IMG/VR virus record: IMGVR_UViG_3300042319_003013
Location: 1-64,000 of that record
DNA: 64,000 nt
Origin: a virus
Strand: one strand, 5' to 3'
Part shown: positions 1-64,000 of the stretch, piece by piece
Layout: each line of letters starts with the position of its first letter
Numbering within the stretch: position 1 is the stretch's first letter
Made by a program: the position numbers and the translations under genes
The notes under the pieces: model-generated
The model's database searches: none
Told to the model about the DNA's origin: nothing
What the model saw: the letters and a program-made list of their open reading frames with translations, nothing else

Positions 1-2
1 CA

Positions 3-134
3 GCTCGTCCAGAAGAACTGGCGAAAGGAACCTTTGCGACTTCAGCACCGGCTCCCGCGCCAGTGGCGAGTTCCTGGACGTCCGCGCCCACCAAGAAGAA
101 GTCACTATTGAAGAGACTCTTCGGCGGTAAGTAA
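3..134 (+). CDS. 3' end of an unidentified gene (truncated by window edge)
   Basis: An open frame enters from the left edge and stops at TAA 132-134. The visible tail is rich in Ala, Pro and Ser and ends in a very basic stretch (KKKSLLKRLFGGK), a type of C-terminus common in phage virion or membrane-associated proteins. Of the three plus frames it is the one whose composition looks coding. A strong hairpin follows at 148-189, so it ends a transcription unit. No function can be assigned from the fragment. Confidence 0.5.
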   Translation, partial: ARPEELAKGTFATSAPAPAPVASSWTSAPTKKKSLLKRLFGGK

Positions 135-147
135 GCTACAAACCGTT

Positions 148-189
148 AAGCTCCGTCCGAGTTCGCCCTCTCCCCGTCGGACGGGGCTT
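148..189 (+). terminator. Strong hairpin, probable intrinsic terminator
   Basis: A 13-bp stem (arms 148-160 and 177-189, one G-U pair) with a 16-nt loop lies between the truncated gene and the next start. There is only a weak T run after it. Confidence 0.7.
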
Positions 190-214
190 AACACCAACCT
201 CTACCTAGGAACAC

Positions 215-1129
215 ATGTCAGACCTTGTCTTTGATCCAGAATCTACTCCCGAACGTCCAGAACTTCAGGTTGACTCTCCGATCAACATCCGCCCAGATCT
301 AACGGCTCTCGGCATTGAAGAGGTTGAGAAGGGCATCTGCCAGGACACCTACGAGAACCGGGCGATCCTACGTGGGAACAAGATGGGCTGGGACCCGGTC
401 TACGCCTCGAACGGCGTTCCGACCGGTCTCATCCAGGCTCGTTCAAACGAGATGGCCAAGGCTCGACGGGTCATGTCTCTCACGGAGAAGAAGCCCATCC
501 TCGTCGACCCGGACCACATCAACTCCGACTACCTGACGGGTCTTGACCTGATGGCCGAGTCGGCGGCCGACTACCTCGTTCCACCCTGGGTCATCGGCGC
601 CACGCGCAACTGGATCAAGGAGCAGAACGAGGGCGGCCTTCCCGCCGGCAGCAGAAAGAAACCAGCCGCGATGCCTCATCGCTGTAGGCACGTCAAGGAA
701 GACGGGATCCGCTGTATGCTCTGGTCCTCCGGTCGCGCGGCGGACGACGGACTCTGCCGGATCCACCTCGGGTCCGTCTCACGTAAGCCCGGAGAAGATG
801 TCGAACGTGCACGTGCAAAGCTGACGCAGGCGGCGCCGTACGCCGTCGATGTTCTCGAAGATCTGATGGAGAACGCGCAGTCCGAGCCGGTCAAGCTCAA
901 GGCCTCAACCGAGATCCTCGACCGCGCGGGAGTCCGCGGCGGTGTAGAGTTCGATGCACGTATCGAGGTGTCGGACGGACGTCCGCCGGCTCAGATCGTG
1001 GCCGAGCGCCTCCAGCGCCTGGCGACGGGTGCGATTGAGGTTGCGGCGCGACTCGCCGAGGCCGGTGTTCAGGTAGATAACAACGACGCTCAGAGTGACA
1101 TTCAAGACGCTGAGATCGTTGAGGAATAG
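215..1129 (+). CDS. Probable terminase small subunit
   Basis: The 304-residue product has a Cys/His cluster at about residues 153-184 (C-x8-C, then C-x2-H) and a helical C-terminal half whose 'LKASTEILDRAGVRGG' segment resembles the repeat found in small terminase subunits of actinobacteriophages, which recognise phage DNA for packaging. The ATG follows a CTAGGA ribosome binding site. The large subunit lies 28 kb away at 28935, an unusual separation. The assignment rests on motif resemblance; a zinc-binding DNA-binding protein of another kind is the alternative. Confidence 0.5.
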   Translation: MSDLVFDPESTPERPELQVDSPINIRPDLTALGIEEVEKGICQDTYENRAILRGNKMGWDPVYASNGVPTGLIQARSNEMAKARRVMSLTEKKPILVDPDHINSDYLTGLDLMAESAADYLVPPWVIGATRNWIKEQNEGGLPAGSRKKPAAMPHRCRHVKEDGIRCMLWSSGRAADDGLCRIHLGSVSRKPGEDVERARAKLTQAAPYAVDVLEDLMENAQSEPVKLKASTEILDRAGVRGGVEFDARIEVSDGRPPAQIVAERLQRLATGAIEVAARLAEAGVQVDNNDAQSDIQDAEIVEE

Positions 1130-1130
1130 G

Positions 1131-1289
1131 TTGTCCAAAGAAAACTTGACAGAAGATGTTCGAACGCTGCTGGATCTTTTACTTTCAGATGTCGAGGCCG
1201 CGAAGACGAGAGAAGAGCACATCCGGATCACGGCGCGTGCAAACCTCGCCGAGACGATCCTCAGTAAGTTACTCACGGGTAACTTATAA
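1131..1289 (+). CDS. Small helical hypothetical protein
   Basis: A 52-residue acidic/basic helical protein. I chose TTG 1131 because GAGGAATAGG lies directly upstream and it starts just after the previous stop; a GTG at 1095 in the same frame would overlap the terminase gene and has no ribosome binding site. It ends just before a promoter block. Function unknown. Confidence 0.5.
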   Translation: MSKENLTEDVRTLLDLLLSDVEAAKTREEHIRITARANLAETILSKLLTGNL

Positions 1290-1290
1290 A

Positions 1291-1307
1291 ACTAAAGAAA
1301 ATATAAT
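1291..1307 (+). promoter_or_regulatory. Phage promoter block (leaderless)
   Basis: CTAAAGAAAATATAAT-type block with -10 TATAAT at 1302-1307. The ATG at 1314 is the 7th base after the hexamer, so transcription and translation probably start together. Confidence 0.75.
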
Positions 1308-1313
1308 CCTCTC

Positions 1314-1730
1314 ATGATGCTGACGGGCGAGTGTGACAACTGCGGAGGAGACCTCCAGATCTTCAGCTTCAAGAACGAGCCGCTCGAGGACGTGACCGTC
1401 TCAGGTTACATCCAGGTCGAGTCCGGCTGGTGTCTTAACTTCACCGGCGGCTACGGCGAGTTCACGGACGAGGCGCTCGACGCCGCACCTACCTTCGCCT
1501 TTGTCGCGCTCTGCCACGACTGCGCGCTGGCCGTCGCCCGGGCGCTGCCCGGCGTCTTCAGGCCACAGAGCATGTTTCACTCGATGTCAGCGACGGAGCT
1601 GGACCGCACAGACGGCAGGTCCTGCTGTGAGTTCGCCTGGAACACGAACGGTGACGGCTGCCTATACGTCGGCGATAAAGACGGCGGCTGGACCGCAAAG
1701 ATCGACCCGGCCGGTAATATGATCTCATGA
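1314..1730 (+). CDS. Hypothetical protein with Cys pairs
   Basis: A 138-residue protein with an N-terminal C-x2-C (residues 8-11) and a second C-x2-C-type pair near residue 66 (LCHDC), which suggests a bound metal. The rest is rich in aromatic and acidic residues. It is predicted leaderless: no ribosome binding site is present and TATAAT is exactly 6 nt before the ATG. Its last codons overlap the start of the lysin gene (ATGA), so the two are probably co-translated. No family recognised. Confidence 0.65.
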   Translation: MMLTGECDNCGGDLQIFSFKNEPLEDVTVSGYIQVESGWCLNFTGGYGEFTDEALDAAPTFAFVALCHDCALAVARALPGVFRPQSMFHSMSATELDRTDGRSCCEFAWNTNGDGCLYVGDKDGGWTAKIDPAGNMIS

Positions 1731-2485
1731 CGGCTGAACATTTCATCGAGACGGCACGTCGGTATCTCGGCTACCGGACGTTACCTGGCGGACGGGACGA
1801 CTTCTCGGCAAAGACGGGTTACAACGGGACGGGTGTTCCGTGGTCCGGATCTTTTATCGACTGTGTGGCCCGCGAGGCTGGGCTCAACATCCCGGCCTGT
1901 GTGTACAGCCCAAACGCGATAACGGAGTTCGCGTCCGACCGACGGTTCAAGTTTAAGCCTAGGCCTGGGGATATCGTCTTCTTCTCATTTTCAATGACGG
2001 GCCCGTTTGGGATGCCCCACGTCGGGATCGTGACGGATGTCAGTAGCTGGAAGGCCGACGGTACATTTATCTCGATCGAGGCCGGAATCTCTTCAGGCCT
2101 GCCCAAGGCCTCAAAAGATAATGACGGTGTATTCGAGAGAACGCGCTGGAGATATCAGGTCATCGGGTTCGGAAGGCCGAATTTTAAAGCCAGGCCTGTA
2201 AGGGGCGCAAAAAATACAGACGGGCTGCCACTTGTGCTTGGGTCACAGGTACGTCCCGGAAAGAAGCACCCGACAATCGAGCACGTGCAACGCGCGCTGA
2301 TCGTTCACTACGACCTGAAGAATCACGAGTTCTGCCGGTTCGACGAGCGAACACAGCAGGCGTATGCTCGATTTCAACGACGTATCGGTCTCGTTGGATC
2401 CGACGCCGATGGAGTTCCGAACGAGTCAACACTTGCTCGACTCGGACGGGAGACTGGTTCGTTTTCACTGAAGATGCAAAACTAA
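1727..2485 (+). CDS. Probable endolysin: CHAP-like domain plus peptidoglycan-binding domain
   Basis: The 252-residue product begins with a CHAP/NlpC-like amidase domain (about 5-155): GYNGTGVPWSGSFIDCVAREAGL matches the catalytic-helix region and MPHVGIV (His98) the His strand. At about 178-245 there is a peptidoglycan_binding_1 domain (VQRALIVHY...TQQAYARFQRRIG...LARLG). Together these fit a cell-wall hydrolase. Oddity: the usual nucleophile Cys after PW is Ser40 here; Cys46 lies one helical turn further. It overlaps the previous gene by 4 nt. Alternative: a virion-associated wall-binding protein. Confidence 0.65.
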   Translation: MTAEHFIETARRYLGYRTLPGGRDDFSAKTGYNGTGVPWSGSFIDCVAREAGLNIPACVYSPNAITEFASDRRFKFKPRPGDIVFFSFSMTGPFGMPHVGIVTDVSSWKADGTFISIEAGISSGLPKASKDNDGVFERTRWRYQVIGFGRPNFKARPVRGAKNTDGLPLVLGSQVRPGKKHPTIEHVQRALIVHYDLKNHEFCRFDERTQQAYARFQRRIGLVGSDADGVPNESTLARLGRETGSFSLKMQN

Positions 2486-2497
2486 AGAATATAAGAT
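2481..2497 (+). promoter_or_regulatory. Phage promoter block (upstream of tandem pair)
   Basis: ACTAAAGAATATAAGAT, -10 TAAGAT 2492-2497, directly after the lysin stop codon. It stands 43 nt ahead of a second promoter, so the winged-helix gene has tandem promoters. Confidence 0.6.
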
Positions 2498-2523
2498 ACT
2501 TCACGTTGATCACGCGTTTTGGG

Positions 2524-2540
2524 AAAACCCAAGATATAAT
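2524..2540 (+). promoter_or_regulatory. Phage promoter, -10 TATAAT
   Basis: TATAAT 2535-2540, predicted start A2547, leader with AAAAGGAC ahead of ATG 2574. The usual GAAAG box is replaced by CCCAAGA. Confidence 0.65.
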
Positions 2541-2573
2541 GATCATATCAACATCAAGACAAAAGGACTGATT

Positions 2574-3122
2574 ATGTCAAAGACCATACCGAAATACCTA
2601 CAGAAGTCACTCGAGACGAGAATGGCCAAGGGTCAACAGACCCGTGACTCCATCGTGTCAATCGTCAAGGACAGTGATCAACCACTGACCATTAACGAGA
2701 TCACGGTCCTCATGACAAAGTCACTCGGACGAAAGTTCGCCCGCGAATACGTCGCGGCCGTTCTCGCCGAGCTGGCGCAAGAGGGCAAGATCAGCGCACG
2801 TATCGAGACCGACGCCGAGCGTCAGTTCCGTGTCCGCAGCAACGGTCGTCCACAGGGGCGTAACTCGGTGCTGTACGCATCGAGAATCAACATTCCACGA
2901 ACCCGTGCGAAGATCGTCGACGTGCCGGACTCGGTCAAGAGCCACCCTTACCACAAGTCAAAGAAGAAGAAGTCAGGCAAGGTCAAGGCCAGCGTTGTTC
3001 AGACGGCTGCCGTAAGCCCATCGCTGTACTCGCAGATCGAGCAAACCATCAAGCCGCTGTTCGATCGAATCGAAGCGCTAGAGACAAAGCTCGCGAAGAT
3101 TCACGAGATCAGCAAGCCGTAA
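2574..3122 (+). CDS. Winged-helix DNA-binding protein with C-terminal coiled coil
   Basis: The 182-residue protein has a winged-helix-like segment (about 20-75: TRDSIVSIVKDSDQPLTINE..., then helices and a KISARIETD wing), a Lys-rich linker near 130-143 and a C-terminal coiled coil (about 150-180). This is typical of a dimeric or oligomeric DNA-binding regulator. The start follows AAAAGGAC. A 30-nt hairpin follows its stop. Specific target unknown. Confidence 0.6.
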   Translation: MSKTIPKYLQKSLETRMAKGQQTRDSIVSIVKDSDQPLTINEITVLMTKSLGRKFAREYVAAVLAELAQEGKISARIETDAERQFRVRSNGRPQGRNSVLYASRINIPRTRAKIVDVPDSVKSHPYHKSKKKKSGKVKASVVQTAAVSPSLYSQIEQTIKPLFDRIEALETKLAKIHEISKP

Positions 3123-3132
3123 ACCCCTGATA

Positions 3133-3162
3133 GACGGGCACACTTGCGATAGTGTGCTCGTC
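3133..3162 (+). terminator. Hairpin between winged-helix gene and next ATG
   Basis: 11-bp inverted repeat (3133-3143 with 3152-3162, one G-U) and 8-nt loop. It ends one base before ATG 3164, so it could terminate upstream transcription or mask the next start. Confidence 0.55.
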
Positions 3163-3163
3163 T

Positions 3164-3418
3164 ATGAAACACGATCTATCTGTGTACGTCGTCGAGACAA
3201 TCGAAGACGCGATTGAGCTCGGGTACGAAGACATCTACGATTTCACGATCGACGGTGACGAATGCTCGAACTGTGGAATGGTCATCGGAGTTCTCTCCGA
3301 ACTTGATCAGATTCTTCCGTGCGTGATCATCACAGGAATCAATGACGTTGGCTGGCCGGTCTGTATCGACTGTGCCTCGCCACTTTTATATCCAGCAGAG
3401 TGGGCGGCTGAGATCTAA
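3164..3418 (+). CDS. Small zinc-ribbon-like protein
   Basis: An 84-residue acidic protein with two Cys pairs, ECSNCG (about 33-38) and VCIDCAS (about 70-75), spaced like a zinc ribbon. I used ATG 3164 rather than the GTG at 3152, because that one lies inside the hairpin arm. No ribosome binding site is evident. Function unknown. Confidence 0.6.
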   Translation: MKHDLSVYVVETIEDAIELGYEDIYDFTIDGDECSNCGMVIGVLSELDQILPCVIITGINDVGWPVCIDCASPLLYPAEWAAEI

Positions 3419-3419
3419 A

Positions 3420-3436
3420 ACTAAAGAATATAAGAT
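3420..3436 (+). promoter_or_regulatory. Phage promoter, -10 TAAGAT
   Basis: TAAGAT 3431-3436, predicted start A3443; drives 3469. Confidence 0.7.
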
Positions 3437-3468
3437 GAGCTCACACAACCTACCGAAAGGACAACGTA

Positions 3469-3927
3469 ATGACAACCCAACTTCCTACGTCCGGCTTCGC
3501 CGTGTATCTGGAGTTCTATAAGCCAGGTCAGAGTTCAACAACTCAGATCTTGTTTATGCCTGAAGGCCTAGCATCATCTCACCAGATCTTGCCGCTCTCA
3601 ATGTATCGACGTCGCATCAACAACATCACGCCACGTAAGACCTGGCGCCTTGTTGCCAACGCGGTGACAGTCGCGAATGCTCGTGCAGCGGTAACAACGA
3701 CAGCCGCGGCGATCGAGAAGATCCTGCAGTTCTCTGATCCACTGTTCGTGAGTCTCGAGTCCAATGGCTGGAAGCTTCGCAAGGCTCCAATCGTTGTCGA
3801 GGTTACACCTGAAGACCTCGAGTGTGTACGTCTTTCAAAGACACCATACAAGGTCTTTGGTCGAATCTGGAAAGTTCGCAAGCAACTTGGGTTCCCGAAA
3901 GAATTCATCGTTCCAGAGGCAATCTAA
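3469..3927 (+). CDS. Hypothetical protein
   Basis: A 152-residue basic protein, with its start set by GAAAGGAC 8 nt upstream. It has a beta-rich N-terminus, an Ala/Thr-rich middle helix (about 70-85) and a basic C-terminus. It sits directly before the MoxR/VWA pair under its own promoter. No family recognised. Confidence 0.6.
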   Translation: MTTQLPTSGFAVYLEFYKPGQSSTTQILFMPEGLASSHQILPLSMYRRRINNITPRKTWRLVANAVTVANARAAVTTTAAAIEKILQFSDPLFVSLESNGWKLRKAPIVVEVTPEDLECVRLSKTPYKVFGRIWKVRKQLGFPKEFIVPEAI

Positions 3928-3939
3928 AGATTGTAATAT
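3923..3939 (+). promoter_or_regulatory. Phage promoter, -10 TAATAT
   Basis: TCTAAAGATTGTAATAT, hexamer 3934-3939, predicted start A3946; overlaps the previous stop codon and drives the MoxR-type ATPase. Confidence 0.65.
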
Positions 3940-3972
3940 CTACACAACAACCTACGTAAAGGACACAACACA

Positions 3973-4965
3973 ATGACAGCAGCAACAACCTACGAAAAGC
4001 TGAGCCCCGGTCTGGCGAGTATTCTCGCCGGCGTCGCGGCCCAGACATTTGATGCAGAGGCCAAAGGGACTCTGGATCGACTAATCACTCCAGGTGGCCG
4101 AGCAACAGCTCGTTCATCTGCTCCAAAGAAGAAGCCAGCTATGACATCAACAGATGCGATGATCGCGGACGAGAAGTTCATGCGTCCAAATGGCGAGGCC
4201 TACTACACACGCAAGTGGGGTGAGCATGACGACGTCATGGTCCTTCGCAAGGCGCGCGCAATGAACAGCTACATCCTGCTCTATGGCGCTCCAGGTTGCG
4301 GCAAGACTGCACTCGTTGAGGCAGCCTTCTGCGATCAGCCCGGTGGAATGCACACTGTCCTCGGCTCAGGCGACACTGAAGTTGCTGACCTTGTTGGCGG
4401 TTATGTGCAGACACCAAGCGGTGGCTTCCTTTGGGAAGATGGTCCACTGCTCAAGGCGGCGGAATCAGGTGGCGCATTACTCATCGACGAGATTGGTCTT
4501 ATCGACCCTAAGGTCTTGTCGATTGTGTATGGCTTGATGGATGGTCGACGTGAGTATTCCGTCACAGCCAATCCTGAGCGCGGCACAGTGAAGGCCAAGG
4601 ATGGCTTCTATGTCATCGCAGCAACGAACCCGAATGCACCAGGCGTACGTCTCTCCGAGGCCCTCCTGTCACGCTTCACAGTTCAGGCAGAGATGACAAC
4701 AGATTGGAATCTTGCGCGCAAGCTTGGCGCACCAACTCCGATCGTCACTGCGGCTCAGAACCTGAGCAAGAAGCAGCAGTCGAACGAAGTGTCTTGGGCT
4801 CCGCAGATGCGCGAGCTCCTCGCCTTCCGCGATCTGTCCAAGGAGTTCGGTACCAAGTTCGCAATTGCGAACCTGCTCGCCGCTTCTCCCGAGATCGATC
4901 GACCAGTGGTTGCGGACGTCTTCACCCGAGTCTTCGGCGAAGAGTGTCGACCAGCCAAGATCTAA
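3973..4965 (+). CDS. MoxR-type AAA+ ATPase
   Basis: The 330-residue protein has a Walker A GAPGCGKT at 105-112, a Walker B ALLIDEIG at 168-175, a sensor-1-like AATNPN, and an arginine-finger region ending in LLSRF, all in the order of MoxR/CobS AAA+ ATPases. These hexameric ATPases remodel a partner carrying a VWA domain. The next gene encodes such a partner, so the two are inferred to form one chaperone machine (RavA-ViaA, NorQ-NorD or CobS-CobT type). A terminator hairpin and a new promoter separate the two genes. The substrate cannot be told from sequence. Confidence 0.85.
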   Translation: MTAATTYEKLSPGLASILAGVAAQTFDAEAKGTLDRLITPGGRATARSSAPKKKPAMTSTDAMIADEKFMRPNGEAYYTRKWGEHDDVMVLRKARAMNSYILLYGAPGCGKTALVEAAFCDQPGGMHTVLGSGDTEVADLVGGYVQTPSGGFLWEDGPLLKAAESGGALLIDEIGLIDPKVLSIVYGLMDGRREYSVTANPERGTVKAKDGFYVIAATNPNAPGVRLSEALLSRFTVQAEMTTDWNLARKLGAPTPIVTAAQNLSKKQQSNEVSWAPQMRELLAFRDLSKEFGTKFAIANLLAASPEIDRPVVADVFTRVFGEECRPAKI

Positions 4966-4976
4966 CGATCTTCCCG

Positions 4977-5004
4977 GGGCAGCCCTAGTAGGTTGGGGCT
5001 GCCC
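4977..5004 (+). terminator. Terminator hairpin after MoxR gene
   Basis: Perfect 9-bp stem GGGCAGCCC / GGGCTGCCC with a 10-nt loop, 12 nt after the stop codon. Confidence 0.75.
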
Positions 5005-5011
5005 TGTGGAA

Positions 5012-5028
5012 ACTAAAGAATGTAAAAT
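5012..5028 (+). promoter_or_regulatory. Phage promoter, -10 TAAAAT
   Basis: AACTAAAGAATGTAAAAT, hexamer 5023-5028, predicted start A5035; drives the VWA gene. Confidence 0.75.
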
Positions 5029-5060
5029 GAACCTATACCCATACGAAAGGACAAGAACAC

Positions 5061-6836
5061 ATGGGACATATTGATTACAAACGAACTTCAAAGGCAGAGG
5101 CAACTGACCCCAAGTGGTTGATTGTTGGCTCGCAGATTGGCCAGATCACAAACATCTGGTCAGGACGCGCAGACATTATCGCCTACGTTGGCCCTGGTGC
5201 TGGTGGTCCAGCCCCGGCATGCTTCACCCCGGCAACAGCCGAGGTTGAGGTGAACGTCGACGTTGCATTTGGCGCCGGCTTCAACCCTGCGGACATTGGC
5301 GACCTACGCGAACGTTCCACACAGTTCGAGTGGCCTAAGGCAACTGGCGCGATCTTTCACGAAGCGCTGCACGCTCGCTACTCACAGTGGGACATTCTCA
5401 AGGCACAGAAAGATCTCAGTGCTGCTGAGTTCCGTGCGATGATTCTTCTCGAAGAGGGTCGCATCGAACGTCAGGGTCTCGAGATCTATCCTGAGAACGC
5501 CGGCTTCCTACGCGCCTGCATCTTGCAGATCGTGATGGCAGACATCGACGACGAGCCACTACCAGAGAATGGCGTGCGCGCGGCAGCAGCACTCGCAGCG
5601 CTCACACTTGCTCGAGTAGACGCCGGCTCAGTCGAAGAAGAAGACGTCACAGGTCTTCGCGCGGCAGTGCTCAAGCAACTCAGCGAAGAAACTCTCAACA
5701 AGCTTCGCAGCATCTGGCTCTCAGCTCAAGAATACGACAAGCACTACATGGGCGAAGGTCTCTACGATCTCGCGCGTGAGTGGGTGCGCGTTGTCAACGA
5801 AGCTGCAGGTAACGAAGAAGACGAAGAGGGCGAAGGTCAGCCAGGCGGAATGTCTGCGCAAGATATTCAAGACATCCTCGACGCTCTTGGCGAAGCAGCA
5901 GAGAACGCAGAGGTTGGCAGCTATGGTCAACTTGGCGATCAGCAGACCACTGAAGAGTGGAATGACATCGCAAAAGAACGCGGCAGTGCAGCGAAGCAAG
6001 AGCAGGAGCACGAGCGAGTTGCAAGTGACGTGTTCGGCCAAGGCACTGGTCCAATGGCGTCGACGAAGACGCGCAGCACATTGAGCGAAGTACGTCCTGC
6101 AACAAGTGCAGAACGCACCGCGGCAGTCAAGGTCGCGCAGATGCTCGAGAAGGCGAAGTACCGCGATCGTGACGAAACAGAAGTCAAGTCGATCTTGCCT
6201 CCTGGTCGTCTGCGAACGAGTGCGATGGTGCAGGGCGCGGCATACAAAGCCAAAGGCGTCATGAGCCAAGTGCAGCCTTGGAAGCGAACGATGCGCAAGC
6301 ATGTCGACGATCCAACACTCAAGATTGGCGTGATGGTCGACATCAGCGGTTCAATGTCAGAAGCGATGGAGCCGATGGCGGTGACAGCGTGGGTTATGAG
6401 CGAGGCGGTACGTCGCGTGCAAGGTAAGGCCGCAATGGTCTACTACGGCGAAGGCGTCTTCCCAACTCTCAAGCCCGGGCAGCACCTCGACAAGGTGAAC
6501 ATCTACACTGCACCTGACGGTACAGAGAACTTCGACAAGGCGTTCAAGGCGCTCAACGGTGCACTCGGTTTGATCCACGGCACTGGCGCGCGACTGCTCG
6601 TCGTTGTGAGTGACGGCTGTTACACAGGCGCAGAGACCAAGGCAGCGAAAGCCTGGGTCGAGGCGTGTACGCGTGCAGGCGTCGGCGTGCTCTGGCTTCC
6701 GATCGATGACGGTCGAACAGCGAAGCACATCACAGTTGGCACGTCAGCGGTGATGCTTCCAAACACGAGCAACCCAACAGTGGTTGCCACAGAGATTGGT
6801 GCGGCGGCAGCGAAGGCGCTGACCGCGGCATCATAA
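5061..6836 (+). CDS. VWA-domain protein with HExxH metallopeptidase-like motif (partner of MoxR ATPase)
   Basis: The 591-residue protein has three parts. The N-terminal part holds FHEALHARYS, an HExxH zinc-peptidase motif (His100/His104). The middle is acidic and low in complexity (about 250-330, EEDEEGEGQ and QEQEHER). The C-terminal VWA domain has a MIDAS motif DISGSMS (Asp427) and a later VVVSDG strand. This layout matches VWA partners of MoxR-family ATPases (CobT/ViaA-like). The start follows GAAAGGAC. Whether the HExxH is catalytic is unknown. Confidence 0.8.
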   Translation: MGHIDYKRTSKAEATDPKWLIVGSQIGQITNIWSGRADIIAYVGPGAGGPAPACFTPATAEVEVNVDVAFGAGFNPADIGDLRERSTQFEWPKATGAIFHEALHARYSQWDILKAQKDLSAAEFRAMILLEEGRIERQGLEIYPENAGFLRACILQIVMADIDDEPLPENGVRAAAALAALTLARVDAGSVEEEDVTGLRAAVLKQLSEETLNKLRSIWLSAQEYDKHYMGEGLYDLAREWVRVVNEAAGNEEDEEGEGQPGGMSAQDIQDILDALGEAAENAEVGSYGQLGDQQTTEEWNDIAKERGSAAKQEQEHERVASDVFGQGTGPMASTKTRSTLSEVRPATSAERTAAVKVAQMLEKAKYRDRDETEVKSILPPGRLRTSAMVQGAAYKAKGVMSQVQPWKRTMRKHVDDPTLKIGVMVDISGSMSEAMEPMAVTAWVMSEAVRRVQGKAAMVYYGEGVFPTLKPGQHLDKVNIYTAPDGTENFDKAFKALNGALGLIHGTGARLLVVVSDGCYTGAETKAAKAWVEACTRAGVGVLWLPIDDGRTAKHITVGTSAVMLPNTSNPTVVATEIGAAAAKALTAAS

Positions 6837-6843
6837 GATCGCA

Positions 6844-6886
6844 GGCCGGGGATTGTGTGTTACTTGTCCTTTCCGCGTCCCTGGCC
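6844..6886 (+). terminator. Hairpin after VWA gene
   Basis: 9-bp stem GGCCGGGGA / TCCCTGGCC (one G-U) with a long 25-nt loop. Confidence 0.5.
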
Positions 6887-6895
6887 GGCGAGCAT

Positions 6896-6912
6896 TCTGG
6901 AGAACGTATAAT
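6896..6912 (+). promoter_or_regulatory. Phage promoter, -10 TATAAT
   Basis: CTGGAGAACGTATAAT, hexamer 6907-6912, predicted start A6919; drives 6942. Confidence 0.8.
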
Positions 6913-6941
6913 GAACTCATCAACCAAACGAAAGGACAAGC

Positions 6942-7163
6942 ATGGCTGAAAAGAATAAGACGTTCAAGCCCACGATCGAGGGACCAAAGTTGACGATGCA
7001 GGAGCTGGCCGACAAGGTCAACTCACTCGGAGTCGACATCGTCGCGAAGCAGGCCGGACTCACAGAGCGTGTGGTTCGTAAGTTCACAGTCGACTCGATG
7101 GCCTCGAAACTCTCGGACATCGCAAAGATCAAGGCGGCCATCAAGGTCCTGTCCGAGAACTAA
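6942..7163 (+). CDS. Small HTH-like protein
   Basis: A 73-residue basic protein whose residues 18-50 (MQELADKVNSLGVDIVAKQAGLTERVVRKF) read as a helix-turn-helix. It is preceded by GAAAGGAC and its own promoter, and is likely a small DNA-binding regulator. The target is unknown. Confidence 0.6.
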   Translation: MAEKNKTFKPTIEGPKLTMQELADKVNSLGVDIVAKQAGLTERVVRKFTVDSMASKLSDIAKIKAAIKVLSEN

Positions 7164-7175
7164 AGAAAGTATTAT
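7159..7175 (+). promoter_or_regulatory. Phage promoter, -10 TATTAT
   Basis: ACTAAAGAAAGTATTAT, hexamer 7170-7175, predicted start A7182; the TAA stop of the previous gene lies inside the block. Confidence 0.7.
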
Positions 7176-7208
7176 CTACTCAACAACCTATACGAAAGGA
7201 CATACCTC

Positions 7209-7442
7209 ATGCGAATGCGTGAATACACAACTACATCCCACAGCTTCCACGTCAAGGATGGCGAGGTGCCTACACTTGACATGAACGTGTACGAGGACTA
7301 CGTGGCGCTCAACTGCCGGCTTCAAGGTGCGACAATCACCCTATTCTTCCACCCGGACGAAGACGAGACAGTCGGCGCAATGGTCAGTCGAATCCAGCGT
7401 TCGTTCCGCACGATTGAGATCGATGAGGTTCGCAATGCCTAA
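7209..7442 (+). CDS. Hypothetical protein
   Basis: A 77-residue acidic protein following GAAAGGAC; a second ATG lies two codons in. It overlaps the next gene by 8 nt, so the two are translationally coupled. No family recognised. Confidence 0.6.
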   Translation: MRMREYTTTSHSFHVKDGEVPTLDMNVYEDYVALNCRLQGATITLFFHPDEDETVGAMVSRIQRSFRTIEIDEVRNA

Positions 7443-8040
7443 CTGGTGCGCAAACAATCTCGAGATCACAGGTGACAAGGAGGTCCTGGCGAAGTTCGTC
7501 GCGGCCGTCGCCAGTACTGATCCAAAGTCAGAAGACGAGTACGACATTCTCAAGAATCTCGTACCGTGTCCGGCAGAACTGCTCGACACAGAGAAGAAGT
7601 TCCCAGGCTCCAACACCGAGCGTGAGAAACTCAATCTCAAGATGTACGGGTACAAGGACTGGTATGACTGGTCAGTCGCGAACTGGGACACGAAGTGGCC
7701 GGAGACTGAGACGTCGATGACTCGCCAAGACGATGACTGTGTCGGCTTTCGCTTCCTCACCGCGTGGTCTCCACCGATCGCGGCGTTCAAGACAATCTCC
7801 GGAATGTACCCGGGGTTGACGTTCATCTTGTCATATCAGGGCGAAGGCTTCGACTACGTTGGTGCGACATCGTTCTTCGATGGTGAGATCGCGGCGCAGA
7901 TCGAGCAGAACTGTGTCGACATCAAGGGATGGGAAGACATCAACTTCGACGATGAAGAAGGCGAGCTCGATGGATTCGAGGTTGCACATGAACTCGTTGA
8001 CGAAGCTGAAGAAGCATTCCGACTCCAGGTGCGAATCTAG
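7435..8040 (+). CDS. YubB/DUF1281-type ferredoxin-like protein
   Basis: The 201-residue protein starts MPNWCANNLEITG and contains FLTAWSPPIAAF plus a later SYQGEGFDYVG strand, the pattern of the YubB/Api92-like ferredoxin-fold family carried by plasmids and phages. The biochemical role of that family is not established. A longer reading starting near 7327 would run through the previous gene, and MPNWC is the family's usual N-terminus, so ATG 7435 was chosen. The C-terminus is strongly acidic. Confidence 0.75.
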   Translation: MPNWCANNLEITGDKEVLAKFVAAVASTDPKSEDEYDILKNLVPCPAELLDTEKKFPGSNTEREKLNLKMYGYKDWYDWSVANWDTKWPETETSMTRQDDDCVGFRFLTAWSPPIAAFKTISGMYPGLTFILSYQGEGFDYVGATSFFDGEIAAQIEQNCVDIKGWEDINFDDEEGELDGFEVAHELVDEAEEAFRLQVRI

Positions 8041-8052
8041 AGAAAGTAAGAT
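8036..8052 (+). promoter_or_regulatory. Phage promoter, -10 TAAGAT
   Basis: CTAGAGAAAGTAAGAT, hexamer 8047-8052, predicted start A8059; the TAG stop of the previous gene is part of the block. Confidence 0.8.
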
Positions 8053-8083
8053 GTAGCCATACACATAACGAAAGGACAAGGCA

Positions 8084-8395
8084 ATGGCATTCATAGTTGA
8101 CATCATGACGAAGACACGGATCCCCGGCGAGACGTGTGACGTGTTTGGCCGGTACTGCAATGACGATCCCATCTTGCTCGGCACCATCCACTTCCGCCCG
8201 AAAGAAGCAAAGGGAGATCAGTGGGTCCCGTACCGAGTCAACGGCAATCATCCGGTAACCTGGGCGCCTACCAAGTGGCAGGCGGTTCAGGCACTCACGG
8301 CTGAGTTGCTCGACTACTTCGACGACGTCGAGGCGTGGTACGGCAGGAAGAAGTTCCACTGGAAGAAGATCGAAGGCTGGCAAGAACCGGCGTAA
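8084..8395 (+). CDS. Hypothetical protein
   Basis: A 103-residue protein with many aromatic residues in its second half (WYGRKKFHWKKIEGW). GAAAGGAC sets the start. Function unknown. Confidence 0.6.
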   Translation: MAFIVDIMTKTRIPGETCDVFGRYCNDDPILLGTIHFRPKEAKGDQWVPYRVNGNHPVTWAPTKWQAVQALTAELLDYFDDVEAWYGRKKFHWKKIEGWQEPA

Positions 8396-8412
8396 CAACG
8401 GAAGGAGACTCA

Positions 8413-8544
8413 GTGATAACACTGTTCGTCTTAGCATTAGTTAAAGCGCTGCTAGCAAAAAGCAAACGAAAGAGAGACGATAAGCTCGTTGAATGGCTTA
8501 GGCCTGTCCATAATGCAACGCGCTACGTCGACTCGTGTAAATAA
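8413..8544 (+). CDS. Small membrane-associated peptide
   Basis: A GTG start directly after GAAGGAGA gives 43 residues: an N-terminal hydrophobic helix (ITLFVLALVKALL) followed by a strongly basic stretch (KSKRKRDDK). It probably sits at the inner membrane face. It follows the previous gene by 17 nt without its own promoter. Function unknown. Confidence 0.55.
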   Translation: MITLFVLALVKALLAKSKRKRDDKLVEWLRPVHNATRYVDSCK

Positions 8545-8555
8545 AGAACTTCAGG

Positions 8556-8589
8556 CCTGGACCCGGGGCAAAAAGCCAGACGGGCCAGG
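8556..8589 (+). terminator. Hairpin after 8413 gene
   Basis: CCTGG-A-CCCG pairs with CGGGCCAGG across a 15-nt loop containing AAAA; a probable terminator before the next promoter. Confidence 0.5.
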
Positions 8590-8590
8590 T

Positions 8591-8607
8591 TCTGAGGAAA
8601 GTAAGAT
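8591..8607 (+). promoter_or_regulatory. Phage promoter, -10 TAAGAT
   Basis: CTGAGGAAAGTAAGAT, hexamer 8602-8607, predicted start A8614; drives 8635. Confidence 0.75.
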
Positions 8608-8634
8608 GTAAGCACAAACACCGAAAGGACAGAC

Positions 8635-8841
8635 ATGACAACACTTCATTACTTCGCAGCAGACGGCAACTATGGATCTGCCGATCAGCTCGTGATCGTC
8701 GACACCAGTGACTGGGACGTCGAAGAGTGGGATATCATTGATCAGACACCGGACAGCGATCGAGCGATGGTTGCATTCCAGATGTCACAAGGCAAAGGCC
8801 AGATCATCGACCCAACTCAAGATCCCCTGCCGGGAATCTGA
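8635..8841 (+). CDS. Hypothetical acidic protein
   Basis: 68 residues, many Asp/Trp, starting after GAAAGGAC. Its TGA stop lies in the next promoter block. Function unknown. Confidence 0.6.
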   Translation: MTTLHYFAADGNYGSADQLVIVDTSDWDVEEWDIIDQTPDSDRAMVAFQMSQGKGQIIDPTQDPLPGI

Positions 8842-8853
8842 GGAAAGTAAAAT
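8837..8853 (+). promoter_or_regulatory. Phage promoter with no downstream ORF
   Basis: CTGAGGAAAGTAAAAT, hexamer 8848-8853, predicted start G8860; followed by a hairpin-rich stretch, not a gene. Confidence 0.7.
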
Positions 8854-8859
8854 AAAGTC

Positions 8860-8932
8860 GAGGGTTGGAACGACCCACACCTTCCGATTATGGAAGGCCC
8901 TGGCCCAGGGTAAAAGTTCCAGGGCATCAATC
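8860..8932 (+). ncRNA. Candidate small structured RNA
   Basis: Between the 8848 promoter and the next promoter there is no start codon with a ribosome binding site. Instead there are a 4-bp GGGT/ACCC hairpin, a perfect 6-bp hairpin CCTTCC-GATTAT-GGAAGG (8880-8897) and a 7-bp GCCCTGG/CCAGGGC pairing (8897-8925). This suggests a short transcript of about 70 nt. It could instead be a terminator cluster. Confidence 0.45.
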
Positions 8933-8947
8933 TAAAGAAAGTAAAAT
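8931..8947 (+). promoter_or_regulatory. Phage promoter, -10 TAAAAT
   Basis: TCTAAAGAAAGTAAAAT, hexamer 8942-8947; drives 8986. Confidence 0.75.
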
Positions 8948-8985
8948 GACCAAGTCAACAACAACCCAGACGAAAGGACAAATAC

Positions 8986-9369
8986 ATGGGCGACAGAGCG
9001 GTAATCGGATTCAAGGAGAACAAGGACTCAGTGCCTGTATTCTTGTATTCACATTGGGGTGGCGCAGATCGATATCGCGATCTCCAGCGCGCACTCACGG
9101 CATCAAGGCCACGTTGGAATGATCACACGTACGCGACTCGCATCGCGATCTCGCAGATCATCGAGAACTACTGGTCAGAAGAAACTGGCTTCGGCATCAG
9201 CGCCGGCGAGAATTCATTCTGCCAGCCGGACTACGATGACATCCCGGTCGTACTCTGGGACGAGCAACAAGTCATTGTCGTGAGCGCGACTGATTCGACA
9301 CAGCCAGTGAAGAAGTATCTACCTGGCCCGATATCATTCAATGACTTTCTCCGTGTAACGGGATTCTAA
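8986..9369 (+). CDS. MGDRA-type conserved phage hypothetical protein
   Basis: The 127-residue product begins MGDRAVIGFKENKDSVPVFLYSHWGG, an N-terminus seen in a widespread family of phage proteins of unknown function. The rest alternates strands and acidic loops. The start is set by GAAAGGAC 8 nt upstream. A 13-bp terminator hairpin follows. Confidence 0.65.
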   Translation: MGDRAVIGFKENKDSVPVFLYSHWGGADRYRDLQRALTASRPRWNDHTYATRIAISQIIENYWSEETGFGISAGENSFCQPDYDDIPVVLWDEQQVIVVSATDSTQPVKKYLPGPISFNDFLRVTGF

Positions 9370-9376
9370 AGCTTGG

Positions 9377-9408
9377 GCCGGTCAAGGTGCTCCATCACCT
9401 TGGCCGGC
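9377..9408 (+). terminator. Terminator hairpin
   Basis: 13-bp stem (9377-9389 with 9396-9408, one G-U) with a 6-nt loop CTCCAT, a few bases after the 8986 stop codon. Confidence 0.75.
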
Positions 9409-9418
9409 TCGCCAAGAT

Positions 9419-9435
9419 TCTAAAGAAAGTAAGAT
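9419..9435 (+). promoter_or_regulatory. Phage promoter, -10 TAAGAT
   Basis: TCTAAAGAAAGTAAGAT, hexamer 9430-9435, predicted start A9442; drives 9463. Confidence 0.75.
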
Positions 9436-9462
9436 GGAGCCATAATCGACGAAAGGACAGCA

Positions 9463-9714
9463 ATGAAAGTATCATCCAAAGATCTAGACAACCTCGTCTC
9501 GAGCATTAGGCCAATCGACACAAACGAACTACGCAAAGCCTTCAATGAAGCTATTGCGACTGGTCGTATAAAAGCCAATGATCCAGACATGTGGTATCGC
9601 TGGCGCGTATATCATCTGGCGTTTGACGCCGGATTCCGCTTCAGCGAAGAGTACAACGATGCTCATATCGACACAGCTCTTCGCCGGGCTGTCCCCCAGC
9701 TGAATGACTTCTAA
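9463..9714 (+). CDS. Hypothetical helical protein
   Basis: 83 residues, helical, beginning after GAAAGGAC. Residues 45-60 (MWYRWRVYHLAFDAGF) are aromatic-rich. Function unknown. Confidence 0.6.
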   Translation: MKVSSKDLDNLVSSIRPIDTNELRKAFNEAIATGRIKANDPDMWYRWRVYHLAFDAGFRFSEEYNDAHIDTALRRAVPQLNDF

Positions 9715-9715
9715 T

Positions 9716-9732
9716 TCTAAAGAAAGTAAAAT
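9716..9732 (+). promoter_or_regulatory. Phage promoter, -10 TAAAAT
   Basis: TCTAAAGAAAGTAAAAT, hexamer 9727-9732, predicted start A9739; drives 9769. Confidence 0.8.
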
Positions 9733-9768
9733 GATCACATCAACCAAAACAACGACGGAAGGAAAGCA

Positions 9769-10095
9769 ATGACATCAACAATCACCACGACCTCGAAGAT
9801 CGAGATCATCGAAGTCATCACAGACCTGGACCCAACGATGGAAGCAATCATCGTCGAGTTCAACGAAGCCAAGGCAGCCATCAAGGCTCTCGAGGCGAAG
9901 AAGCAAGCGGCAGAGAACACTCTACGCGAGGCACTCAATGGCAACAAGATTGGCTTCATCAATGGAGTCGAGCGCGTTCGAGTCGCACATCGCAACCTGA
10001 GCAAGATCGATCGCGAGCTTCTCAAGACAGCATTCCCTGAAGCGTATGAGGCGTCGCTGGTCGAATCCTCGTACACGGTCCTTCAGGCCAAATAA
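9769..10095 (+). CDS. Coiled-coil hypothetical protein
   Basis: The 108-residue protein has a long helix (about 24-60, FNEAKAAIKALEAKKQAAENTLREAL) followed by a short strand pair and LLKTAFPEAYEASL. The layout resembles small phage proteins and tails of YqaJ-type recombination exonucleases that carry a helix plus 'GxVNG' strand pair. I saw no catalytic motif. The start follows GGAAGGAAAG. Confidence 0.6.
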   Translation: MTSTITTTSKIEIIEVITDLDPTMEAIIVEFNEAKAAIKALEAKKQAAENTLREALNGNKIGFINGVERVRVAHRNLSKIDRELLKTAFPEAYEASLVESSYTVLQAK

Positions 10096-10118
10096 TCGCG
10101 AAAGCGAAGAACTAACGT

Positions 10119-10160
10119 CCCGGCTGGCGCGAACGCGAATCCGCGTACAGCCGGGGCTTT
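10119..10160 (+). terminator. Intrinsic terminator
   Basis: CCCGGCTG pairs with CAGCCGGG (10119-10126 / 10148-10155), followed by GCTTT. Confidence 0.75.
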
Positions 10161-10167
10161 AGAAGAT

Positions 10168-10184
10168 TCTGGAGATTGTAAAAT
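10168..10184 (+). promoter_or_regulatory. Phage promoter, -10 TAAAAT
   Basis: CTGGAGATTGTAAAAT, hexamer 10179-10184, predicted start A10191; drives 10224. Confidence 0.75.
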
Positions 10185-10223
10185 GATCTCACAAGCAAGC
10201 ACATCGACGAAAGGACAACAGCA

Positions 10224-10640
10224 ATGACGAATCAAGCAAAGTTCCTGCTCCCTGGAGCAGAGGTAGTAATCAGAGAACGTAAGTACAACCACAGTGACAA
10301 GTCCTCGTATTTTGCGAAGCCGCGAATGTACGTCTGGGCAGACGAGACCTTCGACATCAAGGAAGATCTCATGAATCGAACACGTCGACCATACACAGAA
10401 TGGAAGAAGATTCTCAAGCCACTGTTTGCGACGTACCTTCCGCAGGTCAACCTCGAACGTCAGTTCACGTGGTCGCAGAAAGCCGGCTGCTCGTGTCCCT
10501 GCTCTCCGGGATTCATTCTCGGGAGTCAGGTCGTTCGTCTCAGCGACGATCGATCGCTCGTGTACTTCGACATCTTCGTGACTCTCAAGGGCGCACCACG
10601 CGTCGATGAGTCAAAGCCTGGGCGGCTCGTCACCGTCTAG
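10224..10640 (+). CDS. Hypothetical protein with Cys cluster
   Basis: A 138-residue basic protein. Residues 89-93 hold a compact CSCPC cluster that could bind a metal. The start follows GAAAGGACA. A strong hairpin follows its stop. No family recognised. Confidence 0.6.
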   Translation: MTNQAKFLLPGAEVVIRERKYNHSDKSSYFAKPRMYVWADETFDIKEDLMNRTRRPYTEWKKILKPLFATYLPQVNLERQFTWSQKAGCSCPCSPGFILGSQVVRLSDDRSLVYFDIFVTLKGAPRVDESKPGRLVTV

Positions 10641-10652
10641 CAGCAGCGCGCT

Positions 10653-10688
10653 CGAGCCGGGATATCACCCCTTTCGTCTCCCGGCTCG
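10653..10688 (+). terminator. Terminator hairpin
   Basis: Perfect 10-bp stem CGAGCCGGGA / TCCCGGCTCG with a 16-nt loop. Confidence 0.7.
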
Positions 10689-10699
10689 CGCCTGCAATT

Positions 10700-10716
10700 T
10701 CTAAAGAAAGTAAAAT
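10700..10716 (+). promoter_or_regulatory. Phage promoter, -10 TAAAAT
   Basis: TCTAAAGAAAGTAAAAT, hexamer 10711-10716; drives 10751 and the coupled 11143 gene. Confidence 0.75.
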
Positions 10717-10750
10717 GAGAGGGTAAGCACAACTAACGAAAGGACAAAGC

Positions 10751-11143
10751 ATGGAAGTAGATAAGAAGACTGCGACAGCAATCACAGATGAGATTGAGGC
10801 GGCAGCCAAGGCAATCTTTGCAAAGCATGGTCTCATGCGAGGCAAGGTATCTACCAAGTACGGAATGGGATATGAGCTCAAGATCACAGCAGACCTGGCC
10901 ACAATCGACGAAAGCGGAATCAATCTTTCTAGCCGTGAGGCCCAGGACTACACTGCTCTACACTTCCTCTACGATCTTCCTGAAGGACTTCTTGGCAAGA
11001 AGTTCAAGGTCAATGGAAAGGAATACATCTTCGCAGGCATCGCAACCAAGCGAAGCAAGTATCCAATCTATGTGAAGAACGTAGAAACAGGAGCCATGTC
11101 ATTCTTCCAGAGTGGCGTCAAGCGCTACCTGGTGAGTGCATAG
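10751..11143 (+). CDS. Conserved phage hypothetical protein
   Basis: A 130-residue protein: an N-terminal helix, then strands, then LLGKKFKVNGKEYIFAGIATKRSKYPIYVKNVETG, a pattern I recognise from small phage proteins of unknown function in many hosts. It follows GAAAGGAC. Its stop TAG overlaps the GTG start of the next gene. Confidence 0.65.
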   Translation: MEVDKKTATAITDEIEAAAKAIFAKHGLMRGKVSTKYGMGYELKITADLATIDESGINLSSREAQDYTALHFLYDLPEGLLGKKFKVNGKEYIFAGIATKRSKYPIYVKNVETGAMSFFQSGVKRYLVSA

Positions 11144-11328
11144 TGGACTACGAAGTAAGGGCCACCTTCTACGTCAGCGATGAAGCTGACGCAGAGGTGG
11201 CTCTTGCTGAGCAGCTCCACAACTACATCGTCTCGCTCATGAACGCGACGGATCCGGTCATATCGATCAGTCCGGTACCCGAGCCTCCGGATGCGGAGAT
11301 CTTCCAGTTTCCAAAGAAAGTAGAATGA
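11143..11328 (+). CDS. Small hypothetical protein, translationally coupled
   Basis: 61 residues from a GTG that overlaps the previous stop (TAGTG). The first 40 residues look like a small alpha/beta fold and the end is Pro-rich. Its TGA stop lies at the end of a promoter hexamer (TAGAAT-GA). Confidence 0.55.
   Translation: MDYEVRATFYVSDEADAEVALAEQLHNYIVSLMNATDPVISISPVPEPPDAEIFQFPKKVE
11310..11326 (+). promoter_or_regulatory. Phage promoter (leaderless), inside CDS end
   Basis: TCCAAAGAAAGTAGAAT, hexamer 11321-11326, exactly 6 nt before ATG 11333. The promoter lies within the last codons of the previous gene. Confidence 0.75.
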
Positions 11329-11332
11329 CGGC

Positions 11333-11506
11333 ATGGGACTACTCTCGTTATACATCGCCGCAAAGTACGGCGAAAGCAAAACCAAGAAGAAGGTCAGCGC
11401 GGCGCTCGAAGATGCCGAGACGGTATGTGATCACTGCGGCCATCCACTTTACAGGCACGCCCCTGATGCTCGCCGGACGTGTCCGACGTACGTGACGGTG
11501 TCGTAA
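11333..11506 (+). CDS. Small zinc-binding-type protein (leaderless)
   Basis: 57 residues: a basic N-terminal helix, then CDHCGHPLYRHAPDARRTCP (about 34-53), a Cys/His cluster of the C-x2-C type. No ribosome binding site; the ATG coincides with the predicted transcription start. Its TAA overlaps the next ATG (TAATG). Confidence 0.65.
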   Translation: MGLLSLYIAAKYGESKTKKKVSAALEDAETVCDHCGHPLYRHAPDARRTCPTYVTVS

Positions 11507-11922
11507 TGTCAGGCTCGTGGATTACACTCGAGCCAGACGGCGAGTTCGAGAGATACGTTCCAAGGCGTGGCCTCTGGACAGGAGACGTTCAGACGGACTC
11601 AGTTGTCGTGCGCCCAGGCGTGCGCATGATCTGGCTCGACGACGAGCTATCGAACAAGTACCCGATCAACTATCTAGCAACAGGCATCGTGTCATGGCTT
11701 GCGCAGTCGGGAGGTTGGCCAGCGCCATTGCCTGATGCGATCCGTGGACGGGTAACGTTTACACACGATGGTGTCAGTGCAGTGACAGGCATCTACGACG
11801 AGCTGTCAGAGACTGATGTAAATACAATCAGAGTGTACGCGCTCAAGGCACGCGTTGCGATCCGCAGTGAGATGAGCGGTGTCCCGCTGGGACCAAGCGG
11901 TCCGTTTCTCTCGGAGCTGTAA
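11506..11922 (+). CDS. Hypothetical protein
   Basis: 138 residues, started at ATG 11506 because it overlaps the preceding stop (coupled translation); an upstream GTG at 11479 in the same frame would sit inside that gene. Beta-rich N-terminal half, no motif recognised. Confidence 0.6.
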   Translation: MSGSWITLEPDGEFERYVPRRGLWTGDVQTDSVVVRPGVRMIWLDDELSNKYPINYLATGIVSWLAQSGGWPAPLPDAIRGRVTFTHDGVSAVTGIYDELSETDVNTIRVYALKARVAIRSEMSGVPLGPSGPFLSEL

Positions 11923-11939
11923 ACTAGAGAAAGTAAAAT
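11923..11939 (+). promoter_or_regulatory. Phage promoter (leaderless)
   Basis: ACTAGAGAAAGTAAAAT, hexamer 11934-11939, 6 nt before ATG 11946. Confidence 0.8.
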
Positions 11940-11945
11940 GATCGC

Positions 11946-12131
11946 ATGGCAACAATGAAAACAATCAGTATCCTCATCGACGAGGTCGAAGCTGGAATCA
12001 TGGACGCGATGTTCGACTACCCGGACGTCAGCCCCGATGATCTAGCTCCGGAAGTAATCCGCAACATAGTCAGGGGTGTCCCTGACAACATATCGACATA
12101 TGTCTTCAACCACTTTGGTCTTGAAAACTAA
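11946..12131 (+). CDS. Small acidic protein (leaderless)
   Basis: 61 residues, strongly acidic. A second ATG three codons in has no ribosome binding site either. Leaderless by promoter spacing. Function unknown. Confidence 0.6.
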   Translation: MATMKTISILIDEVEAGIMDAMFDYPDVSPDDLAPEVIRNIVRGVPDNISTYVFNHFGLEN

Positions 12132-12148
12132 ACTGGGGAATATATAAT
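12132..12148 (+). promoter_or_regulatory. Phage promoter, -10 TATAAT
   Basis: ACTGGGGAATATATAAT, hexamer 12143-12148, predicted start A12155; drives 12180. Confidence 0.75.
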
Positions 12149-12179
12149 GATCTCACAAGCAACGACGAAAGGAAACGTA

Positions 12180-12476
12180 ATGATTACAAAGATCACTGGC
12201 ATGAATCTAGATGAGGCCTTGTTCAAGTCTCAAGGTGATGACACAGAAGTCTACGTGACACTCGAGACAGATGGATTCGTGGTCACATGGGGCGATTACA
12301 TTGCCAATGTCTGGGAAGAAAAGTACGTGTCACTAGGCACTGCCTTGGCCAGGGCCGCGGTTCTCGTGCACGCCTCAGAACACAATGCGAACTTCATGTT
12401 CGAACAATCCTCCCCGGAAGAATTCTCGAGCGCATGGGAATCCGCGATGAAGTCCTTCGTATTCTTCGAGGGCTAA
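12180..12476 (+). CDS. Hypothetical protein
   Basis: 98 residues. ATG 12180 was chosen because it follows GAAAGGAAAC; the earlier in-frame ATG at 12147 is in the -10/start region and would not be transcribed. Acidic, alpha/beta. Function unknown. Confidence 0.6.
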   Translation: MITKITGMNLDEALFKSQGDDTEVYVTLETDGFVVTWGDYIANVWEEKYVSLGTALARAAVLVHASEHNANFMFEQSSPEEFSSAWESAMKSFVFFEG

Positions 12477-12478
12477 AA

Positions 12479-12495
12479 ACTTGGGCGAGTATAAT
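12479..12495 (+). promoter_or_regulatory. Phage promoter, -10 TATAAT
   Basis: ACTTGGGCGAGTATAAT, hexamer 12490-12495, predicted start A12502; drives 12523. Confidence 0.75.
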
Positions 12496-12522
12496 GGCAC
12501 TATCAACGACGAAGGGAACAAC

Positions 12523-12744
12523 ATGACACCAATAAGAATCACCTCATCAACGATCCGCGACGCCATCGAGCCCATGTTCGACGCCGGCCGGGTGCATAAC
12601 CTCACGTTCAAGAACTTTGAATACGACAAGGATGGCGACGTTGCATTTGACGTCATATTCCCGTCATACTTCACGAAAAATGACTTCATCGACATGTGTC
12701 GTGAATACCAACTCGACGAACTCATCGATCTCATCGAAGAGTAA
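12523..12744 (+). CDS. Small acidic hypothetical protein
   Basis: 73 residues from ATG 12523 (after GAAGGGAAC). Composition acidic, ending DELIDLIEE. Function unknown. Confidence 0.6.
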   Translation: MTPIRITSSTIRDAIEPMFDAGRVHNLTFKNFEYDKDGDVAFDVIFPSYFTKNDFIDMCREYQLDELIDLIEE

Positions 12745-12761
12745 ACTGGGGAAAGTATAAT
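12745..12761 (+). promoter_or_regulatory. Phage promoter, -10 TATAAT
   Basis: ACTGGGGAAAGTATAAT, hexamer 12756-12761, predicted start A12768; drives 12790. Confidence 0.8.
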
Positions 12762-12789
12762 GAACTTACACAACGACGAAAGGAAAAGC

Positions 12790-13053
12790 ATGACAAAGTT
12801 TGAGTATTACCTAGACGTTGCCTTTGGCGACGATTACAAGACACTTGCACATTCACTCGAGGTCTTGAGCGAAAAATGCCCATCGGCATGGGTTCGAATC
12901 CTCCGGGCGGAAGGCCCGGGTGGCGGATGGCCAGAGTTGGTTATCACCATTGACGAGTCCGATAACGAGGCGTTCTGTGAATGGTACGGCGGCGAAGGGG
13001 CAACCCCGGCAAGCCTGCTCGCGGAATGCGACATCGAACCAACGGTGATCTAA
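12790..13053 (+). CDS. Small protein sharing a module with the giant head protein
   Basis: 87 residues from ATG 12790 (after GAAAGGAAAAG). Its core, a helix followed by a strand, GPGGGWPELVITI and EAFCEWYGG, matches a segment of the 5081-residue head protein (about residues 1490-1555: helix, GAGGGWPIVDFSV, EDFGKWYNG). Both look like a small ferredoxin-like fold. The shared module implies a common ligand or partner, but none is known. Confidence 0.65.
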   Translation: MTKFEYYLDVAFGDDYKTLAHSLEVLSEKCPSAWVRILRAEGPGGGWPELVITIDESDNEAFCEWYGGEGATPASLLAECDIEPTVI

Positions 13054-13065
13054 AGAAAGTAAGAT
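13049..13065 (+). promoter_or_regulatory. Phage promoter, -10 TAAGAT
   Basis: TCTAAAGAAAGTAAGAT, hexamer 13060-13065, predicted start A13072; overlaps the previous stop. Confidence 0.8.
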
Positions 13066-13090
13066 TGCCACATCAACGAAAGGACAAGAC

Positions 13091-13312
13091 ATGAGTAACG
13101 AATTGATCGGCGCGACGATAGTCGCCATACGTCCAATGACGGGCGCGGAGATGGAGAAGGAAGGTTGGACGGACGGTCGCAATCGCGGCGAGGCCGCAGC
13201 CATAGTTCTCTCGAACGGGACGGTCATCTATCCGTCATGCGACGAAGAAGGCAATGCACCAGGCGCGCTGTTCGGGGTCGAGGCAGACGGCACAGCATTT
13301 GCCCTGTGCTAA
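13091..13312 (+). CDS. Conserved small phage protein
   Basis: 73 residues: IVAIRPMTGAEMEKEGW...IVLSNGTVIYPSCDEEGNAPGALFG. This pattern is familiar from small proteins of unknown function in diverse phages. It follows GAAAGGAC. Confidence 0.65.
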   Translation: MSNELIGATIVAIRPMTGAEMEKEGWTDGRNRGEAAAIVLSNGTVIYPSCDEEGNAPGALFGVEADGTAFALC

Positions 13313-13329
13313 ACTAAAGTAAGTACAAT
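13313..13329 (+). promoter_or_regulatory. Phage promoter, -10 TACAAT
   Basis: ACTAAAGTAAGTACAAT, hexamer 13324-13329, predicted start A13336; drives 13358. Confidence 0.7.
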
Positions 13330-13357
13330 CTACTCATCAACGACGAAAGGACAACCC

Positions 13358-13522
13358 ATGCGAAAGCAAGTACTCATCATCGAATTCAATGCGATGCACA
13401 TCAGTCTCGTGTCTGCGATCCGCACCGCGATCAACGACTGGGAAGACAACAACGGCGACATCGATTGGAACATCGAGTCGTTCGTGGTAGAAACGGACAA
13501 CGACTCGGTCTCGTCGAACTAA
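13358..13522 (+). CDS. Small hypothetical protein
   Basis: 54 residues following GAAAGGACAACCC. Alpha/beta appearance with an acidic C-terminus (VVETDNDSVSSN). Function unknown. Confidence 0.6.
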   Translation: MRKQVLIIEFNAMHISLVSAIRTAINDWEDNNGDIDWNIESFVVETDNDSVSSN

Positions 13523-13534
13523 TGAAAGTAAGAT
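13518..13534 (+). promoter_or_regulatory. Phage promoter, -10 TAAGAT
   Basis: ACTAATGAAAGTAAGAT, hexamer 13529-13534, predicted start A13541; drives 13568. Confidence 0.75.
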
Positions 13535-13567
13535 GAGTCCATCAACCTAGACGAAAGGACAAAGCAA

Positions 13568-13684
13568 ATGTGTCAATGTGAAGATCGCCCATGTTGCGGG
13601 CACGCAGCCGAGGAACGTGCGGATGACGCCTACTGGGCAGAACGCGCCTACTACGGCGAGGACGACGACTCGGACTACGAGTAA
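13568..13684 (+). CDS. Tiny Cys-rich acidic peptide
   Basis: 38 residues: MCQCEDRPCCGH holds C-x-C and CC-x-H, then a Tyr/Asp-rich acidic tail. It has the standard GAAAGGAC leader. Probably metal-binding. Confidence 0.55.
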   Translation: MCQCEDRPCCGHAAEERADDAYWAERAYYGEDDDSDYE

Positions 13685-13695
13685 AGTCATCGCGG

Positions 13696-13723
13696 CCCGT
13701 TGCGCCTTCGCCGGCGTGACGGG
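13696..13723 (+). terminator. Terminator hairpin
   Basis: CCCGT/ACGGG and CGCC/GGCG stems separated by a 2-nt internal loop, 6-nt apical loop. Confidence 0.65.
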
Positions 13724-13736
13724 CACGCAAACTCGA

Positions 13737-13753
13737 ACTAGAGAAAGTAAGAT
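13737..13753 (+). promoter_or_regulatory. Phage promoter (leaderless)
   Basis: ACTAGAGAAAGTAAGAT, hexamer 13748-13753, 6 nt before ATG 13760. Confidence 0.8.
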
Positions 13754-13759
13754 GGAGAC

Positions 13760-13939
13760 ATGACAAACACACTGAAACGAACAGCCAAGGAACTTGTGTC
13801 CTTGTGCGAAGACATCTACGGCGACCAGCCATACGAGCAGGTCGACGCGATCCGCGAGGCATACGTCCGCTCCGCCGGCCTAACGGCAGAGCAGGCGTCG
13901 AAACTCGAGCGCGAGTTCGCGCTACTGGGATATCTCTAA
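13760..13939 (+). CDS. Small helical protein (leaderless)
   Basis: 59 residues, almost all helical (KELVSLCEDIYGD...SKLEREFALLGYL). No ribosome binding site; start fixed by promoter spacing. It resembles the 14376 product in layout (acidic helix pair). Function unknown. Confidence 0.6.
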   Translation: MTNTLKRTAKELVSLCEDIYGDQPYEQVDAIREAYVRSAGLTAEQASKLEREFALLGYL

Positions 13940-13956
13940 ACTAGAGAAAGTAAAAT
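13940..13956 (+). promoter_or_regulatory. Phage promoter, -10 TAAAAT
   Basis: ACTAGAGAAAGTAAAAT, hexamer 13951-13956, predicted start A13963; drives 13990. Confidence 0.8.
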
Positions 13957-13989
13957 CTAGTCATCAACCTAAACGACGAAAGGAACAAA

Positions 13990-14130
13990 ATGACGGACGA
14001 AGCACTCGCCAACGCTGGCTATGTGAATCACATCAACAAAGGGTCAAAGCGCCAGTACACCTGGGAGGAATTGAAAGAGATGGGTTGCCCGACCTACATC
14101 ACACCAGAAGGCTGGATAACCTGGGACTAA
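13990..14130 (+). CDS. Small hypothetical protein
   Basis: 46 residues after GAAAGGAACAAA; aromatic C-terminus (EGWITWD). Function unknown. Confidence 0.55.
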   Translation: MTDEALANAGYVNHINKGSKRQYTWEELKEMGCPTYITPEGWITWD

Positions 14131-14165
14131 CGTCCCGGGTAATCCCGGCTGGCCGGCTGGTCGAT

Positions 14166-14182
14166 TCCAAAGAAAGTAAAAT
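14166..14182 (+). promoter_or_regulatory. Phage promoter with no downstream ORF
   Basis: TCCAAAGAAAGTAAAAT, hexamer 14177-14182, predicted start A14189; followed by about 150 nt without a supported gene. Confidence 0.75.
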
Positions 14183-14188
14183 GGCGAC

Positions 14189-14337
14189 ATAAGGTTTGGT
14201 TGGGTATTTACCAACCAGGAAGGTACAGGGTAATCCCTGCTAAGCAAAGCGTCCATCACGCACAAGAGCATACCGGCCATTGCGGCTGGTCCCTGCCAAG
14301 CAGGCAAGTATGAACAGCGGCCTTCCAAATTCTAATG
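14189..14337 (+). ncRNA. Candidate structured RNA, about 150 nt
   Basis: From its own promoter to the next one. Hairpins: TGGTTGG/CCAACCA (14197-14217), CAGGG-TAAT-CCCTG (14226-14239), CCTGC-CAA-GCAGG (14292-14304). GGAAGG (14218-14223) can pair with CCTTCC (14331-14336), closing the inner domain. No start codon with a ribosome binding site. Function unknown. Confidence 0.55.
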
Positions 14338-14347
14338 AAAGTAAGAT
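14331..14347 (+). promoter_or_regulatory. Phage promoter, -10 TAAGAT
   Basis: TCTAATGAAAGTAAGAT, hexamer 14342-14347, predicted start A14354; drives 14376. Confidence 0.75.
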
Positions 14348-14375
14348 GACGGCAAGCAACGATGAAAGGACAGCA

Positions 14376-14549
14376 ATGGCAAACATGACATACATGGCAA
14401 TCGCGATCGTGGAAGAGGCGAACTCGATGGGCCCGGATGTAGACCGGTACGAGGCGATCGAAGAACTCGCACGTATCTACATCGAGACCGAAGAGATGAC
14501 GCCGGCAACGGCACGCGATCTCTGGAAGGCCCTGCGCCAGATCGCATAG
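14376..14549 (+). CDS. Small helical hypothetical protein
   Basis: 57 residues from ATG 14376 (after GAAAGGACAGCA). The longer in-frame reading from 14280 crosses the RNA region and promoter. Acidic helices; function unknown. Confidence 0.6.
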   Translation: MANMTYMAIAIVEEANSMGPDVDRYEAIEELARIYIETEEMTPATARDLWKALRQIA

Positions 14550-14552
14550 CAA

Positions 14553-14569
14553 TCTAGAGAAAGTAAAAT
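14553..14569 (+). promoter_or_regulatory. Phage promoter with no downstream ORF
   Basis: TCTAGAGAAAGTAAAAT, hexamer 14564-14569; predicted start near 14576. Confidence 0.75.
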
Positions 14570-14575
14570 GATCTA

Positions 14576-14655
14576 CGAAGCGGTCCGGACGAAACCGCGC
14601 AACATAGAGGACCACGTGTCAAGTCGGTTGTAGCCAAAGTAACCGGGCCGCTTCT
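14576..14655 (+). ncRNA. Candidate 80-nt RNA with paired ends
   Basis: The first 12 nt GAAGCGGTCCGG (14577-14588) are complementary to the last 12, CCGGGCCGCTTC (14643-14654), with one G-U. Inside are an alternative GCGGT/ACCGC hairpin (14580-14598) and a CGGTT/AACCG hairpin. The next promoter block begins directly at the 3' arm. An ATG in the -10 region opens a 17-codon frame but lies upstream of the predicted start. Confidence 0.6.
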
Positions 14656-14669
14656 AGAGAAAGTAAAAT
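14653..14669 (+). promoter_or_regulatory. Phage promoter, -10 TAAAAT
   Basis: TCTAGAGAAAGTAAAAT, hexamer 14664-14669, predicted start A14676; drives 14692. Confidence 0.8.
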
Positions 14670-14691
14670 GTACTCACCAAGGACGGACGAC

Positions 14692-14865
14692 ATGCAGATC
14701 ACAGAAGACAACTACAACGACGTTCGCTACGCGACGGCCCATGACGGTTGCGGCACGTGCCGTGATCACATTGAGATCGCGCTCGTGAACTTCAAGCGCA
14801 CGCCAGCGGTCGAATCAATGACCGGTGACGGTGACTGCTTCGGCAAGGTCTACCTCTCAAACTAG
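14692..14865 (+). CDS. Small protein with Cys pair
   Basis: 57 residues from ATG 14692 (after AAGGACGGAC). HDGCGTCRDH (about 19-28) is a C-x2-C near two His, a likely metal site. The in-frame ATG at 14668 is in the -10 element. Function unknown. Confidence 0.6.
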   Translation: MQITEDNYNDVRYATAHDGCGTCRDHIEIALVNFKRTPAVESMTGDGDCFGKVYLSN

Positions 14866-14877
14866 AGAAAGTAGAAT
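14861..14877 (+). promoter_or_regulatory. Phage promoter, -10 TAGAAT
   Basis: ACTAGAGAAAGTAGAAT, hexamer 14872-14877, predicted start A14884; contains the previous TAG stop. Confidence 0.8.
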
Positions 14878-14905
14878 GTACATATCAACGACGAAGGGAC
14901 AAGAC

Positions 14906-15040
14906 ATGTTTGCATTTGAAGACATAGTTATCACGGGACTATTCCTCGAGAGCGCGGCGTGGTTCCTGATCGGAATGTCGATCGGGATCCTCATCATGGG
15001 CTACTGGGCGAAGATCTCTGAACTAAAGAAAGTAAAATGA
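14906..15040 (+). CDS. Small single-span membrane protein
   Basis: 44 residues: a short acidic N-terminus, one transmembrane helix (about 9-37, IVITGLFLESAAWFLIGMSIGILIMGYW) and a basic tail SELKKVK encoded by the next promoter itself (its TGA stop overlaps TAAAAT-GA). Orientation N-out, C-in by charge. Function unknown. Confidence 0.6.
   Translation: MFAFEDIVITGLFLESAAWFLIGMSIGILIMGYWAKISELKKVK
15022..15038 (+). promoter_or_regulatory. Phage promoter inside CDS end
   Basis: ACTAAAGAAAGTAAAAT, hexamer 15033-15038, predicted start A15045; lies within the last codons of 14906. Confidence 0.8.
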
Positions 15041-15066
15041 TCTCAACAACGACGAAGGGACAAGAC

Positions 15067-15186
15067 ATGAAAGCAATCATCCGCGCAGTCAAGATGGGAA
15101 TCGGAGTGGCACGCACCAACGGTGTCCGCGCCGGCATTCGAACTGGCCGTCATTTCTACCACTGGGCCCCAAGGACCCGGTGGTAG
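15067..15186 (+). CDS. Small basic peptide, family member 1
   Basis: 39 residues, very basic (VRAGIRTGRHFYHW...RW). One of three related peptides (with 15236 and 21801) sharing a helix, a G-[IV]-R-x-G-[FI]-R core, aromatic/His residues and a terminal Trp. Its last codons form a 14-bp hairpin. It probably binds nucleic acid; function unknown. Confidence 0.6.
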   Translation: MKAIIRAVKMGIGVARTNGVRAGIRTGRHFYHWAPRTRW

Positions 15187-15189
15187 AAA
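15153..15189 (+). terminator. Hairpin overlapping CDS end
   Basis: 14-bp stem TTTCTACCACTGGG / CCCGGTGGTAGAAA (one mismatch/wobble) over a 9-nt loop; the stop TAG is in the 3' arm. Confidence 0.7.
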
Positions 15190-15205
15190 CCGGTGAAAGT
15201 AAAAT
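15189..15205 (+). promoter_or_regulatory. Phage promoter, -10 TAAAAT
   Basis: ACCGGTGAAAGTAAAAT, hexamer 15200-15205, predicted start A15212; drives 15236. Confidence 0.75.
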
Positions 15206-15235
15206 GTACTCATCACCACGACGAAAGGACAAGTA

Positions 15236-15328
15236 ATGATTCTGAAACTGAGAATGTTCATCGCATGCTCCCGTGCGTATGGAATCCGTCACGGATTCCG
15301 CGCCGCCACTAACTTCCATAAGTGGTAG
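15236..15328 (+). CDS. Small basic peptide, family member 2
   Basis: 30 residues, MILKLRMFIACSRAYGIRHGFRAATNFHKW, aligned with the 15067 and 21801 peptides through G-I-R-x-G-F-R and the C-terminal aromatic/His/Trp. Standard GAAAGGAC leader. Also ends TGG-TAG followed by AAACCGGTGAAAG, like its neighbour, so a local duplication is likely. Confidence 0.6.
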   Translation: MILKLRMFIACSRAYGIRHGFRAATNFHKW

Positions 15329-15330
15329 AA

Positions 15331-15347
15331 ACCGGTGAAAGTAAAAT
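15331..15347 (+). promoter_or_regulatory. Phage promoter of the 232-nt RNA
   Basis: ACCGGTGAAAGTAAAAT, hexamer 15342-15347, predicted start A15354, which is also the A of an ATG. Confidence 0.75.
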
Positions 15348-15353
15348 AGTCTC

Positions 15354-15585
15354 ATGCCTCAGAGCATTGAGGACAACATAGCAGCCGCAAGGTTGCGAAC
15401 GAATCGTCACTGAATGATAAGGCTCTGTTCAGAAGATAAGGCTCTGCGAGGTTCCCGGGACCACGTCATCCGTCCTCCTCTCACGACATCCGCCCTCCTC
15501 TTACACACGATCAGTTCGTAACACCCGACGGGGAACTCGCGGTGGGGTTCGCTACCCCAGTTATGTAGTCCTCAATGTTCTGAGG
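15354..15585 (+). ncRNA. Candidate 232-nt structured RNA with 18-bp terminal helix
   Basis: CCTCAGAGCATTGAGGAC at 15357-15374 pairs with GTCCTCAATGTTCTGAGG at 15568-15585 over 18 bp (one G-U). Inside are a 12-bp direct repeat GATAAGGCTCTG (15416-15427, 15435-15446), a 20-bp tandem repeat with CCGYCCTCCTCT (15463-15482, 15483-15502), and a GGGGT/ACCCC hairpin (15544-15558). The CCTCCT motifs resemble the anti-Shine-Dalgarno end of 16S rRNA. A leaderless 19-codon frame (15354-15413) followed by a 35-codon frame starting 15413 are possible but do not look like proteins. Confidence 0.6.
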
Positions 15586-15595
15586 AAAGTAAAAT
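15579..15595 (+). promoter_or_regulatory. Phage promoter overlapping RNA 3' arm
   Basis: TCTGAGGAAAGTAAAAT, hexamer 15590-15595, predicted start A15602; drives 15625. Confidence 0.8.
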
Positions 15596-15624
15596 GATTC
15601 CACACCACGACGAAAGGACATCAC

Positions 15625-15792
15625 ATGAAGGCAACGCAGGAAGAAACGTACACGGTCATGATCGGCGATGCGGGCGGTAGCGAGGTCTATCGAACCGGCC
15701 TTACGCTGGCGCGTGCGCGTGAGATGGTCGAGGCATGTGCGCACCACAACAAGACCAATGACTCTGGCTACGTTCTCTGGATCTCGATCTAG
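15625..15792 (+). CDS. Small hypothetical protein
   Basis: 55 residues after GAAAGGACATCAC: strand, Gly-rich turn, helix (LARAREMVEACAHH), strand (GYVLWISI). A small alpha/beta fold with no recognised family. Stop TAG lies in the next promoter. Confidence 0.6.
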   Translation: MKATQEETYTVMIGDAGGSEVYRTGLTLARAREMVEACAHHNKTNDSGYVLWISI

Positions 15793-15804
15793 AGAACGTA
15801 TAAT
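15788..15804 (+). promoter_or_regulatory. Phage promoter, -10 TATAAT
   Basis: TCTAGAGAACGTATAAT, hexamer 15799-15804, predicted start A15811; drives 15832. Confidence 0.8.
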
Positions 15805-15831
15805 GAATTCACCAACGACGAAAGGACAGCA

Positions 15832-16047
15832 ATGATCAATGGAATCCCGCTCAAGGTCTTCCGCGACAATGACACCACGGTCCGTGTGACCATATCCGAA
15901 TCGAGCCCGCTCGTGATACGGGCCGAAGACGAAGACGAAGCCAACGTCATCGAAGACTACTGGACCGCGATCGTCGAACACTCGGACATGTTGTCGGAGA
16001 TGATCGATTTCGATCTCTCGGCCTCGTACTACGACCCCGAGGACTAG
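15832..16047 (+). CDS. Small acidic hypothetical protein
   Basis: 71 residues, very acidic (AEDEDEANVIEDYW, ending YYDPED). Follows GAAAGGACAGCA. The charge could suit DNA mimicry, but nothing specific supports it. Confidence 0.6.
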   Translation: MINGIPLKVFRDNDTTVRVTISESSPLVIRAEDEDEANVIEDYWTAIVEHSDMLSEMIDFDLSASYYDPED

Positions 16048-16050
16048 GAA

Positions 16051-16067
16051 ACTGGGGAAAGTAAAAT
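16051..16067 (+). promoter_or_regulatory. Phage promoter, -10 TAAAAT
   Basis: ACTGGGGAAAGTAAAAT, hexamer 16062-16067, predicted start A16074; drives 16100. Confidence 0.8.
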
Positions 16068-16099
16068 AGTCTCATCAACCTACGACGAAAGGACAAACG

Positions 16100-16249
16100 A
16101 TGAAACCATCAACCCGAATGCACGAGGTCTACGATCTCAAATTCAAATTGATCCGATTCTGCGGATCGCGCACGGCAGCCAACGCCTTCTGGGCGAAGCA
16201 GCCAGCGCAGGCGCGGCAGGATCTGGTGGTGCGGGTCTCGGGGCGATAG
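16100..16249 (+). CDS. Small protein, paralogue of 23205
   Basis: 49 residues beginning MKPSTRMHEVYD and ending LVVRVSGR. The gene at 23205 encodes the same length with MKPSTKPHEVYD, a central GS-[RQ]-T, a QARQ segment and IVRVAGR, so the two are paralogues. Basic, one small alpha/beta unit. The stop codon lies in a perfect CGGGGC-GATA-GCCCCG hairpin (16239-16254). Function unknown. Confidence 0.65.
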   Translation: MKPSTRMHEVYDLKFKLIRFCGSRTAANAFWAKQPAQARQDLVVRVSGR

Positions 16250-16254
16250 CCCCG
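16239..16254 (+). terminator. Tetraloop hairpin over stop codon
   Basis: CGGGGC and GCCCCG around a GATA loop; a probable terminator for 16100. Confidence 0.65.
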
Positions 16255-16267
16255 GGCTCCGGCCCAA

Positions 16268-16284
16268 ACCGGAGAAAGTAAAAT
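16268..16284 (+). promoter_or_regulatory. Phage promoter with no downstream ORF
   Basis: ACCGGAGAAAGTAAAAT, hexamer 16279-16284, predicted start A16291. Confidence 0.75.
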
Positions 16285-16290
16285 GATCTC

Positions 16291-16366
16291 ACGCGGTTGG
16301 ATAACACCGCTAAAACCTCGACGCGCTGGGCGGCGTCAGAGTTATCCACCCAGCATCTGAAACTTA
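16291..16366 (+). ncRNA. Candidate small RNA with kissing loops
   Basis: Hairpin 1: GCGGT (16293-16297) and ACCGC (16306-16310) expose an 8-nt loop TGGATAAC. Hairpin 2: GCTGGG (16325-16330) and CCCAGC (16349-16354) expose a loop ending GTTATCCA (16341-16348). The loop sequences are perfect 8-nt complements, so they can form a kissing complex or pseudoknot. No start codon with a ribosome binding site before the next promoter. Confidence 0.6.
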
Positions 16367-16378
16367 GGAAAGTATAAT
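16362..16378 (+). promoter_or_regulatory. Phage promoter, -10 TATAAT
   Basis: ACTTAGGAAAGTATAAT, hexamer 16373-16378, predicted start A16385; drives 16407. Confidence 0.8.
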
Positions 16379-16406
16379 TGGGCCAACAACGACGAAAGGA
16401 ACACAC

Positions 16407-16604
16407 ATGGACATGACGGCAACAGACGCAGGCAAAGACCTCGCCGACTACATCCTACATCTCGCGAACGGCGTGGTCGACACCCGGATGGAGATCGAGG
16501 GCTACGTCGAGTCGACGGACAACTTCGACAAGGACGAGTTCATCGCGGCAGCGACGGCGCAGTTCAAGGAATCATTGGCCGAGTACTTCGAGTCGATCGG
16601 GTAA
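16407..16604 (+). CDS. Small acidic helical protein
   Basis: 65 residues after GAAAGGAACACAC; acidic, mostly helical (ADYILHLANGVVDTRMEIEGY... FKESLAEYFESIG). Function unknown. Confidence 0.6.
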   Translation: MDMTATDAGKDLADYILHLANGVVDTRMEIEGYVESTDNFDKDEFIAAATAQFKESLAEYFESIG

Positions 16605-16617
16605 CCGCCGGCGCGAA

Positions 16618-16634
16618 ACCGGTGAAAGTATAAT
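16618..16634 (+). promoter_or_regulatory. Phage promoter, -10 TATAAT
   Basis: ACCGGTGAAAGTATAAT, hexamer 16629-16634, predicted start A16641; drives 16666. Confidence 0.8.
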
Positions 16635-16665
16635 TTCGCTATCAACCACGACGGAGGGACAGAAC

Positions 16666-16776
16666 ATGAACGAAGACTTCGAATCGATGGAGTGGGATTA
16701 CGACGACCTGAATGAATACGGTCTGAACGAATCCTTCGCCGATGCGATGGCCGAGTTGGACGCGGCTGGGGAGTAA
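16666..16776 (+). CDS. Tiny highly acidic peptide
   Basis: 36 residues, 13 of them Asp or Glu and almost no basic ones. Follows GGAGGGACAG. Function unknown; charge could mimic DNA. Confidence 0.55.
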   Translation: MNEDFESMEWDYDDLNEYGLNESFADAMAELDAAGE

Positions 16777-16794
16777 TCCCCGGCCCCGGCCAAA

Positions 16795-16811
16795 ACTTGT
16801 GAAAGTAAAAT
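16795..16811 (+). promoter_or_regulatory. Phage promoter, -10 TAAAAT
   Basis: ACTTGTGAAAGTAAAAT, hexamer 16806-16811, predicted start A16818; drives 16843. Confidence 0.8.
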
Positions 16812-16842
16812 GATCTCATCAACCTACAGAGAGGGGTATCAA

Positions 16843-16995
16843 GTGGACGTATCATCAAAATTGGGTTCGTACTGGGACTGCTCAAACAATCACCTCGATC
16901 TCGAGGCACGTGATGTCGAGCGGGTTCTCGAGTTGCTCGCCGGCGAGAAGTGTCTGATCTGCGGCGAGGTCCTCACCGAAGTCGAATACGACTAG
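16843..16995 (+). CDS. Small protein with C-x2-C
   Basis: 50 residues from GTG 16843, chosen because GAGAGGGGT precedes it and the in-frame ATG at 16810 is inside the -10 element. CLICGEV (about 39-45) plus Cys14 could bind a metal. Function unknown. Confidence 0.55.
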   Translation: MDVSSKLGSYWDCSNNHLDLEARDVERVLELLAGEKCLICGEVLTEVEYD

Positions 16996-17007
16996 CCCCG
17001 GCCAAAA

Positions 17008-17024
17008 ACTAATGAAAGTAAAAT
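17008..17024 (+). promoter_or_regulatory. Phage promoter (leaderless)
   Basis: ACTAATGAAAGTAAAAT, hexamer 17019-17024, 6 nt before ATG 17031. Confidence 0.8.
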
Positions 17025-17030
17025 GACAAC

Positions 17031-17291
17031 ATGAAAACATTCAATATCAAACTCACCATCTCCCAACTCTTCTGGCTCGAAACCGCGATCGGCGGCGAGG
17101 CCATGTCGATTCTGAATCGGATCGCCGAGGCCGAGGCCGCGGACGATGTGGAGCGCGAGGCCCAACTCCACGAGCGACTCGAGACGGCCAAGGAGCTCGC
17201 GTTCATATTCCACGGCGCGGCGACCCGGGCGGTCAAGGGATACGAGGACTCGCTGGTCGCGGAGTTCGCAAAGGAACTCGACGAGTTCTAA
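17031..17291 (+). CDS. Helical acidic protein (leaderless)
   Basis: 86 residues, almost entirely helical with an Ala/Glu-rich centre (AEAEAADDVEREAQLHERLETAKELA). Probably a helical bundle or coiled coil. Start fixed by promoter spacing, no ribosome binding site. Function unknown. Confidence 0.65.
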   Translation: MKTFNIKLTISQLFWLETAIGGEAMSILNRIAEAEAADDVEREAQLHERLETAKELAFIFHGAATRAVKGYEDSLVAEFAKELDEF

Positions 17292-17292
17292 A

Positions 17293-17309
17293 ACTTGTGA
17301 ACGTATAAT
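17293..17309 (+). promoter_or_regulatory. Phage promoter, -10 TATAAT
   Basis: ACTTGTGAACGTATAAT, hexamer 17304-17309, predicted start A17316; drives 17337. Confidence 0.8.
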
Positions 17310-17336
17310 GAACTCACCAACAACGGAAGGAACGCG

Positions 17337-17501
17337 ATGAAAAATTACTTCGACACCAACTTGATGTACGACATCAAGCAGGAGGCAGAATCCTGTGCGG
17401 CCGGCAAGACGACCGCGGAGTACCGCGAGGAGTACAAGGCGAATCAGGATCGATACGACTACGACGCCGGCGACTACGAGCGCGACGGCGAGGAGGAGTA
17501 G
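17337..17501 (+). CDS. Small charged protein
   Basis: 54 residues after GGAAGGAACGCG, rich in Tyr, Asp and Glu; C-terminal half is a run of acidic/Tyr residues. Function unknown. Confidence 0.55.
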   Translation: MKNYFDTNLMYDIKQEAESCAAGKTTAEYREEYKANQDRYDYDAGDYERDGEEE

Positions 17502-17518
17502 GCCGCCCCGCGGTTGAA

Positions 17519-17535
17519 ACTTGTGAACGTATAAT
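17519..17535 (+). promoter_or_regulatory. Phage promoter, -10 TATAAT
   Basis: ACTTGTGAACGTATAAT, hexamer 17530-17535, predicted start A17542; drives 17564. Confidence 0.8.
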
Positions 17536-17563
17536 GGACTCATCAACGACGGAAGGAACCATC

Positions 17564-17767
17564 ATGAAGACACAGAGAGAACACACACTCGAGCAAGAGA
17601 TCTATAAACTTCTCTTGGCCCTGATCGAGATCGAAGAAATCTGCAACAAGGTCACGTACGACGAAGACGACGCGTTGACCGACTTCGGTCCACCGGCGGT
17701 CATCGGTCGCGTCAAGGCCGCGGCATTCATCGCCAAGGCGAGATGCATAAAACCAGTGAACGTATAA
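17564..17767 (+). CDS. Small helical protein
   Basis: 67 residues from ATG 17564 (after GGAAGGAACCATC). Leu/Glu-rich helix at 9-30. Its stop TAA is part of the following TATAAT. Function unknown. Confidence 0.6.
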   Translation: MKTQREHTLEQEIYKLLLALIEIEEICNKVTYDEDDALTDFGPPAVIGRVKAAAFIAKARCIKPVNV

Positions 17768-17768
17768 T
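17752..17768 (+). promoter_or_regulatory. Phage promoter (leaderless); hexamer contains a stop codon
   Basis: ACCAGTGAACGTATAAT, hexamer 17763-17768 holds the TAA of 17564 and lies 6 nt before ATG 17775. Confidence 0.8.
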
Positions 17769-17774
17769 GAGATC

Positions 17775-17924
17775 ATGACAACGACACGAAAGCCCAACAA
17801 CAAGTGGAACGACGAAAGTCGTCAAGCCTTTGCGGACCGCAACATCCTGCGGTCGACGAAGGTCCCAAACAAGAAACGAATCGCCTCGCGCCAGGCGTGC
17901 CGCGCCGGAAGGTGGGACGTCTAG
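17775..17924 (+). CDS. Small very basic protein (leaderless)
   Basis: 49 residues, strongly basic throughout (TTTRKPNNKW, KVPNKKRIASRQACRAGRW). Likely binds nucleic acid. Start fixed by promoter spacing. Function unknown. Confidence 0.6.
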   Translation: MTTTRKPNNKWNDESRQAFADRNILRSTKVPNKKRIASRQACRAGRWDV

Positions 17925-17936
17925 CGCGGGGACGTT

Positions 17937-17953
17937 TCTAGGGAACGTATAAT
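17937..17953 (+). promoter_or_regulatory. Phage promoter, -10 TATAAT
   Basis: TCTAGGGAACGTATAAT, hexamer 17948-17953, predicted start A17960; drives 17982. Confidence 0.8.
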
Positions 17954-17981
17954 GATCTCATCAACCACGACGAAGGGAAAA

Positions 17982-18191
17982 ATGATGGATATTCAAGAAA
18001 TGGCCGAATCGATTACAGAATCGATCGAAGGTTCAGATAAATCCTCGAACGAGGAATTTGGCGCGGCGATTCGAGAGATGATCGCGAATGGCGCGACGCA
18101 GGAAGAAATCGGCGCGGTCGCGATCGCGGTCGAAGAATTGGTCACGTACGTAAATACGTGGCGAGCCGAAAATGGCCTTCCCCTCGTTTGA
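17982..18191 (+). CDS. Small acidic helical protein
   Basis: 69 residues from ATG 17982 (after GAAGGGAAAA; ATG 17985 is also possible). Acidic amphipathic helices; function unknown. Confidence 0.6.
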   Translation: MMDIQEMAESITESIEGSDKSSNEEFGAAIREMIANGATQEEIGAVAIAVEELVTYVNTWRAENGLPLV

Positions 18192-18206
18192 GGGGCGGGT
18201 CAGGTT

Positions 18207-18223
18207 TCTAGAGAACGTATAAT
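18207..18223 (+). promoter_or_regulatory. Phage promoter, -10 TATAAT
   Basis: TCTAGAGAACGTATAAT, hexamer 18218-18223, predicted start A18230; drives 18257. Confidence 0.8.
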
Positions 18224-18256
18224 GATCTCATCACCACAACGACGAAGGAGCGAATA

Positions 18257-18481
18257 ATGGGTTCAGGATGGAATTTACCACCGGGTTGTTACGAGAGCGA
18301 TCTCCCGGGCTGGCACGACGTAGAGGTCGATATGGACTTCTTCTGCGAAGAGTGCGATCACGAATGGACAGAGAGTGACGTCACAGTCGACGCGCGCGGG
18401 TGCGATGACGTCGAGGCCACGTGTCCCAAGTGCGAGAAGACAGTGACCAAGGATTACGATCCTCCCGGCCGCTGGGACTGA
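18257..18481 (+). CDS. Zinc-ribbon protein
   Basis: 74 residues with FCEECDHEW (about 29-37) and TCPKCEKTV (about 55-63), two C-x2-C knuckles spaced as a zinc ribbon. Leader has GAAGGAGCG. Probably nucleic-acid or protein binding; role unknown. Confidence 0.7.
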   Translation: MGSGWNLPPGCYESDLPGWHDVEVDMDFFCEECDHEWTESDVTVDARGCDDVEATCPKCEKTVTKDYDPPGRWD

Positions 18482-18498
18482 ACTGGAGAAAGTAGAAT
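18482..18498 (+). promoter_or_regulatory. Phage promoter (leaderless)
   Basis: ACTGGAGAAAGTAGAAT, hexamer 18493-18498, 6 nt before ATG 18505. Confidence 0.75.
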
Positions 18499-18504
18499 AA
18501 TCAC

Positions 18505-18684
18505 ATGGACTACGGACAGACAGACGCACAGCGCCGGCTGGCGCGAAAGCTCCTTCTCGAGCGGAGGGTCGACAACGTGCGGCTCAGGCAGCTGGCAGAG
18601 GATCAGACGATTAGCCGGCAGATGATGTCGCAGGTGATCAGCCGGCTCCTCGAATGCCCGGCGCGGGACGAAGTATGGATCTGA
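18505..18684 (+). CDS. Small HTH-like protein (leaderless)
   Basis: 59 residues, basic; RLRQLAEDQTISRQMMSQVISRLLE (about 26-50) reads as a helix-turn-helix. Start fixed by promoter spacing. It overlaps the next small gene by 10 nt. A putative small DNA-binding regulator. Confidence 0.6.
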   Translation: MDYGQTDAQRRLARKLLLERRVDNVRLRQLAEDQTISRQMMSQVISRLLECPARDEVWI

Positions 18685-18749
18685 TCTTCGTGCTCTCAGC
18701 GCTGACGCTGCTGGCGGCGGTCTGGCTCCGCGATCAGCCGTACGACTAA
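18675..18749 (+). CDS. Tiny membrane peptide
   Basis: 24 residues from ATG 18675: a hydrophobic helix (LIFVLSALTLLAAVWL) then RDQPYD. Overlaps the previous gene; no clear ribosome binding site, so it may be translated by coupling or not at all. Confidence 0.4.
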   Translation: MDLIFVLSALTLLAAVWLRDQPYD

Positions 18750-18766
18750 ACCTGTGATTGTAAAAT
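18750..18766 (+). promoter_or_regulatory. Phage promoter, -10 TAAAAT, very short leader
   Basis: ACCTGTGATTGTAAAAT, hexamer 18761-18766. AAAAAGGAG lies at 18767-18775 between the hexamer and ATG 18780, so most of that ribosome binding site would precede the predicted start; the local promoter may act with read-through. Confidence 0.6.
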
Positions 18767-18779
18767 AAAAAGGAGCCCC

Positions 18780-19172
18780 ATGCGGGATATCGAGACATTA
18801 CGAATGAACGTACAGATGCGCGAGTGGTCACTCGAGTCGCTGTGGAATATCAACATGACTGAGTGCAACGCGCTTGCGGATCTGTTCTGCTACATCAACG
18901 CTCTCGTCGAGGACGAGGAGAGCCTGTCGATGAGCGCGGCATTCGATCGTGTTGCGGCCGAGTGTGGCACCACAGACACCAAGATCGATATCGCCGGCGA
19001 GCCGTCGTCGGTGTTTGAGATCCTGTACTTCACCGGAGGTCGCGTGTACGAGGCGCAGTTTAGAGAGCGCCTGTCACCGAAGAGTCGGCGCCGGCTGGAT
19101 CAGACGCGGGCGATGCTGATGGACGCGATCGACAACGTCATCGACAAAGAGGGAGAGGAAGACGATGAGTAA
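18780..19172 (+). CDS. Hypothetical protein
   Basis: 130 residues after AAGGAGCCCC, largely helical, acidic C-terminus (DKEGEEDDE). Overlaps the next gene by 8 nt. Function unknown. Confidence 0.65.
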   Translation: MRDIETLRMNVQMREWSLESLWNINMTECNALADLFCYINALVEDEESLSMSAAFDRVAAECGTTDTKIDIAGEPSSVFEILYFTGGRVYEAQFRERLSPKSRRRLDQTRAMLMDAIDNVIDKEGEEDDE

Positions 19173-19344
19173 GTACATACTTGCGGTGGAGTTTGAGACA
19201 GACAGGGTCCTGACGTCAGAGGAGGCCGACTACCTGATGGGCGGAGTTCTGGCCCAGGTCGAGGATCCGGATCACCATGATGGAGTCAGTCGACATGCGG
19301 ACTACCGCACCACGATCGTTTGGAAAGATATCGTCGGAGGGTAA
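19165..19344 (+). CDS. Small hypothetical protein, coupled
   Basis: 59 residues, ATG 19165 within the end of 18780, preceded by GAGAGGAAGACG. Strand-helix-strand with a His/Asp-rich loop (DPDHHDG). Last plus-strand gene before a converging block. Confidence 0.6.
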   Translation: MSKYILAVEFETDRVLTSEEADYLMGGVLAQVEDPDHHDGVSRHADYRTTIVWKDIVGG

Positions 19345-19354
19345 AGCGCAAAAA

Positions 19355-19379
19355 GCCCGGGCGCCGAGGCGCCGCGGGC
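19355..19379. terminator. Bidirectional terminator between converging genes
   Basis: GCCCG/CGGGC and GGCGCC/GGCGCC form an 11-bp stem with a bulged G and minimal loop, between the plus-strand 19165 gene and the minus-strand 19400 gene; preceded by an A run on the plus strand (T run for minus transcripts). Confidence 0.75.
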
Positions 19380-19399
19380 AGGTTTGCGGTGTTTATTGC

Positions 19400-19582
19400 C
19401 TATAAGGTTTCATGAATTTGTAGGCCGCAATTTGCGCAAAATAAGTCATAGGCATCGTTTTCTGGGTTGAAAGTGTAGCTTACTTGGGTAAGTTTTTCAT
19501 TTGCCTTGCTTGCGCAAGGGGCGCATACAATTTCGTCATTGGTGTTTGAGTAGGCCATTGTTGTGTATTTGGTAAGTTTCAT
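19400..19582 (-). CDS. Small zinc-ribbon protein (leaderless)
   Basis: 60 residues with CAPC (about 20-23) and CANC (about 49-52), a zinc-ribbon spacing. TATAAT is exactly 6 nt upstream of the ATG at 19582 on the minus strand. First of six minus-strand genes in an islet. Function unknown. Confidence 0.65.
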   Translation of the reverse strand: MKLTKYTTMAYSNTNDEIVCAPCASKANEKLTQVSYTFNPENDAYDLFCANCGLQIHETL

Positions 19583-19588
19583 GTTTAT

Positions 19589-19605
19589 ATTATACTTTCA
19601 CAAGT
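19589..19605 (-). promoter_or_regulatory. Phage promoter (leaderless, minus strand)
   Basis: Minus-strand ACTTGTGAAAGTATAAT, hexamer 19589-19594; 6 nt to the start codon. Confidence 0.75.
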
Positions 19606-19667
19606 ATTTTGGCGCAAAGTGGCGGGGGCGGATCGCCGGACGTCGAACGCCCGGCGACGCGCCGTGG

Positions 19668-19844
19668 TTAATCGCGGACGATCGTGACGTAATTGTAGAC
19701 GTCGAAGTTTTCGGACATTTTTGCGACGTCGTCGATCGTCAGGTTATTACGCAGGAAGAATTCGTACGCGTCGTACGCGCATGAATCGTCGTCGAGGATT
19801 GTTATATATTCGCCGGATGGAACGTTGATTTTGTAGGTTTTCAT
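19668..19844 (-). CDS. Small protein, paralogue of 22910
   Basis: 58 residues, MKTYKINVPSGEYITI...CAYDAYEFFLRNN. The plus-strand gene at 22910 encodes MKRTYTLNVPSGEFSIS...VYDAYEILLSFC with a similar tail, so they are paralogues on opposite strands. The 3' flank (GTTCGACGTCCGGCGATCC) is also shared between the two loci. The ATG is 7 nt from the -10 hexamer. Confidence 0.65.
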   Translation of the reverse strand: MKTYKINVPSGEYITILDDDSCAYDAYEFFLRNNLTIDDVAKMSENFDVYNYVTIVRD

Positions 19845-19851
19845 GTTTCCT

Positions 19852-19868
19852 ATTTTACAATCCCTAGT
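19852..19868 (-). promoter_or_regulatory. Phage promoter (minus strand)
   Basis: Minus-strand ACTAGGGATTGTAAAAT, hexamer 19852-19857, 7 nt before the ATG at 19844. Confidence 0.7.
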
Positions 19869-20075
19869 TTACGACCACACCTCTTCGACAATGGTCCAAC
19901 CTTTTTGGGACACCTTCTTCCTAAAGAAGGCCCAACCACTACTTTCTTTTTCTTCGGCTTCTTCATCCCCACACCAATACATTCTTCCTGTGAGGCTTTG
20001 TTTTGTGGTCGCGTCGACCACCTCAAAATCGATTCCGCACGTTGTGTGCATTATTAGATCTACGTTTTTCGTCAT
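19869..20075 (-). CDS. Small hypothetical protein (leaderless)
   Basis: 68 residues, acidic middle (GDEEAEEKESSGWAFF). TAAAAT lies 6 nt before the ATG at 20075 on the minus strand. Its stop is within the next promoter. Function unknown. Confidence 0.6.
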   Translation of the reverse strand: MTKNVDLIMHTTCGIDFEVVDATTKQSLTGRMYWCGDEEAEEKESSGWAFFRKKVSQKGWTIVEEVWS

Positions 20076-20081
20076 GTAAGT

Positions 20082-20098
20082 ATTTTACAATCCCTAGT
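20082..20098 (-). promoter_or_regulatory. Phage promoter (leaderless, minus strand)
   Basis: Minus-strand ACTAGGGATTGTAAAAT, hexamer 20082-20087, 6 nt before the start codon at 20075; identical block to 19852. Confidence 0.75.
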
Positions 20099-20142
20099 TC
20101 TCGAGCGGACTTAGCTACGGCTTGCGGTCGAAACCACAGGCA

Positions 20143-20162
20143 GCCGGGGCTTTCGCCCCGGC
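20143..20162 (-). terminator. Terminator hairpin (minus strand)
   Basis: Perfect 8-bp stem GCCGGGGC / GCCCCGGC with a 4-nt loop, 13 nt after the stop of the WGR-like gene. Confidence 0.75.
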
Positions 20163-20174
20163 GTCCCTGCTTCG

Positions 20175-20417
20175 TCACACGGAATACGCGACGTCGTATC
20201 CGCGGTCGATTTTGGAATTGATTTTTTCGTACGCGGCAACCAGCGCGGCTTGCGATGAGAAGAACGTCGTTTGACTCATCTGGCGCTGTGGCTTTTCGGC
20301 CATTCCCCACGAACACGTGAGAACGTTGTCGTTCACCATGACCTCGTAGATTTTTTTCTTTCCGCTGATTCCTCGAACGCCATCGCTGGCTTTGAGGAGG
20401 GCCCATTTCTTATTCAT
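20175..20417 (-). CDS. WGR-domain-like protein
   Basis: 80 residues. KKKIYEVMVNDNVLTCSWGMAEK...TTFFSSQAALVAAYEKINSKIDRGYD follows the strand-strand-SWG-turn-F-S-helix-GY pattern of WGR domains, which occur in PARP-type enzymes and bacterial nucleic-acid-binding proteins. Here it stands alone. Leader with GGAAGGAC. Likely binds nucleic acid; the exact role is unknown. Confidence 0.55.
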   Translation of the reverse strand: MNKKWALLKASDGVRGISGKKKIYEVMVNDNVLTCSWGMAEKPQRQMSQTTFFSSQAALVAAYEKINSKIDRGYDVAYSV

Positions 20418-20452
20418 GTTTTTGTCCTTCCGTCGTTTGAACTTGCCTTATC

Positions 20453-20469
20453 ATTATACTTTCTTTGGA
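20453..20469 (-). promoter_or_regulatory. Phage promoter (minus strand), -10 TATAAT
   Basis: Minus-strand CAAAGAAAGTATAAT, hexamer 20453-20458, directly beyond the 12-bp hairpin; drives the WGR-like gene. Confidence 0.75.
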
Positions 20470-20501
20470 ATTACGCCGGCCGGATAGCGCGGCGTAATTC
20501 C
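20467..20501 (-). terminator. Long perfect hairpin (minus strand)
   Basis: 12-bp perfect stem GGAATTACGCCG / CGGCGTAATTCC with an 11-nt loop. It ends the transcript from the 20613 promoter and abuts the promoter of the WGR-like gene. Confidence 0.75.
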
Positions 20502-20606
20502 TAGAAATGTACATGCGGCATTTTGTTCGCATCATAATGCTGATGCTGCCAGCGCCGAATCAGGCAGGTATTGGTAGGGCCGGTCGCTCTGTACGCTTCC
20601 GGCGTT
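20502..20606 (-). ncRNA. Candidate RNA or tiny gene (minus strand)
   Basis: A promoter at 20613 starts a transcript of about 140 nt that ends at the 12-bp hairpin. It holds GCCGG/CCGGC pairing and a perfect GCATCA-GCATTA-TGATGC hairpin. A 37-codon frame begins at the ATG inside the -10 region (TAAAATG), upstream of the predicted start, so I favour RNA; the frame's composition leaves a small protein possible. Confidence 0.4.
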
Positions 20607-20612
20607 GAGTCC

Positions 20613-20629
20613 ATTTTACTTTCTCTAGA
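20613..20629 (-). promoter_or_regulatory. Phage promoter (minus strand)
   Basis: Minus-strand TCTAGAGAAAGTAAAAT, hexamer 20613-20618, predicted start at 20606. Confidence 0.75.
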
Positions 20630-20640
20630 AGTGTGTGCGG

Positions 20641-20829
20641 TTAGCTGACGATTTGATCGTCGTAACCCCACACGGTGCTCCCTGACTCTGTCGTCATGTC
20701 AAAGCCTGGAAGGCCATTCTTGACGTCAGCGTATTTTCCGGTCACAACACCGGTGCGGAGTGCTCCGCCCCACGTTGCGTAGGTGATCGTGTCACCTACT
20801 TCGTAATTTGTATTTTGTGTTTTCATCAT
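20641..20829 (-). CDS. Small SH3-like protein (leaderless)
   Basis: 62 residues: YEVGDTITYATWGGALRTGVVTGKY...GLPGFDMTTESGSTVWGYDDQI. The beta-barrel-like pattern resembles small phage proteins of unknown function with an SH3/KOW-like fold. The first ATG is 6 nt from TAAAAT; a second ATG follows at once. Confidence 0.65.
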   Translation of the reverse strand: MMKTQNTNYEVGDTITYATWGGALRTGVVTGKYADVKNGLPGFDMTTESGSTVWGYDDQIVS

Positions 20830-20835
20830 GGTGTC

Positions 20836-20852
20836 ATTTTACTTTCTCTAGT
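20836..20852 (-). promoter_or_regulatory. Phage promoter (leaderless, minus strand)
   Basis: Minus-strand ACTAGAGAAAGTAAAAT, hexamer 20836-20841, 6 nt before start codon at 20829. Confidence 0.8.
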
Positions 20853-21030
20853 TCGCGAAAAACTGAGCTGCGTACTCCTCGTTGAGAACCGAGATCCGTC
20901 TCCGCGAGTGTTCGATGTACTCCGTCGCCGACGCGATGATATCGAGACGCGGTTTCTTTTTTGCGCGCTCGCGCGCCACCTGTCGTTCGTAGTGATCGAT
21001 GTAGTCAAAGTGTCTCATGATTGATTCCAT
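20848..21030 (-). CDS. Small basic helical protein (leaderless)
   Basis: 60 residues, basic, helical (HYERQVARERAKKKPRLDIIASATEYIEHSRRRI). TAAAAT is 6 nt before the ATG at 21030. Its TAG stop is inside the next promoter. Possibly a nucleic-acid-binding or coiled-coil protein. Confidence 0.65.
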   Translation of the reverse strand: MESIMRHFDYIDHYERQVARERAKKKPRLDIIASATEYIEHSRRRISVLNEEYAAQFFAN

Positions 21031-21036
21031 GTTTTT

Positions 21037-21053
21037 ATTTTACTTTCCCCAGT
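21037..21053 (-). promoter_or_regulatory. Phage promoter (leaderless, minus strand)
   Basis: Minus-strand ACTGGGGAAAGTAAAAT, hexamer 21037-21042. It is divergent from the plus-strand promoter at 21119. Confidence 0.8.
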
Positions 21054-21054
21054 T

Positions 21055-21098
21055 CAAGTCGGAGTCGGAGTCGGAGTCGGAGTCGGAGTCGGAGTCGG
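21055..21098. repeat. Hexanucleotide tandem repeat (GGAGTC)x6
   Basis: Six perfect GGAGTC units (21061-21096) with partial copies at both ends fill the gap between two divergent promoters. It could be a regulator-binding array, a slippage-prone spacer or both. Confidence 0.85.
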
Positions 21099-21107
21099 AT
21101 CCTCCGA

Positions 21108-21124
21108 ACCGGAGATCGTAAAAT
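21108..21124 (+). promoter_or_regulatory. Phage promoter, -10 TAAAAT
   Basis: ACCGGAGATCGTAAAAT, hexamer 21119-21124, predicted start A21131; drives 21154. Confidence 0.75.
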
Positions 21125-21153
21125 GGTCTCATCAACGACGAACGGAGTAAACG

Positions 21154-21348
21154 ATGGTAACAATCGAATGGAAGTATTCATCATTCCAAACATCCCCATA
21201 TATCGAGTTGGAGTGTTCGGAGTCGGAGTTGGCCGAGGCCAAGGAAACGTTGTCCGAATCCGAGTTCGGATATTGGATCGAACACACCGCGTCCGGCCGC
21301 GGTCACATCGAATCGATGAAGTGGGCGCGGGAGGAAGGCGGGGAGTAA
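21154..21348 (+). CDS. Small acidic hypothetical protein
   Basis: 64 residues after AACGGAGTAA; strand followed by an acidic helix (SESELAEAKETLSESEFGYW). Part of its coding sequence echoes the GGAGTC repeat. Function unknown. Confidence 0.6.
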   Translation: MVTIEWKYSSFQTSPYIELECSESELAEAKETLSESEFGYWIEHTASGRGHIESMKWAREEGGE

Positions 21349-21371
21349 TCCCCGTCAAGCCGCGGCAAGAA

Positions 21372-21388
21372 ACCTGTGAACGTATAAT
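21372..21388 (+). promoter_or_regulatory. Phage promoter, -10 TATAAT
   Basis: ACCTGTGAACGTATAAT, hexamer 21383-21388, predicted start A21395; drives 21419. Confidence 0.8.
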
Positions 21389-21418
21389 GATCACATAACC
21401 TACGACGAAAGGCGAACG

Positions 21419-21532
21419 ATGAAAAATATCGAAACGTGCGAATGCGGATTCACGTATCAGGATTGGATGGATTACGACGTATCGTGTCCAGCTCCGGAAA
21501 ACGACGAGTTACACAGGTGGGAAAAGGAGTGA
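21419..21532 (+). CDS. Tiny Cys-containing protein
   Basis: 37 residues after GAAAGGCGAACG: TCECGF (about 6-11) plus a third Cys at 23. Possibly a half zinc knuckle. Function unknown. Confidence 0.55.
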   Translation: MKNIETCECGFTYQDWMDYDVSCPAPENDELHRWEKE

Positions 21533-21538
21533 TTCGAA

Positions 21539-21555
21539 ACCGGAGATTGTAAAAT
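21539..21555 (+). promoter_or_regulatory. Phage promoter (leaderless)
   Basis: ACCGGAGATTGTAAAAT, hexamer 21550-21555, 6 nt before ATG 21562. Confidence 0.8.
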
Positions 21556-21561
21556 GATTAC

Positions 21562-21735
21562 ATGACAACGACACGCGAACACCATCCAGTCCTTATCCAA
21601 CACGATTCGTATCATCTCCTCATCAATCTCCTCACGTCCGAACAACGCGACGTCCTGTATCAACACGCCCTGTCCGGCGAATACGTCGCGTATCTCGTAC
21701 CACAACAACCATCGATCTGGGAATCGATCGCATAA
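21562..21735 (+). CDS. Small hypothetical protein (leaderless)
   Basis: 57 residues, His-rich N-terminus (TTTREHHPVLIQHDSYHLL) and a central helix. Start fixed by promoter spacing. Function unknown. Confidence 0.6.
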   Translation: MTTTREHHPVLIQHDSYHLLINLLTSEQRDVLYQHALSGEYVAYLVPQQPSIWESIA

Positions 21736-21753
21736 CGCGATCGATTTCTCAAA

Positions 21754-21770
21754 TCTAGAGAAAGTAAAAT
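21754..21770 (+). promoter_or_regulatory. Phage promoter, -10 TAAAAT
   Basis: TCTAGAGAAAGTAAAAT, hexamer 21765-21770, predicted start A21777; drives 21801. Confidence 0.8.
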
Positions 21771-21800
21771 GTACTCATCACCACGACGAAGGGAATCAAA

Positions 21801-21911
21801 ATGATCGATTCAATCAAAATCGGAATCAACGCGGCGCGCAAGTTCGGAATCCTCAGGGGAATTCGCAAGGCACGTCACCACCATTACTGGTCGAAGAACA
21901 CCAGGTGGTAA
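21801..21911 (+). CDS. Small basic peptide, family member 3
   Basis: 36 residues: MIDSIKIGINAARKFGILRG, IRKARHHHYW and a final RW. Same layout as 15067 and 15236. The 3' end (ACCACC / GGTGGT) can also form a hairpin over the stop codon, as in member 1. Probably nucleic-acid binding; function unknown. Confidence 0.6.
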   Translation: MIDSIKIGINAARKFGILRGIRKARHHHYWSKNTRW

Positions 21912-21913
21912 CA

Positions 21914-21930
21914 TCTGGAGAAAGTAAAAT
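21914..21930 (+). promoter_or_regulatory. Phage promoter, -10 TAAAAT
   Basis: TCTGGAGAAAGTAAAAT, hexamer 21925-21930, predicted start A21937; drives 21962. Confidence 0.8.
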
Positions 21931-21961
21931 GACTACATCAACCACGACGAAAGGAAACGAC

Positions 21962-22186
21962 ATGTTAGTAATTGACACGCCGGCTGGCATCGAACACTAC
22001 CGGATCGCAGCGCTGATCAGCTCCCTGCGACTCGAGGTGAGCACGGGGATGAAGGCCTCCCGGTTCTCGCTGGTCAAGATAGCCCACGAGTACGGATGCC
22101 CCAAGAACACCAAGAAGGGCGCACTCGCCTGGATGGAAAACTTCTACGAAGCAACTTACGGCTGGTCCTACGGGACCAAGCCGTAA
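21962..22186 (+). CDS. Conserved small phage protein
   Basis: 74 residues from ATG 21962 (after GAAAGGAAACGAC). IEHYRIAALISSLRLEVSTGMKASRFSLVKIAHEYG is typical of a family of short phage proteins with a basic helix pair, function unknown. The in-frame ATG near 21929 lies in the promoter. Confidence 0.65.
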   Translation: MLVIDTPAGIEHYRIAALISSLRLEVSTGMKASRFSLVKIAHEYGCPKNTKKGALAWMENFYEATYGWSYGTKP

Positions 22187-22196
22187 GGCAAGTAGA

Positions 22197-22213
22197 ACCA
22201 AAGAAAGTAAAAT
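22197..22213 (+). promoter_or_regulatory. Phage promoter, -10 TAAAAT
   Basis: ACCAAAGAAAGTAAAAT, hexamer 22208-22213, predicted start A22220; drives 22240. Confidence 0.8.
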
Positions 22214-22239
22214 GTAAACACAGCGACAAAGGAGAAGCA

Positions 22240-22584
22240 GTGAAAAGGCAAGCAATGCAAATAATGATGTCGGGGGATCTGAACGTCCTCGATATCTCAA
22301 GTGACCAGCTCCGGATCCTACAGACAGCGGTCGGTGGATACGTACAGGCGATCGACCTGGACGATGACACCACGATGTGGGTTCACGAAGAAGGAAAGAT
22401 GATCGGTCTCGAGCACAATCCGGCAGCGCAGATTCTGTGGGACAGAGCGTTCGGAGCCGGCACCGACCACATCGTCGGTAACGCGGTCATCACCGGGACC
22501 CCCGATAGCAATGGGAATACGCGGGGACTGAACCAAGAACAGATGGACTTCCTCTGGGAACAATTCACTCAGATCGTTATCTAG
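22240..22584 (+). CDS. DUF3846-type protein
   Basis: 114 residues from GTG 22240 (after AAAGGAGAAGCA). LQTAVGGYVQAIDLDDDTTMWVHEEGKMIGLEHNPAAQILW...DHIVGNAVITG matches the pattern of DUF3846 proteins, common in phages and plasmids and of unknown function. A longer in-frame reading starts inside the previous gene and lacks a ribosome binding site. Confidence 0.75.
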   Translation: MKRQAMQIMMSGDLNVLDISSDQLRILQTAVGGYVQAIDLDDDTTMWVHEEGKMIGLEHNPAAQILWDRAFGAGTDHIVGNAVITGTPDSNGNTRGLNQEQMDFLWEQFTQIVI

Positions 22585-22596
22585 AGAAAGTAAGAT
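22580..22596 (+). promoter_or_regulatory. Phage promoter, -10 TAAGAT
   Basis: TCTAGAGAAAGTAAGAT, hexamer 22591-22596; contains the previous TAG stop; drives 22626. Confidence 0.8.
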
Positions 22597-22625
22597 GGCA
22601 ACGTAACTTCAACGAAAGGACAGCA

Positions 22626-22829
22626 ATGAAACAGAAATACGCAGACAACCCGAAGGCAGCTGAGGCACGTATCTACGAACTCAGCCGCAAGATCGCAGAG
22701 ATGCGGGATGAGGTTGAAGAACTCTCCGATGTTCTGCGCGAAAGCAAAGCATCGTTTGAGTGGACCTTGAGCGGATTGGACGCGGCTAAAAAAGTCAGCG
22801 ATCCATACGCACTTCCAGATTGGAAGTAA
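22626..22829 (+). CDS. Small coiled-coil protein
   Basis: 67 residues after GAAAGGACAGCA; a coiled coil (about 10-45, ARIYELSRKIAEMRDEVEELSDVL) followed by a short tail. Probably a dimer. Function unknown. Confidence 0.65.
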   Translation: MKQKYADNPKAAEARIYELSRKIAEMRDEVEELSDVLRESKASFEWTLSGLDAAKKVSDPYALPDWK

Positions 22830-22846
22830 TCTGATCGTCAGTCAGC

Positions 22847-22870
22847 GCGGGTCTGCTCCGGCAGGCCCGC
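22847..22870 (+). terminator. Terminator hairpin
   Basis: 10-bp stem GCGGGTCTGC / GCAGGCCCGC (one G-U) with a TCCG tetraloop. Confidence 0.75.
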
Positions 22871-22886
22871 TATGGCTGCACACAGA

Positions 22887-22903
22887 ACTAGGGATTGTAA
22901 AAT
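22887..22903 (+). promoter_or_regulatory. Phage promoter (leaderless)
   Basis: ACTAGGGATTGTAAAAT, hexamer 22898-22903, 6 nt before ATG 22910; same block as at 19852 and 20082. Confidence 0.8.
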
Positions 22904-22909
22904 GAGAAC

Positions 22910-23089
22910 ATGAAACGAACATATACTCTCAACGTCCCATCCGGCGAATTCTCAATATCATCAACAAAACCCGATTTCATCGTCTACGACGCGTACGAAA
23001 TCCTCCTGTCGTTTTGCGATAAAAACGATATCGAATATCTTCGTAATATCGAATTCGACGATCAAATCAAAATCACGATCGAAAAATAA
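22910..23089 (+). CDS. Small protein, paralogue of 19844 (leaderless)
   Basis: 59 residues with NVPSGEFSIS and VYDAYEILLSFC, matching the minus-strand 19844 product. Promoter block and downstream DNA are shared as well, so the whole cassette was copied and inverted. Function unknown. Confidence 0.65.
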   Translation: MKRTYTLNVPSGEFSISSTKPDFIVYDAYEILLSFCDKNDIEYLRNIEFDDQIKITIEK

Positions 23090-23157
23090 CCCCGACGTTC
23101 GACGTCCGGCGTCCGGCGATCCTGCCGGCGTCCGGCGTCACGTTTTTGCCCGATAAA

Positions 23158-23174
23158 ACTTGGGATTGTAAAAT
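23158..23174 (+). promoter_or_regulatory. Phage promoter, -10 TAAAAT
   Basis: ACTTGGGATTGTAAAAT, hexamer 23169-23174; drives 23205. Confidence 0.75.
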
Positions 23175-23204
23175 GATCATGTAACCACGACGAAGGGACA
23201 AAAC

Positions 23205-23354
23205 ATGAAACCATCCACGAAACCACACGAGGTCTACGATCGATCGCGAATGTTGATCGTTTTCAGCGGCAGCCAAACAAAATGCAACCAGTTCTGGGTG
23301 CGCCAGGCGCCCCAGGCGCGCCAAACCCTTATCGTCCGGGTCGCCGGGCGATAG
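23205..23354 (+). CDS. Small protein, paralogue of 16100
   Basis: 49 residues, MKPSTKPHEVYD...GSQTKCNQFW...QARQTLIVRVAGR, same length and ends as the 16100 product. GAAGGGAC leader. The nucleotides after GGGCGATAG also correspond. Function unknown; last gene of the small-gene array. Confidence 0.65.
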   Translation: MKPSTKPHEVYDRSRMLIVFSGSQTKCNQFWVRQAPQARQTLIVRVAGR

Positions 23355-23422
23355 GGGTTCAAACCCCCCGACGCGGCCGGCTGGCCGGCTGGGCCCGGAG
23401 AAATAAGGGTTTCAGCCGGGTT

Positions 23423-23490
23423 GGGCTACTTTCTAAAGAAAGTAGTATATAGATCACAGGGTGCGGGAGACCTTCATGGTAAAGTAGCCC
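23423..23490 (+). repeat. Inverted repeat flanking a promoter
   Basis: GGGCTACTTT (23423-23432) and its exact complement AAAGTAGCCC (23481-23490) enclose a promoter. The left arm also joins the palindrome ACTTTC-TAAA-GAAAGT over the promoter's GAAAG box. Confidence 0.7.
23432..23448 (+). promoter_or_regulatory. Phage promoter, -10 TAGTAT
   Basis: TTCTAAAGAAAGTAGTAT, hexamer 23443-23448; likely drives the 23516 operon through a 60-nt leader. Confidence 0.65.
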
Positions 23491-23515
23491 CCACCTCACT
23501 ACACAAGGAGACAGC

Positions 23516-23614
23516 ATGGAAATTCATATTGACCTATATAACTCGATCACCGCGGTAGCGTGGGCGATCGCCACCTTCCTGATCGCCGGTATCGCGATTA
23601 CGCGGAGAAAGTGA
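23516..23614 (+). CDS. Tiny membrane peptide
   Basis: 32 residues after AAGGAGACAGC: a transmembrane helix (about 10-28, AVAWAIATFLIAGIAI) then TRRK. Its TGA overlaps the next ATG. With the next gene it forms a coupled pair of membrane proteins, possibly holin-related. Confidence 0.55.
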   Translation: MEIHIDLYNSITAVAWAIATFLIAGIAITRRK

Positions 23615-23859
23615 TGACAGTGTTTCTGGCACTGATTGCGGTGAGTCAGGCCTTCATGGCTCTGATACTCGCCACCGGCGCGTACATGCGCGTGCACCAC
23701 GTCGACCTAATGGGTGATTACTACGGTACACTCCAGTGGGACGACTCCGACCTTCGGTGGATCAACTTGATGGATACGGTCGAGACTGGCCGGCAGGACA
23801 TCGAGATGTTCGCCTCCAAAAAGCGCCACCCGGCCGGATGGGAAAAGAAAGACAACTGA
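23614..23859 (+). CDS. Small membrane protein
   Basis: 81 residues from ATG 23614 (overlapping TGATG). One N-terminal transmembrane helix (about 3-25, VFLALIAVSQAFMALILATGAYM), then a soluble acidic/basic domain ending KKDN. A longer frame upstream overlaps the previous gene. Function unknown; possibly a lysis accessory. Confidence 0.6.
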   Translation: MTVFLALIAVSQAFMALILATGAYMRVHHVDLMGDYYGTLQWDDSDLRWINLMDTVETGRQDIEMFASKKRHPAGWEKKDN

Positions 23860-23955
23860 TCGCCTCCATGCGAGTTCACGCCGTGGTCGATAATCCGATA
23901 CCGCGATACGGATCGACCACCGGCGTGATCTATTACCTGATACTGTAGGTAAACC

Positions 23956-24570
23956 ATGACAACGATCATCGCACTGCAGGGTCCCTCGTGGGCCGTCGTT
24001 GGATTCGACTCCAAGGTCACCGAAGATGGAGGCCGGACGTACACGTTGGGACGCGGATCAGCAAAGGTGATGAAGAATGGTAACTACCTGCTCGGAGCAG
24101 CCGGTGATGTTCGCGCAATCAACATTCTTGCTTACGCGTTCTCACCTCCGTCTGCCGGCGATCTGACTGGGATCCGACTTGATCGGTTCATCACCAGCAA
24201 GTTCATACCGGCACTGCGGACATGTTTTGAAGAGCACGGGTACGTTGGTCGTGAGAAGCAGGAGCAGGAGGTGCACGGCTCTGTTGTGCTCGTAATTGTG
24301 AATGGACAGATCTACGAAATTGGATCTGACTATGCATGGGTGCGTGACACAACCGGAATCTACTCGTTCGGTTCCGGCGGAGACTACGCACTTGCTGCGA
24401 TGCACGCAAAGCAGGGAGACACGATCGGAGAACTAAACATGGGTGAGACGCAGAAGCTCGTTCGCGAGGCTCTGCAGATCGCAGGTAAGCTCGATCCGGG
24501 ATCCGGTCCACCGTTTCATATACTGACGCAGTCAGCGCGGCAGTACAAAGTAAAAACCAAAACGAAATAG
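23956..24570 (+). CDS. Proteasome-beta/HslV-like Ntn hydrolase
   Basis: 204 residues. MTTIIALQGPSWAVVGFDSKVTEDG matches the N-terminus of proteasome beta/HslV subunits: after Met removal Thr2 would be the nucleophile, Asp18 sits at the conserved +17 position, and GSAKVMKNGNYLLGAAGD supplies the Lys strand and Gly-rich turn; later YSFGSGGDYALAAM fits the family's core helix region. A self-compartmentalising protease or an Ntn-fold relative is inferred. No ATPase partner is adjacent. The ribosome binding site is weak. Confidence 0.65.
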   Translation: MTTIIALQGPSWAVVGFDSKVTEDGGRTYTLGRGSAKVMKNGNYLLGAAGDVRAINILAYAFSPPSAGDLTGIRLDRFITSKFIPALRTCFEEHGYVGREKQEQEVHGSVVLVIVNGQIYEIGSDYAWVRDTTGIYSFGSGGDYALAAMHAKQGDTIGELNMGETQKLVREALQIAGKLDPGSGPPFHILTQSARQYKVKTKTK

Positions 24571-24582
24571 CAAGGAGACAGA

Positions 24583-24852
24583 ATGACACAAGACATCACC
24601 ACAATGCGTTGGACTGATAGCGCGGCATGTAAAGGCAAGGGCCATCTGTTCTTTGAGGACGATCACCTGACAATTGTCCGAAAGGCAAAGGCCGTATGCG
24701 CAACCTGTCCGGTTGTCGACCAGTGCTTGACCTACGCGATGGACAATAATGAGTTCGGTGTATGGGGCGGCATGACTGCCAACGAACGTAAAAATCTCCG
24801 ACGTCGGGAGAAGCGTCGGGAGAAGATGACACAGTTTGCGGTGAAGGTGTGA
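24583..24852 (+). CDS. WhiB-family transcriptional regulator
   Basis: 89 residues with Cys16, Cys39, Cys42 and Cys48 (C-x22-C-x2-C-x5-C), the WhiB iron-sulfur ligands, followed by GVWGG (59-63) and a basic tail (KNLRRREKRREK). WhiB proteins are actinobacterial regulators that bind the main sigma factor; phage copies can hijack host transcription. It follows AAGGAGACAG in an operon with the Ntn hydrolase. Confidence 0.92.
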   Translation: MTQDITTMRWTDSAACKGKGHLFFEDDHLTIVRKAKAVCATCPVVDQCLTYAMDNNEFGVWGGMTANERKNLRRREKRREKMTQFAVKV

Positions 24853-24893
24853 GTATAGTATTGACCAACAGCGCGGTAAGTCAAGGAGTCAGC

Positions 24894-25052
24894 ATGGAAG
24901 AGCAAGAGCCTAAGGGAAAATCAAAGAGCATCTGGAAGTGTCCGAAATGTGACAACAAGGTCACGCTGTTCGTACGTCCGTCGGAGCCTCCGATCTGCAC
25001 AAACCCCAAGGCGCATTCGACAGCGGTGATCGCGATGGAGCAAACAAAGTGA
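24894..25052 (+). CDS. Small zinc-ribbon-like protein
   Basis: 52 residues from ATG 24894, set by AAGGAGTCAGC; an in-frame GTG at 24849 lacks one. KCPKCDNK plus a later PPICTNP Cys gives a three-Cys metal site. The stop overlaps the next GTG. Confidence 0.6.
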   Translation: MEEQEPKGKSKSIWKCPKCDNKVTLFVRPSEPPICTNPKAHSTAVIAMEQTK

Positions 25053-25180
25053 CCATCGTCATCGTTGCGGTGGTTATGGTGCTCGCGCTGGTTGTCGCCA
25101 ACCTGTACACCGAACGCGGTAAGCGAAAGGATCCGACTCCGTTACTTGGGGTCGTTCAGCCGAAGGAAAAGAAAAAGTAA
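25049..25180 (+). CDS. Small membrane protein
   Basis: 43 residues from GTG 25049 (overlapping AAGTGA): a transmembrane helix (about 2-19, TIVIVAVVMVLALVVANL) and a basic cytoplasmic tail (KRKDP...KEKKK). Coupled to the previous gene. Function unknown. Confidence 0.55.
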   Translation: MTIVIVAVVMVLALVVANLYTERGKRKDPTPLLGVVQPKEKKK

Positions 25181-25224
25181 GTAGATCACGCGATCTGCCA
25201 CCGAGGGTGGTATAGTAAAAGTAG

Positions 25225-25365
25225 ATGGAAATGACAAATACGGAGATTGAAAAAGAATGGACAATCGACTATCTGCGTCGGAGAAACGACGAACTGTTTG
25301 CGGAGAACATGCGCTTGCGAAAGCAGCTGGACGCACTGACAGAGGAGAAACAAGATCGTGAGTAA
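25225..25365 (+). CDS. Small coiled-coil protein
   Basis: 46 residues, heptad-like charged helix (YLRRRNDELFAENMRLRKQLDALTEEKQ). Starts at ATG 25225 or 25231; no strong ribosome binding site. A TATAGT 15 nt upstream may be a promoter. The end overlaps the next gene by 8 nt. Confidence 0.5.
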   Translation: MEMTNTEIEKEWTIDYLRRRNDELFAENMRLRKQLDALTEEKQDRE

Positions 25366-25696
25366 CGACCAGTTGCTCAACGAAGCTGCGCTGCTGATCG
25401 AGGCATCGCGGATCGCACTGTCACAGGCAGCGCTCGCGCTGGATGTTGCGGTGATGGAAGAAACAGAAAAACAAACTACGAAACGAAGGAGCAGTATCGT
25501 GTCAATCGAACTGAATGCGCAAACAATTGCGGACCAGTATCAGTCAGGTCTCACAGTGGCCGAGGTGGCCGCGGCGAATGGCGTGACGTACAACAAGATC
25601 CGAACGATCTTGAAGGCAAACGGAACCCCGATCCGAAACGCCTCCGATCGACTCAAGGGTCGTACCCGACCAGATAAGCAGAAGGCCCAGGTCTGA
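25358..25696 (+). CDS. HTH protein with possible internal start
   Basis: 112 residues from GTG 25358. The C-terminal half (TIADQYQSGLTVAEVAAANGVTYNKIRTILKANGTPIR) is a resolvase/homeodomain-type helix-turn-helix; the N-terminal half is an Ala/Leu-rich helix. A second in-frame GTG at 25499 has a strong AAGGAG 8 nt upstream, so a short HTH-only form may also, or only, be made. Likely DNA binding. Confidence 0.6.
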   Translation: MSNDQLLNEAALLIEASRIALSQAALALDVAVMEETEKQTTKRRSSIVSIELNAQTIADQYQSGLTVAEVAAANGVTYNKIRTILKANGTPIRNASDRLKGRTRPDKQKAQV

Positions 25697-25863
25697 TGCC
25701 AAACTGGGTCTCCCAATTACGGAGCCTGGTATGGATTACGGTCGTCGCGGTGGTCATGGGCATCTGTGCTCTAGCCACCGCGGTGTTCGTGGGTGATATA
25801 GTTCCAGTTGCTGGTTTCGGGGTATTTGGCCTTATACTGGCAATATTGTCCCTTAATAGATAA
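25696..25863 (+). CDS. Two-span membrane protein, holin candidate
   Basis: 55 residues overlapping the previous stop (TGATG). Two hydrophobic helices (about 12-32 and 34-52) separated by a short turn, short polar ends. Size and topology fit a small holin, but nothing in the sequence proves it and the lysin is 23 kb away. Confidence 0.45.
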   Translation: MPNWVSQLRSLVWITVVAVVMGICALATAVFVGDIVPVAGFGVFGLILAILSLNR

Positions 25864-25876
25864 GGGAAACATCCAT

Positions 25877-25893
25877 TCTAAAGAATGTATAGT
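25877..25893 (+). promoter_or_regulatory. Phage promoter, -10 TATAGT
   Basis: TTCTAAAGAATGTATAGT, hexamer 25888-25893; drives 25920. Confidence 0.6.
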
Positions 25894-25919
25894 TACTCAG
25901 GCAGGAAAGGTAACCCCCA

Positions 25920-26102
25920 ATGGAACAAGCAGAAGCATACAAAGTAACGACTGTCGACGCGGAAGGCAACGAGATCGTGGCCTACGTGACACCGAAGCAG
26001 CGTCACATGTACGTATCTTCGATGAACTCGGAGTACGGTAACTCCACGGTCGAACCAGTTTCGATCGCGGATCTGCCTGAAGGAGTAACCCTCGGCGAGT
26101 AA
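25920..26102 (+). CDS. Small hypothetical protein
   Basis: 60 residues after GGAAAGGTAACCCCC; acidic ends, central KQRHMYVSSM. Its stop codon begins a GTAA repeat. Function unknown. Confidence 0.55.
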   Translation: MEQAEAYKVTTVDAEGNEIVAYVTPKQRHMYVSSMNSEYGNSTVEPVSIADLPEGVTLGE

Positions 26103-26126
26103 GTAAGTAAGTAAGTAAGTAAGTAA
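26099..26126 (+). repeat. Tetranucleotide tandem repeat (GTAA)x7
   Basis: Seven GTAA units starting at the stop codon of 25920. Because the unit is 4 nt, TAA recurs in all three frames. Prone to slippage. Confidence 0.9.
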
Positions 26127-26170
26127 ACAAACGGAGATTCGCACAATGACAAAATGACAAGGAGTCAAAC

Positions 26171-26545
26171 ATGTGGGTATTCTCACAAGATGGTTTTTTA
26201 AGCGTAGTAGATAACAGGGTCAAGCCAGGGCACCTCGCGGTTCGCGCCCGAGATCGCCAATCACTGATCGTTATCGCGGAGATGACAAACTCAGAAATTG
26301 AGTTCACCCCAACACGTGACTATCAGTACCGCGTATACGCAACCCCAGAGCAGGTCAAGGAGTTCATGACTGCCCAGATCGAAATGATCGATTACGGCAA
26401 CTTCAAGGATCGCCTCACCGATTCACGCGGATGGGAATTCCACCACGCGGCAAGCCAGGTGTGGACTGTAATGAACGAGATTGCGGACGATGAGTATCGT
26501 CAGTGGGCAGACGCGCGCTACAAGAAGTACAGCGCTACTCGATAA
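26171..26545 (+). CDS. Conserved hypothetical protein (MWxF family)
   Basis: 124 residues after AAGGAGTCAAAC. MWVFSQDGFLSVVDNR...HLAVRARDRQSLIVIA...FTPTRDYQYRVYATPEQVKEFM...YGNFKDRL is the pattern of a conserved protein found in actinobacteria and phages; function unknown. The C-terminal helix contains WTVMNEIADDEYRQW. Confidence 0.7.
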   Translation: MWVFSQDGFLSVVDNRVKPGHLAVRARDRQSLIVIAEMTNSEIEFTPTRDYQYRVYATPEQVKEFMTAQIEMIDYGNFKDRLTDSRGWEFHHAASQVWTVMNEIADDEYRQWADARYKKYSATR

Positions 26546-26547
26546 CG

Positions 26548-26790
26548 ATGGCAGGCAAACATGAGTGCATGATCTGCGGGAAGACATTTCCCTCGATCAC
26601 TGAACACATGATCCACGCCATGAAGAAGCACGACATGAGCTACCGTCCGCACTCTCAATCGAGGTTGCGGTCGGTCTCATGTTGGGCATGTGCAAAGCCG
26701 GTAAATCCTGGAGTATACGACTGCACCTGCGGATTCAGATTCGCGGATGGTACGTGGGACCATGTCACACCCGAACGTTGGGAGAGATAA
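26548..26790 (+). CDS. C2H2 plus zinc-ribbon protein
   Basis: 80 residues from ATG 26548, two bases after the previous stop. ECMICGKTFPSITEHMIHAMKKH is a classic C2H2 zinc finger (about 6-28); CWACAKP (about 45-51) and DCTCGF (about 58-63) form a second Cys-rich knuckle. Probably a nucleic-acid-binding protein. Confidence 0.65.
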   Translation: MAGKHECMICGKTFPSITEHMIHAMKKHDMSYRPHSQSRLRSVSCWACAKPVNPGVYDCTCGFRFADGTWDHVTPERWER

Positions 26791-26806
26791 CCAATGAATG
26801 TAAGAT
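26790..26806 (+). promoter_or_regulatory. Phage promoter, -10 TAAGAT
   Basis: ACCAATGAATGTAAGAT, hexamer 26801-26806, predicted start A26813; drives 26836. Confidence 0.65.
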
Positions 26807-26835
26807 CTAAACAGGACAACGACAAAGGACACGAC

Positions 26836-27111
26836 ATGAAGAAAGTATCCCGCACAGACAAGATCTATATCGCGCTCATATCATTGATCGCGGTTGCTGG
26901 TTTCTCATACTGGAACCACCTTGAAAACCTATGGAACGAGTACACATGCGACCCTGCGCCGGTGATTATTCAAGAGGGACAGAACCTGTATCAGATCGCC
27001 TCCGCACATTGCACTGGCAACATAGGTAACGCGGTTGATGACCTGGTCATTGAGTATGGAACGACACAGATATATCCAGGTCAACAGATCTGGCTGAGCA
27101 GCAAGCCATAA
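26836..27111 (+). CDS. Membrane-anchored LysM-like protein
   Basis: 91 residues from ATG 26836 (after AAAGGACACGAC; an in-frame ATG at 26794 lies before the promoter). One transmembrane helix (about 9-25), then a LysM-like domain (about 45-90: VIIQEGQNLYQIASAHC...IYPGQQIWLSS), which would face the wall and bind peptidoglycan. Could act in lysis or superinfection exclusion. Confidence 0.65.
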   Translation: MKKVSRTDKIYIALISLIAVAGFSYWNHLENLWNEYTCDPAPVIIQEGQNLYQIASAHCTGNIGNAVDDLVIEYGTTQIYPGQQIWLSSKP

Positions 27112-27198
27112 GCATCCAGATGCGTCGAGTGCATCGCAAATAGTAAACGCGGATAAACAAGCATCAAAGTAAATGAGAAGGTCCTAGGGAGCAGAAGC

Positions 27199-27765
27199 AT
27201 GACATCAACACTGATACCGGCGACAGAACGACAGGTCTCATACCTAACAGACCTGATCAACACGAGAGAGATGGATGAGGCGCACGCGGCCGATCTGCTC
27301 GCCTCGATCGACGCAGGCATACTCGACAAGGAACGCGCCTCGCGTGAGATCCACGCGGCACTGATGTTGCCCCGACTACGCAAGTCCCGTGAGCCGTCAC
27401 CGTCACTACAGGTCTCGCTCTACCACATCCCAAAGTCGAAGTACGCCGTTCCGGTTGATGAGATCGAACTGACAGACGCGGATAAAGAGTTCAGTGGTGA
27501 CCTGATGTTTCTCGAGGTGCGGCAATACATGGGGACGCTATACATGCGTCAGTTACATGGGTCCGTGGGTGGGTTCACGCGGTCAAAGCTTTCACCTGCC
27601 ACAGTCAAGGCCCTCGTGTCGATCATCGAACGTGACCCATACAAATACGCCAAGATCTTTGGGGTGCATCACTCCTGTTGCGGGTCATGTGGCGCAGAGC
27701 TCACAGATCAGAAATCGCGTGAACTCCAACTCGGACCGGAGTGCCGTAAAAAATTCTCACGCTGA
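27199..27765 (+). CDS. Protein with C-terminal DUF6011-like Cys cluster
   Basis: 188 residues. TERQVSYLTDLINTREM at the N-terminus and CCGSCGAELTDQKSRELQLGPECRKKF at the C-terminus are the two hallmark segments of a phage family in which CGxCGxxLTDxxSxxxGxGPxC binds zinc (DUF6011-like). Middle region beta-rich. No clear ribosome binding site apart from GGGAGCAGAAGC. Function unknown. Confidence 0.65.
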   Translation: MTSTLIPATERQVSYLTDLINTREMDEAHAADLLASIDAGILDKERASREIHAALMLPRLRKSREPSPSLQVSLYHIPKSKYAVPVDEIELTDADKEFSGDLMFLEVRQYMGTLYMRQLHGSVGGFTRSKLSPATVKALVSIIERDPYKYAKIFGVHHSCCGSCGAELTDQKSRELQLGPECRKKFSR

Positions 27766-27788
27766 CGCGGATCGATACACAGCAAAAA

Positions 27789-27808
27789 GGCGAGGCTTTC
27801 GCCCCGCC
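27789..27808 (+). terminator. Terminator between converging genes
   Basis: GGCG-A-GGC / GCC-C-CGCC stem with TTTC loop, then AATTT; lies between the 27199 gene and the minus-strand 28032 gene. Confidence 0.65.
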
Positions 27809-27831
27809 AATTTACTGACGATCTTGTTAGG

Positions 27832-28032
27832 TTAGATAGTCCAGCCGGTAGGCTTGATACCAAACTCATCACTGAGGCTGCGGAGGCTCATACTTACTGA
27901 GAGTTCGAAGTCGCTCACGTGATTTGCGAGTTCCGCCAATTCTTCCTTGCGGACTGCGATCTCGTACGAGAGCACTGAGATTCGTGCTTGAATCGCCTCG
28001 AGATTCTTCGTATGCTTTTTCTTTGTTGCCAT
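27832..28032 (-). CDS. Small coiled-coil protein (minus strand)
   Basis: 66 residues; a basic N-terminus (ATKKKHTKN) then a coiled coil (IQARISVLSYEIAVRKEELAELANHV). The ATG at 28032 follows GAAAGGACGAATC; an upstream in-frame ATG at 28047 overlaps the ribosome binding site. An isolated minus-strand gene. Function unknown. Confidence 0.6.
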   Translation of the reverse strand: MATKKKHTKNLEAIQARISVLSYEIAVRKEELAELANHVSDFELSVSMSLRSLSDEFGIKPTGWTI

Positions 28033-28065
28033 GATTCGTCCTTTCATGTTTGGATGTACAAACTA

Positions 28066-28082
28066 ATTATATTTTCTCTAGA
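28066..28082 (-). promoter_or_regulatory. Phage promoter (minus strand)
   Basis: Minus-strand TCTAGAGAAAATATAAT, hexamer 28066-28071; drives 28032. Confidence 0.7.
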
Positions 28083-28103
28083 ACCAAGTTTCGCCATCTC
28101 CAA

Positions 28104-28120
28104 CGCAAGCACGGTATATT
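28104..28120 (+). promoter_or_regulatory. Promoter (leaderless), -10 TATATT
   Basis: TATATT 28115-28120 stands 6 nt before ATG 28127; the GAAAG box is missing. Confidence 0.55.
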
Positions 28121-28126
28121 AGGGCA

Positions 28127-28912
28127 ATGACTGATGACCAGAGAGAGTTTGACACCACCGCCCTTAAGAGTTCCTCATTTGCATTGCGGATACATCGTGA
28201 CTACCTTGCGCATGTCTTCCGTTGGGGTTGGGCCTCACGATACATAAACCAAGGTGACACCGCGGCACATCGCGTAATTGAGGCTGGTTGCGGTGCTGAT
28301 GCGCCTCTGTATCATGCACTCAATCGTCCACGCGGAGCCGATGGCAGACCAGACTTCTACGTTGGAGTTGACCTGAACACGATACCTTCGATCGCGCGAC
28401 GCAAGACAGGCACAAAGACAGAGCAGAGGTTTGTGCTGAAGGAGCGGTTCAACTTCGTAACGCAATGGCCTGAACTTCTTGAAGAGTACGGTGCAACATT
28501 TGATATGGCTGTCTCATTCGAGGTGATCGAACACATGACAGAGTCTCACGGTGATGAATACCTACGCGGTATACACGCGCTGCTCGCACCTGGTGGTCGC
28601 CTGATGATCTCAACGCCGGTGTTCAATGGACGCGCTGCAAATAATCACATCCGCGAATACACAATCACCGAGTTGCAGGACAAGCTTGAGAAGAATGGAT
28701 TCAGCGTGATCGATCGATACGGTACCTTTGGTTCGTACCCTGAGATCAAGCGCGGTATTCGCGAGACATTCAGCAGTGACAAGACTGACGCGATCATGGA
28801 TATATACACGCGGCTTCGTAGTTTCTATAGTGACGATGTGCTTGCGTGCTTCCTCGCACCTGCACTACCTGATTACTCACGCAATAACGCGTGGCTCGCG
28901 GTTAAAGAATAA
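28127..28912 (+). CDS. SAM-dependent methyltransferase
   Basis: 261 residues. Class I methyltransferase motifs: VIEAGCGADAPL (motif I), YVGVDLN (acidic loop), FDMAVSFEVIEHM (motif IV) and LLAPGGRLMISTP (motif VI). VIEHM followed by a long C-terminal part resembles small-molecule or sugar/nucleoside methyltransferases rather than DNA adenine methylases, so the substrate is open. No ribosome binding site; leaderless by spacing. It ends just before the terminase. Confidence 0.85.
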   Translation: MTDDQREFDTTALKSSSFALRIHRDYLAHVFRWGWASRYINQGDTAAHRVIEAGCGADAPLYHALNRPRGADGRPDFYVGVDLNTIPSIARRKTGTKTEQRFVLKERFNFVTQWPELLEEYGATFDMAVSFEVIEHMTESHGDEYLRGIHALLAPGGRLMISTPVFNGRAANNHIREYTITELQDKLEKNGFSVIDRYGTFGSYPEIKRGIRETFSSDKTDAIMDIYTRLRSFYSDDVLACFLAPALPDYSRNNAWLAVKE

Positions 28913-28928
28913 CTACGCGGTGTAGTAT
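28912..28928 (+). promoter_or_regulatory. Promoter (leaderless), -10 TAGTAT
   Basis: TAGTAT 28923-28928 stands 6 nt before ATG 28935; a probable start of the packaging/head operon. Confidence 0.55.
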
Positions 28929-28934
28929 CTAGTC

Positions 28935-30359
28935 ATGGGTAAAAGTGTCATGGAGCAGATCGCACTTCTGTCTGATGCAGAACGTCGCGCAATCCTCGAT
29001 GGCATCGACATGGAGCAATTGGTTTGGGACTGGAAGTCATGGGCCCGACCTGAGCAAATACCTCCGCCTGGAGATGACTGGGCGATCTGGTTATTCCTCG
29101 CAGGACGCGGTGCTGGTAAAACTCGATCAGCTGCTGAGTGGGTGCGCGACAAGGCGAAGGTCACAAACATGGGTCAACTCCGTTTTGCGCTGGTCGCACG
29201 TACAGCGGCTGACGTACGCGACGTTATCGTTGAGGGTGAATCAGGAATCATCTCTGTATCACCACCAAGCGAACGTCCTCTGTACGAACCGTCAAAGCGT
29301 CGACTAACCTGGCCGAATGGCAATACGGCAACATGCTTTACCGCTGACGAACCTGATGGATTACGCGGTCCTCAATTCCATTACGCGTGGGCAGACGAGA
29401 TCGCGGCGTGGCGTCAATCACCTGACGCGGCAGGTATGACCTCGTGGGACAACCTACGCGTAGGTACCCGACTTGGATCAGCACCACAGATCATCGCGAC
29501 CACGACACCTAAGCGCGTACCTGTTTTGTATAACCTGCTTAACGAGGCGCAACGTACAGGACGCGTTGTGATATCACGCGGTTCAACACTTGACAATGCG
29601 GGTAACCTCTCAAGCACATACCTTGAGGCGATCACAGGTGTGTACGCAGGTACGCGGTTGGCTGCACAAGAACTTTATGGTGAGATGCTCTCAGACGTTG
29701 AAGGCGCACTCTGGACGATTGAGTTGATCGAACGTAGTCGACAAAACGTATTCCCTGGTGGCGCGCAACTTCGCGTCGTGGGCGTTGACCCGTCAGTCGC
29801 TGAGAATCCCAGGGACGAATGCGGCATTGTTGTCTGCGCATCGACAGGCGATCGTGACCTGTATAAACGTCAGGCTTGGATTCTTGAGGACGCGACCGTT
29901 CATGGTTCGCCTGAGGTTTGGGCAAATGCGGTTGTTGCAATGGCGCGCAAGTATTCATGTCCTGTTGTTGCTGAAGTCAACCAAGGTGGCGCACTCGTAA
30001 CCAACGCAATTCAAGCGATTGATCCATCTGTAAAGGTTCTTGAGGTACACTCCAAATACGGTAAGGCGCTACGCGCTGAACCTGTAACGCTTGCGTATGA
30101 GCAGGATCGCGTACATCATGTGAACTATCTTGCTGATCTTGAATCTCAGATGTGCGCATGGATACCTGGCGAAGGCAAGTCGCCTGACAGAGTCGATGCA
30201 CTTGTTCATGCACTTACGGCGCTACTCATCAAGCCACCACCTGGTTTTGTTGGAGGGACAATCACAGCAAAATCACACGCAGGTAGGCGTCTTCCAGCGT
30301 GGCGTGGGGGAAATGGTGGATCAGGAAAAGGTGCAAGAATATTCACACCAGGTCGATAA
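28935..30359 (+). CDS. Terminase large subunit
   Basis: 474 residues. ATPase domain: Walker A GRGAGKT (57-63) and a Walker B-like YAWADEIAAW. The nuclease domain contains VGVDPSV, then VVAEVNQGG and DRVDALVHAL, the acidic residues of the terminase RNase H fold. This is the packaging motor and nuclease. It starts with the inferred leaderless ATG 28935. The C-terminus is Gly/Lys-rich. Confidence 0.92.
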   Translation: MGKSVMEQIALLSDAERRAILDGIDMEQLVWDWKSWARPEQIPPPGDDWAIWLFLAGRGAGKTRSAAEWVRDKAKVTNMGQLRFALVARTAADVRDVIVEGESGIISVSPPSERPLYEPSKRRLTWPNGNTATCFTADEPDGLRGPQFHYAWADEIAAWRQSPDAAGMTSWDNLRVGTRLGSAPQIIATTTPKRVPVLYNLLNEAQRTGRVVISRGSTLDNAGNLSSTYLEAITGVYAGTRLAAQELYGEMLSDVEGALWTIELIERSRQNVFPGGAQLRVVGVDPSVAENPRDECGIVVCASTGDRDLYKRQAWILEDATVHGSPEVWANAVVAMARKYSCPVVAEVNQGGALVTNAIQAIDPSVKVLEVHSKYGKALRAEPVTLAYEQDRVHHVNYLADLESQMCAWIPGEGKSPDRVDALVHALTALLIKPPPGFVGGTITAKSHAGRRLPAWRGGNGGSGKGARIFTPGR

Positions 30360-30393
30360 CGTCGACACTCTCTTCAAAGGATAGGTACAAATA

Positions 30394-30840
30394 ATGAGTG
30401 ATGAATTCACAGAGCCAGTACAGGAACAAGTAACAGAGACTGCACCTGCGGCAGAGGTGGTAGAAGTACCACAGCCTGCGGTAGTTGAGGTCCAATCTCA
30501 AGAACTTCCAGAACCAGTACTCGAGGTCTTCGCACAACCAGCGCCAACGCGGCATGTGATTGGTAGCGCGGATACTGATACTGTCTATCTTGACAAATGC
30601 GTATACAAGAACATGTACGCAAAGAAGTCATTGACAGTTCACCATGTACAGCGCCGACTCAATGAGCTTGGATATACGGATGCGTATAGCGATAAGGATG
30701 GCTGGTACGGTGACCTCACCAAGTCAGCTGTCGCCTCGTTTCAAGCGGCAAACAATCTTGAGGGTGATGGCCTGATGAATGCGGCAACCCTCTCTGCAAT
30801 CTTTGCGGGTGACGCAAACGTTACGGTTGCTGGAGAATAA
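30394..30840 (+). CDS. Peptidoglycan-binding-domain protein
   Basis: 148 residues: an acidic Pro/Val/Glu-rich N-terminus (1-55), then a PG_binding_1 domain (about 75-140: LTVHHVQRRLNELGYTDAY...WYGDLTKSAVASFQAANNL). It may be a wall-binding virion or lysis protein. It follows the terminase by 34 nt and a hairpin follows it. Confidence 0.7.
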   Translation: MSDEFTEPVQEQVTETAPAAEVVEVPQPAVVEVQSQELPEPVLEVFAQPAPTRHVIGSADTDTVYLDKCVYKNMYAKKSLTVHHVQRRLNELGYTDAYSDKDGWYGDLTKSAVASFQAANNLEGDGLMNAATLSAIFAGDANVTVAGE

Positions 30841-30896
30841 CAAGCGCGGTAAATATAACGCGGTCAATACAAAGCCTCTACGCTCTTAGCATATAC

Positions 30897-31023
30897 ATGC
30901 GGTAAGGGCCTTTGGCAAGTATCTAATCGTTCCCTACCCATAGGTATCTAGGAGTACCTATGCGGTAGGGACTTTTATATGCGGTAACAGTCTATATGCG
31001 GCTAATAATTCATATGCGGCTAA
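30897..31023 (+). repeat. Iteron-like repeats ATGCGG(T/C)WA
   Basis: Copies at 30897-30905, 30959-30968, 30978-30987, 30995-31005 and 31013-31023. The last three are spaced 17-18 nt apart, like protein-binding iterons. Confidence 0.65.
30932..30970 (+). terminator. Long hairpin with T-rich tail
   Basis: CCCTACC-CATAGGTA pairs with TACCTATG-CGGTAGGG (15 bp, one bulged G), 8-nt loop, followed by ACTTTTAT. A probable terminator of the terminase operon; its right arm is also an iteron copy. Confidence 0.65.
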
Positions 31024-31728
31024 CGATTATCTAGTCATCAATAAATATCATCGCGTTACCTATTTTTTTATCTGCCATTGACCATATTTACTGGCAAAAT
31101 CACACAAATATACATGCCCTTGGTAAACACCCTGGCATATAGCTATACATATAAAAAGCAATGGCCATGGTTTTCCCAGGAACTTTCATATACTTATATG
31201 TATTCTTGTCGCCTGGCACTTTTATATATGTAACAACGTCGTCTCATATACATACAAACCTCAACAGAAACTTCAGCGACATTGTCTCATGTACATACAC
31301 ATATCTACTATCGACTCGCCCAATACATGTGTAACTTTGTCATGACCCACCTGTCATATCAACATATGTCTGTCATCGTCTTATCTGTCATGTTTTATCT
31401 CTATTTTTGTACTCATATGTATAGCTTTAAGTGAACTGTCGACAACAATTGATGTTACATATCAAGTGGCCTTCAAAAAAATAAAAAATAATGGCAATGG
31501 CCATGGCCACTGTCTAATTTCTCAAAATTCTCGCAAAATATTTTTTTGTCTAATTTTTTCTTCGAGACGTTTATAAACTGCTTAAAAAACAACGTCTGGC
31601 TTCTAAGATGCCAAACCCACTAACCATAATGTACTATTCGTCCTTTCTGTACATTTCCTAGAAGTCTTTGAACGTTAATGTATCTTTCGTACACAAATGT
31701 TCCGCCGTCCCTATGTACGAGTGATACG

Positions 31729-32268
31729 ATGACGAACATGAAGCTGCCCAGTGAAGAGGTTGAGGTTTTGGTTAGGTGTTCGGGTGACGTCCTTCGTGCC
31801 CGTGTGCAGGCGCTCCGCGAGGCGGGCTGGACGCTGGCGTCGATCGCGGACGCGTGGACGCCGCCGAAGCAACGCTCGTCGATCCGCCTACTCGCAACAA
31901 CCCCAACCAAATCCCCCCTCCCAATCGTTTCGTCTCCTCCCTCTCCTTCTCCTTCTTCATCGCTAACCGCCGCGGAAAAAAAGAACCCCTCCGCTCCACC
32001 GCGCCGTCACCGACGCGCACGACGTTTCTATACGGAAGAGTCCCCCAAGATCTCAAAAGACGACGCCCGCACACTTAGACGTCTCGCACCTCTCGCACGT
32101 CGCTACCGCGCACGGGCAAACCCAAACGGAGCGTACGCCGTCGCAAACACAGAGCTCACGGGCCTGTGTATAGTCCTATATAGAGACGGTGTCTCTGTTC
32201 AAGAACTCGCCGCAACCGCCGGCGTTACATATCGGGCGATGGCCCGTCGACTGGGAGTAGGTAAGTAA
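31729..32268 (+). CDS. Putative DNA-binding protein with two HTH segments
   Basis: About 179 residues from ATG 31729 (ATG 31678 or 31738 also possible; TACGAT lies 7 nt before 31738). HTH 1 (about 22-46, LREAGWTLASIADAWTPPKQRSSI), a Ser/Pro-rich linker and basic patch (RRHRRARRF), and HTH 2 at the C-terminus (DGVSVQELAATAGVTYRAMARRLG). It lies next to the iteron region, so it may bind there. The stop overlaps the next ATG. Confidence 0.55.
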   Translation: MTNMKLPSEEVEVLVRCSGDVLRARVQALREAGWTLASIADAWTPPKQRSSIRLLATTPTKSPLPIVSSPPSPSPSSSLTAAEKKNPSAPPRRHRRARRFYTEESPKISKDDARTLRRLAPLARRYRARANPNGAYAVANTELTGLCIVLYRDGVSVQELAATAGVTYRAMARRLGVGK

Positions 32269-32663
32269 TGAACGTGATCTTTGACCTCTTTCCCGCACGG
32301 GCGGTGGTTCTGCCCGACGGAGTAGATCTAACCTACTTCAACAACTCACCCGACACGTTTGGGTACGCCGACGCGCCGCACGTCCAGCACTCACGGAGGG
32401 TCGAGGCGGTGCGCATCATCCTCACGGAGAACACGATCTTGATCGGCGCCGACAGCAGCACCGGACCTGTCCTGATCTTCCGCGAAAGATATCTGCCAGA
32501 GTCGAAGGTACTTGACCGCCGCGGAAAGAAGGTGAGCCGGATCACGACCGAGACGAACAAGATCATCCTCTTCGAGAAGGACAACAACTGCGGCTGTGGC
32601 TCACGACTTCGCGCCTGGAACCCGTACCGTACGATGAACTCAACCAAGGACCCGATCGAATGA
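32268..32663 (+). CDS. Hypothetical protein
   Basis: 131 residues, coupled to the previous gene (TAATG) and overlapping the next (ATGA). Beta-rich; CGCGSRLRAWNPYRT near the C-terminus contains a C-x-C. No family recognised. Confidence 0.6.
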   Translation: MNVIFDLFPARAVVLPDGVDLTYFNNSPDTFGYADAPHVQHSRRVEAVRIILTENTILIGADSSTGPVLIFRERYLPESKVLDRRGKKVSRITTETNKIILFEKDNNCGCGSRLRAWNPYRTMNSTKDPIE

Positions 32664-32947
32664 TCCCGACCCCGTACCACCTCATCATCATCGCTCTCGC
32701 CGCATATCGCGTCACGCGCATGATCACGCACGACACGATATTCAACGGTCTTCGTGAGAGGATCTGGCGCGTGTCACCACCTGAAAAAGAGCGACTCGGA
32801 TATTGGATCACCTGCGAGTGGTGTAGTGGAGTTTGGGTCGCATCAACGGCTATATTTATGTATACAATAGTCAGCGAAGCAACAGTCATCGTCTGCAGCG
32901 CACTCGCTGTGTCGGCGATTGTTGGCATAATGTACCGCATTGACTAG
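32660..32947 (+). CDS. DUF1360-like membrane protein
   Basis: 95 residues. LAAYRVTRMITHDTIFNGLRERIW...ITCEWCSGVWVA is the DUF1360 pattern (Arg/Asp-rich first helix and C-x2-C-x-G-x-W motif), with two further hydrophobic helices. Common in actinobacteriophages near head genes; function unknown. Confidence 0.75.
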   Translation: MIPTPYHLIIIALAAYRVTRMITHDTIFNGLRERIWRVSPPEKERLGYWITCEWCSGVWVASTAIFMYTIVSEATVIVCSALAVSAIVGIMYRID

Positions 32948-32986
32948 GGTTTTTGTCAATTCCGTCGCAAACGAACAGGAGAAGAA

Positions 32987-34726
32987 GTGGCAGTTTTTCG
33001 TCGTGATGTAGGCAATGTCAAGCGCGTTGTCCGTCCTGCAGGCGTGCTACCTTCTGGCTTTTCGTACGCGGAATCAGCGATCTGGGGAACTCCAAGAGCA
33101 CTTACAGCGGCGGCCGCCCAGGTCAGGGTTGAAAATAAAGATGAGGCGGAACAGTTCCGTCATCGCCGTTCGGCTTCGTCCAGTGCGTGGCAGGCCGAGG
33201 CTTGGGAATACTACGATGCGATTGGAGAGATCAAGTATGCATTTAATCTGGTTGCTTCCGTTGTTAGTCGTATACGTCTGTATGCTGCTGTCGTCGAGAA
33301 CCCGGCAGAAACACCTGTATCGGTTCGATCGTCGAGTCTTGTCAGCGGACGACTTGCGTCGGCCGCAGAGCGAGCTCTCGCACGACTAGACTCCGCATAC
33401 GGCGGACAGGCTGGACTTCTCCGAGACGCCGCGTTGAACATCGCCGTCGCCGGCGAATGCTACCTCGTGCAGATGCCAGAGCGCAAGGGCACAGGCGTTC
33501 CAGAGTCATGGGACATCCGCTCAACAGATGAGGTTCAGGTTGACTCGAAGAACAACTACGGAATCGTCGGTCGTCGCGACATCTTGATGGGTGGCAACAG
33601 CATCGCCAGTCAAAACAACAAGGGTGTCGTCGCTCTTCCACAGAACGCGTTTATCGGTCGCATCTGGCGCGCGCATCCTCGCTTCTCTGAAGAGGCTGAT
33701 TCGTCACTACGCGGTCTGCTCGATCTCTGCGCAGAACTTCTGCTGTTGAACCGCACGTTCCGTGCAACCGCACGCTCGCGCTTAAACGCAGGCGCGCTCT
33801 ATCTTCCTGACGGTCTCAGTGTCGCCGCCGGTCCTGACGCGGACTATCCGTTCGACGAGATGGGTGACATCAATCCTGAGTATAACCCTGAAGAGGCGAT
33901 GGACGCATTTGAAGATCAACTCATCGATGCGATGACAACGCCAATTCGTGACGAGGACTCCGCATCTGCGGTTGTTCCGTTGATCATCCGTGGACCTGCT
34001 GAACTTGGCGACAAGATCAAGCAGTTTAAGTTTGAACGTTCGTTTGACCCCGCACTCGCACAGCGTGCTGATCGTGTTCTCGAGCGTATCTTGCAAGGTC
34101 TTGATGTTCCAAAGGACGTCGTCACAGGTCTTGCAAACGTCAAGTACTCAAACGCTCTGCAGATCGACGAGTCACTGTACAAGGCACACATCGAGCCGTT
34201 GATGCTTCTCATTGCAGACGCGCTCACCGTTGTGTATCTGCGTCCATATCTGCTCGCAAACGGATTTGACGAGGCAGAGGTTAATCGCCTCACGATCTGG
34301 TACGACCCATCACAGGTTGCAACACGCAACGACCGCGCACTCGACGCTGACAGTGGATTTGATCGCATGGCGGTGTCGTTTGATACATGGCGTCGTGCGC
34401 ACGGATTCAGCGAGGCTGATGCACCTACACCAAATGAACTTGCGCTACGCCTGCTCATTGAAAAGGGTGCGATCACTCCAGAGCTTACGGAGGCGATGAT
34501 CGCCGCGGTTGCGCCCGAGGTGATGGAGGCGACAAAGGGTGCACAGCAGGCGTCAAGCATTGCGCCGATTCCGCCTGAGGTACAGCAGATGCTGCAGGGA
34601 ACTCCGCCACCGGTTGAGACACCCGCACCTGTTGAAGAAGTACCAGCGCCGATAGAGACACCAGCAGCACCAGCAGAGTCACCTGCTGAGGCGATGCAGC
34701 CAACAGCAATCACACCGGTTCAATAG
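32987..34726 (+). CDS. Portal protein
   Basis: 579 residues from GTG 32987 (after AGGAGAAGAA). ALRRSASS...YYDAIGEIKYAFNLVASVVSRIRLYA and a central NRTFRATARSRLNAGALYLP plus VLERILQGLDVPKDVVTGLANVKYSNA correspond to the wing, stem and crown regions of actinobacteriophage portals. The C-terminal 60 residues are Pro/Glu/Ala-rich. Forms the dodecameric DNA gate of the head. Confidence 0.85.
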   Translation: MAVFRRDVGNVKRVVRPAGVLPSGFSYAESAIWGTPRALTAAAAQVRVENKDEAEQFRHRRSASSSAWQAEAWEYYDAIGEIKYAFNLVASVVSRIRLYAAVVENPAETPVSVRSSSLVSGRLASAAERALARLDSAYGGQAGLLRDAALNIAVAGECYLVQMPERKGTGVPESWDIRSTDEVQVDSKNNYGIVGRRDILMGGNSIASQNNKGVVALPQNAFIGRIWRAHPRFSEEADSSLRGLLDLCAELLLLNRTFRATARSRLNAGALYLPDGLSVAAGPDADYPFDEMGDINPEYNPEEAMDAFEDQLIDAMTTPIRDEDSASAVVPLIIRGPAELGDKIKQFKFERSFDPALAQRADRVLERILQGLDVPKDVVTGLANVKYSNALQIDESLYKAHIEPLMLLIADALTVVYLRPYLLANGFDEAEVNRLTIWYDPSQVATRNDRALDADSGFDRMAVSFDTWRRAHGFSEADAPTPNELALRLLIEKGAITPELTEAMIAAVAPEVMEATKGAQQASSIAPIPPEVQQMLQGTPPPVETPAPVEEVPAPIETPAAPAESPAEAMQPTAITPVQ

Positions 34727-34740
34727 CAAAAGAGAAAACA

Positions 34741-35973
34741 ATGATCATGAACAACCCACAGCATTCACACGAGATGAAGGCAAACCTCGCAATGAGTCTC
34801 GGTCACTGTCTCGGTACGACATTTGCTTTTTACACAAAGGCGATCGGGTTTCATTGGAATGTTAAAGGGCCGGACTTCTCCGAGTTTCATGATCTGTTTG
34901 GTGACATCTACGCAGATGCGCAAGGTGCAATTGATCCGATCGCTGAAAGTATTCTTAAGCTTGGGTTTGACTCACCAGCAACGTTGTCAGCCATGTCTGC
35001 GTTCTCAAAGATCGAAAGCATGGACAACGACCGCATTGACGATCCAGTGCTGATGAGCGCAGATCTTCTCCAGGCAAACAACATTCTAAATGAATGTATT
35101 CTTGAGTCATTTAAGCTCGCATCAGATGCAAACGAGCAGGGCATTGCAGATCTTCTCGCAGAGCGAGACGCTGCACATAAAAAATGGGGATGGCAACTGC
35201 GCGCAATCACCGGAATGCAGACCGGCGGAAAGTTGGTCGCAACGCCAGAGCAAGAGCAGGTTGAGGTATACGTCTATGAAGACGGCGCTGAAGACTACGC
35301 CACCGAAGATGATTCTGTATTCTTAGCCGCGGCCTCAAAGCCTGCGCCTAAAAAAGACAGAATCACGGGATCAAAAAAGAATCCAAAAGGATCTGCATCA
35401 GGTGGACGCAACATTACGTTTTCAGCCAAGACTGAGACAGCGTTGATGAACAAGGTCAAAGAGCACAACGTAGATGCAAAGGCCGGCCGCAAAGCAACAC
35501 TTGCACAGTTAAAGGCGGTGTATCGCCGCGGCGCTGGTGCGTACTCGAGCTCACATCGCCCAGGTAAGACCCGTGATCAGTGGGCGATGGCGCGCGTAAA
35601 CGCATATCTTCGTCTACTCAAGTCAGGTACACCGGCGAATCCAAACTACAAGCAAGACAATGACTTGTTACCTGAAGGTCACCCAAAGTCAACAGCGTCA
35701 AACGCATCAGAGTCAGTTCTCACAGCGGCTGCACAGGCGGCCACAGAGTTGATCATCACGCTCGGAGATTCACACGAATACGAATCTCCTGAACACGCAA
35801 TAACAGCATTTGCAGAATACAGCGGTCTCGGTTACGAGATCATCCCCGCACTACGCGCAGCGTGGAAGCGTGGAGTTGACAACAACGAGCACGGATTTGA
35901 TCGTGCGCGCGAACTTGCCATAATGACATATGACAGCCAAGATTCCGACTTGCTACCTAACATCGAAAGCTAG
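34741..35973 (+). CDS. Head protein with N-terminal Dps/ferritin-like domain
   Basis: 410 residues. The N-terminal domain (about 10-160) has GFHWNVKGPDFSEFHDLFGDIYADAQGAIDPIAESI, the ferroxidase helix pattern of Dps proteins (HWNxxG, FxxxHxxF...). The middle domain LKAVYRRGAGAYSSSHRPGKTRDQWAMARVNAYLRLL...DNDLLPEGHPKS is a conserved phage head module; the C-terminus is helical. Located between portal and giant protein. Possibly a head-packaged protein with DNA- or iron-binding capacity. Confidence 0.6.
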   Translation: MIMNNPQHSHEMKANLAMSLGHCLGTTFAFYTKAIGFHWNVKGPDFSEFHDLFGDIYADAQGAIDPIAESILKLGFDSPATLSAMSAFSKIESMDNDRIDDPVLMSADLLQANNILNECILESFKLASDANEQGIADLLAERDAAHKKWGWQLRAITGMQTGGKLVATPEQEQVEVYVYEDGAEDYATEDDSVFLAAASKPAPKKDRITGSKKNPKGSASGGRNITFSAKTETALMNKVKEHNVDAKAGRKATLAQLKAVYRRGAGAYSSSHRPGKTRDQWAMARVNAYLRLLKSGTPANPNYKQDNDLLPEGHPKSTASNASESVLTAAAQAATELIITLGDSHEYESPEHAITAFAEYSGLGYEIIPALRAAWKRGVDNNEHGFDRARELAIMTYDSQDSDLLPNIES

Positions 35974-35975
35974 AT

Positions 35976-38900
35976 ATGTCAAACAAGAAAAAGCGCACAC
36001 AGCTCAGTACGGCTGAACTACTTCGTCTTCGCTCAAGCATCATCACGATGCTTGATACTGCAAACAAGTCAATTCAACCAGAACGTCAGGTAACGCTCGC
36101 TTCGGCGATCGAGGTTGCAAACCGTGAGATCCGCAAGGAAGTATACGGCAGCAACTCAACACGTGCGTTCTCTGCGTTACGCGCCGTGTCTGGCTTTATC
36201 GCGCTTTCTTCAAAGAACAAGGTGTCAACCTCTTCTCTTGAAAACTCTGACCTTCTTTCGGTAGGTCACCCGCTCTCGACACGCGCGCACGCGATGACCG
36301 CGTCGGCGTTGCGCCACGCACGTGCACGTTGGATCGCGGCCGATGACCTCATCATCGACGACGACATCCGCGCACTTGTCGCGTCTGCTCACTCGTACGA
36401 ACACGGTTCATTTGAGCGCAAGCACGCGTTTGCACGTATCGCGGCATTGGGACCTGGTGTTGTCCCGATCACAGCCGCTGTTGATCTTGAACCGATCATC
36501 GCCGTACTTGGCTTTGGTCTTGGCGGTAACTCACGTGCGGCGCGTTCTGCCCGTGCACGTATGCAACGCCGTGACCGCTTTGGCCGTTTTGCGTTCATGG
36601 GTGGTGGCTGGAAATTCAACATCTTCAAGTCTGGCAAACACAGCTACGTAAGTGGAAAAGTTGTCGGCATGTCAGGTGTTGATGACATTGAAGTCGAGAT
36701 CAAAGACGATAAAAATATCCCAAACGGAGTCTACGCTGTACCAGCTAAGAAAGGTCAGTCCGCAAAGGCGATCATTAAGAAGTCGTATCTAAAGGACACC
36801 CCAGAAGTAGCTGTCTCTCGCGAAGATCAAAAGTACGCTGTCAACTTCTCGTCAATGCGAAAGCTTGACGCACCGACAGGCTGGACACCTACACAGGCAT
36901 CACAGCCTAACCACGTCGCGTTTATGAGCGCTGACGGTTACCGTGTTGAGATCCCAATAAACAAAGACGGCCAGCAAGAGATCACCGGCGCACGCAAGGC
37001 GTCAGTATTCCGTGCGGTTGGAAACCAAAAGATCGGCATGGCGGACGGTTGGGACTCTGTTGAGCTTACAGCACTTACCGACCAAGATCAGTATGAAAAG
37101 TTTCTCAACAGCAAGCAAGGTCAGAAGTTGCTCAGCCAAGGTGGCTGGGGTGTTGACGTTGTTCAAGAAGACATCGGCGAAGATAAGTTTAAGCCGGCGG
37201 GTGAGACAACAGGACCTGGCGACCGCCCTGGTCCAGTGCCTCCTGCTGTTCAGCGAATGGCTGATGAAGAAAACAAGCGCGCAGCTGAAGAAAAAGCGCA
37301 ACTTGAAAAGCCAGCATCGCAGCTTGAAAAGGCAGACGTTAAGTCTGTCAGTGTTGACTGGAAGACAGACGGAGAGCCTGTAACTCAAGAAGGTCTTGAT
37401 GCGTGGAAGCAGGAGTTTGCACCTGGTGTTGACATCAAACTTCAAGACGACGGATCTGTAAAGCTTACAGGTTCAGAGTCAAATCTTCGCAACGCGCTCG
37501 ACAAGGCGACAGACGGTGACTATAACGCAACGGACTACATCATGGACTCGGCACAGCTCGAGTCAATGGGTGTCCCGACAGATCGTGTTCTTCTTGATGT
37601 TGAAAAGATGAAGAATGCCGTTAAGGGTCTTACGTACAAACAGCTGATGGACACCGGTGTAAAAGAATACAAGATGGCGTCAAAAAATGTCGGCGCATAT
37701 TGGTTCACCGAAGACGAGGTCTATGACGCCGAAAAAGATGGATTTAGACTGACTGGAGAAGAGCGCGGCGGCGGAAAAGCGATGGTCGACATACCTAGCT
37801 ACGCCACTCCATCGGGCAATCTGGTTGACTTTGCAGGTGACACGTCAATGTCAAAGATCGGCGCAGTCATGCAAGCGTACCGTAACGGCGACGTTCTTCG
37901 ATTTAAGTATAACGGAAAAGATCGCGAGGTTCAACCAAGCGGCAATACATATACCAACAAGAAGACCGGTGAAACAAACTTCGTTGGATTTGATCATGCG
38001 ATCGGCGAAGAGCGCACGTTTACCATCTCAAAGATGGATGCTCCTTCACCTAAGAAAGAGGCGAAGAAAGAAAAGGCAAAGATCATCACGATGCCAGAGG
38101 CCGACCGCGGCAAGGCACCACAGTTTATCAAACCTGACAGCACGCCTGAAGAGGTTGTTGATCAGATGCAGAAGGCGATCGACGGTCAGTATCCTGTCAA
38201 GTTTGGCTACGGTGGAAAAGATCGTACGTTTAGACCAGAACGTATCTATACAAGTCCTAAGACAGGTAAGACAAACATCGTCGGTTTCAGTGAGACAGAC
38301 GGTGAAGGTCGCACATTTACCGCTGACAAGGTTACAGGTGTAAGCACTCCTGAAGCTCCGGCCGGATGGGACGTTAAGCGAGATGAGGTACAACCAAGCG
38401 CCGCAGAAAATGTCATTGACCTCAATCCAAAAGAAGTCAACAAGATCGCTGACATCAAGAAGTTTGTTCAAGATGCTATTGATAACGACCAAAAGCTCCA
38501 CTTCATGTATAGCGACAAGGACCGCGTTGTTACTCCAGAAGGCGTCTGGCAGAACGGACAGACAGGTCGCACGAACCTAAAGGCCAAGGACTCAGACGGC
38601 ACCAGCAAGAACTTTGCGTGGGACAAGATCGTTGCTCCTAAGCCTTCCAGTCGCACCAAGTGGCCTGAGCCCCCAGATGGTATCCCAGCAGAAGCGTGGG
38701 ATGATCTGCCGTGGGAGAACTTGCCTAACATCCCCGACGACAAAGAATTGCGACCTGACCAGATCTGGAGCGGGCCCGACGAGAATTTCAAGCTTGGACC
38801 TGACGGGGAACTGATTCCACTTGAACCACCCAAGTACGAGCCTCTGCCCGAGATTTACAAGCTTGGACCTGACGGAAAACGGATTATTGACCCGAGCCTG

Positions 38901-41900
38901 GACAAGCCGATGGCAGATGTTCCGCAAGGCACAACCGCAGAAGGCTGGGATATCCGTATCGCCGGCATGTATGGCGGAGAGGCAAACGCATGGACGCACA
39001 TTCCACCGGCAGACGAGTACGGCGAAGATCACAGCATCACCGAGGCTGTACAAAAAGATGGAAAGAGCAAGTTTGAGGTATGGCGTAAAGGCATCTGGTT
39101 AGGCGAAGGTAACAACAAGCAGATTGCAACTACCGACACACTCGCCGAGGCGGCTGAGGCAGTCAAGGCTGACATGCCAAACGCAGAGGCCATTGCGATA
39201 AAGAACGGCAAGCGTGAACCAAAAGCAACGCGTCAAGAAAAACTGCAAAGAGAGCGAGAAAAATTCCAAGAACGGCTTGATGATCCAGGTAACTGGGAAC
39301 AGAAACCTGTAGGTATTCCAACAACAAGTTATGAGTGGACCTACGTCGGTCCAACTCCAGACTTTGATGAGTATCCAGAGTTGATGCAAGATCTTCTTGC
39401 AGCGCGGGAAGAAAAAGGTCTACAGTCCGCAGAAGATAGTCGGCCAATTCCTGACTCTGATGAGCGCGCTGGCGCGCCTTCACGTCCATCTGCTGCTCCA
39501 GCAGGACCAGCAAAAATGGAGAAGACAAAGCCTGGTCAACCAACACTGTTTGCTGAACCACCAGAGATCTCACCCGAGATCCAACGTCTCGTAGACGCGG
39601 CAAACGACCTGCGTGATACACCAACTGCAAATCTTCCAGCAATCATTGAGAAGTCAATTGAAGAAAAGAAAGACGTTGCGTTTGACTTCAACGATAAGCT
39701 TCGCGTGGTTACGCCTGAAGAGATCGTCGAGAACAAGGCCGGCAAGAAGCAGCTTAAAGGTTTCAGCAAGACCGACGGCGAAGACCGCACGTTCACGATT
39801 GACAAGATGAACAAGCCTGCGGCTGACACAAACGTCAAGGTTGACGACATCGTCAACATGCCGCAGGACGAACTTGATCGTCTCGTCGACGCTGCATGGC
39901 CAACACCAACCGCAGCAACTCCTGCATATGAAGAAAAAGTATCTGAGTTTGACAGGCAGATAGCTGATCTCAACCGCAAGATCGAGACAATGAAGAACGT
40001 GCTTAACGGACCTGATAGTCCAGACGGCAAACTTCACAAGCGCGCAAAGTCAAACTTGGATCGTCTACAGCAGTCAAAGGACAAGCTTTCCTTCGACAGA
40101 ATCAACAATAACTTTGAAGAAAAACCAGCAGCAACAACTACACGTCGTCTTGCAGTTCTTCCTGAAGGTCGTAGCAACGAAGATATCATTTCAGAGTTCG
40201 AAGAAGACATCCCAGGTGGAAAAGCTCGCTTTACAGGCGATGCACAAAACGGATACCCAGTGTTTGAGTTTGATATTCCAGCAGGCGAAGAAGAACGCTT
40301 TAACGACTGGTTTGGCGAAGACAACATTGAAGACTTCCCAACAGGTGACGCGGTTGCGTTTGCTGAAAAGTACAACATTCCAATGGGAGACAACACCGAG
40401 CTTAAGAACGGTAACCCAGGAACAAGCTTTGAGGTTGACGTCGCTTTTGAAGAAGGAACACTTGATGATGTGCTCAAGGACTTCAAGGCAAAGTTTCCTG
40501 AAGGCGAAGCAGATGTTGTTGTGTCAGAAGGCGCTGGCGGCGGCTGGCCGATCGTTGACTTCTCAGTTCCAGAGGGACGTGAAGAAGACTTCGGTAAGTG
40601 GTACAACGGTGACCTCGCAGACTCAGACAACATTGCTGGAGATCTTGACGAGCCGGTAGACGAGAACCTGTTTGGCGGCGAACCAGACGCAGAAGACATG
40701 GGCACATTTAATGATGAGGCCTTTGACTCGATGTACACAACGCCTGAAGGCGCGTACAAGCCAAATATCTTTGAGTTCTATAAGCCTGAAGGTCGCACAA
40801 ACCAAGACAGCGCTGACTACACAGACGATCCTAGGGTATTGAGCGGTAAGTTCTCCGAGGATGAACTTGTTCGCGCACTCCGCGACGCTGTTCTTCCATC
40901 TGACTCAGGCCCAGCAAACGGATATGGAAACCTTCCGTTTGAAAGTGGAGATGAACCTGTCAAGGCCGAGGCTTTGTTTGAGGCACTTGAACAGACAGGT
41001 ATGGATGCTGGGTTCTTGCTCGCCGGGATCTTTGACAGCGCGTCACCTGACAAGTCTAAGAAGAATCAGTTGAACTATGTTGACACGATCAACACACCTC
41101 CTGCAGGTTCACCGAGCGCCGCGATTCCACTCAGCGATCGACTCGCTCAGACACGTGCCGCACAGGCGATCAACGGAGAACTTGGAAAACCGGAGAACGC
41201 GATAACAGCGTTCCGTCTGATCAATCAGCATAAAGAGACAAATCCAAACATCCAAGATCTTGCACAAGAACTTATCTCTCGTGGAATAAACGGTCTTGAT
41301 CTTTCGCAAGAAGGCGACGCAGATGCGCAACTTGCACGCGATCTTGATACATATCTTCCGTGGGCATTTAGTGAGAGCGCTGAAGAGCGCGAGGCGTTCC
41401 AGTCTTACTGGGGTCTTATGCTCTCAATCGATGGTGGCGACAGCGACCTCGAAGACTGGCAGCACCCTGGTTCACGTGCCATAATTCTTGACGCACTTGA
41501 ACGACTCACCGGTGGTGACGGCGGCAAGGCGATGGAGATGTACTACCAGCTCTATGAAGACTTTGGTGGCTTTAAAGATCTTGTTGACTCAAAGAAGGCG
41601 ATCGCCGACGGTGTCGACGACCTTGAGAGCGACACGCCTGCTGCCGGTCTATTTAGACTTGTCGCCGCCGCAAAGGAAGTATCAGAGATTCCGCTGTATC
41701 GTTCAATCGGCGTAAACGCAAACTCTGAGCTGTTCAAGAAATACACAACGCCTGGCTTTGTTGTTTCATTTGACCCACGTCCATTCACCGAGACAGACCT
41801 AACAACAGGCGAGATCGGTGCGGTGGGATTCTCGCCTACAAATCCAAACGACGTACGTATCGTCTTTGAGGTCGCCGCAGGTGAGATTGACTCTGTCAGT

Positions 41901-44900
41901 CTCAACGGATTCTCGTGGTATGACCAAGAACAAGAGCACCTCGGCACCGGTGAGTTTATCGTCGACAGTGTACGCGAACAGCCGGCAGTTCTTAAGCCTG
42001 GCCAAAACGAGTACATCATCACGCTTAAGCGCGCAACAGAAGACGCGCTCAAGAAGGCGTACGGTCAACCGACAGAGGCAGAGGCTCCTGAAGTGGTCGA
42101 AGCTCCAGAGGCTCCGACACAAGGAACAGCTCCTCGTGAATACGGCGATGTATCAGACTGGAAGCGTGTAGCCGGACAGGCAGGCTCAAACCAAGGTGGT
42201 GTTTACGAAGACAGCGAAGGAAATCGCTACTACGTCAAGACAGCGCGTTCGCAAGATCACGCTGATGTCGAGACACTTGGATCAGCCTTGTATCGTGAAC
42301 TTGGTATTCCTGCAACAGATGTAGGTCTTGGAACACGCGACGGTGCACTACAGATCATCAGTCCGATGATTCCAAACGCCACATCTGGAATGGATGACTA
42401 CATCAATGATCCAGAGTTCCTCGGCAAGTTGCATGAAGGCTTTGCGATTGACGCGTGGTTGTCTAACTACGACGTAATCGGCATGGTCTACGACAATGTT
42501 GTTGCAGACGGAGACGGCAATCCAATTCGCGTTGATCAAGGTGGAGTGCTTGTATGGCGCGCCCGTGGTTCACGTAAAGAATGGTTTGGCCCAGAGGTTG
42601 CTGAACTTGACTCAATGCGCGATCCTGGAATGAACCCAACCGCCTCAGATGTGTTTGGCAGTATGACAGCGGCAGACATCAAGAAGAGCGGAGAAAAGCT
42701 CCTCAACATCACGCCAAGTCGCATTGACGAGATCGTTGATTCGATCGTAAATAGTCCTAAAGAAAATGAACTTCTTAAGGACATGCTCAAGCGTCGTCGT
42801 CAGTCAATACTTGATCAGCTTGGAATTAAAGATACAACAGTTGATCCATTTGCAGAGCGCGTGCCTTTGACAGAGAGCATCGGCTACGCCGCGCAAGATC
42901 TGCAACCTGGCGACGTTGCTGAAGGCGATTCATTCGTAATTGAACGTGTGTTCCGCGATCAGATGACGCCAAAGAACAAGGTAAGCGTGCAGGGTTACTT
43001 CCCAGGTCACGAGTCACAACGTAAAGAGTGGAATGAAACAACAATCATTCCAGTTGCACGCGGTGGCACAATTCCACCTAAGGGAGATAAACCAGCACTG
43101 CACCGTCCTAAGGCGCCACGCAAACCTTCACCAGGTGCATTCACCGGAAAGATGGCTGAGCTTCTCAAGGACGCCAAGACCTGGGAAGAGGCCGCGGCGA
43201 TCATCCGCAAGACACCTATCATGTTCTTTGACTATGAATCAACAGGTTTACCAGGACCTGAAAAGGGTGGACGTAACCAGCCGGTGCAGATCGGCGGAAC
43301 GTTTGTTGCAGACGGAGAGGTACGTGCTCAATTTAGTTCATACATGAATCCAGAGCATGAGCTTTCTGACTGGTCTGCTAAGAACCTCAAGCAGATGGAC
43401 GGCTCGCCTGTAACAGACGAGTGGCTCACAACTCAGCCTTCGATGAAGGACGCGCATCAGCAATTCTTAGATTTTGTCAAAGAACATGCAGGTGACGAGG
43501 TAATTCTTGGCGGACAGTACACGCCGTTTGACCTTGAGATTCTTCAACGAGTTCTCAGCGCAAATGGTCTGTCAATCAACATTGTTGGAACAATTGACTC
43601 AAAAGATCTCGCTGAAGGCACACTTCCTAAGTGGAACTCAAAGACACAGTTTGGTGCAAGTCAGGTAAGTGAAAAAGACGGCAAGCGTCGTGCATCAAAC
43701 AGTCTTGGACCAGTTGCTGAATTCCTTGAAGTTAAGTTGCCAGACTGGCACCGCGCAGATGCAGATGCTCAGGCCTCGTGGGAAATTACTGATGCAATGC
43801 TTACGCGTGCTATCAATAATCCCGACACAACGCCGACAACACTTCTTAATGTTGACGGTGCATTTGAGGCTAAGCAGCAGGAAATCGCTGACTACGAGAA
43901 TGCGTACGCAAAGTACGAGGCAGATCTTGCAGAGTACGTCGCCGCCAAGGCGATCGCGGCTTCTTGGAACTGCGGTGGCGCTGGATTGACAGCGGCCGTT
44001 GGTCCTGCAAACGGACCTTGCTCCGTACCTTCAGTTGAACAGATGATCCGCGAGGCACAGCCGCTTCCGATCGGTGAGATCGATCCTGACGGCGTCGCCG
44101 GTGGAAGTACAAGCAATGAGTCATCGATGGTCGATGCGCAAGAGATTGACACGCCATCACAAGACGGCGTTGATACCAACGATCCATATAAGGACGAGCA
44201 ATTCAAGCCAACCGAGGAACAGCGCGCAATTCTTGATGCGATCATGGAGGGCAAGAACGTCGTTGTTCAGGCACTCGCAGGAACCGGTAAGACAGCGACA
44301 CTTCTTCTCGCAGGAAAGCGTAAGAAGAAAGAGGCTGCTCAAGAGCGCGGAGTGTATATCGCGTTCAACAAGTCAGCGCAGCTTGAAGCTGAAGAACGCT
44401 TTAGGAAGGCCGGTCTTACAAACATCGAGGTCATCACCAATGACGCGATCGCAACACGCTGGGCCCCTAAAGATATCGTAAAGAAGCTCGACAAGAACCC
44501 TGAGCTTTCATACTACAAGGATATTGACAAGTATCTCGGCATCACAGAGTTTGAAGGTCCAGGTGCCCAAGGATACGGTCTGTATGAAGCGCACAAGTTC
44601 TTTATGGAGGCGATGCGCAAGTATCTAATCAGCGCTGATCCAGAGATTGGTCCACAGCACTTTGATATCCCAGAACAAGACGTTAAGCCTTGGATGCTCG
44701 ACATCGTAAACAAGATGTGGGAAGACTACAAGGATCCAAACGGCAAGCTGCGTATGGACAACACCATCATCACAAAGATGTGGGCGTTGTCAAATCCAGA
44801 TCTTGGCGAGATTGGCTCGGGACTTAAGCAAGCCGTTGACTTCATCTTCTTTGACGAGGCGCAAGACATCAACCCTGTGTCAGGCAAGGTCATCGCAGAT

Positions 44901-47900
44901 CAGACAATCCAAAAGGTCTATGTAGGTGATGAAAACCAGGCGATCTACGCATTTCGTGGTGGAGAAAACCAACTCGGGAAAGTACTCGGAGCTGTCGAGT
45001 TCCCACTCACAAAGTCGTGGCGCTTTGGTGCAAATATCGCAAATGAAGGCAACAAGTGGCTGAGCATGCTCGAGTCACCGTACCGTGTTATCGGTGGAAA
45101 CGCAGATCCGGGCGAACTCGTTCCAGAGGAATCGCTTTATGACACAGCTGATGCAATTCTTGTGCGTACAAATAGCGGCGGACTCTCCGCGATCTTTGAT
45201 CAGCTTCAGCGCGGACGCACTGTCGGCGTGACAAAGAACTACAAGAATGATCTTGTAAATCTCACAGACTCTGCGGAATACTTGCTCAACGGAGGCACCG
45301 GCACAAAGCCTAAGCCGATGCATCCAGAACTTGCACCGTTTAGGACATGGGCGGAGGTCAAGAAAGAGGCCGAAGACGAGAACAGCAACGCAAGCAATAA
45401 GCTTAAGTTGTTTGTTGGGCTGGTTGAGACTGAAGGCATCGATGGAATCCGTGGTCTCCTTGATCAACTGCATCTTGCCAAGAGCACAGGCGCAGCACTG
45501 AAGTCAGTCGACATTGACGATACAGACGTTGGCTCTGAAGGATCACTCGGCAAGGGCGTTGACTACACGATCGACGAAAACGGAATCGGCGTCTTTGGTA
45601 ACACGTTTGAGAACAAGTCAACGATCGCAAAGAACGGTTTCAAGTGGGACAAGTCAAAGGGCCAGTGGCGTCTTGAGACAACAAACCAAGACACTATCAG
45701 CAACGTACTCAAGAAACTGAGCGTCTCACTCAACGGTGGTGTCGCGCCGGCCGAGGCTGATGCCAAGCCGATCGACGTATTTATCACAACAGTCCACCAG
45801 GCGAAGGGTCTTGAGTGGGACAAGGTTCTGATCTGGACTGACTTCTGGGGCCCTCGTGTCAATAAGGCAACTGGCGAAGTTGAGATGCCAGATCCAGTAG
45901 AGTTCAGGATTGCATACGTTGCAGTTACACGTGCTAAGAAGCAACTAGGACGCGGTGCTCTTAGCTGGATCGATAGCTTTGTCAAGCAACCAGCAGAGCC
46001 TGCACCTGTTGAAGAGCCAAATGCTCCCGAAGTGCCTGTACCTTCAACAGAAGGTGAAGGCGGCGGTGGAGTTGAAGAGCCACCAGCACCAACACCTACA
46101 CCTTCCGATGGTGGAGATGACAACGAGCGCATCATCAAGTCTGTAAAGCAGGCGGTTAAAGATGCTGACGATACTCTTGAAGACTACTCAGATCGCAGTT
46201 CAAAAGATGAGAAGAATATCAAGAAGTTCCGTCAAGCCGTTAAAGACGCGCTCTACGCCTATGAAGGTGAACAGTACGTCGACGCTGAAGAGCGATTCCG
46301 CGATGCTGCCGAGCTTCTTGAACCTTACGCAGAGGTAGGCGCTGGGGACCTCCAGAGTCTGATGCTTCAGGCGGCAGATGCCGCAGATGCGATCCGCATT
46401 AGTAAACTTACTCCTAAAGAGACACCCGCTGAGCAACCTAAGCTTGATCCAGAGTGGCGTCCAGACGATGTACCTGCACCGCTAGGTGTAGTACCTACGG
46501 GCGAACAGCAGGCACCAGATGATGTTGCTCCAGAGCAGCTCGAGACAACCAACAATAACGTTGATATGTCGCAGGTGCTCCGCTACAAGGATGACTCCGA
46601 AAAAGCAGCTGACCTGCAGAACGCATTTGATGATGTTGAGAAATCACGTGACGAAGTAACGGGCGAAGACTCGGTACTCATGGCAACTGACCGCAACAAG
46701 ATCAAGAAGGCTGCTGAAGAGGTCCGACAGATCCGCGAGGCTCTTGCAAACGGAACAATGACAGACGATCAAGCACTCGCACGACTGAACGCGATCATTG
46801 ACTCACTACCAACATATGACATCTTCAGCGAGAGATACGTTGACATGGAGTCATTCAAGGACATGGTCAAGGCAGTAAAACGTTACATTGACGGTTCGGC
46901 ATACTGGCGTCCAACAGGAGCCGCTCTCCCACCGATCGACGCTGTCGACTCTAAGGGTCGCCCAGCAGGTTACGCGAAGGACGGCACAACGTTCCTCACA
47001 CCTGGCATGCGTGTCCGTACCAAGTTTGGTTACGCAGGTATCGTCGAGGAGTATGAAAAGACCTGGGGCGGTGTCAAGGTCCGCATGGAGATTGACCCAC
47101 GTCCAACAGAGCAGAAGGGTGCCTGGGGTCCGTACGTTGCGCGTCTGGCGTACAACACACGTGAACTTACCGTCATCGGTCCTGATGAAGATCCATACGT
47201 CGAGATCACACGTGAAAAGGGAAGCGAAAAGAAGAAGCCTAAGAATCTTGAACAGCAGATGGAGATCTGGAACAAGGTGCAGGCGGGCGAGATCGATCCA
47301 AAGGCTAAGAAATCAAAAGCTCCTAAGGGTGAACCACCAGCAGAAGGAGAAGGCGGTGTAGGCGTTGAACCTCCACCTAGTCCTCCAGAAGGCGACGGCG
47401 GCTCAGCGCTCCCAAAAGCTGAAGCCCCAGAGGGGGCAACAGAGGCTCCTGACGATATACCACCACCTCCACCATGGAATCCAGAAGTTTCAGAGACCCC
47501 CGACACAACAGTCGAGACTGGTGATGAAGCACCTGCACCAGAGCAAAACGCAATTGATCCAGAGGTGATGTCAGAGATGGTTGACAGTGCCCTCTCAGAC
47601 ATGCACGCAACTCTTCATGATCAGATCCGTGGAATGTCAGCGACTCTCGTAAAGATGCCTGTCAATGAGACAATGATGTCAATCGCAAACGTCGCAGGTC
47701 GTCCGATCGTGCTCGTCAACATCAACGGCGTCAGTGTTCCGTTCTACGCAAGCACAGGTTCGGGTGGAAAGACAAGTGTACCTACAAACAAGTGGTATCC
47801 GATATTTGGAATTAGTCCTCAGACAAGTTGGTTCAATAAAGGATTTACAGAAGAGCAGATCAACAACATGTATGACTCACCTGAGCTCAAAGCTGTTGCT

Positions 47901-50900
47901 GATTTTCTAAACGCAAATCTTGCAAATCCACTGGCGATGGTACCTGATATTCCTAAGGCAGCAGGCGAGCAAGAATACCAAGATCTACTCGCTGCGATAA
48001 ACACTGACATGGACACAACCAGCGGAAGCAGCGCAAAGTCTGCAAAGATCCTCAAGCAAAATATTGAGTCAACCGTCAACGACATCAAGACACCCGTAAT
48101 CAGGACGGGCTGGGATCCAACATTATTTAGAAGCGGTGATCAGTCAACATGGCCTAGGTTTTTGCTCATGGCAGATGGGATTACATCTAGACAAGACGTT
48201 GCCGCGGCTGTTCGTCACGGTATTGAGATGATATTTGAACGCCAAGAAGACGATGTCCGTAGTCAAGAAGAGATAAATAAAAATGCCGGAGCGTATTTTG
48301 CGCTTCTCGATCAAGCCATAAAAGAAAACGCGTCAGACATGTATCTCGGCGGAGACTTTGATAATTCAAAGAAAATGAAGCAACTTGCAGAAGACTGGGA
48401 TTTTGCACGGCCTTCATTGATGAATCTTGACATGTTTATTGATCAGATGCTAAACGCCTCAACTGATCCACAGGTTAAGAAGTGGAAAGACCGCATACAA
48501 TACATGGACGCAACTGAAGAAAGTGACTATAGACTATCTCTGCGTGAAGGCGCAAGACTCGTGACAAGTGACAAGATAAAGCTGCACGGGAAATCTAATT
48601 CAGAAGTCACACCTGCAGGTAGACCTCCTGTTGTCATTAAAGATCCAAAGCCTATATCTTCATCTGGACTTACTGGCATTCCTTCTCTAATGGAGGCTGT
48701 CTCTACTGTTGTAGATCGCCCAGATCAGTACAAAGAACGCGGAGTATCAGCGGCTGTCGACAGTACAGATATTGAAGATCTTGACATCCGTGCATCAACA
48801 ATCATTACGCCAGACGGCGAGCGCAAGTTGCGCCTTCGATTCAAACTTACGTCCTGGCGCGGAGCGGAAGTTACACAAGAAATCTCATCTAATCTAGGTC
48901 AAGCTGGAAGTTTGTTTAGAGCAGAGGCGCCGCAAATTGAACGTGTAAGCGTTGCTGAAAACGGCGACATTGTTCTCTCAGGTGAAAGTGTTGTAAATAA
49001 CTGGGGCGGAGCGGTATTCAATAACGGCAGAATGTTTGTCTCAGATAGCGAAGATACAGGCAATCCGTGGTCAATAAATATCATGCGTGCAAATGACGAC
49101 AATAGTCTTGAACCACTTGACGCACAATATGAATCAGCGCCTGCAGCATTCCACAACCAGGTGATCATTGATCTTCCAATTGACGCCGAGCAGTCTGATA
49201 TCGAAGAGGCGCTCCGCGCGGCCGGTGTACGTGATGTGCGCGCCGCGCAACAGCAAGACACAAAGTCGCTTATTGAAAACAGACTGCTGTCGCTGTTCGA
49301 CTCTCAGACTGACCCAAACATCAACATTACAGACCAAGATCGTCGTGATAAGAAACTTGAAAAGATCAAAGAACGCTGGGGAGTAGAAGCAGCAGATGTG
49401 TTCCCGCGTATCGGGTCTCATGGACGCATTGAGTATATGCTTCCAGACAATGTGGCGTTTCTTATGCAAGAAGATACAGGCATAAAAGGCTTTAAGCACA
49501 ACTTAAGTCTTGAAAAAGCAGTTGCAAATCTTGTTGATACACAGAGCAGACCACCGACCCCAGAAGAACTTATACAGGTAACTACAAACGCAATTGTTGA
49601 CGTAGTAACAAACGGACTAGTTGCAACAGTTTCTCGAGTACAAGAAGGTCTCAACTATAAGGGAATGTCCTCGACTGAAGACCTATGGACAGGCGGGGCT
49701 GACTACGTGTTTCTTAGGCCGACAAAGCATGACGAAAATAGCACGCTAGAAGTCATGGGCGGATTTAACGCAAACAGTGAAGGAAGTATCTGGTGGCCAG
49801 CAACTGACATCTTTGAGCGATCAGATCTATATGCAAACATAGACGACCTGTACGGCAAGCGTGTCCCTGGAACAGATATCTTAAGGGCAGTCAAGTACGA
49901 AGGCCAGGAAGCGATGGTTAAGCACGGTGTTCCAATTACAAAGGACGCGCAGATTGTTGTGTCACAACTTGTTCGTGACCGCGCAATTAAAATGCTAAAG
50001 GAACGTGGGATTACTGAGATAGACGGAACTCCGATAGAGGAAATTATCTTGACTGCTGGATCAAAAATCTTAGAAGATAGAAGAGGAAGTAAAGACAGCG
50101 CTAAAGGACAGTTGCTGCGTTTTGCAGAAGAAAACCTCACAGAAGCATTTACAGAGGCGGGTGGAAGTGAAACTGTAGACTTTAATGACCTTGCGGCGAT
50201 GCTTACATATACGGGATCAGATCTGCACTATCAACCCGCGCCTGCAGGATCCGTGGCAGTAGCTGCAAAATATATGTTTACAGTTGACATGGGGTTAGAT
50301 CCTTTTGAAATAGAAAACACAAGACAGTTACCGCAGATCATTGTTAGGTATCCAGACGGGCACTACTACACGCACGACGCAGGCAGTGCAGGCGCCGTTT
50401 TATCTGGAGACGCGTACGTGGAGCCAATGTTGGCCAGTGACGTAAATGTATTGAGAAATAAAGTTGCTGAATACAACTCTCCGTTTGACAGGCAGGAAGA
50501 GGAAGGCAAGGTCGACTGGTTGCCGTTTTCTGGAAACCATGCTGTAACTAACGCAGGTGGATACGACACAATGCTTAGGGCGGAGATAGTTATTCCGTTT
50601 GGGCAGGAAAACGCAGGCAATCCAACCGGAGAAGACTACGCTGATATCTTAGACAGGTACAAACTTGTTGACGAGATCATTAAAAAAGTTGCAAAGATGA
50701 AGTCATTTGAAATGTACAGTGCGGCTAGAGGCATGCTTTTGCCCATGTACGCCAACACAAGGGACAGGAACCTGCAGTCATATATCATGCAACAGCTTAT
50801 AAACCTAACGCTGTACACTGGACGCACTGTGCCACCAATGCCCGTCACCTCGGCTGGTGAAGAGAAAGACACAAACATGCTTCCACTGCCTGACTACGAC

Positions 50901-51221
50901 GAGTTTGCAAAGTACGGTAACTACCTCAACCGCGCCGGCACGCAGGCCGTACTTGAAAATGTCGACGGTGAATACGCCGGCTGGCTGCGTGCAGCATACT
51001 CGGCAAAGATCATTCGTGACTTTGATGACCAAGGTCTTCCGATTAGAAGCTACATGGAGATCACGACTGACCGTGATGGTGGTCTGTCGTTCCAACTCAA
51101 GGAGAACAGTGGCTTTAAGTGGGACCCAAATAAACGAGAAATAACGTTCTCAAGTCGCGGAATTATGTATAAAATTAGGGCGATACAGCCTGATGAGAAG
51201 CTTAACAGAATTCAACTATAG
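35976..51221 (+). CDS. Giant polyvalent head-associated protein (5081 residues)
   Basis: One uninterrupted frame. N-terminus (1-210) with DLLSVGHPLST and RDRFGRF tags. WYL-like modules at about 618-690, 718-786, 821-885 and 1205-1278. Two small ferredoxin-like modules (about 1390-1455, 1490-1555). ADP-ribosyltransferase-like region (about 1905-2025, LYRSIGV ... EQEHLGTGEF). Kinase-like domain (about 2060-2260: GGVYEDSEGNRYYVK, DAWLSNYDVIG, RVDQGGVL). DEDDh exonuclease (about 2415-2610: FDYESTG, PFDLEIL, WHRADADA). UvrD-like helicase (about 2744-3340: AGTGKT, FFDEAQD, VHQAKGLEWDKV, YVAVTRAK). The remaining 1700 residues have Pro/Glu linkers and unassigned domains. Likely packaged in the head and ejected with the DNA. 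Confidence 0.8.
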   Translation: MSNKKKRTQLSTAELLRLRSSIITMLDTANKSIQPERQVTLASAIEVANREIRKEVYGSNSTRAFSALRAVSGFIALSSKNKVSTSSLENSDLLSVGHPLSTRAHAMTASALRHARARWIAADDLIIDDDIRALVASAHSYEHGSFERKHAFARIAALGPGVVPITAAVDLEPIIAVLGFGLGGNSRAARSARARMQRRDRFGRFAFMGGGWKFNIFKSGKHSYVSGKVVGMSGVDDIEVEIKDDKNIPNGVYAVPAKKGQSAKAIIKKSYLKDTPEVAVSREDQKYAVNFSSMRKLDAPTGWTPTQASQPNHVAFMSADGYRVEIPINKDGQQEITGARKASVFRAVGNQKIGMADGWDSVELTALTDQDQYEKFLNSKQGQKLLSQGGWGVDVVQEDIGEDKFKPAGETTGPGDRPGPVPPAVQRMADEENKRAAEEKAQLEKPASQLEKADVKSVSVDWKTDGEPVTQEGLDAWKQEFAPGVDIKLQDDGSVKLTGSESNLRNALDKATDGDYNATDYIMDSAQLESMGVPTDRVLLDVEKMKNAVKGLTYKQLMDTGVKEYKMASKNVGAYWFTEDEVYDAEKDGFRLTGEERGGGKAMVDIPSYATPSGNLVDFAGDTSMSKIGAVMQAYRNGDVLRFKYNGKDREVQPSGNTYTNKKTGETNFVGFDHAIGEERTFTISKMDAPSPKKEAKKEKAKIITMPEADRGKAPQFIKPDSTPEEVVDQMQKAIDGQYPVKFGYGGKDRTFRPERIYTSPKTGKTNIVGFSETDGEGRTFTADKVTGVSTPEAPAGWDVKRDEVQPSAAENVIDLNPKEVNKIADIKKFVQDAIDNDQKLHFMYSDKDRVVTPEGVWQNGQTGRTNLKAKDSDGTSKNFAWDKIVAPKPSSRTKWPEPPDGIPAEAWDDLPWENLPNIPDDKELRPDQIWSGPDENFKLGPDGELIPLEPPKYEPLPEIYKLGPDGKRIIDPSLDKPMADVPQGTTAEGWDIRIAGMYGGEANAWTHIPPADEYGEDHSITEAVQKDGKSKFEVWRKGIWLGEGNNKQIATTDTLAEAAEAVKADMPNAEAIAIKNGKREPKATRQEKLQREREKFQERLDDPGNWEQKPVGIPTTSYEWTYVGPTPDFDEYPELMQDLLAAREEKGLQSAEDSRPIPDSDERAGAPSRPSAAPAGPAKMEKTKPGQPTLFAEPPEISPEIQRLVDAANDLRDTPTANLPAIIEKSIEEKKDVAFDFNDKLRVVTPEEIVENKAGKKQLKGFSKTDGEDRTFTIDKMNKPAADTNVKVDDIVNMPQDELDRLVDAAWPTPTAATPAYEEKVSEFDRQIADLNRKIETMKNVLNGPDSPDGKLHKRAKSNLDRLQQSKDKLSFDRINNNFEEKPAATTTRRLAVLPEGRSNEDIISEFEEDIPGGKARFTGDAQNGYPVFEFDIPAGEEERFNDWFGEDNIEDFPTGDAVAFAEKYNIPMGDNTELKNGNPGTSFEVDVAFEEGTLDDVLKDFKAKFPEGEADVVVSEGAGGGWPIVDFSVPEGREEDFGKWYNGDLADSDNIAGDLDEPVDENLFGGEPDAEDMGTFNDEAFDSMYTTPEGAYKPNIFEFYKPEGRTNQDSADYTDDPRVLSGKFSEDELVRALRDAVLPSDSGPANGYGNLPFESGDEPVKAEALFEALEQTGMDAGFLLAGIFDSASPDKSKKNQLNYVDTINTPPAGSPSAAIPLSDRLAQTRAAQAINGELGKPENAITAFRLINQHKETNPNIQDLAQELISRGINGLDLSQEGDADAQLARDLDTYLPWAFSESAEEREAFQSYWGLMLSIDGGDSDLEDWQHPGSRAIILDALERLTGGDGGKAMEMYYQLYEDFGGFKDLVDSKKAIADGVDDLESDTPAAGLFRLVAAAKEVSEIPLYRSIGVNANSELFKKYTTPGFVVSFDPRPFTETDLTTGEIGAVGFSPTNPNDVRIVFEVAAGEIDSVSLNGFSWYDQEQEHLGTGEFIVDSVREQPAVLKPGQNEYIITLKRATEDALKKAYGQPTEAEAPEVVEAPEAPTQGTAPREYGDVSDWKRVAGQAGSNQGGVYEDSEGNRYYVKTARSQDHADVETLGSALYRELGIPATDVGLGTRDGALQIISPMIPNATSGMDDYINDPEFLGKLHEGFAIDAWLSNYDVIGMVYDNVVADGDGNPIRVDQGGVLVWRARGSRKEWFGPEVAELDSMRDPGMNPTASDVFGSMTAADIKKSGEKLLNITPSRIDEIVDSIVNSPKENELLKDMLKRRRQSILDQLGIKDTTVDPFAERVPLTESIGYAAQDLQPGDVAEGDSFVIERVFRDQMTPKNKVSVQGYFPGHESQRKEWNETTIIPVARGGTIPPKGDKPALHRPKAPRKPSPGAFTGKMAELLKDAKTWEEAAAIIRKTPIMFFDYESTGLPGPEKGGRNQPVQIGGTFVADGEVRAQFSSYMNPEHELSDWSAKNLKQMDGSPVTDEWLTTQPSMKDAHQQFLDFVKEHAGDEVILGGQYTPFDLEILQRVLSANGLSINIVGTIDSKDLAEGTLPKWNSKTQFGASQVSEKDGKRRASNSLGPVAEFLEVKLPDWHRADADAQASWEITDAMLTRAINNPDTTPTTLLNVDGAFEAKQQEIADYENAYAKYEADLAEYVAAKAIAASWNCGGAGLTAAVGPANGPCSVPSVEQMIREAQPLPIGEIDPDGVAGGSTSNESSMVDAQEIDTPSQDGVDTNDPYKDEQFKPTEEQRAILDAIMEGKNVVVQALAGTGKTATLLLAGKRKKKEAAQERGVYIAFNKSAQLEAEERFRKAGLTNIEVITNDAIATRWAPKDIVKKLDKNPELSYYKDIDKYLGITEFEGPGAQGYGLYEAHKFFMEAMRKYLISADPEIGPQHFDIPEQDVKPWMLDIVNKMWEDYKDPNGKLRMDNTIITKMWALSNPDLGEIGSGLKQAVDFIFFDEAQDINPVSGKVIADQTIQKVYVGDENQAIYAFRGGENQLGKVLGAVEFPLTKSWRFGANIANEGNKWLSMLESPYRVIGGNADPGELVPEESLYDTADAILVRTNSGGLSAIFDQLQRGRTVGVTKNYKNDLVNLTDSAEYLLNGGTGTKPKPMHPELAPFRTWAEVKKEAEDENSNASNKLKLFVGLVETEGIDGIRGLLDQLHLAKSTGAALKSVDIDDTDVGSEGSLGKGVDYTIDENGIGVFGNTFENKSTIAKNGFKWDKSKGQWRLETTNQDTISNVLKKLSVSLNGGVAPAEADAKPIDVFITTVHQAKGLEWDKVLIWTDFWGPRVNKATGEVEMPDPVEFRIAYVAVTRAKKQLGRGALSWIDSFVKQPAEPAPVEEPNAPEVPVPSTEGEGGGGVEEPPAPTPTPSDGGDDNERIIKSVKQAVKDADDTLEDYSDRSSKDEKNIKKFRQAVKDALYAYEGEQYVDAEERFRDAAELLEPYAEVGAGDLQSLMLQAADAADAIRISKLTPKETPAEQPKLDPEWRPDDVPAPLGVVPTGEQQAPDDVAPEQLETTNNNVDMSQVLRYKDDSEKAADLQNAFDDVEKSRDEVTGEDSVLMATDRNKIKKAAEEVRQIREALANGTMTDDQALARLNAIIDSLPTYDIFSERYVDMESFKDMVKAVKRYIDGSAYWRPTGAALPPIDAVDSKGRPAGYAKDGTTFLTPGMRVRTKFGYAGIVEEYEKTWGGVKVRMEIDPRPTEQKGAWGPYVARLAYNTRELTVIGPDEDPYVEITREKGSEKKKPKNLEQQMEIWNKVQAGEIDPKAKKSKAPKGEPPAEGEGGVGVEPPPSPPEGDGGSALPKAEAPEGATEAPDDIPPPPPWNPEVSETPDTTVETGDEAPAPEQNAIDPEVMSEMVDSALSDMHATLHDQIRGMSATLVKMPVNETMMSIANVAGRPIVLVNINGVSVPFYASTGSGGKTSVPTNKWYPIFGISPQTSWFNKGFTEEQINNMYDSPELKAVADFLNANLANPLAMVPDIPKAAGEQEYQDLLAAINTDMDTTSGSSAKSAKILKQNIESTVNDIKTPVIRTGWDPTLFRSGDQSTWPRFLLMADGITSRQDVAAAVRHGIEMIFERQEDDVRSQEEINKNAGAYFALLDQAIKENASDMYLGGDFDNSKKMKQLAEDWDFARPSLMNLDMFIDQMLNASTDPQVKKWKDRIQYMDATEESDYRLSLREGARLVTSDKIKLHGKSNSEVTPAGRPPVVIKDPKPISSSGLTGIPSLMEAVSTVVDRPDQYKERGVSAAVDSTDIEDLDIRASTIITPDGERKLRLRFKLTSWRGAEVTQEISSNLGQAGSLFRAEAPQIERVSVAENGDIVLSGESVVNNWGGAVFNNGRMFVSDSEDTGNPWSINIMRANDDNSLEPLDAQYESAPAAFHNQVIIDLPIDAEQSDIEEALRAAGVRDVRAAQQQDTKSLIENRLLSLFDSQTDPNINITDQDRRDKKLEKIKERWGVEAADVFPRIGSHGRIEYMLPDNVAFLMQEDTGIKGFKHNLSLEKAVANLVDTQSRPPTPEELIQVTTNAIVDVVTNGLVATVSRVQEGLNYKGMSSTEDLWTGGADYVFLRPTKHDENSTLEVMGGFNANSEGSIWWPATDIFERSDLYANIDDLYGKRVPGTDILRAVKYEGQEAMVKHGVPITKDAQIVVSQLVRDRAIKMLKERGITEIDGTPIEEIILTAGSKILEDRRGSKDSAKGQLLRFAEENLTEAFTEAGGSETVDFNDLAAMLTYTGSDLHYQPAPAGSVAVAAKYMFTVDMGLDPFEIENTRQLPQIIVRYPDGHYYTHDAGSAGAVLSGDAYVEPMLASDVNVLRNKVAEYNSPFDRQEEEGKVDWLPFSGNHAVTNAGGYDTMLRAEIVIPFGQENAGNPTGEDYADILDRYKLVDEIIKKVAKMKSFEMYSAARGMLLPMYANTRDRNLQSYIMQQLINLTLYTGRTVPPMPVTSAGEEKDTNMLPLPDYDEFAKYGNYLNRAGTQAVLENVDGEYAGWLRAAYSAKIIRDFDDQGLPIRSYMEITTDRDGGLSFQLKENSGFKWDPNKREITFSSRGIMYKIRAIQPDEKLNRIQL

Positions 51222-51236
51222 CACAGGAAAGAGCAC

Positions 51237-51968
51237 ATGGCAGAAGACACAAAAGCACTTGACACATGGCCAACTGAGATCAAAGAAGATGAAGATCTTT
51301 ACGTCCTTGTAGACGATAACTACGACGTCCAATATCTCATGTTTGCCTGTCCAAGTAAGGGCGGATTGCTCATGCGCGACAACGGTACATGGAACAAGAT
51401 TGATACATACCAGTTCTATGAAGATCACAGCGGCGAGTTTACGATCGATGAAGTAGAAGTAGATTACGTCAAGTACTACGACTCGTTTGACATGCGAGGC
51501 GAAAAACCACGCTACGAGGTAGATGACGAAGGAAACCACAACTACGCGCTTACGGCCGCGGCGCCAGCAAAGTGCCCTCCAGCCACCCAGGACATTGCGC
51601 TAAACATCAAGTACCGTCAGAACGCGATCGATACCGCAGGCTACGGGCCGCTAAATCCGGCAGAGCCAAATGAAGAGTTTTGGCAGGCAAAAGCTGACAG
51701 GTGGTCTGTCACGATCGATGACGCGAAGAAAAGCCTCTGCGGAAACTGCGCGGTATTCATTATTACAAAGCAGATGCGTGACTGCATCGCTGGGGGACTG
51801 GAGCAGGGTGGATCAAGCGAACAGAACGCCTGGGACGCAATCGACATCGCAGAACTAGGGTATTGTGAGGCTTTCGACTTCAAGTGTGCGGCCTCGCGTA
51901 CATGTGATGCCTGGGTAGCAGGCGGTCCTGTACAAGATAAAGTACAAGCAGATGAAGGTGCTAAATAG
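51237..51968 (+). CDS. Cys-rich head-region protein
   Basis: 243 residues. Acidic N-terminal half; C-terminal half with LCGNCAVF, MRDC, LGYCEAFDFKCAASRTCDAW: seven Cys in a conserved phage pattern that suggests an iron-sulfur or zinc site. It follows the giant gene by 15 nt (AGGAAAGAG before ATG) and directly precedes the protease fusion. Function unknown, probably a head accessory. Confidence 0.65.
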   Translation: MAEDTKALDTWPTEIKEDEDLYVLVDDNYDVQYLMFACPSKGGLLMRDNGTWNKIDTYQFYEDHSGEFTIDEVEVDYVKYYDSFDMRGEKPRYEVDDEGNHNYALTAAAPAKCPPATQDIALNIKYRQNAIDTAGYGPLNPAEPNEEFWQAKADRWSVTIDDAKKSLCGNCAVFIITKQMRDCIAGGLEQGGSSEQNAWDAIDIAELGYCEAFDFKCAASRTCDAWVAGGPVQDKVQADEGAK

Positions 51969-54900
51969 ATGATAAAGCTTTTTGGTTCTCACGGTAGCTA
52001 CATGATGTTTACCGACGGCACATCTGCCGTTGTGATTGACTCAATTACTAACATGGTCGACGAGGTAGGTACGTTAAGCAACCTCTCGTATATACAGCCG
52101 TGGAATACAGAAGCTTCAGCAGATCAAGTTCACTTTGACCTCGCGTCTGGCGCGCTGGCTGATCTCCGCATCAGTGCAATCACCGCCTCTGGACGTATGT
52201 ACACGATACCTAAGGCAGCGCAAGCAGAGGCTAAGAGGGCCTTAGAGTGGCGTAAGGAGCATCGCCGTGGTGGAACGCCTGTTGGTCTCAACACAGCGCG
52301 TATACTCGCCAACGGCGGACAGATCGGACTGGCCAAGGTCCGCCACATCGCAAAGTACTTCCCACGACATGAGGTAGATAAGAAAGGCAAAGGCTACAAG
52401 CCAGGCTCAGACGGATTTCCATCGAACGGTCGCATCGCCTGGGCACTCTGGGGCGGCGACGCCGCGTGGCGCTGGGCACAGCAGATCGTTGAACGCGAAA
52501 ACAAGAAGGCTGTAAGCGCCGGCGCATTTATCGTTGCTGATGATGACTATTACGGAATGGCGACAAGTTACGACGCCGACGTCAACGCATTTAGACTTGC
52601 CGAAGAAGATCAAGAAAACGGTCCAGAGTTTGTGGCTCGTATTCGTCTCGATGACGGATCTATCGATCGCCTATACATGATCAATGAAGACGGCGAGGCA
52701 TACGTCTGGGACGGTGGCGGTTGGGACGATCTCGCGCATGTTGACAGTGATATCGCAACATACGACAAGGCGCTTGACGACATATATGACACGGCTGAGA
52801 AGACGCATGTGCCTATTGATGCCGAGTCAGCACTTATTCTTTCAGCGCGATTCCAGCAGCAACCGTTTGAAAAGACGGGTGTCTACGAGCTATATCCAGA
52901 AGAGGCTGAACTTATGGCCGCTGAGCTCGGAGACATTGACTGGGGAATCATCGACAACACGATCGTTGCCGCTGGTCCAGAAGGCGCGATCAATCCAGCA
53001 GACAACGTTTATTCTCCAAAAGAACGTGCGGCAAACGCGCAGAAACAAGTACGCGATAAAGGTGGAAAGTTTGCGCGCATGGGTTCACGTGTTTCAGTTG
53101 GCGGCAATCCAGCAAACACCGGACGTATCACCGCGATTGACAAAGGCACGCAGAGTGTAACAGTAAAGATGGACTCGGGAGAGTCTGTGCGGGTTGCTGG
53201 AACAGACACACAGGCGGTCGCTGACACAGCAAGGTCTGGCGGTGAAGGTGTCGCCACACCAAGCAACATGCCACTTGATACATCTGGAATCCTTGGTCAA
53301 CCACGAACTCCGATGAACTCGCCTAACGCGCGAATTCCAGGTACACTTCCTCCGCTAACACCTGGAGACCTACAACAGGTCTTGTACAACTACCCAGCAT
53401 GGGTAAACGGACAACGACAGTCAGCTCAGCAGAATACGTTTGTAAAGCCAACACAGCCTACAAAGGAAGAAACAAGCGCTTCTTGGGATAAATATGTTGC
53501 AGGTCGTGAAAAACTTACCGGCCAAAAAGCGTTTACAGGTGATCGCCGTGAACATCCGTTATTCAAAGATCTTTTTAAGAAAAATCCGCTGTATCACCTG
53601 TACTACAATCCTACAGGATTTTCAGCATCAGCAGATGTAGAAGAGAAGAAGACGATCAAGCAAGTTGCTGATGAGTACAAGTTAACCAATAAAGGACCCG
53701 GCAAACCTCTTACACCAGAAACTTCTGACGTTCAGCCAGTGTATATGGCGATTGTTTCTCCAGACGATCCGTCCGCTGTGTTTGACCTGATCTCAATTGT
53801 TCCTGCTGGAACAGACTCGCTGCGTCCTATGGTGTTTAAGCGAACAGATAAGAAGTGGGTACCGGACGAAGGTATCCTAAGCGATCTAACATCTGCAACT
53901 CCACCACCAGTTGTTCCGCTTAGCGGAGATGCGTATACCGATGTTCTTGCACAGATCGACGGCGGAACAACCGCGTCTGCGTTGCATGCGCTAGCCGCCG
54001 CTGGAATTCTCGTAGCTGAAGAACAAGACCTTATGCGCGCTCTTATTGAGATTGCCGATAAGTACGGCAAGTTCAATGAAGACGGCACAGGCATCTGGGC
54101 TGGTTACACGCCAGCGGCTGAGAACAAGGTAGCTGATATCGGCGTTAAATGTGAAAACTGCGTTTTCTACACGCACGATGAAAACGACAACGATGTCTGT
54201 CGAATCATCTCTCTGCCGATTGAAGATGAAGGTAAGTGTCGTTTTGCTGTAATTCCAGACGGAGTTGTAAAGGTAAATGTAACGGCAAGCGCAACAGAGT
54301 TTGCGCAGGGCGGTCTCGATAAGAACCGCGGTAACGCTGAAAAACTTCGTCGCTACTGGGTCTACGGACGCGGTGCTGCAAAGATCAAGTGGGGTCTACC
54401 GGGTGACTGGTCACGTTGTGTACGCCACCTTGGCAAATACATGGGCCCACGTGCAAAGGGATATTGCCAGTTGCGTCACAAGGACGCACTTCATATCTAC
54501 ACATCAACACACGCGAAGATGCTCCACGGCGGTAAGAGCAAGAATCAATCCGTTAATGAGTTCATCATTGAGCAGCCTGTGTACGACATCTTTGGTTCAA
54601 ACAAGAAGAAAAAGACCAAGAAGTATCTAACAGCTGCCGAGGCGTCAGATGGCTTTAAGGCCGAGTACGCAGAGCTTGTAGATCACGACGGTGTCGTCGG
54701 TTACGGCTCTGGAACAGATGTCACCGAAGACGACATGCGCCTAAGTCTTGAAGAGATCTACGCGATCGAAGATGACAACTATGAAGCTGACTGGGCGCCT
54801 GAAGCAGGCGTTGTGGCGCTCATGGCCGAGCTTGATGACATTGATTCGTTGACAGCCGCAGGTGGAGTTGATCGTAATCGCGGAAAAGCCGAGAAGCTAC

Positions 54901-57425
54901 GTCACTACTGGTTGTTTGGTCGCGGCGCGTTGAAGATCCGCTGGAACACGCCAGGCGACTGGACGCGTTGCTTCCACCATCTCGCAAAGTACATGGGTCC
55001 ACGAGCCAAGGGCTACTGTGCACTTCGTCACAAGGAGGCGACAGGCGTCTGGCCTGGCAGCAAGTACAACGTCGGCAAGAAGAACGCCAAGTCAATCAAG
55101 GCAAGTGGTTTTGATCTTGTCGATGAAGAAGCAGTTATTGACGCAATCGTGCGACAGGCGGAGGCACAGGAGGCACGCGATCGTGTACTCACGGCGTCGG
55201 CTGAAGACACGATGATGGGTTCAAAGTTCATGATCCCGCTGGTCATACCTGAAGATACTGAGTCAGGTGACGGTCGAAAGTTTAAGAAAAATGCGATCAG
55301 TGTCCGTGCCTTGCCGCTGCCTCTACTCTGGCAGATCAAGACCGCAGATGGCCACAATGGCTCTGTCGTTGTAGGTCGTATTGACAAGATGGAACGTACC
55401 GAGAACGGTATTGGAAATGCGCATGGAGTATTTGACACAAACGCATACGGCAAAGAGGCCGAGCGTATGGTCCGTCAAGGATTCCTACGCGGAGTATCAG
55501 CAGACCTCGATCGTTTTGAGGCAAATGAAGATGCAAAGGACGAAGCCGCAGATTCTCCAAAAGAGAAGAAAATTGGCGGTGATAAAATAACAATCACAAA
55601 GGCCAGGGTTATGGCTGTCACAATTGTTCCAAAGCCTGCATTCGAAGAATGCAAGATCTACTTGGAGGATGTAGCAGACACATCTGGAGAATCCCAGGAG
55701 GGAAATATGGAACAGATTCCAGACGGAGTCTACGTAGAAGAAGATATGGATCCGATGGACGCAGCCGCGATCGTGGCCTGCGGAATTCTTGCTGGGGCGA
55801 TCCCAACAGTTCCACCTTCTGACTGGTTTGTAAATCCGCAACTTAGCGGACCTACACCACTTACAGTTGATGATCTTGGCCGAGTGTTTGGCCACATCGC
55901 GTCGTGGCAGACAGACCACATCGGCATGCGTAGCGGTACCCGCGCGCCAAAGAGTCGCACAGGTTACGCGTACTTCCACACAGGTGTTGTTCGCGCAGAT
56001 GACGGCAAGGACTATCCTGTCGGTCAACTGACGCTCGCAGGTGGACACGCATCACTTGAGGCCAGCGCACTAGAAGCCGCCCGCCACTATGACGACACTG
56101 GTTCAGCGATCGCAGACGTTCACGCCGGCGAAGATGCCTACGGCATCTGGGTCGCAGGTGCGCTTCGTCCAAACGCAACGCCTGAGCAGATTCGTGCATT
56201 GCGTGCATCAGCTCCGTCGGGTGACTGGCGTCCGATCAACGGCGCGCTTGAACTTGTTGCTGTGTGTCAGGTAAACGTGCCCGGCTTCCCGATCGCACGC
56301 GCACGCGTTGCATCAGGTCAGGTCTACGCTCTCGTCGCCGCAGGTGCCCAGGTACTTGCAAAGATGAAGGTAGATCCAATGGCTGAACTCACAAGTCGCA
56401 TCGCAAAGCTTGAAGGAAAAGAAAACGCAGAACTTGCGGCACAGGCCTTGGAGCTTTCAAACCGCGTACGCAGTAGCTTTGAGTATGAGACATTCGGATA
56501 CATCTCGAAGGCGGCCCGTGAGCGTCTAGCAAGTGAAGGCAAGGCTCTTCCAGATGGTTCATATCCAATCCGCAACGAGGAAGACCTCAAGAACGCGATC
56601 CAAGCGTACGGCCGTTCAAAGCCAGGTAAGCGTGCCGCGGTTCGCCGTCACATCATCAAGAAGGCGCGAGGACTTGGTAAGTCCGAGCTGGTTCCAGAAC
56701 AGTGGAAGACAGCAGGTCTCATTGACGAAGAAGTTGTTACCGATATCCAAGCACGAGTAGCGGCTGCGAAAACAGCTGCGGAAAGCGCAACTGCGGAGAA
56801 CACTCGAAAGATCGAAGAACTCCGTGCCCGCGTGGCCTCAGCCAAGGAGGGGCTTTTAGCAGCCCTACCAGCGGTGAAACCGAATAGTCCAGAAGCAGTT
56901 TCCAATACACCTGGGAAATATATCTCTGGCGTCAACCAACCCCGTGACGTAAAGGGAAAGTTTAGGGATGTGCTCGCACGTCTCAAGCAAGACCTTGGAA
57001 CAGGTGGAAACGCGCAGCTGATGGAGAAGCTCGAGGAAGCACAGAATAACGAAAGTCTTGGCGACTACGACGCCGCGGCGAAGTCTTCTGCGCAACTTAT
57101 TAGCCTTATCGACCGCCTTGATTCTGGGGCTTTAGACGCCACAGCCCTTGGAAACGTTAGGGAATCAGCAAGGTTGTTAGGCCAGGTCCTGTCAAACCTT
57201 CCACTTCCTTTTGGTAAAGAGGCACAGAAGGTTCGATTTAGTGACCTGCCGCCAGTTCTTAGGGATCTGATCGACGACATGATCGCAAAGGTTGAGGCGA
57301 AGATCGGCAAGGAAGACGCCGACATCGCCACCGAGTCACTCCGCAGCTATAAGTCTGGCGGAGACGTGTATTCTCAGAGTGAGGTCTCATCAGAGATGAG
57401 CAAGCTGTTGAGATTATTGACATAA
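51969..57425 (+). CDS. Capsid maturation protease fused to several other domains (1818 residues)
   Basis: Segments: about 76-174, a basic helical module (ALEWRKEHRRGGTPVGLNTA...GRIAWALWGGDAAWRWA); 345-420, VRDKGGKFARMGSRVSVGG with an SH3-like repeat; two copies of a KNRGNAEKLRRYW...GDWSRCVRHLGKYMGPRAKGYC module (about 781-850 and 967-1036); prohead serine protease (about 1080-1235) with DGHNGS (near 1128) and RGVSADLD (near 1175); a family-typical following domain (1278-1455); a DUF6582-like segment (1508-1580); and a helical C-terminus with RDVKGKF. Protease function is inferred from position before the capsid gene and the His/Ser motifs. Confidence 0.75.
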   Translation: MIKLFGSHGSYMMFTDGTSAVVIDSITNMVDEVGTLSNLSYIQPWNTEASADQVHFDLASGALADLRISAITASGRMYTIPKAAQAEAKRALEWRKEHRRGGTPVGLNTARILANGGQIGLAKVRHIAKYFPRHEVDKKGKGYKPGSDGFPSNGRIAWALWGGDAAWRWAQQIVERENKKAVSAGAFIVADDDYYGMATSYDADVNAFRLAEEDQENGPEFVARIRLDDGSIDRLYMINEDGEAYVWDGGGWDDLAHVDSDIATYDKALDDIYDTAEKTHVPIDAESALILSARFQQQPFEKTGVYELYPEEAELMAAELGDIDWGIIDNTIVAAGPEGAINPADNVYSPKERAANAQKQVRDKGGKFARMGSRVSVGGNPANTGRITAIDKGTQSVTVKMDSGESVRVAGTDTQAVADTARSGGEGVATPSNMPLDTSGILGQPRTPMNSPNARIPGTLPPLTPGDLQQVLYNYPAWVNGQRQSAQQNTFVKPTQPTKEETSASWDKYVAGREKLTGQKAFTGDRREHPLFKDLFKKNPLYHLYYNPTGFSASADVEEKKTIKQVADEYKLTNKGPGKPLTPETSDVQPVYMAIVSPDDPSAVFDLISIVPAGTDSLRPMVFKRTDKKWVPDEGILSDLTSATPPPVVPLSGDAYTDVLAQIDGGTTASALHALAAAGILVAEEQDLMRALIEIADKYGKFNEDGTGIWAGYTPAAENKVADIGVKCENCVFYTHDENDNDVCRIISLPIEDEGKCRFAVIPDGVVKVNVTASATEFAQGGLDKNRGNAEKLRRYWVYGRGAAKIKWGLPGDWSRCVRHLGKYMGPRAKGYCQLRHKDALHIYTSTHAKMLHGGKSKNQSVNEFIIEQPVYDIFGSNKKKKTKKYLTAAEASDGFKAEYAELVDHDGVVGYGSGTDVTEDDMRLSLEEIYAIEDDNYEADWAPEAGVVALMAELDDIDSLTAAGGVDRNRGKAEKLRHYWLFGRGALKIRWNTPGDWTRCFHHLAKYMGPRAKGYCALRHKEATGVWPGSKYNVGKKNAKSIKASGFDLVDEEAVIDAIVRQAEAQEARDRVLTASAEDTMMGSKFMIPLVIPEDTESGDGRKFKKNAISVRALPLPLLWQIKTADGHNGSVVVGRIDKMERTENGIGNAHGVFDTNAYGKEAERMVRQGFLRGVSADLDRFEANEDAKDEAADSPKEKKIGGDKITITKARVMAVTIVPKPAFEECKIYLEDVADTSGESQEGNMEQIPDGVYVEEDMDPMDAAAIVACGILAGAIPTVPPSDWFVNPQLSGPTPLTVDDLGRVFGHIASWQTDHIGMRSGTRAPKSRTGYAYFHTGVVRADDGKDYPVGQLTLAGGHASLEASALEAARHYDDTGSAIADVHAGEDAYGIWVAGALRPNATPEQIRALRASAPSGDWRPINGALELVAVCQVNVPGFPIARARVASGQVYALVAAGAQVLAKMKVDPMAELTSRIAKLEGKENAELAAQALELSNRVRSSFEYETFGYISKAARERLASEGKALPDGSYPIRNEEDLKNAIQAYGRSKPGKRAAVRRHIIKKARGLGKSELVPEQWKTAGLIDEEVVTDIQARVAAAKTAAESATAENTRKIEELRARVASAKEGLLAALPAVKPNSPEAVSNTPGKYISGVNQPRDVKGKFRDVLARLKQDLGTGGNAQLMEKLEEAQNNESLGDYDAAAKSSAQLISLIDRLDSGALDATALGNVRESARLLGQVLSNLPLPFGKEAQKVRFSDLPPVLRDLIDDMIAKVEAKIGKEDADIATESLRSYKSGGDVYSQSEVSSEMSKLLRLLT

Positions 57426-57458
57426 GACATTTTAGTTAGTGTTATTGTTATTCCTAGG

Positions 57459-57534
57459 TGAGTGCCTCTGCACATCGGTGCAAGAGTCCCTCTCCATGGA
57501 CAGAAGCCCCAGATAGACCTAAAGTGGGTCTATC
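57459..57534 (+). promoter_or_regulatory. Structured 5' leader of the capsid gene
   Basis: Two hairpins: CTCTGCAC-ATCG-GTGC-A-AGAG (57466-57486) and GATAGACC-[7]-GGTCTATC (57512-57534). They lie between the protease stop and the capsid ribosome binding site and may tune translation, mark an RNA-processing site or attenuate transcription. Confidence 0.5.
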
Positions 57535-57558
57535 GTGACTGATCCCGGAGGAGGGACA

Positions 57559-59463
57559 GTGGACCGTATCAAACAACAGCTCGACACGATCGATAGCTTG
57601 ACCGACGACCAAATCGCCGAGTTGCAAGCTGAAATCGTTACCGAGTTCGAAACGGTTGAGGGTCAGGAGCCAACAGCACAGACAGTGGATGCTATGACGC
57701 AACTTGCGGACATGCTCGACACGGTACGTGGTGAAGCTAAGCGTCGTGAAGCTCTTGCACAAGAGCTTGCAGCACGTGCAGCCGAAGCCGCAATGCGTGT
57801 TAAGGGTGAAGCAGTTGAGAGCATGGATCAGACTCCAGAAGAGATGCCAGCAGAAGAAATGCCAGCAGCTCCAATGGAAGAAGAGAAGCCAGAAGAAGAA
57901 AAGCCAGAAACTCCTGAAGAGGAAAAGAAGGCAGCTCCAATGGCGGAAGCATCAACAGAAGTGATCGAAGCATCTGAACTTTCAACCACAGAAGAAGCAG
58001 CAACAGCTGAAGCAGCAGTAGCTCCAGAAGCAACCGTAGAGGCCGCAGTCGCGGAAGAAGCAGTTGCAGAGGCAGCGATTGAAGTGCCAGCCGAAGCTGA
58101 AGCAAGCACATCAACAGAAATTACCAATGCTCCACAAGAGCAGGAAGCCCAGGAGGCAACCATGACTGCCGCGGCAGACAACACAGGCTTGGAAGTAGAA
58201 TTCCAAGCCCCAGCCGACCGTCAACCAAGCCAGAAGGAAACAGCACCAGTGGCAATCACTGCTGGCGCAGACATCCCTGGTTACACGGCCGGATCACCAA
58301 TGAAAGATGCTCAAGAAATTGCAGAAGCTATGGCTTCACGCTTGCACGGTTTGCGCCGTGTAAAGGGTGGCGACGGCGAACAGCACATCGTGGCATCGAT
58401 CACAACCAAGTACCCAGAATCACGTGTTCTTACCCAGGACACTGACAGCAACATCGCAAAGATGAAGGCAGTTATGTCGCCAGAAGCACTCGTTGCTTCC
58501 GGTGGTCACTCAACACCGTTTGAAGTCAAGTATGACATCTTCGGTTTTGGATCAACTGACCGTCCAATCCGCGACTCGCTTCCACGATTCTCGGCAGACC
58601 GCGGTGGTATCCGTTACATCGTTCCGCCAGTGCTGAGCGAATACGGAGACGCAGTTGGCATCTGGACAGCAGCAAATGATGCAGCAGGTTCCCCAGACCC
58701 AGCAACAAAGTCAAGCTTGACCGTATCTGCAGCAACAGAAACAACAGTCGCAACTGACGCTGTTACTTTGCAACTGCAGTTCGGCAACCTCATGACACGT
58801 GCCTACCCAGAGTTGATTGCTCGTCACAACGAGCTTGCTTTGGTTCAGCACGCACGTGAGGCCGAGCAGTACCTCGCTGGCAAGTTGACATCTGGTTCGA
58901 CAGCTGTTACGACAACAAGCCTTATCGGCGTTGCTCGTGACTTCCTCGTTCAGGTTGGTCGTGCAGCAGTAGCTATGCGTAGCCGTCATCGTTTGTCCCC
59001 AGATCACAAGTTGCGCGTAATCGCACCAGCTTGGATCAAGGACGCAATGGTGGCAGACCTTACGTTGGCAATGCCTGGCGACAACTCAATGAATGCAACT
59101 GGTGAAATCGATGGATACCTCGCAGCTCGCGGTGTTCAGATCACCTACTCGCATGACTTGAACGTCTACGGCACACAGTCATCGTCTGCAGCACTCAACG
59201 AGTTCCTAGACACGTTCACCTGGTACATCTTTGCAGAAGGAACATTCTTGTTCCTCGACGGTGGCACCTTGGACGTAGGCATCATCCGCGACTCCACACT
59301 CGTGGGAACCAACGACTACAAGATGTTCGTTGAAACCTTCGAAGGAATCGCAAAGGTTGGCGTCGAGTCACTCGTAGTCACATCGACCATCTCGGTTAAC
59401 GGTGTTGCAGCAGCACTCCGTGACACCACAGGTGGCGCAACAGCAGCAGCTATCGAGTACTAA
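57559..59463 (+). CDS. Major capsid protein with acidic N-terminal extension
   Basis: 634 residues from GTG 57559, chosen for GGAGGAGGGAC directly upstream; an in-frame GTG at 57535 touches the leader hairpin and has no site. N-terminal coiled coil (1-85), then a low-complexity Glu/Pro/Ala region (about 90-200) that probably acts as a scaffold (delta-domain) removed by the neighbouring protease, then an HK97-type capsid core (about 240-634) including YPELIARHNELALVQHAREAEQYLAGKL and KLRVIAPAWIKDAMVADL. Confidence 0.8.
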   Translation: MDRIKQQLDTIDSLTDDQIAELQAEIVTEFETVEGQEPTAQTVDAMTQLADMLDTVRGEAKRREALAQELAARAAEAAMRVKGEAVESMDQTPEEMPAEEMPAAPMEEEKPEEEKPETPEEEKKAAPMAEASTEVIEASELSTTEEAATAEAAVAPEATVEAAVAEEAVAEAAIEVPAEAEASTSTEITNAPQEQEAQEATMTAAADNTGLEVEFQAPADRQPSQKETAPVAITAGADIPGYTAGSPMKDAQEIAEAMASRLHGLRRVKGGDGEQHIVASITTKYPESRVLTQDTDSNIAKMKAVMSPEALVASGGHSTPFEVKYDIFGFGSTDRPIRDSLPRFSADRGGIRYIVPPVLSEYGDAVGIWTAANDAAGSPDPATKSSLTVSAATETTVATDAVTLQLQFGNLMTRAYPELIARHNELALVQHAREAEQYLAGKLTSGSTAVTTTSLIGVARDFLVQVGRAAVAMRSRHRLSPDHKLRVIAPAWIKDAMVADLTLAMPGDNSMNATGEIDGYLAARGVQITYSHDLNVYGTQSSSAALNEFLDTFTWYIFAEGTFLFLDGGTLDVGIIRDSTLVGTNDYKMFVETFEGIAKVGVESLVVTSTISVNGVAAALRDTTGGATAAAIEY

Positions 59464-59493
59464 ACCACTCGGTAGTAGTAAGCAATTTGTAGT

Positions 59494-59519
59494 GGAGGGG
59501 CCTGGAGACAGGCCTCTCC
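59494..59519 (+). terminator. Hairpin after capsid gene
   Basis: 11-bp stem GGAGGGGCCTG / CAGGCCTCTCC (one G-U) with a GAGA tetraloop; probably partial terminator or mRNA stabiliser after the capsid message. Confidence 0.75.
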
Positions 59520-59556
59520 AAGACAAAACAAACACACAAGGAACTTAGAGGAAAAA

Positions 59557-60432
59557 ATGGCATTTCCAAAAGATGGAGTTGTAGTCGCACCTGCGATTGA
59601 GCCAGCAGACTACGGTCTGCTTTCGGTGGCTAAGCCTGCGCCGACTACTTTGCCTGACGAGGATCGGTGGATCCGTACGTTTGCGCAAGAGTGGGATACG
59701 AGTATCTACTCGGCAAAGAATTGGGACGACACTGACACAACGTCAGCGTCAATTGCTTCAGACAGTACCCCAACGCGATACACACAGATCAAGCCATTTT
59801 TTATTGAAGTAGAAGAACAGATTTCAACATTTGGGTATACTGCACTTGATCGCTTTGACAGAATTTCGCGACAAATTGAGGGCATTACACAAAAGGCAAT
59901 TGAGCAAGAACTTTGGGACGGCGCAATTCGCGAGGGAGAGTCACACGACGATATCGCATTGTCAGCCTCTACCGCGACGGTACTAAACAGCGGAACAGCG
60001 ATCAGCGCGGCGAGAGCACTCGCGCTTCTTGATTTTAAGATCGGATCATCGTCCCCGTGTGGTGAGCAGGGCGTCATTCATATGACACGTGATATCGCAG
60101 GACTTCTTTCCGCAAGCTATATGCTTTTTCATAAGGAAGACGGGCGCATTGAGACAGTCGCTGGAACTCCGGTTATCATCGGATCTGGTTACTCTGGCAC
60201 AGGTCCAACTGGTGCTACTGGAGCAACTGCAACTGATGCAAATAAATGGATGTACGGCACTGGCTCAGTGCATGTATACGTCGGAAAAATTGATGTTGTA
60301 AACGACAACAACGGTCAAGCATACGATGTCAGCGGAAACCAAAATGACATGAAGCTCAAGGCAATTCGCCCAGCGGCGGTTTACTTTGATACAACAATTC
60401 ATCTAGCAGTCAGAGTAGACCTGACAGTCTAA
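59557..60432 (+). CDS. Second capsid-like structural protein
   Basis: 291 residues. The central FFIEVEEQISTFGYTALDRFDRISRQIEGITQKAIEQELWDG and the following VIHMTRDIAGLLSASYM resemble the spine helix and P-domain of HK97-fold capsid or encapsulin-like proteins. A Gly/Thr-rich stretch (GTGPTGATGATATD) interrupts the C-terminal part. It may be a minor capsid (vertex) or decoration protein. RBS AGGAACTTAGAGG. Confidence 0.55.
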   Translation: MAFPKDGVVVAPAIEPADYGLLSVAKPAPTTLPDEDRWIRTFAQEWDTSIYSAKNWDDTDTTSASIASDSTPTRYTQIKPFFIEVEEQISTFGYTALDRFDRISRQIEGITQKAIEQELWDGAIREGESHDDIALSASTATVLNSGTAISAARALALLDFKIGSSSPCGEQGVIHMTRDIAGLLSASYMLFHKEDGRIETVAGTPVIIGSGYSGTGPTGATGATATDANKWMYGTGSVHVYVGKIDVVNDNNGQAYDVSGNQNDMKLKAIRPAAVYFDTTIHLAVRVDLTV

Positions 60433-60452
60433 TCCTAAGGAGAAAAGAAAAC

Positions 60453-61505
60453 ATGGCAACCCAAGATTACGCAGCAAGTATTCAAGGCGTATCGATCCGC
60501 ATCACGCGCCTCGACGCTTCTGGTAACTTGCTTAACAACGCAGGCGATAGCTACACAACAAGCGGCTTTATGCGCTTGTCATTTACACCTGAGTACGAAG
60601 ACGGCGATGAAATCACAGAAAAGTCCGCAAACGGAACAATCTGCGTTTCATACAAGGCACCTGACACACTCAAGCGTGTGACGATGGAACTCGCTATCTG
60701 CGAACCAGACCCAGAACTGACCGAGCTCATGTCCGGTGGTCTCTTGCTTCGCAAGAACCTCGGATCATTTGCATCGCCAGATAACAAGAGCATTGGTTGG
60801 TCATCGCCTGGTATTGGTGACGACCCAGCCGGCTACGGTGTCGCCATTGAGTGCTGGTCATTTGCAGTGGCAAACGGTAAGCGAGCAGCAACGCTTCCTT
60901 ACTTCCACTGGGTATTCCCTTACTGCCGTATGCGTCAAAGCGGTGACCGTGTTATTGAAAACGGCATGCTTGCGACGACGTTTGAAGGCTACAGCATCGG
61001 TAACTCACTCTTCGGTGACGGACTCGATGACCGTTGGGAGTTCCCAGTTGCAACAGAACGTCCGTACTCGTACGCACGTTCGTCGTGGGCTCCAACCGGA
61101 CGCAAGGGCTTCTACACATGGCACGGAGATCTCACAGCTGCAACAACACTTGGAGCACGCACAAGCTCAACAGCAACAATCACCACAGGCACAGACCACG
61201 GATTTGTTGCTGGAGACACAGTTACAGTTGCTGGTCTGACAAGCACCTACGCTCCTTTAAACGGAACTTACACAATTGTTTCAGCACCTACAACAACAAC
61301 GTTTACGTACACAACCACAACAACAGGTTCAATCACATCTGGTGCGGCGGTTGGTACGGCGGTTGTTACAGCGAATAGTCGTGCGGTTACAGACTTTGCT
61401 TCGCAAGGTTCAACAACTGCTTACAACGTTCCTGGTAACGCGGACTTCAACGCAGATAACGCGATCGACTTCATCATCGCGTCAACTGAGGACCCAACAT
61501 CGTAG
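60453..61505 (+). CDS. Major tail protein (tube) with Ig-like insertion
   Basis: 350 residues after AAGGAGAAAAG. VSIRITRLDASGNLL...FMRLSFTPEYEDGDEITEKSANGTICVSYKAPDTLKRVTMEL is the beta-sandwich pattern of long-tail tube proteins. A Thr-rich C-terminal insertion (about 228-300: GTDHGFVAGDTVTVAG...TTTTFTYTTTTTGSITSG) resembles surface-exposed Ig-like tail domains. Terminated by an 11-bp hairpin, consistent with high expression. Confidence 0.7.
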   Translation: MATQDYAASIQGVSIRITRLDASGNLLNNAGDSYTTSGFMRLSFTPEYEDGDEITEKSANGTICVSYKAPDTLKRVTMELAICEPDPELTELMSGGLLLRKNLGSFASPDNKSIGWSSPGIGDDPAGYGVAIECWSFAVANGKRAATLPYFHWVFPYCRMRQSGDRVIENGMLATTFEGYSIGNSLFGDGLDDRWEFPVATERPYSYARSSWAPTGRKGFYTWHGDLTAATTLGARTSSTATITTGTDHGFVAGDTVTVAGLTSTYAPLNGTYTIVSAPTTTTFTYTTTTTGSITSGAAVGTAVVTANSRAVTDFASQGSTTAYNVPGNADFNADNAIDFIIASTEDPTS

Positions 61506-61517
61506 TTTCCATAATCT

Positions 61518-61559
61518 GAGCGTGGCGCGCGTAGTAATATATACTTAAGCGCCACGCTC
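61518..61559 (+). terminator. Strong hairpin after tail tube gene
   Basis: Perfect 11-bp stem GAGCGTGGCGC / GCGCCACGCTC with a 20-nt AT-rich loop. Confidence 0.75.
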
Positions 61560-61591
61560 ATTGGAAAAGCTACGGATAGATAGGAACTTTG

Positions 61592-62731
61592 ATGACAAAC
61601 CTCTGGGTAAGTACAGCAGACCTCGGTAGCTACTCGGAGTCAGAGTATTCGTACGACGCGGCAAAATCGGCGTCACAGCTACTCTGGGCATTGACCGGTA
61701 GAAAGTACACCGGCACAAACACCGTAACAGAACGGTATGTCTGCTTTACACGCTGGCACAGCTTTGGTCTTGCAACTGGCACGACAACGGCGATCATCGC
61801 AAACGGAAACATAGAGAACATTCCGCTTACAGCAAATAGCTACTATGAGACAGCGTCTGACGGCGTAACTCCAGGCGCGCGACTAAAACTTCGCGGTACG
61901 CCTGTGCAAAAGATTCACGCAATTCGAGATCACCTCGGCAATATCGTCAATCCAAACTATTACTATCTCTCAGACCACTCAACAATTCAACCGACCATCG
62001 GCGTACCTTGGTGGCCTTGTAACATTGAGGTCACGTACACATATGGCGCGCCACCTCCTGCGATGGGACAGATGGCCGCCAGAACACTCGCCATTGAGTT
62101 CTGCAAGATGTGGGCCGGAGAAGACTGCGAACTTCCACAGCGCGTGACAAGTATCTCACGACAAGGTGTTTCATACACGATTCTTGATCCTCAGGACTTT
62201 GTTCAAGAAGGTCGAACAGGTATCTACATGGTTGACATGTTCTTGAAGTCAGTCAACCCTGACAAGGCACGCAACCGTGCACGTGTATTCAGTCCTGACA
62301 TGTCACGTGCTCGTCGACTTAATCCAAAAGAACTTAAACTTCCAGCATCTTCAACAGACATCACGATCTATAAAGATGCTGATGGTACGGTTGATCTCAC
62401 GCTTAGCTATCTAAATGCTAACTTTTTGCTCGACGGAACTGGCTGGGTTACGCAGGTTGTACTCAACAACTGGTCAAATGCAAAATCTCTAGATCTTGAT
62501 CAGTCTGCCGTTGAGTATATCTCAGGCAATACGGCTATCCGTGTGACAGTTCCATACGGAAAGGCGTTTAGCGTAGTTGGTTTGATTGACCCTGGTACCT
62601 GGGATTTGTATGCATCACGTCCTAGTCTTGTCACACCTGGCGAAACTGAGACAGTGTACATCGCTTCGGGCAACTTGCAGATTAAGATGGCCGCGCAGTC
62701 ACTTAGTCCAATAGTCACGATCGGCGATTAA
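61592..62731 (+). CDS. Head-to-tail adaptor
   Basis: 379 residues from ATG 61592 (after TAGGAAC; a TTG codon directly before is not needed). SAAQLLWALTGRKYTG-type N-terminus and RVTSISRQGVSYTILDPQDFVQEGRTGIYMVDMFLKSVNP are typical of actinobacteriophage head-tail adaptors that dock under the portal. An extra C-terminal beta domain (about 255-379, DGTVDLTLSYLNANFLLDGTGW...) extends it beyond the usual size. Confidence 0.7.
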   Translation: MTNLWVSTADLGSYSESEYSYDAAKSASQLLWALTGRKYTGTNTVTERYVCFTRWHSFGLATGTTTAIIANGNIENIPLTANSYYETASDGVTPGARLKLRGTPVQKIHAIRDHLGNIVNPNYYYLSDHSTIQPTIGVPWWPCNIEVTYTYGAPPPAMGQMAARTLAIEFCKMWAGEDCELPQRVTSISRQGVSYTILDPQDFVQEGRTGIYMVDMFLKSVNPDKARNRARVFSPDMSRARRLNPKELKLPASSTDITIYKDADGTVDLTLSYLNANFLLDGTGWVTQVVLNNWSNAKSLDLDQSAVEYISGNTAIRVTVPYGKAFSVVGLIDPGTWDLYASRPSLVTPGETETVYIASGNLQIKMAAQSLSPIVTIGD

Positions 62732-62734
62732 CCT

Positions 62735-63238
62735 ATGGCAATTACATCTATTGCAAACGTGTCAGAAGACGCGCTTAATGCAAAGAACCTGCTTGACAAC
62801 GTCTTAGAGACCATCATCACGATATTTGACTCGTACAACGTCCCTCTACCAAATAGAAGGTACTGGAACGTCGGCCAAGTTGCAATTGACTGTGAGCAAC
62901 TTTCTGTCTCTCTTATTCAGATATACCTAGGTCCTCCAGGCGATCAGGCGTCTATGCCGCAGAGATGTAACATGCCGCGCACCGCTGTGATGATGATTAC
63001 ACTTGCCCGTGAGATACCTGTTGTAGGAATGAATGGACGTCCGCCCTCTCCAGAAAAGATATCTGAAGGCGCGGAGATCTCAGCGGTAGATGCGTGGGTT
63101 CTTATGGAGTCGCTTAATGCTCTTGATCAGTGGGAGCCTGGAACTTTTGGCGTTGGCACAATCGCAACAGTAGATATTCCACCACCAGAAGGTGGATTTC
63201 AACTTGTAACGATGCAACTTACGATGGCGATTCCGTAA
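62735..63238 (+). CDS. Head-tail connector / tail terminator-like protein
   Basis: 167 residues, 3 nt after the adaptor stop. VMMITLAREIPVVG...AVDAWVLMESLNAL...FQLVTMQLTMAIP follows the alpha/beta pattern of small connector or tail-terminator proteins. Position between adaptor and gp10-like gene supports a neck role; which neck ring it forms is uncertain. Confidence 0.6.
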   Translation: MAITSIANVSEDALNAKNLLDNVLETIITIFDSYNVPLPNRRYWNVGQVAIDCEQLSVSLIQIYLGPPGDQASMPQRCNMPRTAVMMITLAREIPVVGMNGRPPSPEKISEGAEISAVDAWVLMESLNALDQWEPGTFGVGTIATVDIPPPEGGFQLVTMQLTMAIP

Positions 63239-63630
63239 TGCAGTTAGTTGTAATCAACTGGTACAGGGCACCTTTATTTCACCTGCTACAAGATCCAACA
63301 GGCGATGTAGGTCGTCACATGTTTAGCCGAGGTTTGCGGATTCAACAGGCGGCCAGAGGCGTCGTAGGTAAACGCACGGGAGCACTCGCCGCGTCAATCA
63401 GCATATCGCAAAAGCCAACTCGCATGGGGCAAGACATGACGATTGGATCTCCACTTAGATACGCGTATATGCACCACGAAGGTACGCGGCCGCACATCAT
63501 TACGCCAGACGGTGGCAACACACATCTAAGATTCTCAAGTCGAGGCAGAATTGTCTACACACGGGCGGTGATGCACCCAGGCACGCGACCAAATAGGTAC
63601 CTGTCACGCTTCTTATACATGGTACGGTAG
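63238..63630 (+). CDS. HK97 gp10-like neck/tail completion protein
   Basis: 130 residues overlapping the previous stop (TAATG). KRTGALAASISIS...RYAYMHHEGTRPHIITP...VYTRAVMHPGTRPNRYLSRFL is the gp10-family signature (GALxxSI, H-x-GT-[RP]-PH, HPGTxPN). A longer in-frame reading from 63130 runs inside the previous gene. Confidence 0.75.
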   Translation: MQLVVINWYRAPLFHLLQDPTGDVGRHMFSRGLRIQQAARGVVGKRTGALAASISISQKPTRMGQDMTIGSPLRYAYMHHEGTRPHIITPDGGNTHLRFSSRGRIVYTRAVMHPGTRPNRYLSRFLYMVR

Positions 63631-63682
63631 CATACTAGAAATTGCACGGTGCAGTTTCAGACGAATAACGGAGAAAACACAT

Positions 63683-64000
63683 ATGGCAAGATTCAAAGAT
63701 TTTGGTTCAGGCGACCAAGATAAACCAGTAGAGCCACTTTCATTTAAGCTGCACGGTGAAGATTTTCAGTGCAAACCTAAGATGCAAGGAAAAGTTCTTT
63801 TAGACCTCGTAGCAAAGTCATCTAGTCAAGATAACCCAGCCGAGGCTGCCGCAATCATTAACAGGTTTTTTGAACTTGTTCTTGTCCAAGAAAGCTACGT
63901 TCGTTTTGACGAACTCGTGCAAAGTGATGACAAGATCGTCGACGTTGAGCAGTTGAGCAGCATTGTTGCTTGGTTGGTGGAGCAGTACTCTGACCGCCCT
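63683..64000 (+). CDS. Tail assembly chaperone, N-terminal part (truncated by window edge)
   Basis: 106 residues visible from ATG 63683 (after ACGGAGAAAAC). PLSFKLHGEDFQCKPKMQGKVLLDLVAKS...INRFFELVLVQESYVRFDELVQ...VDVEQLSSIVAWLVEQYSDRP is the usual layout of siphovirus tail assembly chaperones (gpG type), which are extended by a programmed frameshift beyond the window. Position after the gp10-like gene agrees. Confidence 0.7.
   Translation, partial: MARFKDFGSGDQDKPVEPLSFKLHGEDFQCKPKMQGKVLLDLVAKSSSQDNPAEAAAIINRFFELVLVQESYVRFDELVQSDDKIVDVEQLSSIVAWLVEQYSDRP

Follow-up and report, generated by a model that had tools for sequence, protein, structure and literature searches.

A kissing-loop-capable non-coding RNA with three covarying helices in uncultured aquatic actinophages

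The window, by which we mean the whole 64,000-nt stretch of DNA analysed here, belongs to a linear virus contig of 64,461 bases. It carries a promoter set of 53 near-identical sites, compared with 1.3 expected, with the consensus GAA(A/C)GTA(A/T)AAT. Approximately 50 copies lie upstream of very small genes, and most of these promoter-driven small genes use the leader ACGACGAAAGGAC as their ribosome-binding site. The structural gene region contains one open frame that runs for 5,081 codons (35976–51221), which is unusually long for a 64-kb contig. Nearly all promoter units have a ribosome-binding site, whereas a few promoter-to-promoter units have neither such a site nor a long frame, and the unit at 16274–16368 is among the latter. 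Its −10 region (GAAAGTAAAAT, 16274–16284, plus strand) is one of the approximately 50 phage-wide copies, in agreement with the initial annotation, which had placed a small RNA without an open reading frame directly behind a dedicated promoter. On the other side, the unit is bounded by the promoter (16368–16378, plus strand) of the next gene, which encodes a 65-aa ORF (16407–16604). Judging from the promoter position, transcription is expected to start at approximately 16290–16291.

The absence of an ORF was also borne out. An ATG at 16283 starts a 25-codon frame that overlaps the −10 box, lacks a ribosome-binding site and is lost in the homologues described below. A coding reading was rejected: among lineages, the frames are interrupted by stops and by a 1-nt indel, substitutions fall at first and second codon positions, and no conserved reading frame was found across the homologues. 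No terminator was detected behind the RNA and before the next gene, so the RNA may be merely the 5′ part of a longer transcript.

The core of the RNA (16293–16354, 62 bases, plus strand) consists of two hairpins separated by a linker. Hairpin P1 (16293–16310) pairs GCGGU (16293–16297) with ACCGC (16306–16310) around an 8-nt loop, UGGAUAAC (DNA TGGATAAC; 16298–16305), which provides the 5′ strand of the loop–loop helix K. The linker (UAAAACCUCGACGC, 16311–16324) leads to hairpin P2 (16325–16354), in which GCUGGG (16325–16330) pairs with CCCAGC (16349–16354). Loop 2 has 18 nt in total, comprising a 5′ part, CGGCGUCAGA (DNA CGGCGTCAGA; 16331–16340), and a 3′ part, GUUAUCCA (DNA GTTATCCA; 16341–16348). 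These last 8 nt provide the 3′ strand of K and lie flush against the 3′ arm of P2. By direct reading, loop 1 and 16341–16348 are exact reverse complements (8/8), confirming the 8-nt loop complementarity described in the initial annotation. Two hairpins of at least 5 bp with at least 8 complementary loop nucleotides occurred in 4 of 20,000 dinucleotide shuffles of 76 bases. When only 6 nt are required, such motifs arise commonly by chance within 64 kb, and the case therefore rests on the 8-nt match together with conservation.

Five distinct sequences that retain P1, P2 and K were found on 16 virus contigs (the window and 15 others, counted by contig name). One belongs to a sister phage group with a 75% identical VWA-domain protein, in which the RNA (78% identity) lies between two promoters. 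The third lineage came from a profile search and the fourth and fifth from a pattern scan; a covariance model of the first three sequences detected these last two with E-values of 1e-17 and 1e-14. Searching approximately 75 related phage records with the model returned the known lineages alone, and no match was found in GenBank phages by megablast and blastn, or in bacterial and archaeal genomes searched with the conserved core. Rfam 15 gave 0 matches in the 64-kb window at the gathering score and nothing credible at permissive thresholds, and there was no tRNA or tmRNA. Rfam contains the pistol ribozyme, and its covariance model gave no match at 16200–16450, either at the gathering score or among the matches up to E = 10. 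The nearest named relative is Actinomycetia phage DSL-LC01 (terminase 86%), which showed no copy of the RNA in the 26 kb examined. This phage was assembled from a lake (PMC10611076). From these searches, the RNA appears to be confined to one branch of aquatic actinophages. No prior description of it was found in the open-licence literature. By these comparisons it is a new RNA family, although compact phage RNAs with kissing loops are, in principle, a known kind.

The initial annotation had regarded a kissing-loop fold as possible and had named covarying homologues as a way of checking it. The five distinct sequences support this fold, with covariation in all three helices and double substitutions in 7 of the 19 pairs over P1, P2 and K. 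In the alignment (A3), P1 is represented by GCGGU/ACCGC, GCAGU/ACUGC, GUGGC/GCCGC, ACGGU/GCCGU and GCGGU/ACCGC, and P2 by GCUGGG/CCCAGC, ACUGGG/CCCAGU, GCUGAG/CUCAGC, GCUGGG/CUCAGC and GCUGAG/CUCAGC. K occurs as UGGAUAAC/GUUAUCCA in two lineages, as CGAGUAAC/GUUACUCA in two (with a first pair of C-A) and as UGAGUAAC/GUUACUCA in one; it has 8 bp, or 7 bp in the two lineages where one terminal pair is C-A. Double substitutions affect 3 of 5 pairs in P1 and 2 of 6 in P2, with 100% of cells paired in each, and 2 of 8 in K, with 95% of cells paired. Thus, two hairpins and a loop–loop helix, as in an intramolecular kissing loop, each have covariation (3, 2 and 2 pairs). Overall, 97.9% of cells pair, a value equalled by 0 of 500 shuffles, and slid-partner controls gave 0 double changes. 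Three positions in P1 and P2 show G-U wobbles, which indicate that the plus strand is transcribed, since the other strand would have mismatches. The intervening segments are also constrained: the linker has 13–14 nt in all lineages, with ACCUC and CGC invariant, and the 5′ segment of loop 2 has exactly 10 nt, with CGG and GUC invariant. At the level of sequence comparison, these patterns demonstrate that selection on the plus-strand RNA preserves each of P1, P2 and K, and we have little doubt that this is a real RNA capable of kissing.

A separate promoter copy precedes the RNA in the window and the sister phage. In three other lineages (L125, L218 and L223), P1 begins close behind a stop codon and the complementarity is kept without a clear promoter copy; only a TCTAAT overlapping the stop codon is present, at a comparable distance. 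The gene ahead of the RNA in these three lineages is conserved, encodes approximately 70–83 aa and ends ...PLEF or ...PVEF, and it was absent from the window and sister sequences examined. As contrary evidence, the initial annotation had named homologous loci that keep the promoter and lose the loop complementarity. Such loci were sought and not found, and the reverse was seen in the three lineages above. Indeed, no homologue with lost complementarity was recovered, even by a search independent of the loops, and pattern scans able to catch non-complementary homologues returned unrelated sequence and the known lineages alone.

The five lineages have five different downstream genes and unrelated upstream contexts, and a conserved downstream gene family, as for a riboswitch or leader, was not seen among them. 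These variable neighbours indicate that the RNA does not serve a single gene family as its leader and that it has moved as a unit from one context to another. From this mobility, and the separate promoter in two lineages, we infer action in trans, and a trans-acting small RNA seems to us more likely than a riboswitch. Its context also makes a regulatory role likely.

The main rival, which we take seriously while considering it a good deal less probable, is a cis-acting stability or processing element, in which a compact knot blocks exonucleases or marks a cleavage site and so shields the RNA behind it. The RNA is located suitably for this. In the window and sister it occupies the 5′ end of the transcript, with P1 in the window starting only a few nt from the expected +1, and in L125, L218 and L223 it opens the 3′ UTR, near the stop codon. 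The missing terminator before the next gene is consistent with such an element, as are the other structured RNAs that come next in L125 and L218. However, a simple roadblock does not need invariant unpaired ACCUC, CGC, CGG and GUC, and most promoter units of the same phage manage without one.

Energy folding bears on a second alternative. The nested minimum-energy fold of the window RNA (−21.6 kcal/mol, z = −1.05) differs from the kissing fold because such programs cannot draw kissing loops. A competing stem in this fold, GACGC/GCGTC, was rejected, with two of its five pairs broken in most lineages and no covariation. RNAalifold, which cannot draw K, recovered P1 and P2 unaided. In the window, the sister and L218, K belongs to the nested minimum as a nested helix, which could suggest a two-state switch with nested K and P1+P2 as alternatives, interconverted via ligand, protein or co-transcriptional refolding. 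The pair counts would accommodate a switch, as they establish that all three helices matter and do not prove that they coexist. Nevertheless, the zero-nt K/P1 and K/P2 junctions, the constant linker (13–14 nt) and the constant loop segment (10 nt) favour coexistence, and in L125 and L223 the nested minimum already contains P1 and P2. Before any kissing penalty is counted, the rough sum of P1, P2 and K improves on the nested minimum by approximately 8 kcal/mol. With neither a conserved downstream gene nor an expression platform, we consider a switch quite improbable.

Pairing of the loops between two molecules, giving dimers or multimers, seems more improbable still. The two loops are complementary over 7–8 bp in every lineage and head-to-tail pairing is possible in principle, but neither loop is self-complementary, the linker can span the stacked helices and intramolecular pairing should win at low concentration. 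Finally, we give almost no credence to a DNA-level site, a gene remnant or an inverted repeat arisen by chance. Loose motif versions are frequent by chance, and an internal frame (NLDALGG) resembles protein motifs of unrelated genes, but these points are outweighed by compensatory changes in three interlocking helices and by wobbles on one strand; the frame, moreover, contains stops in most lineages and has changed at first and second codon positions. Sequence evidence can hardly go further in refuting this reading.

On balance, we favour, with some reservation, a stand-alone non-coding phage RNA in which the three helices form together and which acts in trans. P1, P2 and K would coexist, with K stacked between P1 and P2 without a spare junction nucleotide, and the stacked helices would make a stiff rod of approximately 19 bp that the 13–14-nt linker spans. 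The RNA would be made along with the many small genes of the same promoter. The kissing fold would display the linker (ACCUC, CGC) and the 10-nt segment of loop 2 (CGG, GUC) to a partner. ACCUC is the core of the anti-Shine-Dalgarno sequence, and because of this our first guess at a partner would be a host RNA or one of the RNA-binding proteins that take part in translation or decay. The linker, with its invariant ACCUC and CGC, is the best candidate surface, and we propose it only tentatively as the active site. The leaders of the phage itself use AAAGGA. When the linker and loop 2 were searched for duplexes with the translation starts in three of these phages, no target scored above shuffled controls, which makes a host target or a protein more likely if the linker site is used.

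The window contains at least four further promoter-driven structured RNAs. A promoter-driven RNA without an ORF lies at 8854–8925; 62 nt of it are invariant in three phage lineages with differing promoters, and a fourth lineage (L144:12109–12174) has a compensatory P1 change. Its layout, P1 / loop TGGAAC / GTTCCA / P2, is that of the kissing-loop RNA. The structured RNA at 15348–15580 spans 230 nt behind a promoter, has a fold of −86 kcal/mol, and contains GATAAGGCTCTG and ATCCG(T/C)CCTCCTCT, each in tandem; copies in relatives (L011:11720 and 8848; L144:12221 and 6443) make it a separate family, and it has no Rfam match. Promoter units without a ribosome-binding site at 14183–14330 and 14570–14652 are both conserved in the sister phage, and the former has tandem CCCTGC(T/C)AAGCA and a strong predicted structure. 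In the third lineage, the promoter units at L124:9646–9850 and 11894–12043 have no clear gene and are possible RNAs.

Within about 300 nt of kissing-loop homologues, hairpins at L125:2832, L218:4114 and L119:5485 have differing stems and an identical 10-nt loop, UCUUCGUCGU, which complements the leader ACGACGAAG common to dozens of these phages' genes. A similar hairpin at L144:11479 has the loop ACUUUCGUCGC, and no hairpin with a loop of the UCUUCGUCGU type was found in the window. These hairpins are a possible global antisense regulator, going by the loop complementarity. In L125, 3′ of the kissing-loop homologue (approximately 2875–2905), another hairpin carries an anti-Shine-Dalgarno sequence in its loop, with ACCTCCA between GCTCGCAAGG and CCTTGCGGGC. 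A broader reading, which we regard as doubtful, is that these actinobacterial viruses carry at least five unrelated promoter-driven structured RNAs and that several of them, the kissing-loop RNA included, use rigid scaffolds to expose letters that match the anti-Shine-Dalgarno or are complementary to a leader, and in this way reset translation in the course of infection. These letters would be ACCUC here, CCUCC repeats in a neighbour and the anti-leader loop in the relatives.

To our knowledge, phage regulatory RNA is little explored beyond E. coli phages. The RNA would add a new family with an unusually tight intramolecular kissing loop, covariation support and five distinct sequences known, in uncultured aquatic actinophages that keep dozens of tiny genes under one promoter and one leader. 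It may serve as a clean small model for kissing-loop folding and, with the neighbouring RNAs, suggests that such phages spend several promoters on regulatory RNA.

Kissing of ColE1 RNAI and RNAII is intermolecular and involves two different RNAs, and the topology of RydC also differs from that of the kissing-loop RNA. In common with RNAI/RNAII, every base of a small hairpin loop pairs in the kissing helix; in the present RNA, however, the two loops belong to a single chain, and the partner segment sits inside a larger, 18-nt loop. The pistol ribozyme (PMC4604425) is also similar, with a 5′ hairpin P1, loop pairing downstream near a second helix P2, a similar size and a frequent location near phage genes. 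However, pistol has a P3 and a cleavage site, and its pseudoknot partner separates the 5′ strand of P2 from that of P3 (PMC4604425). Here, the 3′ strand of K adjoins the 3′ arm of P2, and no P3 occurs in any of the five lineages. RydC (PMC4337610) resembles our RNA as a compact pseudoknotted sRNA with an unpaired segment as a possible seed, but acts with Hfq, while no Hfq site, U-tail or target is shown for the kissing-loop RNA. A parallel to the proposed trans-acting role with a host partner is offered by the phage-encoded anti-sRNAs of enterohaemorrhagic E. coli, which are small RNAs thought to act on host RNA (PMC4104026).
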